IMG/VR virus record: IMGVR_UViG_3300037063_000022
Span: 1 to 30,931 of that record
Reading direction: 5' to 3' (one strand)
From: a virus
DNA length: 30,931 nt
The notes under the pieces are model-generated. The model was not told where the DNA came from. It worked only from the letters and a program-made list of their open reading frames with translations, and ran no database searches. How positions within the stretch are numbered: the first letter of the stretch is position 1; every line of letters starts with the position of its first letter. This document shows, piece after piece, positions 1-30,931 of the stretch. Made by a program: the position numbers and the translations under genes.

Positions 1-1221
1 GACATGAAGAAGCTGGCCGACCTCTCGATCAGCATCAACGCCTACGACCCGCTCAACACTGCCGGGAGCTTGGTCCTGAACCAAGACCCGAACGCGATGG
101 ACTTCCAGAAGGTCACGACGATCGCCGTCTCCGGCGTGCCTTACCACCACTCGCGCACGATCACGATCATGCACGAGCGACCGGTCTACATCGCCTACAC
201 GGGGTCGGCCTACGGGTTCGTCGGCCGGTCGGTCTTCCAGCGCGGCCTCTTCCCGCTGAAGTCGTTCGTCCAGTCGATGGTGACCGACGACCTCGTGACG
301 AAGAAGGCTGGCGTCTTCATCGCCACGCTCAAGGCCGCCGGCGCGATCATCAACGCCGCGATGAATGCCGCCGCCGGCATCAAACGGCTCTTCATCCGCG
401 AGTCGACGAACGGCAACGTGATCTCGATCGGGCCGGACGAGAAGATCGAAACGCTCAACATGCAGAACATCGACGGTGCCTATGGCATGGCCCGTCAAAA
501 CATCCTGGAGAACATCGCGGCGTCGGCCGACATGCCGGCGATCCTCCTCAAGCAGGAAACCTACGCGCAGGGCTTCGGGGAGGGGACGGAGGATGCAAAG
601 CTGGTCGCGGGCTTCGTCGACGGCATCCGGGAGTGGATGGGCCCGCTCTATGCGTTCTTCGATCGGATCGTGATGCACCGCGCGTGGAACCGCGACTTCT
701 ATGCGATCATCCAGAAGGACTTTCCGAAGTATCGAAAGGTCCCCTATGAGCAGGCGTTCTACGAGTGGCAGAACAGCTTCGCCGCGAACTGGCCGAGCCT
801 GCTGACGGAGCCGGAATCGGAGAAGGTCAAGACCGACGACGTCAAGCTGAAGGCGCTCATCGCCGTGATCGAAGTCCTGTCGCCCGAACTCGATCCGGAG
901 AACAAGGCCAAGGCGATCCAGTTTCTCCAGGACAACATCAACGAAAACAAGCGCATGTTCACGACGCCACTCGACCTCGACTTCGACGCGCTCGCGAAAT
1001 ACGTCCCGCCGCAGCCGGAAGCCGGGCTCGAAGAGCCGAAGCCGCAGAAGCCGTTTGCGGCGACCGATTCGCAGGACCGCAAGCGCCGATCAATCAAGGC
1101 TTATGACGATTCCGTCGCCGATCTCTTCGACTCGCTGGCGGCTAAGAACGTCGCCCGGGCACCGAAGCCGCACGGCGCAATGAACGGCCATATCAACGGG
1201 AAGGGGATCAGGACGTCATGA
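1..1221 (+). CDS. Phage portal protein, DUF1073-like (5' partial)
   Basis: The reading frame is open from the first base and has no convincing start (the ATG at base 4 has no ribosome site in view), so the N-terminus lies upstream. About 405 residues remain. A stretch with FIRESTNGNVISIGPDEKIE, then repeated aromatic and helical segments (QGFGEGTEDAKLVAGFVDGI, later PLYAFFDRIVMHRAW), matches what I know of DUF1073-type portals, which form the dodecameric DNA channel at the head vertex. The C-terminus (about 330-405) is Pro/Lys-rich and probably disordered, as is common for portals. It stands just before the MuF-like gene, the standard order terminase-portal-MuF. The stop overlaps the next gene (ATGA). 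The portal call rests on family resemblance and position. Confidence 0.75.
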   Translation, partial: DMKKLADLSISINAYDPLNTAGSLVLNQDPNAMDFQKVTTIAVSGVPYHHSRTITIMHERPVYIAYTGSAYGFVGRSVFQRGLFPLKSFVQSMVTDDLVTKKAGVFIATLKAAGAIINAAMNAAAGIKRLFIRESTNGNVISIGPDEKIETLNMQNIDGAYGMARQNILENIAASADMPAILLKQETYAQGFGEGTEDAKLVAGFVDGIREWMGPLYAFFDRIVMHRAWNRDFYAIIQKDFPKYRKVPYEQAFYEWQNSFAANWPSLLTEPESEKVKTDDVKLKALIAVIEVLSPELDPENKAKAIQFLQDNINENKRMFTTPLDLDFDALAKYVPPQPEAGLEEPKPQKPFAATDSQDRKRRSIKAYDDSVADLFDSLAAKNVARAPKPHGAMNGHINGKGIRTS

Positions 1222-1544
1222 AGTCGGAACGCCACACCAACCTAGTCCGCGCCTTCCGGGACGGGATCGCCTTTCAGTCCAGCTTCGCGCCGGCGCTCTT
1301 CGAGGCGGGCACGTCGAGGACGACGGCGCCGACCAACCCAGCGGCCTTCGAGGCAAACCGCAAGCGCCTGACGACCTTCAACATGGGCGGCCGAATGGCG
1401 GGCAAGACTTTGGCGCAACTGCTGCGTCCGATGGTCGAAGGCAAGCTGGCGCTGGCGAAGGCCGGCCCCGAATACCCAACCAAGGAAGCCGCCGATGCCG
1501 CCGTCGACGCCATCATGGACAAGTCGATGGGCGGGGCGCCATGA
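1218..1544 (+). CDS. Small phage protein of unknown function
   Basis: 108 residues, starting at an ATG that overlaps the portal stop (ATGA) and ending in another ATGA overlap with the next gene, so it is likely translated as part of one coupled operon. The product is soluble, Ala-rich and helical in its second half, with no membrane segment, signal peptide or Cys motif. Its place between portal and MuF suggests an accessory or assembly role in the head, but that is inference from position. I do not recognise the family. Confidence 0.6.
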   Translation: MKSERHTNLVRAFRDGIAFQSSFAPALFEAGTSRTTAPTNPAAFEANRKRLTTFNMGGRMAGKTLAQLLRPMVEGKLALAKAGPEYPTKEAADAAVDAIMDKSMGGAP

Positions 1545-1741
1545 CAGGGAAGATCATCAGGTTCTCCGACTACGACCCGCTGCCGCGAAGCCGGGTGCGC
1601 ACCGAAGAAAACGCGCTGATCATCGTTCTGCCTGTGATACGGATCGAAAGATTCGACGACGCCATCGCGCCGGTGATGGGAAGGCCCATGCGTCCCGGCT
1701 TTGCTCGGCGCTTGCGGAACGCGCTGGAGAAGGACGCATGA
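1541..1741 (+). CDS. Small basic protein with LPVIRIER motif
   Basis: 66 residues, beginning MTGKIIRF and carrying a hydrophobic strand ending in IIVLPVIRIERF, then an Arg-rich tail (about residues 48-62). The start overlaps the preceding stop (ATGA). A gene at 30205-30360 encodes a protein with the same plan (MTAKIVTF at the start, IILLPIIRVERY in the middle, a basic tail), so the two look like paralogues despite being far apart. No function is known to me. The shared motif argues that this small ORF is a real gene and not a chance reading frame. Confidence 0.6.
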   Translation: MTGKIIRFSDYDPLPRSRVRTEENALIIVLPVIRIERFDDAIAPVMGRPMRPGFARRLRNALEKDA

Positions 1742-1742
1742 G

Positions 1743-3434
1743 ATGCCGACGTCCGGGGATGATTTCCAATCGGTCCTGACCGCCGCGGTCGAGGACATGA
1801 TCCAGAACGGTTTCGACTCCGTCGAGCGCGTCGCGCGCTGGACCCGGCTCATCCGAGAGGCTGCGGAGCGATCACTGATCCCGCCAGAATCACTCGACCA
1901 GCGGCTCCGGGACGCCCTCGCGGAAACCTATCGCAAGATGGTCGAGAAGGACGGCATCCTGAAATTCCACCCCGGCATCGAGCGGTTCACGCTCGAGCGG
2001 ATCAAGCCCGCGCTGCGCGCCGAACTCGACCGCCGCATCCTGGCGTCGGCGGATCTCATCAAACTCAACCGGGAGCAGGCTGTTGATAAAACAATCCAAC
2101 GGTTCCAAGGATGGGCGACGTCGATCCCGAAGGGCGGCACCGAAAACGCCGACAAGCGAGACACCAAGGACCGCGTCAGAAAGGCCCTCGCCCAACTCCC
2201 CTTCGAGGAACGACGGGTCCTCATCGACCAGGGGCATAAGCTTACTTCGACGATTTCGGAGATTTTGGCGTCGGACGGTGGGGCGATAGCGGGACGCTGG
2301 GTCTCACATTTCACTCAGCCGGGATACAATTATAGGGAAGATCATAAGGATCGAGACTTCCGCGAAACCGGGAACGTTTATCTAGTCCGTGACAGTTGGG
2401 CTCATCGAGCAGGCTATGTAAAGCCGCAACCCGGCGTTGGTTTTACCGACGACATCACAAAGCCCGCTGAGGAGCCGTTCTGCTTCCCCGGCGATTCACG
2501 GGTGCCATTCGCTGATGGTGTGGAAAAAGCGTATCGGCGTTTTTACCGGGGCGAACTGACCACGATCGTTACGGCCTCCGGCAAAACGCTCCGCGCGACA
2601 CCGAATCATCCAGTCCTTACGCCGAACGGCTGGACGGCGATCGGCTTCTTGAACGAAGGCGACGACGTGATCGATGTTGCCCATCAGGTCCTCGACTCGT
2701 CGAAAGAGGACGAGGATCACCGCGTACCCTTGATCGCGAAGATATTCAGCGCGCTTGCGGAATGCGGGACGTCTCAGGTGGTGCGTGGGCAGCTTGAGCA
2801 ATTCCACGGCGACGGCACCGACGCAGAGGTCGATGTTGTAGATGCCACAGGGATATTGCGCTTCCGGATCGAGCCCATGAAGGCGGAGAGCCGCTGTCAG
2901 GTCGTCTTCTCCGTGGCCCCGGCCGGTGCTGCGGCGGCTCGCACGTTTAACTTTTTCGGTGATGGTAGCCGTGCTGCCCGTACGGGCCTTGTGAGCGGCG
3001 GCCACGAGCCGGCGCCGTCCGTCTTCTCCCTCACGGGCCATCCTGATCCGGTTGGCGGCGGAGGCGTCGCGGAGGTCGACGTCCAGATACTTCGCAAGGG
3101 CGCCGCGCGAAACCTTCAGCCGTCGGGACAAGCTAAAGAGGCTTTCCCCTTCGAGGTACGAACGACGCGCATCGTCTCGATCGAAAGGCGGCAATGGACG
3201 GGGCATGTCTACAATCTCCAGACTGAAAAGGGCTGGTACGTCGCCGACGGGATCATAGTCCAGAATTGCCGTTGCTACTACCGCTGGCTCTACGCGCTGC
3301 GCGAACTGCCGCCTGAGATGCTGACGGCCAAGGGGAAGGCCGCGCTCGACCAGGCCAGGATCGCCGCGCGCACCGATTCGGACCTGGATGAGATCGAGAG
3401 CGCGCTGCGCGCCGACGCGGAGGACGCCGCATGA
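1743..3434 (+). CDS. MuF-like head morphogenesis protein with inserted intein
   Basis: The precursor is 563 residues. I take the ATG at 1743, two bases after the previous stop, over an upstream TTG at 1701. Residues 1-246 and 509-563 form the phage part (mature product about 301 residues after splicing). It resembles the SPP1 gp7 / Mu gpF minor head protein family, which is packaged in small numbers near the portal. The family ends in a conserved Cys-Arg-Cys-Tyr segment, and here CRCYYRW begins exactly at the downstream splice junction. Residues 247-508 are an intein (listed separately) that must be removed to rebuild the PF|CRCY motif. An opposite-strand ORF lies wholly inside the intein. 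The stop overlaps the next small ORF (ATGA). Confidence 0.8.
   Translation: MPTSGDDFQSVLTAAVEDMIQNGFDSVERVARWTRLIREAAERSLIPPESLDQRLRDALAETYRKMVEKDGILKFHPGIERFTLERIKPALRAELDRRILASADLIKLNREQAVDKTIQRFQGWATSIPKGGTENADKRDTKDRVRKALAQLPFEERRVLIDQGHKLTSTISEILASDGGAIAGRWVSHFTQPGYNYREDHKDRDFRETGNVYLVRDSWAHRAGYVKPQPGVGFTDDITKPAEEPFCFPGDSRVPFADGVEKAYRRFYRGELTTIVTASGKTLRATPNHPVLTPNGWTAIGFLNEGDDVIDVAHQVLDSSKEDEDHRVPLIAKIFSALAECGTSQVVRGQLEQFHGDGTDAEVDVVDATGILRFRIEPMKAESRCQVVFSVAPAGAAAARTFNFFGDGSRAARTGLVSGGHEPAPSVFSLTGHPDPVGGGGVAEVDVQILRKGAARNLQPSGQAKEAFPFEVRTTRIVSIERRQWTGHVYNLQTEKGWYVADGIIVQNCRCYYRWLYALRELPPEMLTAKGKAALDQARIAARTDSDLDEIESALRADAEDAA
2496..3206 (-). CDS. Predicted homing endonuclease encoded antisense within the intein (HTH + Vsr/PD-(D/E)xK-like)
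   Basis: 236 residues on the - strand, fully inside the intein. Residues about 11-58 read as a helix-turn-helix region (SLFSLSRRLKVSRGALAKYL), a likely DNA-binding domain. Residues about 100-205 read as a compact nuclease core: an acidic helix at E100, then GIYNIDLCVGAVAVELLK with D126 and E135, then RKRAEYLRDQGYAVILVLFR, the strand-helix-strand order of Vsr-like and EDxHD homing endonucleases. A GGAG sits 9 bases before the ATG. Its codons pair exactly, codon for codon, with the intein codons, and its TGA stop is the complement of the Ser6 codon (TCA) of the intein. Caution: antisense frames in this register stay open easily in GC-rich genes. The domain-like sequence, not the length, is the argument. 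Confidence 0.6.
   Translation of the reverse strand: MPRPLPPFDRDDARRSYLEGESLFSLSRRLKVSRGALAKYLDVDLRDASAANRIRMAREGEDGRRRLVAAAHKARTGSTATITEKVKRASRRSTGRGHGEDDLTAALRLHGLDPEAQYPCGIYNIDLCVGAVAVELLKLPTHHLRRPAFRKRAEYLRDQGYAVILVLFRRVEDLMGNIDHVVAFVQEADRRPAVRRKDWMIRCRAERFAGGRNDRGQFAPVKTPIRFFHTISEWHP
3216..3219 (-). promoter_or_regulatory. Shine-Dalgarno sequence for the antisense endonuclease ORF
   Basis: Read on the - strand this is GGAG, nine bases before the ATG whose first base is 3206. The spacing is right for a ribosome site. On the + strand the same bases encode part of the conserved C-terminal intein block, so this could be chance. Its presence supports independent translation of the antisense gene. 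Confidence 0.4.
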
Positions 3435-3547
3435 GGTTCGCTCGTGTACGTTGGGGGATCGTCAATAGGTCGATCATCGTGACCGGACCGCACACCTATA
3501 TTCAGTTCTCGAAGGCCGACAACGACAATGGATGGTGGCGCCGATGA
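3431..3547 (+). CDS. Possible 38-residue coupled ORF
   Basis: Starts in an ATGA overlap with the MuF-like gene and ends in a GATGA overlap with the next gene, so ribosomes could pass straight through. The product (MRFARVRWGIVNRSIIVTGP at its start, Trp/Arg-rich end) has no recognised domain. Without it, about 110 bases would separate two genes in an otherwise tightly packed block. The only support is the double overlap. Confidence 0.4.
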   Translation: MRFARVRWGIVNRSIIVTGPHTYIQFSKADNDNGWWRR

Positions 3548-3837
3548 GAACGCTGACGCTCACCGACGCGGAGGTCCAGAAGCTAATCGCGTCGGCGATC
3601 CGCAAAAGGTTGAAAGCCGCCGGGTTTCACACCGGAACCGCGAGCGACGACCATTCGGGTTTTTTCTTTCCAATCGATCTCGGTCTCGCCGGCCAAGTCG
3701 GAGTCACCCGCCATGAGGACGGGACATGGACGATCCAGCAGGAGACGAACCTGATGCTCGCCGAGCGGATGGGAACGACGCTCGCTGCTCATGGCGAAGC
3801 GATCGCTGCTGCAACGCAACGATTCGAGGAGGGCTGA
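3544..3837 (+). CDS. Small phage protein of unknown function
   Basis: 97 residues from the ATG at 3544, which overlaps the preceding small ORF's stop. An in-frame ATG at 3532 would add four residues. Residues 1-30 form a predicted helix (TLTDAEVQKLIASAIRKRLK), the centre is beta-like and Gly-rich (HSGFFFPIDLGLAGQVGV), and the C-terminus is helical. There is no signal peptide or membrane segment. Function unknown; it sits in the head-gene block upstream of the protease/scaffold gene. Confidence 0.6.
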   Translation: MRTLTLTDAEVQKLIASAIRKRLKAAGFHTGTASDDHSGFFFPIDLGLAGQVGVTRHEDGTWTIQQETNLMLAERMGTTLAAHGEAIAAATQRFEEG

Positions 3838-3840
3838 CCG

Positions 3841-4269
3841 ATGCCGCTGACCGCGAAGGGTGAGAAGATTCTGGCGAACCTGACGAAGGAGTATGGCGCC
3901 GAGCACGGCAAGGAGGTCCTCTACGCCGGCAAGAACAAGGGGACGTTCAGCGGGATCGACGCGCAGGAGTTCGACGACGCCGACGTCGAGGGCGTCAACG
4001 CTTGGATGGATTCGTGGCGCAAGGACGCCGACGAGAAGAAGGACAGCCCGGGCTACAGTCGCGAAGCCGTGCAGAAGGCGATCGAGGCCTCACGCAAGCC
4101 GATCTCGCCGAAGGAGGCGAAGCTGATCCACGCGCTGCTGAAGGGGCGCGGTGACGACAACGATCCCGCACGCCTTCGCGCGATCCGCCTCGACGCAACA
4201 CTGAATCGCGTGGTAGGGCTTGCAGCGCGCGTCGACGCATATTGCGACCGGGCTGACAAAACCAAGTGA
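3841..4269 (+). CDS. Conserved phage protein with the MPLTAKGEKIL N-terminal motif
   Basis: 142 residues. The N-terminal 40 residues (MPLTAKGEKILANLTKEYG, then YAGKNKGTFSGID) match a small domain I have seen at the start of short phage proteins encoded beside DUF2213-type genes. The rest is charged and helical (Asp/Lys-rich, residues 45-100), with a second helical part to residue 142. It ends in a GTGA overlap with the Nudix/protease gene, so the two are probably coupled. Its role is unknown. The position just before the maturation protease and scaffold suggests a role in head assembly (inference). Confidence 0.65.
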   Translation: MPLTAKGEKILANLTKEYGAEHGKEVLYAGKNKGTFSGIDAQEFDDADVEGVNAWMDSWRKDADEKKDSPGYSREAVQKAIEASRKPISPKEAKLIHALLKGRGDDNDPARLRAIRLDATLNRVVGLAARVDAYCDRADKTK

Positions 4270-6221
4270 ACAAAGCCGCCGGAATCCTCTTCACCTCGAT
4301 CAACGGCAACGCGCTGTTTCTCAAGCGCGGGCCGGGCGCGCCGGATTTCCCCGGCTTTTGGGATTTCCCCGGCGGCGGCCAGGAAGGCGCCGAGACCGCC
4401 GAGCAGACCGCGCTCCGCGAGACGCGCGAAGAGATCGGCTTCATCCCCGAGGGCGATCGCAAGCTTCACACGAGAACGAAGGGCTCCTCCGCGTTGCAAG
4501 CCGCGGGTGGCGGTCTCGGGACGGTGTCGGCGCCTCCTGTCGCTGATGCCGTCCCGGCGACGCCTGGCGTCGGGCCGAATGGTGCCGCGATCCTGATGCC
4601 GAGCGTCGACTTCACGACGTTCCTTCAGAAGGTGACGAACGAGTTTGTCCCCGAGCTCGATGGTGAGCATGTCGGCTATTCCTGGTCGCCGATCGATTCG
4701 CCGCCGGAGCCGCTTCATCCGGGGTGCCGGGTGGCGCTCGACCGAATCAGCATGAACGAACTCGGGGTTGCTCGCGCAATCGCGGACGGTCGTCTGACGT
4801 CGCCGCAACGCTATGGCACGCCGGCCGCTGGTGTCACGCTGTTCGCGATCAGGATCACCGGCACGGACGTCGCTTACCGTCGGAAGATCGACGAGTTCGT
4901 CCACAGAAACCCGGACAATTATCTCAACCCGGAGTTCCTGGCGCGGTGCAACGGCCTCCCCGTGATCTACATGCACCCCAAAACATCGCTGCTAAATTCG
5001 GAAGAGTTCAGCGAGAGAGTTGTGGGAAGCATTTTTTTGCCGTATATCGCTGGGGACGAAGTCTGGGGTGTCGCCAAGATTTACGACGACGAAGTCGCCC
5101 AGGAGATGGAGGACGAAGAACTCTCGACCTCACCGGCGGTCTACTTCCACGACATGACGGTCAACACGAAATTGACCACGGAAGACGGGCGCAAGGTGTT
5201 TATCGAGGGAGATCCCAGCCTCCTCGACCATGTCGCGGTGTGCAAGCGCGGGGTCTGGGACAAGCTAGGCGTACCGAGTGGCATACGATCCGAATCACGA
5301 GAGGACTCAGCGATGACCGAAGCCGAGCAAGCCGCAGCCGACAAGGCCAAAAAGGACGCCGAGGAAGCCGAGGCCAAGAAGAAGGCCGACGCGGAAGCTG
5401 AGGCGAAGACAAAAGCCGACGCTGAGGCGAAAGCTAAGGCCGACGCGGAGGGCGGTGTGCAGCTCGACAAGGTCCTCTCCAAGATGGACGCGTTCTGCGA
5501 CTCGATGTCGAAGCGCATGGATGCCGTCGAGGCCTCCGAAAAAGAACGCAAGGACGCCGAGGAAAAGCGCAAAGCCGATGCCGAGGAAGAGGCCCGCAAG
5601 AAGGGCGACCCCGAGCAGATCAAGGCCGACAAGGCGAAGAAAGACGCCGAAGAGGCCGCTGAGGCGAAGAAGAAAGCCGACGCCGAAGAGGCCGAAAAGG
5701 CCAAGGCGAAAGCCGACTCCGACGAGGTCCGGAAGAAGGTCGACGCGCTTGCGGCTCAACTGCCGAAGCGGATGGACGACAAGGACTACGCCGCAGTGAT
5801 CGACGCGCAGTTCCGCGCCGACGACGTCTTCCAGGACTTCGGCCTCCGCGCTCCTCGTCCGCTCGAGGGCGAAACGAAGCCGCTTTATGATCGCCGCATC
5901 GCGCGGATGCTCAAGGATCACAGCCCGTTGCTCAAGAACGTCGACCTCGCGGCCTTCGCCGACGACGCCGCGTTCGAGCCGATCCTCGCGCAAATCTTCA
6001 AGGACGCGAAGGTCGCGGCGATGAACCCGACGGCGCTTCCCGATGGCGGCCTGCGCATGATCACCAAGAAGTCGGGCGGCCACGAGATCAATACGTTTGT
6101 CGGCAAGCCCGACGCCTGGATGGGCCAGTTCGCCGGTCCGGTGCGCCAGAACGTCACCGGATTTAAGCAAGAGAACCGGGTCGGGATCAACCACACACTG
6201 ATCACGCCTCGGTCGAACTGA
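4266..6221 (+). CDS. Nudix / DUF2213 protease-like / coiled-coil scaffold fusion
   Basis: 651 residues from a GTG that overlaps the previous stop. Residues 1-155 are a Nudix hydrolase domain with a complete Nudix box at residues 37-59 (G-x5-E-x7-REtrEEiGF), so the metal-binding glutamates are intact. Residues about 190-345 resemble DUF2213, a family found beside phage capsid genes and thought to contain the prohead protease. A His at 237 (YMHP) and Ser at 287/289 (STSPAV) are candidate catalytic residues (inference). Residues 350-510 are a long Lys/Ala/Glu coiled coil typical of scaffolding proteins. Residues 510-651 form a folded C-terminus. An internal ATG with a good ribosome site at 5313 could produce the scaffold alone. 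A Nudix enzyme fused to a head maturation protein is unusual, and its substrate is unknown. Confidence 0.75.
   Translation: MNKAAGILFTSINGNALFLKRGPGAPDFPGFWDFPGGGQEGAETAEQTALRETREEIGFIPEGDRKLHTRTKGSSALQAAGGGLGTVSAPPVADAVPATPGVGPNGAAILMPSVDFTTFLQKVTNEFVPELDGEHVGYSWSPIDSPPEPLHPGCRVALDRISMNELGVARAIADGRLTSPQRYGTPAAGVTLFAIRITGTDVAYRRKIDEFVHRNPDNYLNPEFLARCNGLPVIYMHPKTSLLNSEEFSERVVGSIFLPYIAGDEVWGVAKIYDDEVAQEMEDEELSTSPAVYFHDMTVNTKLTTEDGRKVFIEGDPSLLDHVAVCKRGVWDKLGVPSGIRSESREDSAMTEAEQAAADKAKKDAEEAEAKKKADAEAEAKTKADAEAKAKADAEGGVQLDKVLSKMDAFCDSMSKRMDAVEASEKERKDAEEKRKADAEEEARKKGDPEQIKADKAKKDAEEAAEAKKKADAEEAEKAKAKADSDEVRKKVDALAAQLPKRMDDKDYAAVIDAQFRADDVFQDFGLRAPRPLEGETKPLYDRRIARMLKDHSPLLKNVDLAAFADDAAFEPILAQIFKDAKVAAMNPTALPDGGLRMITKKSGGHEINTFVGKPDAWMGQFAGPVRQNVTGFKQENRVGINHTLITPRSN
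5313..6221 (+). CDS. Possible nested scaffold protein from an internal start
   Basis: In-frame ATG at residue 350 of the fusion, exactly where the coiled coil begins (MTEAEQAAADKAKK). It is preceded by GAGG with an 8-base gap (5301-5304). The product would be 302 residues, coiled coil plus C-terminal domain. The arrangement recalls lambda C/Nu3, where the scaffold is made from an internal start in the protease gene. Support is the placement and the ribosome site only; proteolytic separation is an alternative. Confidence 0.4.
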   Translation: MTEAEQAAADKAKKDAEEAEAKKKADAEAEAKTKADAEAKAKADAEGGVQLDKVLSKMDAFCDSMSKRMDAVEASEKERKDAEEKRKADAEEEARKKGDPEQIKADKAKKDAEEAAEAKKKADAEEAEKAKAKADSDEVRKKVDALAAQLPKRMDDKDYAAVIDAQFRADDVFQDFGLRAPRPLEGETKPLYDRRIARMLKDHSPLLKNVDLAAFADDAAFEPILAQIFKDAKVAAMNPTALPDGGLRMITKKSGGHEINTFVGKPDAWMGQFAGPVRQNVTGFKQENRVGINHTLITPRSN

Positions 6222-6266
6222 GGTTGCCACGCGTCGGACGACGCAACATCGAGGAGCGAGAAGCTG

Positions 6267-7148
6267 ATGACCGCCCAAGTCACGATCAATCCTTATCAGA
6301 CGTCCGTCGGCAACAACGGGCTCTTCAACACGACCTCGGTCGGCCTCCGCCAGGGCACGGCTTATCCGGACCCGGTGACGGTCTGGGCTCGCCGCACCGG
6401 TATCCTCGCCTCAACCGAGACGCTTCCGATGTGGGGCGGCGTCGGCATCTATGAGAACGTGCCCGGTCCATCCGGCGCGACGAACCCGTCTCTCACCCTT
6501 GGCGTCCAGGTCGGCCGCGCCACCGCGCTCACCGGCTCCGAGGCTCTTGCCGGCTTCTCCACCTTCGACGGTGCCTACGGCATGATTACGTCGCCGCAGT
6601 CGACCGTCCCGCTGATCGGATCGAGCGGTCAGGTCTTGTCCTACGCCCTCGGCTCCCGCGCCCGCATCGCCGTCGAATGCGATCCCGCGCTGGTCGATCT
6701 CCAGGGCGGCCCGATCGGCGCGCAAGTCTCCTGGGATTTCACAAACCAGTTGCTCGTCCCCTATCTCGGTTCGCTGACGATCACGTCGGGCACGTACAAT
6801 TCGACGACCGGCCTCGTCACGCTGCTCATGGCGACGGGCGTTACCTTCGATCCCGGCGACTCGATCACGGTCGGCTCGCTCACCGGCACCGGCGCGTTCG
6901 CCAGCCTCGCGGGTACCTTCACCGCGCTCACCGCTTCCGGCACCGGCGTGACTTACGAGGCCGCAACCGGTCTGGGTGCGGCGGCGATCACCGGCGGCGC
7001 GCTCACAGTCGGCGGCTCGGCCGACGCGGCGCTTCCCGTGAAAGTCCTCGACGTGCAAGCGACGAATTGCGAGACGGTGGTTTACAATCCCGTGACCGGC
7101 TTCGCAACCTGGAACTACAACGGCGCCTGCGCCGTGATTCAAATCTGA
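6267..7148 (+). CDS. Probable capsid decoration or cement protein
   Basis: 293 residues, ATG preceded by GAGGAG. Located between the scaffold/protease and the major capsid gene, where decoration proteins usually sit. The N-terminal half (1-165) is rich in Gly, Ser and Thr with beta-strand patterning. Residues about 170-250 form an inserted beta module (TGLVTLLMATGVTFDPGDSI and following) resembling the small domain seen in several other virion proteins here. The C-terminus (LDVQATNCETVVYNP onward) returns to the core fold. Two Cys residues, no signal peptide. The decoration role is inferred from position and composition. Confidence 0.55.
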   Translation: MTAQVTINPYQTSVGNNGLFNTTSVGLRQGTAYPDPVTVWARRTGILASTETLPMWGGVGIYENVPGPSGATNPSLTLGVQVGRATALTGSEALAGFSTFDGAYGMITSPQSTVPLIGSSGQVLSYALGSRARIAVECDPALVDLQGGPIGAQVSWDFTNQLLVPYLGSLTITSGTYNSTTGLVTLLMATGVTFDPGDSITVGSLTGTGAFASLAGTFTALTASGTGVTYEAATGLGAAAITGGALTVGGSADAALPVKVLDVQATNCETVVYNPVTGFATWNYNGACAVIQI

Positions 7149-7150
7149 CG

Positions 7151-7181
7151 GACCTGTTAAGATCGGCACCCGACCTGTTAA
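7151..7181 (+). repeat. Direct repeat of GACCTGTTAA before the capsid gene
   Basis: Two exact copies of GACCTGTTAA (7151-7160 and 7172-7181), 21 bases apart, about two helical turns. They occupy the 67-base gap before the major capsid gene. This could be a regulator-binding site or part of a late promoter, but no clear -35/-10 pair follows. They could also be a chance or decayed duplication. Confidence 0.4.
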
Positions 7182-7215
7182 TTGACGGGTCTATCTAAGG
7201 ACCAGGAGCCACTCG

Positions 7216-8235
7216 ATGATCCAAGCCCAGGCGTTTATCACGCTCAATCCGTCGTTCATGGAGCCGGAGCTCCTGCTCCAATACAGCCAGGCGTCGGGCT
7301 TCGTCGATATCTTCGCGGACGGGCAGCTTCGCGTCCGGCTCGCCGAGGACGACCTGCTGGTCTACATCAAGCAGATCAACCTTCGGACCAAGATGTCTGC
7401 CGGCACGGCGAGCTCGAACGAACTCCCCGGGGTCGACATCCAAGCGACGATGATCTCGACCCCGAGCTACCTGCTCAAGTGCCGGGCGCAGTGGGATCAT
7501 CACGACGTCGCCGCCGGCGCACGCTGGGGCTTCGCGGTCCCGGAGGCTTACCGGCTCGGCATGCGTCAGGGCAACTTCCAGCTCGCGCGCGACGCCGCGC
7601 TTCATGGCTTCAACCCGCAGAACGGCGAGGGCATCCTCAACACGCCGGGCGCGACGGCGGTCAACCTGCCAGCGGACTCGAACGGCAACGACACCGTTGT
7701 GACTTACGACAACGGCGAGATGGCGTTCTTCATCGCGCAGCAAGTCCAGCAGCTCAAGACCCGCACGATGCAACTCGGCATCGGTGAGCGATTCACGCTT
7801 CTCGGCCCGCAGCGGACGCTCGGCTCCTTCGAGTACAACGTCGTCCAGCTTGTGCAATATCAGCGAACCGGCGCCGGCACGCAGTCGACCGCTGGCACCG
7901 TCAAGGAAATCTTGATGGCGAACGGCGACCAACTGAACTGGTGCTACGACGACACGCTGATCGGCCAGGGTTACGGTGGCGCCGACGCGGTGATCCTCGC
8001 GATGCCGGAAGTGAAGAAGCCGGCGGGCTCGCCTCCGGTCAACACCAACGTTTTCGGCGGCATGAGCCCGGGAAACGCGACCTGCCTGACGCAGTATTGC
8101 GACATGGCGGCACCACGCGAGATCATCTCCCCGATGCCAGGCGGCATGACCGACATGATGCTGGAATGGCGCGTCACGTCCGGTTGGTGTCCGCGGCCGC
8201 AGGCGCTGACCATCATCAGCATGCCTTACGAATAA
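7216..8235 (+). CDS. Major capsid protein (DUF2184-like)
   Basis: 339 residues with a GGAG seven bases before the ATG. The order scaffold/protease, decoration, capsid is standard. The sequence has features I associate with DUF2184-type capsid proteins, in particular a helix followed by ALHGFNPQNGEGILNTPGAT (residues about 129-148) and long beta segments later (ITLNPSFMEPELLL near the start, TIISMPYE at the end). No signal peptide. It is followed by two strong hairpins, as expected for a highly expressed gene. The capsid assignment rests on context plus this resemblance, not on a full alignment. Confidence 0.75.
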   Translation: MIQAQAFITLNPSFMEPELLLQYSQASGFVDIFADGQLRVRLAEDDLLVYIKQINLRTKMSAGTASSNELPGVDIQATMISTPSYLLKCRAQWDHHDVAAGARWGFAVPEAYRLGMRQGNFQLARDAALHGFNPQNGEGILNTPGATAVNLPADSNGNDTVVTYDNGEMAFFIAQQVQQLKTRTMQLGIGERFTLLGPQRTLGSFEYNVVQLVQYQRTGAGTQSTAGTVKEILMANGDQLNWCYDDTLIGQGYGGADAVILAMPEVKKPAGSPPVNTNVFGGMSPGNATCLTQYCDMAAPREIISPMPGGMTDMMLEWRVTSGWCPRPQALTIISMPYE

Positions 8236-8258
8236 ACCCCCGACGCAAAGTGAAGGGG

Positions 8259-8289
8259 TCGCGGGAGGTGCCTTCGGGGCCTCCCGCGA
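8259..8289 (+). terminator. Strong hairpin after the capsid gene
   Basis: A perfect 10-bp inverted repeat (TCGCGGGAGG ... CCTCCCGCGA) with a TTCG-containing loop, starting 24 bases after the capsid stop. No run of T follows, so it is not a textbook intrinsic terminator. It may slow polymerase, protect the upstream mRNA 3' end, or set lower expression of downstream genes. Confidence 0.55.
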
Positions 8290-8311
8290 TCGCCGCCCGG
8301 AGGGGAAGAGT

Positions 8312-8342
8312 TCAAGGGATAAGCGTAACGCTTATTCCTTGA
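8312..8342 (+). repeat. 14-bp inverted repeat before the next gene
   Basis: Sequence from TCAAGGGATAAGCG to CGCTTATTCCTTGA around a TAA loop: all 14 positions pair (one G-T). It lies 22 bases after the first hairpin and ends 27 bases before the start of the next gene. It could be a second terminator/attenuator or a protein-binding palindrome. Confidence 0.55.
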
Positions 8343-8369
8343 GAGACGCAGCAACAGGAACCCGCCGCC

Positions 8370-8972
8370 ATGAAACTCTACGTCGCGAATTGCACGAAGC
8401 ACCGCCAGAAGGTCTACTACCGGCTCGACTTCAACATGGAAGGCCAGCCGGCCTCCCAGGCCGGCAAGCTGCCGAAGTCTCAGGACATCGAGCCCGGCCG
8501 CCAGATCGTTCTCGGCGGCGATCTTCACAAGAGCCAGATCGTCTCGATCGTCGACCAGCTCAACAAGTTCGGAGCGGCCGGCACGGTCGACGTCCCACGC
8601 CTGAAGGACCAGGCGCCCTACGTTTTCGACATCGATCGCGCGGTGCCCGCCGCGACGATCAGGCGCGTCATAGAGCACAACGGGACGATCCTCCTCACCG
8701 CCGGCAAGGAGCGCCGCCAGAAGGCCGCGATCGTCGTCAATCGGATCGTCGAGCAGCGGATGAACGAGGAATTGATCGCGAAGCAGATCGAGCCGCCGGA
8801 AATGAACGGTCTCGACGTCGAGTATGAGCAGGAAGATCAATCCGATGCCGGCGAGAAGATGATCGCGGAGGGCATCCACGTCCGCACGAACGCCCAGCAG
8901 CAGATCGACAAGGGCGGCGGCAAGAACGCCGCGCGAACGGCGCGCCGCGCCGCGCTTCGCCAGAAGGGCTAA
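8370..8972 (+). CDS. Phage head/neck-region protein of unknown function
   Basis: 200 residues, AGGAA nine bases before the ATG. The N-terminal 110 residues look like a compact alpha/beta fold (MKLYVANCTKHRQKVYYRLD, then ISSI-like strands and a conserved-looking VPRLKDQAPYVFDID). The C-terminal 90 residues are charged, helical and probably disordered, ending in an Arg/Lys-rich tail. There is no signal peptide or membrane helix. As the first gene after the capsid gene it may act in head completion, but I cannot assign a family. Confidence 0.6.
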   Translation: MKLYVANCTKHRQKVYYRLDFNMEGQPASQAGKLPKSQDIEPGRQIVLGGDLHKSQIVSIVDQLNKFGAAGTVDVPRLKDQAPYVFDIDRAVPAATIRRVIEHNGTILLTAGKERRQKAAIVVNRIVEQRMNEELIAKQIEPPEMNGLDVEYEQEDQSDAGEKMIAEGIHVRTNAQQQIDKGGGKNAARTARRAALRQKG

Positions 8973-8994
8973 AGCCGAGGGAGGCAGTCGGCTG

Positions 8995-9510
8995 ATGGCG
9001 GGATCGCAGCCAACCCTCGCGGGCTTTCAGAACTTTATAGTTTCGATCATGGGGATCAGCACGACGGTCCTCCCGGCCGATTCTGCGGTGATCCCGTTCT
9101 GCCTCGGCTTCGCGGTCGACATCGTGAACCCGGCGATCCGCGGGATGGCGCCGTGCGGTCCGCCGATCGCCGGCGTCGCTCCGGTCTCGCTCTATGTCAC
9201 GGCGGTTTATAATCTCGCCGGCGACTTCATCATCAACTTCGCCCAGGACCTTCCCGACGCGCCGAACGTGAAGGGCAGCAAGCCGCCGATGCCGTTCTTC
9301 GCCTGGACGCGCAAGCAGTGGAACATCAACGGGTTCGTCTCCGGCGTGATCCAATCGGCCGCCGACGAGACGACGTCCGAATCGATGGTGGTCCAGGAGG
9401 CGGCGAAGAACTTCACGCTCGGCGATTTGCAGAACTTGAAGACAACGTATGGTAGAAGGTATCTCTCGATCGCCCAGGACTACGGTCCGAGCACATGGGG
9501 AATGTCATGA
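8995..9510 (+). CDS. Phage structural-region protein of unknown function
   Basis: 171 residues, GGGAGG before the ATG. It has moderately hydrophobic stretches (LGFAVDIVNPAIRG, VSLYVTAVYNLAGDFIINFA) that look like buried beta/helix segments and not a membrane anchor, with three Pro-rich turns between them. The end (NLKTTYGRRYLSIAQDYGPS) is polar. The stop overlaps the next gene (ATGA). Placement after capsid genes suggests a neck or head-tail joining role. Family not recognised. Confidence 0.6.
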   Translation: MAGSQPTLAGFQNFIVSIMGISTTVLPADSAVIPFCLGFAVDIVNPAIRGMAPCGPPIAGVAPVSLYVTAVYNLAGDFIINFAQDLPDAPNVKGSKPPMPFFAWTRKQWNINGFVSGVIQSAADETTSESMVVQEAAKNFTLGDLQNLKTTYGRRYLSIAQDYGPSTWGMS

Positions 9511-10085
9511 GCCAGCAGAACGACGTCCGCGGCCCGAACGGCGCGATCCCGGTCTTCAACGGCGGCGCCAACTTCGAAAACCTGACCGTGGATGAGAACG
9601 CCCAGATCAAGGTCGGCGGCGGCTCCTTCATCGGCGTCAGCATCAATACCGGCGGGACGACGTCGAGCGTCGCCATGTACGACGGGCTGAGCGCGATCGT
9701 CACAATCACGATCGCGGCGCCCGGCGTGATCACCTGGCCGAACCACGGCCTGCTCGCCGGCGCCGCCGTGGACCTCACGACCACGGGCGCGCTTCCGAGC
9801 GGATTGACGTCGGACACGACCGTCTATGTCGCCAATGATCCAAACCTTACGGAAAACACTTTCGCGGTCTCCGACACCAAGGCGCACGCGCTCGCCGGGA
9901 CGAACCAGATCGCCACGACCGGATCGCAAAGTGGCGTTCAGACCGCGTGGAACGTCTCTAACAAGATTGGGACCTACGCGACAACGGCGCAGGGGAACGT
10001 CCAGGTCGGCGCGGCGTTTCTCGAGGGCCTGATCGCGATCACTGCCGGCGGCGCGGCCGCCGACATCACCGTCCTCTACGTCTGA
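9507..10085 (+). CDS. Beta-rich virion protein with an HGL-type module
   Basis: 192 residues from the ATG at 9507, which overlaps the previous stop. An upstream in-frame ATG at 9495 has less support. Residues about 60-130 form a module with the pattern ITWPNHGLLAGAAVDLTTTG, then a strand pair and TVYVANDPNLTENTFAVSDT. This resembles the small FCCH/HGL-type beta domain that recurs in phage virion proteins, and at least three other proteins in this window carry a relative. The C-terminus (GNVQVGAAFLEGLIAITAGG) is beta-like. A surface or fibre-like role on the head is possible, but not shown. Confidence 0.6.
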   Translation: MSQQNDVRGPNGAIPVFNGGANFENLTVDENAQIKVGGGSFIGVSINTGGTTSSVAMYDGLSAIVTITIAAPGVITWPNHGLLAGAAVDLTTTGALPSGLTSDTTVYVANDPNLTENTFAVSDTKAHALAGTNQIATTGSQSGVQTAWNVSNKIGTYATTAQGNVQVGAAFLEGLIAITAGGAAADITVLYV

Positions 10086-10096
10086 GGAAGACGACC

Positions 10097-10579
10097 GTGC
10101 CGATTCTCCATCTCGGGGTCATCGACGTCCCTTACGCCACCGCCCCGCCGGCGGCACGCAGGGGTCGCCGGCGCAAGGTCACCGCGAGCACGGTTACGAC
10201 GGGGGACGTCGCGACGTGGCTGGAGAACCGCTACCATGTCATGGAGATTTACTACGAAACGCACAAGGACGACGTCGTCGCCCCGGCGATCGAGAACGCG
10301 CTTCAGGGCGCGATCGAAAGCGTTATGATGGGTGCGCCGCCGACCCTTGACCCTTTCGGCTCCGCAACGTCCGAGATCGAAGATCGCATGAAGCAGTTCA
10401 TCGTCATGGGCGAGATGGACACTTTGGGCTTTCCGGGCGTCCCGACACAGGCGGCGAAGGATCGCGCGTCCGGCAAGAAGCGAAGTCTGCGCTTCAAGAA
10501 CCGCAAGGCAACCAAAGCCGCGGTTTCGTTTTATGACAGCGGCAACTATGAATCGTCGATGAAGGCGTGGGTGGACTGA
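10097..10579 (+). CDS. Conserved phage neck/connector-type protein, function unknown
   Basis: 160 residues from a GTG start. An Arg/Lys-rich stretch (ARRGRRRKV) near residue 24 is followed by a helical core (DVATWLENRYHVMEIYYETH, then APAIENALQGAIESVMMG) and a polar C-terminus with SATSEIEDRMKQFIVMGEMD. I recall similar proteins between capsid and tail genes of related phages, where they may help join head and tail. The exact role is not established here. Confidence 0.55.
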   Translation: MPILHLGVIDVPYATAPPAARRGRRRKVTASTVTTGDVATWLENRYHVMEIYYETHKDDVVAPAIENALQGAIESVMMGAPPTLDPFGSATSEIEDRMKQFIVMGEMDTLGFPGVPTQAAKDRASGKKRSLRFKNRKATKAAVSFYDSGNYESSMKAWVD

Positions 10580-10618
10580 CGGCCCCCGTCGGCGCTACCA
10601 TCGCGGCGGAGGATCGAC

Positions 10619-10975
10619 ATGCCTGCAACTCAAACGTCGCCGTTCGTCTCCCGCAAGGAGGCGCTCAAGAAGCGAACGCACCATCAGTTTATTCGAGGGA
10701 TCGGCTACATCGCGCACAGCGGTCCGCCCGAACTGCCGGCCGGCGTCGTCGCCAGCAAGAACTGCGATCCGCCGAAAGGCACCGCCGACGGGTCTCTTCA
10801 CGTCATCAAGCCACCGAACGGCGCGCCGAACATGACGTTCGTGTGGATCGCCGCGGAGCAGGCCTGGGCGTCGCCCGTTCCGGACAAGGGCAACCGGATG
10901 GCGTGGCCGGTTAGCCACCTCCAGGCGGCGGGCTGGACCTACGTCGGGCCGGCTGACGCGAAGAAGAAGCCCTGA
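10619..10975 (+). CDS. Small virion-region protein of unknown function
   Basis: 118 residues, GGAGG before the ATG. It has a basic N-terminus (RKEALKKRTHHQFIRGIGYI), a Pro/Gly-rich middle and a short aromatic part (NMTFVWIAAEQAWASPV). The stop (TGA at 10973-10975) shares its final base with the ATG of the next gene. Nothing I recognise; position suggests a neck or tail-joining role. Confidence 0.55.
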   Translation: MPATQTSPFVSRKEALKKRTHHQFIRGIGYIAHSGPPELPAGVVASKNCDPPKGTADGSLHVIKPPNGAPNMTFVWIAAEQAWASPVPDKGNRMAWPVSHLQAAGWTYVGPADAKKKP

Positions 10976-12009
10976 TGAGCACTGTCGAGGAAGCGGTCGG
11001 TGCCGACACCCCCCTCGGATCGGACCTCGCCGAGGGCGTCAAGACGCTCGCGCTGAACCAGCAGATCACCTTCACGAAGTATGTCCGCCTGGTCCTTCCG
11101 CTCGACGGTTACGTCTTCTGGGTGCGCGCCGACATGCTGGGGCCCTCATCGCTTTACAACAAGGCCGGGTTCGGCCGCGCGGGCTTCAACCAGATGCCGA
11201 AGACGGTGGTTGCGGCGCCGACGTGCGTGGCGACCGGATCGCTGCACTACGCGACCGATATCCGCCAGGAGGAGCCGGAGACCTATGCCGCGAATCGGAT
11301 GGTCTTCACGTCGCTCCAGGAGATCGAAAACCTCAACTTCATCGCGCCCGACGAACTTTATGTCGGATGCTTCGGCGATTTGAAGTTCGGCTTCTCGAGC
11401 CGGTCGTCGTTCTACAAGCAGGCGAACCTCTGGCATTACGTCGGTTTTGCCGTTTATCCCGACATGGAGCCGCAGCTCATCGACTCGCTCGCTGGCTTCA
11501 ACTCGACCGATGTGATCGTCTCGAACAGCCTTCCGGCGTGGCTGGCGCTCAACGGCTATGAGCCGGCATACGGCTTCGGCAACCCGTCGCTGACGCTTTT
11601 CCCGTCGTTTCTGACCCCGAAGAACGAGCCGCCGCCCTTCGGCGCCGTCCACGTCTTCCCGGAGACGACGCGGGGCCTGGCGATGGCGCCGCATCTCGGC
11701 CCGAACTCTTCCCACCATCAACTTTGCGCGGAGCGTGTGCGAATCACCCTTTGGGGAACGCGGAACAAGCAGGCGCTCGACTTCGTCGATTGCGTCAACC
11801 AGTACAGCCTCGACACCGGGATCTTCGGGCTTATGAACATCCCCGTCGTCCAGGACGAGAAGCGGACGCAGGCCGAACTGGCGACGATCGCGATGAAGAA
11901 AACTATAGTTTTCGAGGTGAGCTACCACCAATCGCGGATCAACGACGTCGCCCGCCAGCTGCTGCTCAACGTTATCCCGAACTTCTACGTCGACGGCGTT
12001 GCCGCCTAA
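10975..12009 (+). CDS. Conserved phage neck or tail-terminator-region protein
   Basis: 344 residues, start overlapping the previous stop by one base (TGATG). The N-terminal half contains a block (ITFTKYVRLVLPLDGYVFWV, residues 35-54) that I associate with conserved proteins just upstream of the sheath gene in related myophages. The middle includes aromatic, turn-rich segments, and the C-terminus (KKTIVFEVSYHQSRINDVAR) is beta then helical. No membrane segment or signal peptide. Being next to the tail genes suggests a tail terminator or neck component (inference). Confidence 0.6.
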   Translation: MSTVEEAVGADTPLGSDLAEGVKTLALNQQITFTKYVRLVLPLDGYVFWVRADMLGPSSLYNKAGFGRAGFNQMPKTVVAAPTCVATGSLHYATDIRQEEPETYAANRMVFTSLQEIENLNFIAPDELYVGCFGDLKFGFSSRSSFYKQANLWHYVGFAVYPDMEPQLIDSLAGFNSTDVIVSNSLPAWLALNGYEPAYGFGNPSLTLFPSFLTPKNEPPPFGAVHVFPETTRGLAMAPHLGPNSSHHQLCAERVRITLWGTRNKQALDFVDCVNQYSLDTGIFGLMNIPVVQDEKRTQAELATIAMKKTIVFEVSYHQSRINDVARQLLLNVIPNFYVDGVAA

Positions 12010-12100
12010 AGGATAGTGCGCGCCGTCGCGTTCTGCTGTACAAGCGTGCTGGAACGAATCCCCGGGCCTTCGCTGAGGGGCCCATCCGAGGAGTCACCCG

Positions 12101-12688
12101 ATGCCGCAGAATCCGGCCCCGTCCGTTCTTTTCGTCTCGCAGATCATCGCCGGAAGCGGCCTCACCGTCACTCCAGACGGCGGCACCGGGGTCGTCACCA
12201 TCTCGATCGAGGCTGGGGAAGTCTACAATCCGGCCTCCGTCGCGATCACCGGCGGCACCGTCAACGGCGTCACCATCGGTGGCGTCACTCCCGAGGCGGG
12301 AACCTTCACGGCCCTGAACGCGACGAGCTTGGGCGCGACCACTCCTGGCGAGGTCGTCACGAACGCCTTGCACGTCGACACCGGCACCAAGACAGCGGCG
12401 GCCACTGGCGGCGCGGCTACCCTGAACAAGATGGCCGGCGTGATCACGTCGGAGGCGCTGACCACCGCGGCCGGCGCGAACTACGTCCTGACGCTGACGG
12501 ATTCGGACATCGCTGTCGGCGACCAGGTCATGGCATCCGTGCAGGACGGCACAAACTCGACCGGCATCCCCGTCCTCAGCACCGTGAAGCCGGGCGCCGG
12601 CCAAGTCGTCTTCACCGTCGAGAACAACCATCTCACCGCCGCCTTTAACGGCACCATCGAGATCGCGTTCGTCGTCTTCAAAAACTGA
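12101..12688 (+). CDS. Beta-repeat virion protein, fibre-like
   Basis: 195 residues, GAGGAG before the ATG. Residues about 45-80 (SVAITGGTVNGVTIGGVTPE, then AGTFTALNATSLGAT) are the short Gly/Thr-rich repeats typical of fibre shafts and beta-helical spikes. The rest is beta-rich, ending GTIEIAFVVFKN. A 91-base gap with no clear gene precedes it. It could be a head or neck fibre, or a whisker-like part. Repeats of this kind occur in many fibre proteins, so the exact role is open. Confidence 0.5.
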   Translation: MPQNPAPSVLFVSQIIAGSGLTVTPDGGTGVVTISIEAGEVYNPASVAITGGTVNGVTIGGVTPEAGTFTALNATSLGATTPGEVVTNALHVDTGTKTAAATGGAATLNKMAGVITSEALTTAAGANYVLTLTDSDIAVGDQVMASVQDGTNSTGIPVLSTVKPGAGQVVFTVENNHLTAAFNGTIEIAFVVFKN

Positions 12689-12735
12689 TCGAGGTCTGAG
12701 CGCGCGCCTGACAACCGAGGGCTAAGGAACCGGCC

Positions 12736-14361
12736 ATGACGAACCCGATCACGAGCGTCCGAGTCAACGTCATCGCGGCACCGAAGCCGTCGACGCTCCA
12801 GAAGACCGGCGCCTTCATCTCGCAGGGCGCGACGAACACGTCTCCGGGGACGAAGACGCTTCTGACGCAGCTTTCCGACCTCACGCCGATCTTGACCGGT
12901 GCGCTAGCAAACTCCTCGCTCGCTTGGTCCGGCAGCGTCGTCACCGTGACCACAGCCGCACCGCACGGCCTGACCGGGTCGCTCCCGGTCACGATCGCGG
13001 GCGTTTCTCCGTCCGGTTACAATGGCAACTTTTATGCGACGGTTACCGGCGCTTCGACCTTTACCTATCCGCTGCAAGGCTCGCCGGGCATGGAAACGGT
13101 CCCGGGCGTCTACACGGTCGAGGACGTCGAAGAACTGCTGGCGATGGCGACGACCTTCTTCGCGCAGGGCGGCCAGCAGGCTGTCTACGTCCTTGAATGC
13201 GGCGAAGGCAACGCGACCGAGGGCGTTGCTTTCCTCACCGCGTGGATCACGGCGAATCCCGGTTTCTTCTACGCCTACCTCGTGCCGCGATACTGGGACG
13301 GCAACGCCGCCTTCCTCACGATGCTCGGGCAGTTCAACGCGACGACGTCGAAGACCTATTTCTTCGTCACGACGACGCTGCAGACCTATGCGCTCTACAC
13401 GGCGCTGATGAAGTGCTGCTTGACGATGATCGAGGCGCCAAATTATGGCGCGTGGCCGGCGAACGTGCTGACCGCGCTCTCGCAGACAGGCGGCGCGGCC
13501 ACGGCGACGACGACGTCGAACCACGGCGTCCTGCCGGGGCAGTATTTCCAGCTTTCCGGCAACGCGCCGGCGGGCTTCAACGGATGGTTCCTGGCGCTCC
13601 AGGGCACGGAGAACGAGACGCTGCTCTTCAACGTTCCGTCGGCCACGGGCGCCGAGACCGAGTTGGGGACCTTAGTGCAAAACCAGTACGCCTCCGTCGG
13701 CATCCCTGCGACGGAGTTCAGCCTGGCGTCGGTGTTCTTCAACGCGCTCAGCTACGCGCCGTCGTCGTCAAACCCGGTGGCGCCGCTTAACCTGGCCTAC
13801 CTTTTCGGGGTCACGGCTTTCCCGACCCAGGGCAACGCCGCGCTGCTCAGCGCGCTCAACACCGCCAACGTCAACATCGTCGACAACGGATCGCAGGCCG
13901 GCCTTTCGGCGACGATTCTCGAAGGCGGCAACACGATGGACGGGAACCCGTTCAATTACTGGTATTCGATCGACTGGGTTCAGATCACGGTTCCGCAGGC
14001 GATCACCGCGGCGCTCGTCGCGGCGCGCAACTCGACGAACCCGATTTATTTCAACCAGCCGGGCGTCAACGCCGCTCAGCAGGTCGCGGTGAAGACGATG
14101 AACAACGGGATCACCTACGGGCTGGTCCTCAACACCGTGAAGGGAACGACGCTCAGCGCGGCCGCCTTCAACCAGGCGCTCGATGCCGACACCTATTCCG
14201 GCTACACGGTCGTCAACGCCGACCCGTTCGCCAGCTACGTCACCGAGAATCCGGACAACTACCACGAAGGTCTCTACACCGGCATCTCGATCAATTACAC
14301 GCCGCTGATCGGGTTCGAATCGATCGTCATCAACATCTCGGTCTCGCAGTTCGCGAGTTGA
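12736..14361 (+). CDS. Tail sheath protein with two inserted beta modules
   Basis: 541 residues, directly upstream of a tail-tube gene, the classic sheath-tube order. The central and C-terminal regions (VYTVEDVEELLAMATTFFAQ, QAVYVLECGE, then GVTAFPTQGNAALLSALNTA and the closing ESIVINISVSQF) fit the alternating helices and strands of sheath proteins. Two inserts (residues about 64-118 and 247-312) resemble the same HGL-type module (TTAAPHGLTGSLPVTIAG and TTTSNHGVLPGQYFQLSG), probably displayed on the sheath surface. The sheath contracts to drive the tube through the cell envelope. Confidence 0.75.
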   Translation: MTNPITSVRVNVIAAPKPSTLQKTGAFISQGATNTSPGTKTLLTQLSDLTPILTGALANSSLAWSGSVVTVTTAAPHGLTGSLPVTIAGVSPSGYNGNFYATVTGASTFTYPLQGSPGMETVPGVYTVEDVEELLAMATTFFAQGGQQAVYVLECGEGNATEGVAFLTAWITANPGFFYAYLVPRYWDGNAAFLTMLGQFNATTSKTYFFVTTTLQTYALYTALMKCCLTMIEAPNYGAWPANVLTALSQTGGAATATTTSNHGVLPGQYFQLSGNAPAGFNGWFLALQGTENETLLFNVPSATGAETELGTLVQNQYASVGIPATEFSLASVFFNALSYAPSSSNPVAPLNLAYLFGVTAFPTQGNAALLSALNTANVNIVDNGSQAGLSATILEGGNTMDGNPFNYWYSIDWVQITVPQAITAALVAARNSTNPIYFNQPGVNAAQQVAVKTMNNGITYGLVLNTVKGTTLSAAAFNQALDADTYSGYTVVNADPFASYVTENPDNYHEGLYTGISINYTPLIGFESIVINISVSQFAS

Positions 14362-14379
14362 TCCCAGGAGCTTTAACCA

Positions 14380-14823
14380 ATGCCCGGCAATCCGCTCGTC
14401 GATCAGGGAAATCTTAATCTCCTCGCCGCGAACATCACCTGGGCGGACTTCGGTGCGCTGAACGTGACGCCGTCGTACACCGACAAGGCCGGGATCACGC
14501 TCCGCCAGGAATCGCCGGCGACGCAGCAGCACGAAACGATGACTGGCATCGTCCAGTCGCCGCAGCCGTATATGACGATCGCGCTTTACATCCCGCTGCT
14601 GAAAACCCAGAGCCTCTCCGACGCCTACAAGACGCAGATGGAGGAGAACTCGATCCTCGGCGACGGGACGGTCTTCCCTGACGTCAGCAGCGGGCTTTCC
14701 GCCTATCAGCTCGGCAACATGGCGATCCGGGACGTCGGCGAGATGAACTTCGGCGGCTCGACCCCGCTATGGGGCGTCACGCTGCGCGGCGTCTATTACA
14801 TCAACGCCAACGCCTTCAACTGA
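14380..14823 (+). CDS. Tail tube protein
   Basis: 147 residues, immediately after the sheath gene with AGGAG before the ATG. The sequence has the tail-tube plan: an N-terminal strand NLNLLAANITWADFGALNVT, a central LLKTQSLSDAYKTQMEENS helix-loop, and a C-terminal set of strands (VGEMNFGGSTPLWGVTLRGV). The protein would polymerise into the inner tube through which DNA passes. Confident by position and resemblance. Confidence 0.8.
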   Translation: MPGNPLVDQGNLNLLAANITWADFGALNVTPSYTDKAGITLRQESPATQQHETMTGIVQSPQPYMTIALYIPLLKTQSLSDAYKTQMEENSILGDGTVFPDVSSGLSAYQLGNMAIRDVGEMNFGGSTPLWGVTLRGVYYINANAFN

Positions 14824-14855
14824 TCTCGCCGGATCGCTAACAGGAGAGCGGGTCC

Positions 14856-15560
14856 ATGCGCATCGATCGCAAGCTAAATTTTGTCGTTCCGATCTACGGC
14901 GAGGAGAAGGTCAAGACCGACGCCGACGGTCGGCCGATCAAGGGCCAGGACGGCCTGCCGATCGTTCATCAGCCGGTCCTCGCCTACGTTCACTCGACGC
15001 CGCTCGCGGCGGAGATCGTCGATCAGCACTTCCTCATCCTCGGGCAGACCTTCTCGCAAATCTTCAACCGTGGACTTGGCGCCGCGGCCGGCCCTGGCCT
15101 CGCTATGCGGCTGCTCAAGAAGATCGCGACGGACACCCGGGTGTGGGAGGATTCGCCCGACGGCGAGCGCGGCGTCAAGAACGGGCTCATCGAGGAAATC
15201 CGCCGGCTGACGATGGTGATCGTCCCGGAGGGCGCCAAGTGGCAACCGCTCCCGCTTCAGATCGCGGTCGATCGCAAGATCCTCAACGACGAAGATCGCG
15301 CGGAGGTCGAGAACGCCATCGTTTTTTTTATTGCGGTATCGGCGACGCTCAATCGCGCGGAGCGAAAGCCGATGCTCGAGACGGCGGCGGGGCTCTGGAG
15401 CGCGCAACTCACGTCATTGAACTCTACGGACTTCGCCGCTTCCTTGACGACGTCGACCGCGGCCGCGAGTTCTGGCGCGAAATCCCCTGCGCCTGCGAGC
15501 GAGGACTCGGGCGCTGCGAATGCAACGGTGGACGGGAAACCGTCGTCTGTGCCAGCCTAA
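14856..15560 (+). CDS. Tail assembly chaperone (G-type product)
   Basis: 234 residues between the tail tube and tape measure genes, the usual place for the tail assembly chaperone. Residues 1-200 are alpha/beta (VVPIYGEEKVKTDADGRPIK, then EEIRRLTMVIVPEGA). The C-terminus (about 200-234) is Ser/Ala-rich and disordered. A T_TTT_TTT heptamer lies at 15323-15329, and the -1 frame is open to 15664, ending just before the next gene. The product would be a G/GT pair as in many tailed phages: the short form from normal reading and a longer form from frameshifting. The chaperone call is from position and this architecture. Confidence 0.65.
   Translation: MRIDRKLNFVVPIYGEEKVKTDADGRPIKGQDGLPIVHQPVLAYVHSTPLAAEIVDQHFLILGQTFSQIFNRGLGAAAGPGLAMRLLKKIATDTRVWEDSPDGERGVKNGLIEEIRRLTMVIVPEGAKWQPLPLQIAVDRKILNDEDRAEVENAIVFFIAVSATLNRAERKPMLETAAGLWSAQLTSLNSTDFAASLTTSTAAASSGAKSPAPASEDSGAANATVDGKPSSVPA
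15323..15329 (+). promoter_or_regulatory. Candidate -1 ribosomal slippery site T_TTT_TTT
   Basis: In the chaperone frame the codons read GTT TTT TTT ATT, so T_TTT_TTT is in the X_XXY_YYZ register for -1 slippage. After slipping, reading continues TAT TGC GGT without a stop until 15664. Eight T in a row is also rare in this GC-rich sequence, and the site lies in a gene of the family known to use this mechanism. Any stimulatory stem-loop downstream is not checked. Confidence 0.6.
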
Positions 15561-15664
15561 GCTTTGCGGCCAGCGAGGGCTTCCCGGACTTGATGAAGAA
15601 GCTTCTCGACCTCGACTTCGACTCGGTCCACCAGTGGAGGCAGAGATACGCCAGAGGCGGGTGA
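15329..15664 (+). CDS. -1 frame extension of the tail assembly chaperone (GT product)
   Basis: 111 codons in the -1 frame, open from the slippery site to a TGA at 15662-15664, two bases before the tape measure ATG. Fused to the first 158 residues of the upstream frame it gives about 269 residues. The extension contains LYGLRRFLDDVDRGREFWRE and ends FPDLMKKLLDLDFDSVHQWR, not low-complexity. It fills the 105-base gap left after the normal stop. It has no usable start of its own before a TTG/ATG at 15588/15591, so frameshifting is the better explanation than a separate gene. Confidence 0.55.
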   Translation, partial: YCGIGDAQSRGAKADARDGGGALERATHVIELYGLRRFLDDVDRGREFWREIPCACERGLGRCECNGGRETVVCASLSFAASEGFPDLMKKLLDLDFDSVHQWRQRYARGG

Positions 15665-15665
15665 G

Positions 15666-17357
15666 ATGGCCGTTAAAAGCATAATTGACATCGAGGTCGG
15701 GGATGCCGCGTTCAAAAATTTTGCATCTCTGTTCGAAAAATACCAAGCGGCCCTCGCGAAGAGCCCCGCCATGTGGCAGGCTATCAACAAGGAGATCGCC
15801 GAGCAGCGCAAGGGTTTTGAGGCGATCGCATCGGAGGCGCTGGTCGTTCAGGAACTCACCGCGCTCTCGAACAAGGACCTCCACAGCAATACCCGCGAGG
15901 TTGAAAAGACGGCGGGATACTGGCGCGGGATAGGGCGCGAGACGGCCGGCGTTGCCGGCAACATTCGCGATATCACCCGATCGCTCCTCAAGTGGACGGC
16001 GATCACTGGGCTTATATCGGGCCTAGCCGGGGCTGGCGGCCTCTTCGGCATTGATCGGCTCGCGCTGGGCGTCTCAGCCGGCCGGCGATCATCGCTCGGC
16101 CTGGGCCTCGGCTACGGCGAGCAGGCGGCATTTGGCAACTTCTCTCGGCTGATCGACCCGTCGTCGTTCCTCAGCGGGGTTGCCGGCGCCAAACTGGACA
16201 TCACCAAGCGCGTCGGGCTGATCGGTGCCGGGCTGACTCCGAGCGAGATTGGCGGCGATACCGCGCAGACCGGTGTGGCGCTCCTGCAACACCTCAAGCA
16301 GATTGCCGACACGACGAACCCCGCACTTTACGCGCAAGTCATTCAGTCGCGGCAACTCGGCCAATTTGCATCGCCGGAAGACCTCCAGCGCCTCCACAAC
16401 ACGTCTCCGGAGGAATTTAAGCAGCTCATCACGCAATACACGCAGCGGAAAGGTCAAGGTGCCGGTGGATTCGACCTTCCTCCGGCCGTCCAAAAGGCCT
16501 GGCAAGACCTCACTACCCAACTCTCGAATGCCGGGAAATCGATCGAGACGACGTTCGTCCGCGGACTCACGCCGCTTGCCGAACCTATAAGCAGACTGTC
16601 CGGTGCCTTCGAGAGGGTCGTCGCAGCATTCGTTGTCAAGGGCGGCCCGCTGGAGAAGTGGATCGGCGACGTCGGGGCGGGGCTGGAGAGGTTCGCCGGC
16701 TACGTCGGGACGGAGGACTTCGCCGCGAAGGTCGGCAGCTTCGTGACCGGGATCGGCAACATGGCGGCCGCGATCGGCCGGGTCCTGTCCTGGTTCGGTG
16801 GTCCGGCCACGGGGGAAACTCACGGCACGGTCGCGAGCGTCAGGGACCGCGCCCGGCGCGCGCGGGAGGTTCGCGAGGAGCAGGGGTTTCAGCCGACGTC
16901 GACCTATACGACGGGCGCCTACCTCGAGCACATCTTCGGCGGCAACCAGGCCGGGGTGAACAATCCCGGAAACCTCCGGCCGCCAGGGGCCTCGACTGGG
17001 TTTGCCCACTTCGCGAACCCGGAGGCCGGTATCGCCGCGATCGCGCGCCAGATCAGGCTCTATGGCTCCCGTGACCACCTCGACACGATCTCCGGGATCG
17101 TCAGCAAGTACGCGCCTGGAAGCGAGAACGATACCGGGGCCTATATCAAGGACGTGTCGGCGCGGACCGGCTTTGCACCGGGCCAGCATCTCGACGTCAA
17201 CGACACCGGAACGGTCGCGAAGCTGGTCGCCGCGATCGTCTCGCACGAGCAGAAGAAGGGGAATTATGACCGCTACAAGGACGCCAAGGTGGTCGTCACC
17301 GTGCTAAACAACACTGGCGGCAACGCGAACGTCTCCGTCAACGGGCTGAAGAACTGA
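15666..17357 (+). CDS. Tape measure protein with C-terminal muralytic-type domain
   Basis: 563 residues, following the chaperone pair. The N-terminal 150 residues are helical and Lys/Glu-rich with a hydrophobic segment near residues 100-130 (WTAITGLISGLAGAGGLFGI), as in tape measures. The middle is helical. From about residue 432 comes NNPGNLRPPGA, then FAHFANPEAGIAAIARQIRL and a KYAPGSEND stretch, a domain I associate with virion-linked peptidoglycan-degrading activity. At 563 residues it is short for a tape measure, suggesting a tail of roughly 80-90 nm if about 1.5 angstrom per residue applies (inference). Confidence 0.7.
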   Translation: MAVKSIIDIEVGDAAFKNFASLFEKYQAALAKSPAMWQAINKEIAEQRKGFEAIASEALVVQELTALSNKDLHSNTREVEKTAGYWRGIGRETAGVAGNIRDITRSLLKWTAITGLISGLAGAGGLFGIDRLALGVSAGRRSSLGLGLGYGEQAAFGNFSRLIDPSSFLSGVAGAKLDITKRVGLIGAGLTPSEIGGDTAQTGVALLQHLKQIADTTNPALYAQVIQSRQLGQFASPEDLQRLHNTSPEEFKQLITQYTQRKGQGAGGFDLPPAVQKAWQDLTTQLSNAGKSIETTFVRGLTPLAEPISRLSGAFERVVAAFVVKGGPLEKWIGDVGAGLERFAGYVGTEDFAAKVGSFVTGIGNMAAAIGRVLSWFGGPATGETHGTVASVRDRARRAREVREEQGFQPTSTYTTGAYLEHIFGGNQAGVNNPGNLRPPGASTGFAHFANPEAGIAAIARQIRLYGSRDHLDTISGIVSKYAPGSENDTGAYIKDVSARTGFAPGQHLDVNDTGTVAKLVAAIVSHEQKKGNYDRYKDAKVVVTVLNNTGGNANVSVNGLKN

Positions 17358-17358
17358 C

Positions 17359-18108
17359 ATGGGAATCTCGCCGGGCCTCGCAGCGTTCAAACTCAGCTTC
17401 CAGCTTGCGCCGATCATCCTGACCGGCGGGATCGCGGCGTCGATCCCCGGTGGCATGCTCCCGCTGATCGCCATCACCCAGGCGCTCACCTTCACCGACG
17501 GGCTCCTCTCTGGCGGCAGCGATCTCACCGATCTCGACGACTTCTTCGCAAACTTTCATCCGTTGCCTGGCGCGACGCTGATCGACCAGCAAATCGGAAA
17601 ATACCCGTTCGCCAACCAGACTGTCGCCGCAAACGCCGTGATCGTGCAGCCGACGACGATCTCGATGAGGATGATCATCCCGGCGACCCAGACCAGCGGC
17701 GGTTACGCCGGCAAGCTGGCGACGATGATGGCGCTCCAGTCGACGCTCGCCGCGCACAACATCTCCGGCGGGACCTACACCGTGGCGACGCCGTCTTACT
17801 TTTGGACGAACTGCGTTTTTCTCCGGATGGTCGACGTCTCGCGGACTGACGATCTCCAGGCACAAAATACTTGGCAGCTTGATTTCGAGAAGCCGCTGCT
17901 GACGCTCCAGGACGCGCAGCAGGCGCAAAACAATCTGATGAGCCAGATCAGCGCGGGGACGCCGATCTCCGGCACGCCGTCGTGGTCGGGCCTCGGCCCC
18001 ACGGTCGGCAATCCGGCGTCGATCGCGGCGCCGAGCATCGTCCCGTCATCGACGGCATCGGCCGGTGCCGGCGCGGCTTCGCCGCTCATCGGAGTGGGGC
18101 CGTCGTGA
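17359..18108 (+). CDS. Baseplate-region structural protein
   Basis: 249 residues, ATG just after the tape measure stop. The first half (FKLSFQLAPIILTGGIAASI, then MLPLIAITQALTFTDGLL) is beta-rich and quite hydrophobic without a clear signal or anchor, followed by an alpha/beta core (LTDLDDFFANFHPLPGATLI; SYFWTNCVFLRMVDVSR). The C-terminus (from about 200) is Ser/Ala/Gly/Pro-rich and likely flexible. The first gene after the tape measure usually encodes a baseplate or hub-linked protein. Stop overlaps the next start (GTGA). Confidence 0.55.
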   Translation: MGISPGLAAFKLSFQLAPIILTGGIAASIPGGMLPLIAITQALTFTDGLLSGGSDLTDLDDFFANFHPLPGATLIDQQIGKYPFANQTVAANAVIVQPTTISMRMIIPATQTSGGYAGKLATMMALQSTLAAHNISGGTYTVATPSYFWTNCVFLRMVDVSRTDDLQAQNTWQLDFEKPLLTLQDAQQAQNNLMSQISAGTPISGTPSWSGLGPTVGNPASIAAPSIVPSSTASAGAGAASPLIGVGPS

Positions 18109-18620
18109 CGACATTCACCGATTTCGTCCCGTCGACCGTTGCGCCGTTCTCCTTCAGTCCTACGTTGGACGGACAAACCTATAATGTGACAGTAACTTGG
18201 CTGCTGTTCGGAAAGCGGTTTTATATCAACGTATATGCGCTCGACGGGTCGCTGGTCTGCTCGCGGCCGATGGTCGGATCGCCAACCGGGATCGCGCTCG
18301 AGAACCTGATGTGGAACGAACTGACTGGGCTCGTGACGGCGGTCGCCTCGGCGCCACACGGCTACAAGATCGGAACCGTCGTCGGGTTGACGGTCGCCGG
18401 CGCGGCGCCGACCGCCTACAATGGCCTCGTCGACGCGCTGATCACCGGCCCGGACACCTTCACTTACCCGCTCGCGGCCAATCCCGGCGCCGCCACCGCC
18501 TTCGGGACGGCCAGCTACAACGTCAACCTGATCGGCGGAATGAGCAATTCGAGCGGCAACCCGTTTGCCTCGACGCTGGTGTTCCGTCAGCAGAGCCAGC
18601 AACTCGAGGTCAGCCCGTGA
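18105..18620 (+). CDS. Baseplate-region protein with an HGL-type module
   Basis: 171 residues from the GTG at 18105, which overlaps the previous stop. The N-terminus (TTFTDFVPSTVAPFSFSPTL, then NVTVTWLLFGKRFYINVYAL) is beta-rich and conserved-looking for phage baseplate proteins. Residues about 70-130 carry the HGL-type insert (TGLVTAVASAPHGYKIGTVV, then NGLVDALITGPDTFTYPLAA). The C-terminal 40 residues return to the core fold. The stop overlaps the next start (GTGA). Position between tape measure and hub suggests a baseplate part. Confidence 0.55.
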   Translation: MTTFTDFVPSTVAPFSFSPTLDGQTYNVTVTWLLFGKRFYINVYALDGSLVCSRPMVGSPTGIALENLMWNELTGLVTAVASAPHGYKIGTVVGLTVAGAAPTAYNGLVDALITGPDTFTYPLAANPGAATAFGTASYNVNLIGGMSNSSGNPFASTLVFRQQSQQLEVSP

Positions 18621-18967
18621 CGAAGAAGCGCAACGCGCCCTTCAAAACGACGGACGACCCGATCTTCCAGCGCGCCCTTGCCACCCGGCACGACGATGAC
18701 GGCTGTTGGTTTTTTCGTGACGACCTCCAGCCTGGAACGGCCCATATCCATACCTATGAAGGCGGGAATCATGTTTTGTTTTTCATCTGCCCGTGCGGCT
18801 GCGCGCGTGCAAATCAGCTTGCGATCTATACTGAGGGTCAACAGGCGCACGGCTGGAAATGGGAAGGCAATCGCGAACAGCCGACGCTGACGCCGAGCAT
18901 CGCGATGGTCAAGCGGACATGCCAGTGGCACGGTTTCCTGAAGGCTGGCGTCTTCGAGGAGTGCTGA
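18617..18967 (+). CDS. Small Cys-rich protein, DUF6527-like
   Basis: 116 residues from the GTG at 18617, overlapping the previous stop. A longer frame from 18197 would overlap the upstream gene, so I reject it. Features are FICPCGCARANQ at residues 56-67 (Cys58, 60, 62), HGWKWEGNREQPTLTPSI at 78-95, and TCQWHGFL at 101-108, with a final Cys116. This looks like the DUF6527 family, probably zinc-binding. A second relative is encoded at 21655-21969. I infer metal binding from the Cys/His set. What it does in a phage structural block is not known to me. Confidence 0.65.
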   Translation: MTKKRNAPFKTTDDPIFQRALATRHDDDGCWFFRDDLQPGTAHIHTYEGGNHVLFFICPCGCARANQLAIYTEGQQAHGWKWEGNREQPTLTPSIAMVKRTCQWHGFLKAGVFEEC

Positions 18968-18970
18968 GCG

Positions 18971-20017
18971 ATGAGATTCTATCGAATTGTAATCCAAAAT
19001 CCTGAGACAGGCCAAGTCATCGTGCCGCCCGGCTTCGAGGGTCTGCTCGGCGGCGCGAGCTATACCAGCTTCGTCAACGGCAAGACGCTTCCCGCGGCAT
19101 GGGACGTCGAGCTCGACATTCCCGTGATCGGGCAGGCGACGCCGCAAGGTCAGGCGCTCGCCCGTGTCTGGGGGATCAGCCGGCAGGAGATCAGCCAGGC
19201 CAACAACCTCAACGGTAAGAACATCTCGATCTACGGCGGCATGCAGAAGGGGCTTCCGCTCGCGAATCCGGCGCAGGCCGGCCTCCTCGTCCAGGGCGTC
19301 ATCTTCCAGGCGTTCGGCAACTGGATCGATATCCACCAGCAGACGCTCGACTTCGTCATCATGGCGGGATCGGGATCGACCGCGGCCGCGCAAGGCACCG
19401 GCACGCTGAAGGCGCCGAAAAACTTGGTCCTGAATTGGAAGGCCGGAACGACGCTCGCCGCGGCGCTAACGACGACGCTGCAGACTGCCTTCCCCGGGGT
19501 GACGGTGAACGTGAACATCAATTCCGGACTGATCCGGCCGAACGACGAGATCGGCTTCTATCCGACGCTTGAGCAGCTCTCCCAGTACGCGCGGGAGACC
19601 AGCCTCGACATCATCAAGACCGCAAACTACGCCGGCGTGAGCATCGTCATCGCGGCGAACACGATCACCGTTTCTGACGGCAGCGCAACGTCTTCAGCGG
19701 CGGCAAAGCAGGTTAACTTCCAGGACCTCATCGGACAGCCGACCTGGATCGAGTCGCCGAACATCCAGTTCAAGACCGTCATGCGCGGCGACATCTCTGT
19801 CGGCGATCAGATCATGCTTCCGCCGACAGTCGTGACAAATTCCGCTCAGGCCTCGACGTCGCTGGTCAATCAGTCCGCAACATTCCAGGGCGGCTTTCAA
19901 ATCATCAGCGCGCGCCATGTGGGGGCTTTCCGCCAGCCGTCCGCCGATTCATGGGTAACAGTTTTCGAGGCGGCGCCAAATCAGCTTGTCGGCGCAGGTA
20001 GCGCAGCGGGAGGCTGA
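18971..20017 (+). CDS. Baseplate hub-like protein
   Basis: 348 residues. The N-terminal half is beta-rich and resembles hub/gp27-like tail proteins (MRFYRIVIQNPETGQVIVPP, then LDIPVIGQATPQGQALARVW). A region around 150-225 (LNWKAGTTLAAALTTTLQTA, then EIGFYPTLEQLSQYARETSL) matches the alpha/beta pattern of the family. The C-terminal part includes WIESPNIQFKTVMRGDISVG and a Ser/Ala-rich end. It sits before the spike gene, which overlaps its 3' end by 32 bases from a TTG start. Hub call is by order and pattern. Confidence 0.6.
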   Translation: MRFYRIVIQNPETGQVIVPPGFEGLLGGASYTSFVNGKTLPAAWDVELDIPVIGQATPQGQALARVWGISRQEISQANNLNGKNISIYGGMQKGLPLANPAQAGLLVQGVIFQAFGNWIDIHQQTLDFVIMAGSGSTAAAQGTGTLKAPKNLVLNWKAGTTLAAALTTTLQTAFPGVTVNVNINSGLIRPNDEIGFYPTLEQLSQYARETSLDIIKTANYAGVSIVIAANTITVSDGSATSSAAAKQVNFQDLIGQPTWIESPNIQFKTVMRGDISVGDQIMLPPTVVTNSAQASTSLVNQSATFQGGFQIISARHVGAFRQPSADSWVTVFEAAPNQLVGAGSAAGG

Positions 20018-20777
20018 AATCGCATCCAATGTGCAAAAAACACCGATTGCGCGGACGCTCAACCAGTTTACCGAGCGCAAGGCGAAGGGCATCATCGCGC
20101 TCACCGGGCAATCGCTCCCGGCCTCTGTGGTCAGCGTCGTCTCGTCAGGGATCGTCAATATCAAGTTCGAGTTGACCAACATTCCCTACACGTTGCCCAA
20201 CTTGACCTGCCCGCTCTTCGGTCCGGAGTTCATCCGTTATCCGATCCAGCCGGGATGCAAGGGCTTCGTTGTCCCGGCCGATGCTTATCTCGGCGGCGTG
20301 TCCGGGCTCGGCGGTGGTACGGCTGATCTCGCGCAACGGGCCAACCTCACGTCCCTGGTCTTCTTCCCGATCGGCAACAAGAACTGGAGCCCGGCGGACG
20401 ATCCGAACAAGACCGTCATTTACGGTCCCGACGGCGTCATCATCCGCGACCTGAACAAGACCAACGTGCTCGACGTCAACTCGACGGAGGTCACGCTCGT
20501 GCTAAAAGAGGGAAGCTTCGTCGTGACGTTGCCATCGGGGCTACCGATGATCGTGAACGGAAATCTTCAGGTGAACGGCGCCCTGGCGCTTTCGGGCCTC
20601 ATCACCGCGCCTGATGGCGTCAGCACTTACACCGGCAACATCGAGACCGCCGGCGCCATCACGGCTGGCTTCGGTACCGGCGGCCAGGTCGGCCTTCAAA
20701 CTCATACCCATACCCAGGCCGATGATAGTCACGGCGACACCGAGGCACCGACGGCTTCTCCGACCGGAGGGACGTGA
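19986..20777 (+). CDS. Gp138-like baseplate central spike
   Basis: 263 residues if the TTG at 19986 is used. A GTG at 20031 (residue 16) is the alternative, and neither has an ideal ribosome site. Residues 20-130 match the OB-like N-terminal domain of gp138-type spikes (LPASVVSVVSSGIVNIKFEL, then FIRYPIQPGCKGFVVPADAY). Residues 150-230 form a Gly/Asn/Val-rich beta-helical shaft (NVLDVNSTEVTLVLKEGSFV). The tip region has HTHTQ at about 240-244, a His-x-His pattern like the metal-binding tip of such spikes. The short spike pierces the outer membrane when the sheath contracts. Confidence 0.7.
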   Translation: MSAQVAQREAEIASNVQKTPIARTLNQFTERKAKGIIALTGQSLPASVVSVVSSGIVNIKFELTNIPYTLPNLTCPLFGPEFIRYPIQPGCKGFVVPADAYLGGVSGLGGGTADLAQRANLTSLVFFPIGNKNWSPADDPNKTVIYGPDGVIIRDLNKTNVLDVNSTEVTLVLKEGSFVVTLPSGLPMIVNGNLQVNGALALSGLITAPDGVSTYTGNIETAGAITAGFGTGGQVGLQTHTHTQADDSHGDTEAPTASPTGGT

Positions 20778-21281
20778 ATGGCCTATAATAGCGCCATGAG
20801 AATCACCCAAAAACGCCTTCATCAACTCTTCGATTACGACGCTGATCGCGGCGTTCTTTTATATAAAACGGCGCGTGGAAGAATGCGTGTTGGCGATGTT
20901 GCCGGATGGACCGAGCACAAAGGTTATATTCGCGTCATTGCTGACGGAATCACTTATTCGGTACACCGTCTCATTTGGTTTTACGTCAAAGGGCGATGGC
21001 CGATAAATCAACTAGATCACCGCGATCTAACCAAATCGAACAATCGCATCGGAAATCTACGGGAAGCAACGAACAGTCAGAATAAGTGCAATCAATATGT
21101 TCGAAAAGATAGTCAAACTAGAATCCGCGGCGTAACTGAAGACAAAAGGACCGGGCGCTTTCGCGCTTATATCTCTATAGATCAGGAACGGCGTTGGCTC
21201 GGGTTCTTTGCGACAAAAATCGAAGCGCAATCTGCGCGCGTTGCCGCCCTTCATCTTCATGGCGAATTTGCTCGGGAGTAA
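20778..21281 (+). CDS. HNH homing endonuclease with AP2-like domain
   Basis: 167 residues, ATG after GGAGG. Residues about 30-105 are an HNH nuclease (H63, then QLDHRDLTKSNNRIGNLREA with D80/H81, N89 and N93), the His-Asn-His metal site of freestanding phage homing endonucleases. Residues about 115-165 (GVTEDKRTGRFRAYISIDQE, then RRWLGFFATKIEAQSARVAA) look like an AP2 DNA-binding domain. The gene is clearly more AT-rich than its neighbours (about 46% GC by eye), a sign of recent transfer. It sits between the spike gene and a gp25-like baseplate gene and may have altered the start of the latter. Confidence 0.85.
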   Translation: MAYNSAMRITQKRLHQLFDYDADRGVLLYKTARGRMRVGDVAGWTEHKGYIRVIADGITYSVHRLIWFYVKGRWPINQLDHRDLTKSNNRIGNLREATNSQNKCNQYVRKDSQTRIRGVTEDKRTGRFRAYISIDQERRWLGFFATKIEAQSARVAALHLHGEFARE

Positions 21282-21286
21282 TTCCA

Positions 21287-21658
21287 ATTAGAACGTATGG
21301 AAGAGTGAGGAATCCCGAGACGGGCGCTTTCGTCCCAGACCCGGTCACCGGCATGATCTGGCGCGTCGTGGAGACCGACGCGAACGGCTTCGATGACGCC
21401 GTCTACCTGACCACGCTTTGCCAAGTCCTCGAGCTCAACCTCGGCGAATCGCCATTCTATGCCAACTTCGGTATTCCGGCGGTGCCGACGATCGTCCAGC
21501 AGGTCCAGCCGGACTTTTACCTGAACCGCACGCAATCCCAGTTTGCGCAATACTTCGCCGCGCTGCTGCTCTCCAAGCAGGCAAGCTATCCACCGACCTA
21601 TAAGCTGAATGTCACGACCAACCAGGGCGCGAAGATCGTGCTGGCGGTGCCGCAATGA
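21287..21658 (+). CDS. Gp25-like baseplate wedge protein with unusual start
   Basis: 123 residues (RTYGRVRNPETGAFVPDPVT at the start, DDAVYLTTLCQVLELNLGES, then FYANFGIPAVPTIVQQVQPD), matching small gp25-like wedge proteins of related phages, which commonly start MRTYGR. Here RTYGR is preceded by ATT, and a GGGAG overlapping the HNH stop lies eight bases upstream, so ATT may be the start codon. The GTG at 21305 would drop six residues and is poorly spaced. The longer frame back to 21194 would overlap the HNH gene in a different frame and is unlikely. The insertion of the HNH gene just upstream probably explains this. Confidence 0.65.
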   Translation: MRTYGRVRNPETGAFVPDPVTGMIWRVVETDANGFDDAVYLTTLCQVLELNLGESPFYANFGIPAVPTIVQQVQPDFYLNRTQSQFAQYFAALLLSKQASYPPTYKLNVTTNQGAKIVLAVPQ

Positions 21659-21969
21659 GCGACGCGAAGGTGACCTTCGGCCGACTGTTCGAAGCGACCG
21701 ACCATCCCGGCCAGGAGCAAACCTTCTCGTTCAACTGCCCGAGGCGGAAGGCCGGCCGGTGCGAAGGCGTGATCATCAAGGGCCGGACGACGCTTAAGCA
21801 TGATCCGAACGGCAAGAACGGCGGGGTTGCGCAATGGACATGGGACGGCAATCGAGAGGTGCCGACCTTCGTGCCGTCGATCAATTGCGGGACTTGCGGC
21901 TGGCACGGCTACATCGAACGCGGCCGATGTGTTACCACCAAGAAGCAGGATGAGCCGGAGCCGACGTGA
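21655..21969 (+). CDS. Second Cys-rich DUF6527-like protein
   Basis: 104 residues, ATG overlapping the previous stop. Cys28 and Cys36, then WTWDGNREVPTFVPSI at 61-76, CGTCGWHGYI at 78-87 and Cys92, the same WxWxGNRExPTxxPS and WHGY/F pattern as the protein at 18617-18967. The pair looks like a divergent duplication, probably zinc-binding. It lies among the baseplate genes, one gene before the J-like protein. Function unknown. Confidence 0.6.
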   Translation: MSDAKVTFGRLFEATDHPGQEQTFSFNCPRRKAGRCEGVIIKGRTTLKHDPNGKNGGVAQWTWDGNREVPTFVPSINCGTCGWHGYIERGRCVTTKKQDEPEPT

Positions 21970-23429
21970 TGTCTGACGCCTATTCGTTCGACGTGACCGC
22001 TCAAGGCGCGCAGCCGACGCCGCCGGCGACGTTGCTGACGCAGCTCATCGCCGGCGTGCTGGCGTCAAACCCCGGCTACACCGCAAACCTTCCGGCGTCG
22101 CTAGTCGAGGATATTTCGTCGACCGACGTCGGCGCGCTGGTCGTCATGGATACCGCGGCGGTCGAGACCATAAACTCGATCAGCCCGTTCACGGCGAACC
22201 CCTTCATCCTAAGCGAGCTCGGCCAAGTCTATATCGGCCCGGGCTCCGCGCCGGCGGTACCGACGAACACTTCCGTCTATGTTGTCTTCACGGCGACGGA
22301 TACCGCGACGAGCGCGGAATTGCCCGGCTATCCGATTCCAGTAGGGTTCACCGTGTCGGACGGCACCTACCAATACGTCGTCCAGGACGGCGGCGTCACC
22401 GCCTCGTCGGGAGTTTCCCAGCCACTATTCTGCCAGGCTACGATCCCCGGATCCTGGGCGGTCCCAACGAACACCGTGACGAACTTGATCACGCAGCCGC
22501 CTAGCGAAGTCACGCTGACGTGCGCGAACCCTACGGTCGGGACCTCCGGCGCGGTGGCTGAGACGGAAGAGCAATACCGCGCGCGCGTCGTGCAGGCCGG
22601 GATGGCGGTCGGCACAGGAATCCCGACGCTGCTGAAGACGCTACTCGGGAACGTCTTGGGGGTTCAGCAGCGATTGATCTCCGTCCTGCAGCAGGCGGGC
22701 GGGTTTTGGGAGGTCATCGTCGGCGGCGGCGATCCTTATGAGGTTGCTTATGCAATCTACGAATCGGGCATCAACATTGCCGGCCTGGTCGGATCAACCC
22801 TCGCGGTGACGAACATCACCCAGGCGCATCCCGGCGTCGTGACCACCGATCTTAACCACGGGTTCACCACCGGGCAGAACAACGTCAACATCGCCCAGGT
22901 CGTCGGGATGGTACCGATCAACTCCGATGGCCCCTATACGGTCACCGTGATCACCGAGAAGACCTTTAGCATCGGTGTCGACACGACCGGCTTTCCGGCA
23001 TACGTCAGCGGCGGCGTCGTGACGCCTAATCTTCGCAACGTGACGCCGAATATCTACGACTACCCTGACATCTACACCGTCCCGTTCGTCAATCCCCCGC
23101 AGCAGACCGTTACGATGACGGTGAGCTGGAACACGACGGCGGCAAACTTCACGTCGCAGGCCGCCGTCTCGCAGGCCGCCGCTCCGGCGATCGCCGCCTA
23201 CGTCAACTCGATCACCGGCGGCGCGCCCCTCAACATCGGCGTCATGAACAGCGTCTTTCAGACGGCAGTCGCGAATATCCTGGCTCCCGGGCAGATTTCT
23301 GTCTTGACCTTCGTGGTCTCGATCAACGGCATCGTCACAAGTCCTGAAGCAGGCACCCAGCTAGTCTTCGGCGACCCCGAGAGTTTCTTCGAGGCGACGA
23401 CGGCCGGCATCGTCGTAGCGCAGGGCTAG
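21966..23429 (+). CDS. Baseplate J-like wedge protein with HGL-type insert
   Basis: 487 residues; start GTG at 21966 or ATG at 21969, next to the previous stop. The family signature AETEEQYRARVVQAG lies near residue 200, typical of baseplate J/gp6-like proteins that form the wedge ring. A beta insert at about 285-345 (VVTTDLNHGFTTGQNNVNIA, then TVTVITEKTFSIGVDTTGFP) resembles the HGL-type module of the sheath protein. The C-terminus (SITGGAPLNIGVMNSVFQTA, then QISVLTFVVSINGI) matches the end of J-like proteins. Confidence 0.75.
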   Translation: MMSDAYSFDVTAQGAQPTPPATLLTQLIAGVLASNPGYTANLPASLVEDISSTDVGALVVMDTAAVETINSISPFTANPFILSELGQVYIGPGSAPAVPTNTSVYVVFTATDTATSAELPGYPIPVGFTVSDGTYQYVVQDGGVTASSGVSQPLFCQATIPGSWAVPTNTVTNLITQPPSEVTLTCANPTVGTSGAVAETEEQYRARVVQAGMAVGTGIPTLLKTLLGNVLGVQQRLISVLQQAGGFWEVIVGGGDPYEVAYAIYESGINIAGLVGSTLAVTNITQAHPGVVTTDLNHGFTTGQNNVNIAQVVGMVPINSDGPYTVTVITEKTFSIGVDTTGFPAYVSGGVVTPNLRNVTPNIYDYPDIYTVPFVNPPQQTVTMTVSWNTTAANFTSQAAVSQAAAPAIAAYVNSITGGAPLNIGVMNSVFQTAVANILAPGQISVLTFVVSINGIVTSPEAGTQLVFGDPESFFEATTAGIVVAQG

Positions 23430-23432
23430 CGC

Positions 23433-24503
23433 ATGGGATTGCCGTTCTCAGTCAGCACCCCAGCAGCGACCGTCGTCCCGGTAGGCGGGCACGCCATCAC
23501 GGCGATGTACGGCCCCGTCGCTGGCGGCGTGATCACGAACCCTCAGCGCGCGGCCGACCAGGGCATTGAAGTCCCGGAGGTCCTCTACGTCGACATCACG
23601 GGAAACGCCGCCGCACTTCAGGAAACGACGACCACGATCCCGGTTCAGCCGGGCGGCTCCTACGTCATTCCGGATCAGACGACGTCGGTTAGCGTCAACG
23701 CGAAGACGAGCGGGCACCGGTTTTCCGGCTTCGTCGTCCAGCCGGTAACCCCTTATCCTCCAACGCCTCAGCCCGGCACCTTCCCGCCGCCAGGACCCAC
23801 TACGCTGACGGAGACGATCCCGTCCTATCTTTACGAGGAATATGCGGACGACGACGACCTGCAGGCCTTCGTAGTATCCTTCAACGGGATCGCTCAACAG
23901 TTCGTCACCTGGTTCGCCACCATCGGCTTGCCGGTCTACACGAACCCGCAAATCAGCGGGCCGTTGCTAGACTGGGTCGCCGCCGGGATTTACGGGATGA
24001 CGCGGCCGGCGCTGTCGTCCGGGCACAACCGCGACATCGGGCCGTTCAACACTTACGGGTTCAATAGGCTGGCCTACAACGTCCGCAAGCTGATCGGACC
24101 GAACAACGTAACGGTCACGACCGACGACATCTTCAAGCGAATCATGACGTGGAACTTTTACAAGGGGGACGGGAGCGTCTTCAACGTGCGATGGCTCAAG
24201 CGCCGGATCATGCGCTTCCTGATCGGGACCAACGGGTCGGCACCGAACATCGACCAGACCTACGCGATTAGCGTCACCTTCGGGCCAGGAATCATCAGCA
24301 TCCGCATCTCGACCGGCACGCGGAAGATCCTGGGCGGGGCGATCTTCAACCGCTTCGGCTTCAATCGCCAGGCGTACAACGGGCTGCAAACCCTTTTTGT
24401 CTCAGGACCGAGTCCATTGCCTTATGAAAGTGTGTTAAAGGAGGCGATCGAGTCCGGCGTCCTCTTGCTTCCGTTCCAGTACACCGTCTCCGTGACGATC
24501 TAG
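23433..24503 (+). CDS. Tail protein I-like baseplate protein with an extra N-terminal domain
   Basis: 356 residues. The N-terminal 103 residues (ITNPQRAADQGIEVPEVLYV, then TTIPVQPGGSYVIPDQTTSV and SGHRFSGF) are a beta domain that recurs as a complete separate protein at 26474-26779. From about 115, after a Pro-rich linker (TPYPPTPQPGTFPPPGPTTL), the core has YADDDDLQAFVVSFNGIAQQ and LLDWVAAGIYGMTRPALSSG, typical of the tail protein that attaches fibres to the baseplate. So this is an adapter between baseplate and fibres with one more domain, perhaps for binding another fibre part. Confidence 0.7.
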   Translation: MGLPFSVSTPAATVVPVGGHAITAMYGPVAGGVITNPQRAADQGIEVPEVLYVDITGNAAALQETTTTIPVQPGGSYVIPDQTTSVSVNAKTSGHRFSGFVVQPVTPYPPTPQPGTFPPPGPTTLTETIPSYLYEEYADDDDLQAFVVSFNGIAQQFVTWFATIGLPVYTNPQISGPLLDWVAAGIYGMTRPALSSGHNRDIGPFNTYGFNRLAYNVRKLIGPNNVTVTTDDIFKRIMTWNFYKGDGSVFNVRWLKRRIMRFLIGTNGSAPNIDQTYAISVTFGPGIISIRISTGTRKILGGAIFNRFGFNRQAYNGLQTLFVSGPSPLPYESVLKEAIESGVLLLPFQYTVSVTI

Positions 24504-24516
24504 GAGGGCAACCCTC

Positions 24517-25149
24517 GTGACCCAGTTCTTGTTCGCCAACGACGCCTCAACGACGATCGCGGCGCCGATTTCGACCTCCGCGACGGCTGTCAGCCTCGCC
24601 TCCGGTACCGGGTCGGAGTTTCCGAACCCGAGTGCGGGGCAACAATTCTCGGGTACGTTCAACGATGCCGCGACGGGGCTGCTGACGGAGATCGTCTACG
24701 TCACCGGAATCACCGGCAACAACGTCACGGCGATGGTTCGTGCGCAGGAGGGAACGGTCGCGCAGAACTGGCTCGCCGGCGACCTGTTCGCCAACCTTTT
24801 GACCGCCGGCCAGATGGCGGCGATGGTTCAAACTGCGGTACTTGACCCGGCGCGCGAGATCACTCTTTCTGGTGTCTTCGTAATGACGACGTCGGACGCC
24901 AACGGCGCCGTCGGCCTGAACCGGACCACGTCCCTCGGAGTATCGTCGACGACGCTTCCATCCGCAGCCGTCGCGGGCCAGGTGTACGCGATCGAGGACC
25001 TCAACAATAATTTCAACGCCTATCCGGTAACGGTGAACTATCCGGCCGGCATGACAGGTCCGGGCGGATCGGAGCAGCTTCTCAACAATGATGGGCAGTG
25101 CGCTTATTTCCGCTACTACGGAAGCAACATCTGGAGTTTCAAGCCATGA
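24517..25149 (+). CDS. Tail fibre-type protein, N-terminal attachment part
   Basis: 210 residues from a GTG preceded by GGAGGG. The N-terminus (FLFANDASTTIAAPISTSAT, then AGQQFSGTFNDAATGLLTEI) follows the pattern of fibre N-termini that bind the baseplate. The C-terminal part is beta-rich and ends in SNIWSFKP. The stop overlaps the next start (ATGA). Probably the short fibre or the proximal part of a larger fibre assembly. Confidence 0.6.
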   Translation: MTQFLFANDASTTIAAPISTSATAVSLASGTGSEFPNPSAGQQFSGTFNDAATGLLTEIVYVTGITGNNVTAMVRAQEGTVAQNWLAGDLFANLLTAGQMAAMVQTAVLDPAREITLSGVFVMTTSDANGAVGLNRTTSLGVSSTTLPSAAVAGQVYAIEDLNNNFNAYPVTVNYPAGMTGPGGSEQLLNNDGQCAYFRYYGSNIWSFKP

Positions 25150-26474
25150 CGACCAAGATCACCGGCGCATTGATCGGCGCGCTCCGCGCCCTCCTGATCG
25201 CATCGCTGATGGCGATGAACTTAAGTTTTCCGGCTCGCGCGCAGTTTGTGCAGGGCAACATCATCACTAGCGCGGCCGGGACCGCGAACGCGCAGACCGG
25301 GACGCTCGCAAACGCGACTTCTTACGCGAGCATCCTCAACGTCATGCTGATCTACGTTCCCGGTGCGTCGAACACGGGATCGGCGACGATCGCGCTCAGC
25401 GGCCTCGGCGGATTATTCTCCGGAGGCCCGATCACCTTCGAGAAGCCTAACGGCTCAGGACTGACCGCTCTCGTCGGCGGCGAGCTCGTCACCGGCCAGC
25501 CGGTGATCGTCCGCTACGACGGGACGTACATGGACGTCCTTGGGCCGGTCACGCTTCCGATCAACGCCGCCAACCTCGCCAACTCGGCGCTCGGCTTTAA
25601 TCTTCCCCCAAATCTTCAAATCAATGCGTCTGTCGGATCGAACCAACTCACGATTTCTGTTGTGGGAAATAACGGATCGAACGCCAGCGTAAGCAATCCG
25701 ATCCCGATTCTGTTTCGCGACACGACGATTGCCAACGGCGATCCTGTGCCCGTTTCGCTTCAGGCAGCGCAGAGCATCACCATCAGCTCTGGCAATACGA
25801 TGGGGTGCGTCAGCGGACAGATGTGTCGGCTGTGGGAATGGGAAATCAACAATGCCGGCACGCTCGGTCTATGCATCTACAACACGCTGAGCGGCACCGC
25901 CATCGTCGACCTCAATGAGGCCAATCTTCAGACCAGCGCAGGCAGCACGACGGGCGGCAGCTTGGCCCAGACGCTTTATTGCAACATCGCTTCCGTGGCA
26001 GCGAAGGCGGTGCGGCGGCTCGGCTATGTCGATGTTGTAGAAACCACGGCAGGAACTTGGGCCGCCATCCCGACGATCATCCAGCTTTTCGGACCCGGCA
26101 TCCATAAGCCAGGGGAGACTGTGCAGGGTCCGATAGGTTCAACCGGGAGCTCGTCGGCGTCGATCGTGCCGACCGCAGCGGCTGATTTAGTTGAGATAGT
26201 CGCCAACGGCAATTCAATTGGCAGCGGCCCAACAGCCTCAGCCGCAAGCATTTCGACCATACTCAAACAGGCCGCCACGACACTCGGAACGCAAACCTGC
26301 GCGAGCTATACGGCTGGCTCCTCCGCAGCTTTCGACTGTCCCTTCTCTTTCGACTATCTGACGATAACCAATTCGACCTCCTCCATTTCCTATTCGGTCA
26401 CGCAAAGCAGCTCCGGCGCATCGACGGGCGGTATCAACAATCAATCCTTTATTCTGCGCGAGATATCGACATAA
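25146..26474 (+). CDS. Tail fibre-like protein with Sec-type signal peptide
   Basis: 442 residues from the ATG at 25146, overlapping the previous stop; I reject an upstream start at 25098 in the previous gene. The N-terminus (MTTKITGALIGALRALLIAS, then LMAMNLSFPARA) has a basic start, a hydrophobic core and an A-x-A site near residue 32, so it looks like a cleavable Sec signal. The mature part is Ser/Thr/Gly/Asn-rich with beta patterning as in fibres (TNSTSSISYSVTQSSSGAS near the end). Stop overlaps the next start (TAATG). A signal peptide on a phage fibre is odd. The second half uses more AT-rich codons. Confidence 0.6.
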   Translation: MTTKITGALIGALRALLIASLMAMNLSFPARAQFVQGNIITSAAGTANAQTGTLANATSYASILNVMLIYVPGASNTGSATIALSGLGGLFSGGPITFEKPNGSGLTALVGGELVTGQPVIVRYDGTYMDVLGPVTLPINAANLANSALGFNLPPNLQINASVGSNQLTISVVGNNGSNASVSNPIPILFRDTTIANGDPVPVSLQAAQSITISSGNTMGCVSGQMCRLWEWEINNAGTLGLCIYNTLSGTAIVDLNEANLQTSAGSTTGGSLAQTLYCNIASVAAKAVRRLGYVDVVETTAGTWAAIPTIIQLFGPGIHKPGETVQGPIGSTGSSSASIVPTAAADLVEIVANGNSIGSGPTASAASISTILKQAATTLGTQTCASYTAGSSAAFDCPFSFDYLTITNSTSSISYSVTQSSSGASTGGINNQSFILREIST

Positions 26475-26779
26475 TGGCCGCCGTCACTCCCGTCCCAGGC
26501 AACGCTTCGCAGATCACGACCGGCGGCACGCCAGTCATCGCCGCGCTTCCGACGGTGACCGGGATCATCATCACAAACCCGGCATCGGCGACGGATCAGG
26601 GCATCGCGACGGCGGAGACGCTGTACGTCAACCCCGTGGGAGCCGCGGCGCTGGAGGCCAACGGGACGACCTTCGCGATCCCTCCAGGCGGATCGTGGAC
26701 GCTGAACTTTGGGCAGACGACGAGCACTTCCGTAAATGCCGTGACATCGGGTCACAAATTCTCCTGCATCGTGTTTTGA
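26474..26779 (+). CDS. Stand-alone copy of the baseplate protein's N-terminal domain
   Basis: 101 residues, one domain. It matches residues about 20-101 of the protein at 23433-24503: ITNPASATDQGIATAETLYV, then PPGGSWTLNFGQTTSTSVNA and SGHKFSCIVF. The overlap with the preceding stop (TAATG) suggests coupling. The domain is probably a small beta fold that binds a fibre or baseplate partner. It may be a duplication that became independent. Confidence 0.65.
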   Translation: MAAVTPVPGNASQITTGGTPVIAALPTVTGIIITNPASATDQGIATAETLYVNPVGAAALEANGTTFAIPPGGSWTLNFGQTTSTSVNAVTSGHKFSCIVF

Positions 26780-26790
26780 GGAATCCAGCA

Positions 26791-28473
26791 ATGAAGAAAT
26801 TCGTTCTCCTCACCGCATTCCTCTTCGCTGCGGCGCCGGCGCTCGCGCAAGGTCCTGGCGGAGGAGTCGGGCCGACGCCACCGGCCGATCCCTGGATCAT
26901 CAGCGGCAATACGGTCTATCCCAATGGGCTGAAGGTCGTGACTACTGCGCCAAATACCGGTTCAGCGGGTTTTAATCTTCCCCCCGGCACTCCCCCGACG
27001 TCGCCGGTTAATGGCGATCTATGGACGACCTCATCTGGCCTCTATGTCCAGACCAACGGCACGACGACCGGACCGCTCGTTGGGGGTCCCGGTAGCGTTA
27101 CGGCCGGATGTTTGGCGCCTTGGATTTCCGTCGCAGTCTTGGGGAATTACTGTGGTATCTCTGTCAATGGAACAACGATCACCGTTGGCAACTTGACCAG
27201 TACGCTTGCGCCGACAATTTCTGGCGGTTATCTGGGCGCGACGCTTGACTCCGCTTGGCTCGGCAATTGGATGGCGGCACAAGCGTCCACGCCCGAAGTC
27301 GGGGCGATGTTCTCGATGCAAAGTAGCGTCGGGATGAACGCCAATCCGGCCCTATATTTCAAAGCTGCCTTGGGTTGGCAGACCATTCTTAGTTCCGGGT
27401 CGGCAAGCGGTTGGGGCGCGGTAGGAGCGTGTACTCTTAACTCTGGTGCCGGTTCCGGCAGCCAACTTGGCTGCAATACGCTTGAACTTGATCTGAACGT
27501 TAATAATGCCGCTTATACTGGTGTTGGGGTTCCGAACGCCTTTAATCTGTTTTTGAGTGGCAGCGTGAATTCATCAAGCCATTATGGACAGGGCGCGATT
27601 TGTATCTGTTATGCGGCCGCAAATCCGCTGTGGAATTACGGCATTGTTTTCTGGGACAATGGTATGCAAGGGACAAAGATCGCCGCGATTTATGACGACG
27701 ATCATGCGCCCAGCTTCATTTTTGATCAGGGCGCACACACAAACGGGATTCAACTCAGCGGCACCTATTCCGGCTATCAGATCGTCGGCGATAGTTTCTA
27801 TGTCGATCCGAGTGGGGATATTTTCGGTGCGTGGTTTTCGACGACAGGTGCGAACGCCGGATACCAGTTCAATTCGCGGTCGACGGGCCATAACTGGCTG
27901 CTTTACGACAACGCCGGCGTTGCCACGCTATTTGATGCTACGGCCGGCGCCGGACTGATTACGTTCCAGCCAGCGAATGGCAATTTCTGGACCGCCGGCA
28001 ATATTGTGAGCAGTTCGACTGTTTCCGTGCCGACGAGCCCGAACTGCGCTAACGCCTATCTGATCGGCTCGAATCCGGTCATCTGCGACAATGGCTCCTT
28101 TACGGTCATGTACGCTGAAGGCGGGTCGCTGCAGGGAATGCTTCTGAGCTCCGGCATCGACTATTTCAACTCGGCATCGTTCACATTCCGGAATGCGGCC
28201 GGAACGTCAACCTTTGCAACGATCACGTCGGCGGGCGTGACGATCGCCGGCTTGACAACCGCTGCGAACTCAACTGCGACCGCTGCTGGCGGGACGTGTG
28301 CCTACGCAATGGGATCATCGGGTATTGAGATTTGCTGGGGCTCAGGAGCACCAACGATTTCTGCTCCGCAAGGAAGTATCTACTTGCGGACCGACGGAAA
28401 CAGCACGTCCACACGACTTTATGTCAACACGAACGGCTCGACAGGATGGACCGATTTCACCAGCGCATCGTAA
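26791..28473 (+). CDS. Large tail fibre protein with Sec-type signal peptide
   Basis: 560 residues from ATG 26791 (GAGGA before it). MKKFVLLTAFLFAAAPALAQ is a textbook signal peptide with cleavage after ALA19, followed by a Gly/Pro-rich linker (GPGGGVGPTPPADPW). The body is beta-rich with many Gly, Ser, Asn and aromatic residues. The C-terminal ending (QGSIYLRTDGNSTSTRLYVN, then TDFTSAS) is the pattern of phage fibre tips. Codon use is more AT-rich than the core genes (about 52-54% GC by eye), suggesting recent exchange of a host-range gene. Confidence 0.65.
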   Translation: MKKFVLLTAFLFAAAPALAQGPGGGVGPTPPADPWIISGNTVYPNGLKVVTTAPNTGSAGFNLPPGTPPTSPVNGDLWTTSSGLYVQTNGTTTGPLVGGPGSVTAGCLAPWISVAVLGNYCGISVNGTTITVGNLTSTLAPTISGGYLGATLDSAWLGNWMAAQASTPEVGAMFSMQSSVGMNANPALYFKAALGWQTILSSGSASGWGAVGACTLNSGAGSGSQLGCNTLELDLNVNNAAYTGVGVPNAFNLFLSGSVNSSSHYGQGAICICYAAANPLWNYGIVFWDNGMQGTKIAAIYDDDHAPSFIFDQGAHTNGIQLSGTYSGYQIVGDSFYVDPSGDIFGAWFSTTGANAGYQFNSRSTGHNWLLYDNAGVATLFDATAGAGLITFQPANGNFWTAGNIVSSSTVSVPTSPNCANAYLIGSNPVICDNGSFTVMYAEGGSLQGMLLSSGIDYFNSASFTFRNAAGTSTFATITSAGVTIAGLTTAANSTATAAGGTCAYAMGSSGIEICWGSGAPTISAPQGSIYLRTDGNSTSTRLYVNTNGSTGWTDFTSAS

Positions 28474-28509
28474 TTTCCACACTGACACTCGACGAGTGAA
28501 GGAAATACC

Positions 28510-28626
28510 GTGACGCCGACCGGTGCGGTTGACGTAAGCCTGATAAATCATAGCGTCTTTCCTGTTGAAGACGCCTATAATTTAACGTGCTTTCGAGAAC
28601 CGTCCCCCCCTAGCGTGAGGCGCTGA
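28510..28626 (+). CDS. Possible 38-residue ORF
   Basis: GTG start with AAGGAA six bases upstream, product TPTGAVDVSLINHSVFPVED and a short tail. It occupies the 198-base gap between the fibre gene and the next gene. The ribosome site is good but the product has no family, and an inverted repeat lies inside the ORF. It is as likely to be non-coding. Confidence 0.25.
   Translation: MTPTGAVDVSLINHSVFPVEDAYNLTCFREPSPPSVRR
28553..28574 (+). terminator. Inverted repeat, possible terminator
   Basis: GCGTCTT (28553-28559) and AAGACGC (28568-28574) form a 7-bp stem with an 8-base loop, followed by the AT-rich stretch CTATAATTTAACG. This fits a weak intrinsic terminator after the fibre genes. The TATAAT at 28576-28581 could be a -10 box, but no -35 sits at the right distance. 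Confidence 0.35.
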
Positions 28627-28671
28627 GGACCAATAGGATGCCGGCGTTCGTTGCTCAAAATAGGAAACACC

Positions 28672-29205
28672 ATGACCCGAATCACCAGGATTGCCATCGC
28701 CGCGGCGTCGCTCGCCGCCACCTTCCCCGCGTTCGCCGAGGACGCCAAGCCGCTCACGGTCGAGCAGTGCATCAACGTCCTCGGTGCCCTCAACTCGCTC
28801 AACTTCCAAGGCCAGCAGCTCAACGACCCGGCGAAGCCAGATGGCGCCAAGCCCTACAAGTTTGGTCCAGGCACGCGGATGACGATCGCCGGCGACATCG
28901 ACGCGCTGACGTCCGTGCTTCTTCGCGCGCAAAAAACCCACCAAGCGTTCGTCAGTAGTTTGGCGCCGCTGCCCGCCGCCGATCCCGCCAAGCAGGACGC
29001 CGCGGCGATGGCGCGCGTCGACGCCGCGCAGGCGCAGAACAAACAGGCGGCGGAAGATTGGAACGGCCTCATCGCGCAGCCGTGCGGAGTCGCGCCTGGC
29101 CGATTGAAGGAGGCGGACATCAACGTCGGCGACAACGACGGCCAGAACGCCTTCCCGCCGACGGTCCTGGGTGCTATCTTCCCGATCATCGAGCGGAGCA
29201 AGTGA
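28672..29205 (+). CDS. Secreted protein of unknown function before the endolysin
   Basis: 177 residues. MTRITRIAIAAASLAATFPA, then FAED, is a signal peptide with likely cleavage after AFA22. The mature part is helical and Ala/Asp/Lys-rich (KPLTVEQCINVLGALNSLNF; AKQDAAAMARVDAAQAQNKQ). Two Cys at about 33 and 143. Located just before the endolysin, so a periplasmic lysis or envelope role is possible, but it does not match a spanin or holin I know. A +1 frame stays open past its stop (see findings). Confidence 0.6.
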   Translation: MTRITRIAIAAASLAATFPAFAEDAKPLTVEQCINVLGALNSLNFQGQQLNDPAKPDGAKPYKFGPGTRMTIAGDIDALTSVLLRAQKTHQAFVSSLAPLPAADPAKQDAAAMARVDAAQAQNKQAAEDWNGLIAQPCGVAPGRLKEADINVGDNDGQNAFPPTVLGAIFPIIERSK

Positions 29206-29393
29206 CGAGCGTTCCGAGACGCTCAAGAAGCTGCTCGACGACGACACGGCGGCAAAAACGAACGCTGCCGCGATGGCGGCGAGCAAGGCCATGGCCGACA
29301 AGCTGAAGACGGTTCCTGGCGGAAAATGAACCGACGAACGACGCGGGCATGAAGGCTCGCGTCGCGCACAGATCGTTGAGGAGAGACGCGCGG

Positions 29394-30065
29394 ATGCCCG
29401 ACCTCATCACGCTCCAGCAGCTCCAGAAGCATTGGCCGCACGGCGACAAGACTGTGCCGGGCTTGCTCGAAGGGATCGCCACCAGCGCGCCGACGGTTTT
29501 CCCGAAGTACGGGATCACGACGCCGCTGACCGTCGCGCTGATGTTCGGGCAGTTCTCCGAGGAGACCGGCGGCGGCGTCGACATGGTGGAGGACATCCGC
29601 TACTCGCCGGCGCGCGCCTGCCAGCTCTGGCCGTCGCACTTCTCCGGGGTAAACGACCTTTACGCGAAGATCGGCTCTCACGTCGGCGACCCGCAGTTCG
29701 ACGTCAAGCTGATGGACGCGGTCTACGGCAACCGGATGGGCAACCGCGCGGGGACTCACGACGGCTCAACCTACATCGGCCGTGGATTGTCGCAATGCAC
29801 CGGCCGCGGCGAGACGACGCCGCCGTCCGGATACATCGGCGTCGGACTCAAGACCGGGCTCGACGTCCTCGACCATCCCGAAATCCTCAGCGCCCCGTCG
29901 ACCGCGCTGGAGTGCGCGGTCGCGGATTTCGTTCTCTGCGGATGCTTGCCGTTCGCCGAGCGCGGCGACGTCCTCAACACCACGAAGCGCCTCAACGGCG
30001 GCACGAACGGGCTCGCGGATCGCGAATCTTGGACGACCGCATGGCGTCACGAGTTCGGCGCGTGA
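29394..30065 (+). CDS. Endolysin, glycoside hydrolase family 19-like
   Basis: 223 residues from the ATG at 29394 (GAGGAGAG upstream); the ORF can be extended to 29349, but that start has no ribosome site. Residues about 50-65 (ALMFGQFSEETGGGVDMVED) include the catalytic-type Glu region, and DGSTYIGRGLSQCTGRGE at about 123-140 is the GH19 YxGRGxxQ(L/C)T pattern. No signal peptide, so it would need a holin or similar to reach the cell wall. Position in the lysis region agrees. Confidence 0.85.
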   Translation: MPDLITLQQLQKHWPHGDKTVPGLLEGIATSAPTVFPKYGITTPLTVALMFGQFSEETGGGVDMVEDIRYSPARACQLWPSHFSGVNDLYAKIGSHVGDPQFDVKLMDAVYGNRMGNRAGTHDGSTYIGRGLSQCTGRGETTPPSGYIGVGLKTGLDVLDHPEILSAPSTALECAVADFVLCGCLPFAERGDVLNTTKRLNGGTNGLADRESWTTAWRHEFGA

Positions 30066-30208
30066 TCCGCGCGACGATCCCGAAAGAGGAGGAAGATGAC
30101 GGCGGTCGCCGAAGCTGGCTCGGCGTCGTCCTGACGATCCTGTCCTTCGCCGTCGCCGGAGCCCTAGTCGCGGTCGTCTTCCTGCTCTGGATCGTCGGAG
30201 CGATATGA
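30062..30208 (+). CDS. Small one-pass membrane protein, candidate holin
   Basis: 48 residues from a GTG overlapping the endolysin stop (an ATG at 30041 would give 55). A charged N-terminus (IPKEEEDDGGRR) is followed by one strong membrane helix (GVVLTILSFAVAGALVAVVF, then LLWIVGAI). Size, location directly after the endolysin and single helix fit a holin or lysis regulator, but small membrane proteins vary greatly. Its stop overlaps the next start (ATGA). Confidence 0.55.
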   Translation: MIRATIPKEEEDDGGRRSWLGVVLTILSFAVAGALVAVVFLLWIVGAI

Positions 30209-30360
30209 CCGCCAAGATCGTCACCTTCCCCAAGAAGCGACGCGGGCTCAAAAAACAAGGTGCGGAGGACGGGTCGGCCGTGATAATCCTGCTGCCGATC
30301 ATCCGAGTCGAGCGTTACGCCGTCCCCGTCGCGAAGAAGCCGAAGCGAGGCCGCAGATGA
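30205..30360 (+). CDS. Small basic protein with LPIIRVER motif
   Basis: 51 residues from an ATG that overlaps the previous stop. MTAKIVTF, a basic stretch (PKKRRGLKK), then AVIILLPIIRVERYAVPV and a basic end (KKPKRGRR). The same plan as the protein at 1541-1741 near the portal (MTGKIIRF, then IIVLPVIRIERF, basic tail). I treat these as paralogues. No function is known. The stop overlaps the next start (ATGA). Confidence 0.6.
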   Translation: MTAKIVTFPKKRRGLKKQGAEDGSAVIILLPIIRVERYAVPVAKKPKRGRR

Positions 30361-30931
30361 AGACCTTCGACGTCGCCTGCAACGGCCTGATGGAGCAGGC
30401 CTTCGGCAACCCCCTCGAAGAGCTGGCGACCTGGTTGAACGACAACACTCCGGAAGGTTTTCACCTGAACGTGGTCGGTGGCTTCGACCCGCGTCCCGGC
30501 GCCCAGGGTTACGTCGACGACCTGATCGCCAACGCGCGCGCCGGCTCCACGCCGATCTTCATCGGCCACTCGCTCGGCGCGATGCTCAGCTTCTACGCCG
30601 CGGACGCGCTGAAGGCGGCCGGGCTCACCAGCCCGCTCTTCGTCAGCATCGACTCGACGGACTGGGGCACGAACGCGCCCGGCATCCCTCAGTGGTCGAC
30701 CGTCGTGATGCCGCCGAGCACCGGCGAGTATTTCGTCCCCGACAACGTCGCGACGTGGCTTCACTTCTACCAGGACAGCGCGCCAGGCGGCGGCGTCGCG
30801 CAGCGCGCGCCGGGGAACGAGACGACGATCCTGCGCGCGCAGCGCCTCCCGGCGGAGAACCACATCTCGATCGTGAACTGCGGCCCGGTCCGGAAGGCGA
30901 TCCTCGCCGCCGTGCTGAAGGCGGCCGCATG
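30357..30931 (+). CDS. Alpha/beta hydrolase in the lysis region (3' end at window edge)
   Basis: 191 codons are visible. The last codon in the window is TG, and a TGA would be completed by the next base, so the gene is probably almost whole. Residues 67-76 (IFIGHSLGAM) contain the GHSLG nucleophile elbow (Ser72), with D99 or D102 (SIDSTDWG) and H169 (ENHISI) as likely acid and base of the triad. At this size it is a minimal lipase/esterase. In lysis cassettes such enzymes can act on envelope lipids (LysB in mycobacteriophages is one example), but here the substrate is unknown. Confidence 0.7.
   Translation, partial: MKTFDVACNGLMEQAFGNPLEELATWLNDNTPEGFHLNVVGGFDPRPGAQGYVDDLIANARAGSTPIFIGHSLGAMLSFYAADALKAAGLTSPLFVSIDSTDWGTNAPGIPQWSTVVMPPSTGEYFVPDNVATWLHFYQDSAPGGGVAQRAPGNETTILRAQRLPAENHISIVNCGPVRKAILAAVLKAAA

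Follow-up and report, generated by a model that had tools for sequence, protein, structure and literature searches.

The homing endonucleases of inteins are taken as domains of the intein itself. The intein described here resembles the canonical LAGLIDADG and HNH inteins in that it is an apparently mobile element that brings a nuclease of its own and sits at a conserved Cys in an essential gene. In contrast to these inteins, its nuclease is a separate protein encoded on the opposite strand and is not part of the intein polypeptide. The nearest described idea is that of the ShiLan-type elements, in which an HNH endonuclease is hidden in a phage methylase gene, on the same strand and in another frame, with no intein (Arsenault et al. 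2025, PMC11855218). Both cases place an out-of-frame endonuclease over an uninterrupted host-gene frame and would spread as selfish elements, whereas ours uses the opposite strand, a Vsr-like fold and a true intein. The I-Bth0305I, or EDxHD (Vsr-like), family was, going by the titles of the papers, found with split inteins in 'fractured genes' (Dassa et al. 2009; Taylor et al. 2011, cited in PMC10448857). Our protein shares with it the nuclease fold, the combination of a DNA-binding region with a nuclease and the location in phage genes. Unlike that family, it is encoded antisense and wholly inside one continuous intein, and its acidic motif, E-(25)-D-(8)-E, comes with no matched His. A capsid-morphogenesis intein has also been reported in the Guernseyvirinae phage Snoke (PMC6776784), whose locus is one of our relatives (L163) and shares intein family and host gene with ours; no endonuclease or antisense gene is mentioned in the available part of that report. 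An intein of the same gene family has likewise been reported in Salmonella phages, with no antisense enzyme mentioned in the part of the source at hand. In the literature that we searched, no antisense endonuclease inside an intein is described; a 2025 preprint on non-canonical phage inteins (Gosselin et al., bioRxiv 2025.01.02.630785) may overlap.

The window, by which we mean the whole stretch of DNA analysed, is a viral record of 30,931 bases that contains portal, capsid and tail-sheath genes together with a MuF-type head morphogenesis gene (Table 1). The product of the latter matches the phrog_15127 head protein (E 4e-49) and phrog_324 (E 1.6e-15). A Pfam search of this gene gave no Phage_Mu_F match, whereas the N-exteins of most relatives do match Phage_Mu_F, and the N-exteins tested from divergent loci all fall in head-gene families, mostly of the MuF type. 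It is highly likely that the gene carries a mobile intein and that the antisense strand of the uninterrupted intein frame encodes its homing endonuclease. Our computations across relatives revealed conservation of both frames, purifying selection on the antisense one, a nuclease fold, a fixed geometry, exact empty insertion sites and a sporadic distribution, and that the nuclease is inherited along with the intein. We also observed a NUDIX domain fused to a DUF2213 protein (4266-6221, + strand), located between the genes for MuF and the major capsid protein.

Table 1. Positions in the window of the intein-bearing head gene, the nested antisense gene and their elements.
Feature	Position	Strand	Remarks
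Portal gene	4-1221		phrog_146
MuF-type head morphogenesis gene with intein	1743..3434	+	N-extein 1743-2480, C-extein 3267-3434
Intein, 262 aa	2481..3266	+	Cys1, block B TPNHP, block F GHVYNL, Asn262, then Cys+1
Intein sense centre, about residues 129-219	2865..3137	+	predicted disordered, pLDDT about 30; opposite HTH and linker helix
Antisense gene, 236-aa HTH + Vsr/EDxHD-like endonuclease (predicted)	2496..3206	-	wholly nested in the intein, codon-to-codon register
Helix-turn-helix (HTH), antisense residues 10-41	3084..3179	-	model helices H10-18, H23-30, H34-41
Nuclease core, about residues 99-171	2693..2912	-	contains E100, Y123, D126, E135 and R152
Glu135 codon (GAA), catalytic-type	2802..2804	-	+ strand reads Phe108 of FHGD
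Asp126 codon, catalytic-type	2829..2831	-	invariant
Glu100 codon, catalytic-type	2907..2909	-	invariant
Shine-Dalgarno-like GGAG	3216..3219	-	9 nt before the antisense ATG; encoded by intein block F Leu-Gln codons
Possible -10 element TATGAT	3252..3257	-	block G Ile-Ile codons; weak here, p=0.26

The intein splits the MuF-type gene at codon 247 and, judging from its motifs, would splice itself out of the MuF precursor. Consistent with the first-pass annotation, which had recognised an intein at this position, all the key splicing residues were found, and the intein matches the Pfam family Intein_splicing (PF14890) at E 8e-9, slightly above the curated cut-off. C1, T40, H43 and N262 are invariant among 22 relatives; the residue before the terminal Asn is Gln in the window and His or Ser in relatives. 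In the structure model, the splicing blocks have pLDDT values >90 and residues 80-127 are of moderate confidence. The sense centre had been regarded as a linker constrained by the antisense frame, and this view held in part. Residues 128-219 are indeed modelled as disordered, and sense constraint is weak over residues 148-197 (w_sense 0.86); however, the FHGD motif (2802-2813, + strand), which faces the antisense catalytic strand, is invariant down to the codon level, so the centre is only partly free. Among the aligned relatives, Glu135 is encoded by GAA in 27/27 and Ala133 by GCC in 26/27, and the sense His is present in 27/27. Because the antisense protein would tolerate other codons there, the sense side is constrained at FHGD too. 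The sense centre may have originated as a protein segment through overprinting.

The nested ORF had been read as an HTH followed by a Vsr- or PD-(D/E)xK-like nuclease, a reading supported by the fold and by the profiles of relatives. The AlphaFold2 model (mean pLDDT 89) has an HTH made of three helices, one long helix and a core with alpha-beta-beta-beta-alpha-beta topology. Searched against the PDB with Foldseek, it ranked the catalytic domain of the homing endonuclease I-Bth0305I first (prob 1.00, TMt 0.68), with a modest E value of 0.0095, and VIA-align superposed it on Vsr with Z 11.2 (112 residues, 2.6 A) and on I-Bth0305I with Z 9.8 (94 residues, 3.2 A). Pfam analysis of 30 members detected HTH_7 in 19 (best E 1.3e-12) and REase_MTES_1575 in seven (best 6e-4), and longer relatives carry two HTH copies. 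By sequence, the window protein alone had no Pfam match at E<=0.01 and only chance matches to transthyretin in the PDB; a profile of the 30 members matched HTH proteins, its nuclease part reached only E 0.39, and it gave no sequence-profile match to I-Bth0305I. E100, Y123, D126 and E135 are invariant in the 30 aligned proteins and R152 is nearly so, which includes both residues singled out at first, D126 and E135. In the acidic motif, the E and D are conserved and the third acidic residue is E135, with no invariant His among the 30 aligned members. Because the His of EDxHD was not identified, we name the protein Vsr/I-Bth0305I-like and do not class it as a proven EDxHD member.

The limits of the antisense ORF (15 bases inside the intein start and 60 bases short of its end), its 236 codons, their exact codon-to-codon pairing with the sense frame and the GGAG 9 nt before the ATG all agree with the first-pass annotation. 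Its caution that antisense frames in this register often stay open was also right. In the window alone the nested ORF is not significant (about three TTA/CTA/TCA sense codons expected over its length, 0 seen, log10P -1.4), and unselected antisense frames of the same genome reach 385 codons over the tape-measure gene. These numbers would suit a shadow ORF, a frame left open only through GC content, register and conservation of the sense intein. We give this explanation practically no credence and rejected it on the basis of open frames at AT-rich loci, antisense-biased substitutions and an intein-less relative in Acinetobacter phages. Both frames are kept at 43 loci spanning 36-68% GC, with 0 TTA/CTA/TCA sense codons within the antisense ORF. 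The AT-rich phages would be expected to hold 15-26 such stop-making codons (maximum 26.5), and single-locus log10P values fall to -15.4. Since the spans were chosen as open and the loci are related, the sum over loci is not readable as a probability, and combined p-values are overstated by this kinship; single loci suffice for significance. In every nested case that we read, the sense ORF opposite the antisense match had intein motifs, the register was the same, and the other two sense frames were closed. Read on the other strand, the block F His codon is the antisense ATG, which usually lies 20 codons from the last intein Asn. By contrast, the true shadow of the window, the 385-aa ORF over the tape-measure gene, had no phage match and no Pfam match. 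Five other large antisense ORFs gave no Pfam match except one at E 0.04. As a second same-register control, the tape-measure gene yielded an identical copy as its only relative, and the controls used were the exteins and the absence of relatives for the 385-aa ORF. Taken together, the comparison among relatives settles that the ORF is a real antisense gene.

Selection on the two strands can be separated by codon position, with sense codon position 1 being the antisense wobble position in this register. Most changes in the endonuclease core sit at antisense wobble sites, and antisense amino-acid identity exceeded sense identity in 15/15 pairs, both of which speak against a shadow ORF. The N-extein of the same gene shows the opposite substitution pattern. 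The antisense dN/dS-like ratio (dNN/dNS, w_anti), obtained from pairwise counts with Jukes-Cantor correction and not from a joint likelihood, was 0.08-0.43 in the endonuclease core, as compared with 0.49-1.14 in the exteins, which share the register without such a signal. This indicates purifying selection on the antisense frame beyond the sense constraint. By region, with the nine closer pairs pooled, the antisense ratio was 0.22 in the HTH, 0.11 in the linker helix and 0.22 and 0.25 in the two nuclease halves. Opposite intein blocks A and B, it rose to 0.49-0.61 and the sense ratio went down to about 0.3. Because antisense constraint dominates from the HTH to the nuclease and sense constraint in blocks A and B, both proteins are selected, each where it matters. 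Of the two, the antisense one is better conserved across its core region.

A tblastn search with the antisense protein matched 93 phage records, and pattern scans of IMG/VR added further sets of relatives; an alignment that took in the full set of 19 divergent members proved too heterogeneous for such scans. Antisense relatives occur in many phages, each opposite an annotated MuF or head gene, and in a few records the ORF is annotated as a hypothetical protein. At least 43 loci have the nested arrangement, and the hosts of the phages concerned are Proteobacteria, Actinobacteria, Helicobacter and Chloroflexota. The prophage and host range was drawn from phage, plasmid and IMG/VR collections, and a scan of genome contigs with the close-relative alignment gave no match. 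A phage-like plasmid from Candidatus Promineifilum breve, which belongs to the Chloroflexota, has the arrangement as well (L167, 2444-3337).

The Acinetobacter phages BUCT629, IME285 and P1068 provide a case in which the gene is kept without any sense frame. Here a 297-aa relative is annotated as a plain gene beside an uninterrupted MuF gene, and its reverse strand is full of stops. When used as a query against phages, this 297-aa protein matched MuF inteins on their antisense strands, with E 9e-34 in a Vibrio phage and E 1e-27 in Aaphi23. Because no sense frame lies opposite the gene, this similarity is not the mirror image of a conserved sense protein, which again argues against a shadow ORF. 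In one Acinetobacter phage relative (L031, 3794-4687), the gene is free-standing and convergent with an intein-free MuF gene, and a resemblance to intein block B persists on its reverse strand (ASPQFTIL*SNG versus ATPNHPILTSNG). This trace suggests that the free-standing gene may descend from a nested ancestor.

The signals from which the antisense gene would be expressed are themselves embedded in splicing-motif codons. Most relatives have GGAG or GAGG 8-9 nt upstream of the antisense ATG, in the block F Leu codons; the Shine-Dalgarno excess over a synonymous null is slight (Fisher p 0.004). In the window, a consensus promoter scan found none on this strand. In many relatives, a sigma70-like promoter precedes the ATG by about 28 or 45 nt and occupies block G and splice-junction codons, and many have a strong -10 consensus TATAAT, some with TTGACA; L068 and L074, for example, have TTGACA-N18-TATAAT. 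Scored against synonymous recoding of the sense protein, the promoter reached p<0.05 in 46% of 41 loci versus 0.8% of 123 control windows. If the signals of the homing endonuclease (HEN) are written in the splicing codons of blocks F and G, neither function could be changed there without touching the other.

Several observations bear on mobility. Of 62 related MuF genes, 58 are uninterrupted at the corresponding Cys. Among Guernseyvirinae-type phages, 70/500 matching records cover most of the intein gene, and most other listed records match both exteins only, about 55% of the query. In the two records checked, Jerseyvirus ST1 and PIZ SAE-01E2, exactly the 816-bp intein is missing. Between LP31 and LSPA1, the intein DNA is 0.96 alike and the N-extein 0.70. 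HEN distances follow intein distances (Mantel 0.63, partial 0.59) more closely than extein distances (0.39), and one locus (L056) has a HEN 37-50% identical to those of MuF genes whose exteins match its own at only 10-15%. The exact empty sites and sporadic distribution fit homing. None of the three results that would have counted against the first-pass reading was obtained: the fold resembles that of a homing endonuclease, related inteins retain the antisense ORF, and purifying selection on the antisense frame goes further than the sense frame imposes. The first-pass proposal that the mobility enzyme lies on the opposite strand gains support from the fold, the profiles, selection, wide conservation and the empty sites, and homing itself, with cleavage of the empty site by the antisense nuclease, would be its probable mode of action. 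In the head gene of Escherichia phage Ec1-ASingh (L026), and apparently also in that of Mycobacterium phage Sejanus (L021), an intein of the same kind occupies a second Cys, which lies upstream.

We envisage the following cycle. Late sense transcription would give the MuF precursor, from which the intein would remove itself. From the opposite strand, an independent gene with an ATG and a ribosome site of its own, driven in many relatives by the presumed sigma70-like promoter, would give an HTH plus Vsr/I-Bth0305I-like nuclease. The nuclease would cut MuF alleles without the intein; the break would then be repaired with the intein-bearing copy as template, which would bring in intein and nuclease at once. 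It might instead, or in addition, be a weapon of phage-phage competition that cuts the MuF genes of competitors, with intein spread as a by-product: as expected of phage homing endonucleases, site-specific cutting in a head gene would also disable any co-infecting competitor that lacks the intein. We consider this unlikely as the explanation, since the precise presence and absence of the intein and the co-inheritance of HEN and intein across unrelated MuF backgrounds fit homing directly, although the two roles are not mutually exclusive. Still less likely is that the nuclease is no longer a homing enzyme and has been kept for another purpose, as a maturase-like or regulatory DNA-binding partner. 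Such long conservation without loss is unusual for homing nucleases, and the two HTH copies of many members might point the same way; however, it is the nuclease residues that are invariant, not the HTH alone, and the sporadic distribution with exact empty sites also speaks against it. Moreover, one copy (L084) has an internal antisense stop inside an otherwise intact intein, the decay stage expected from a homing cycle.

Beyond the window, it seems likely that these loci represent mobile inteins of a two-strand ('ambigrammatic') class that is widespread and has specialised in the MuF genes of phages, with the promoter, ribosome site and start codon of the antisense HEN lying in the codons of blocks F and G. 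The mobility enzyme of such an intein would be separate, come from the opposite strand of the same DNA and be conserved across phages of several bacterial phyla. The arrangement offers a natural case of long-lived full antisense coding, with about 230-300 codons selected on both strands, and shows how a selfish gene can lie concealed inside another at no cost in DNA length. Inteins filed as lacking an endonuclease deserve a check of the opposite strand.

Other endonuclease genes were encountered along the way. In a Rhizobium phage (L019), two genes annotated as homing endonucleases (597-1235 and 2399-2941) lie between tRNA genes, and the second weakly matches the nuclease domain (E 4e-3). The window itself also carries a canonical free-standing HNH endonuclease gene (20778-21281, + strand; phrog_99, E 3.5e-55), a second possible homing enzyme of the same genome.
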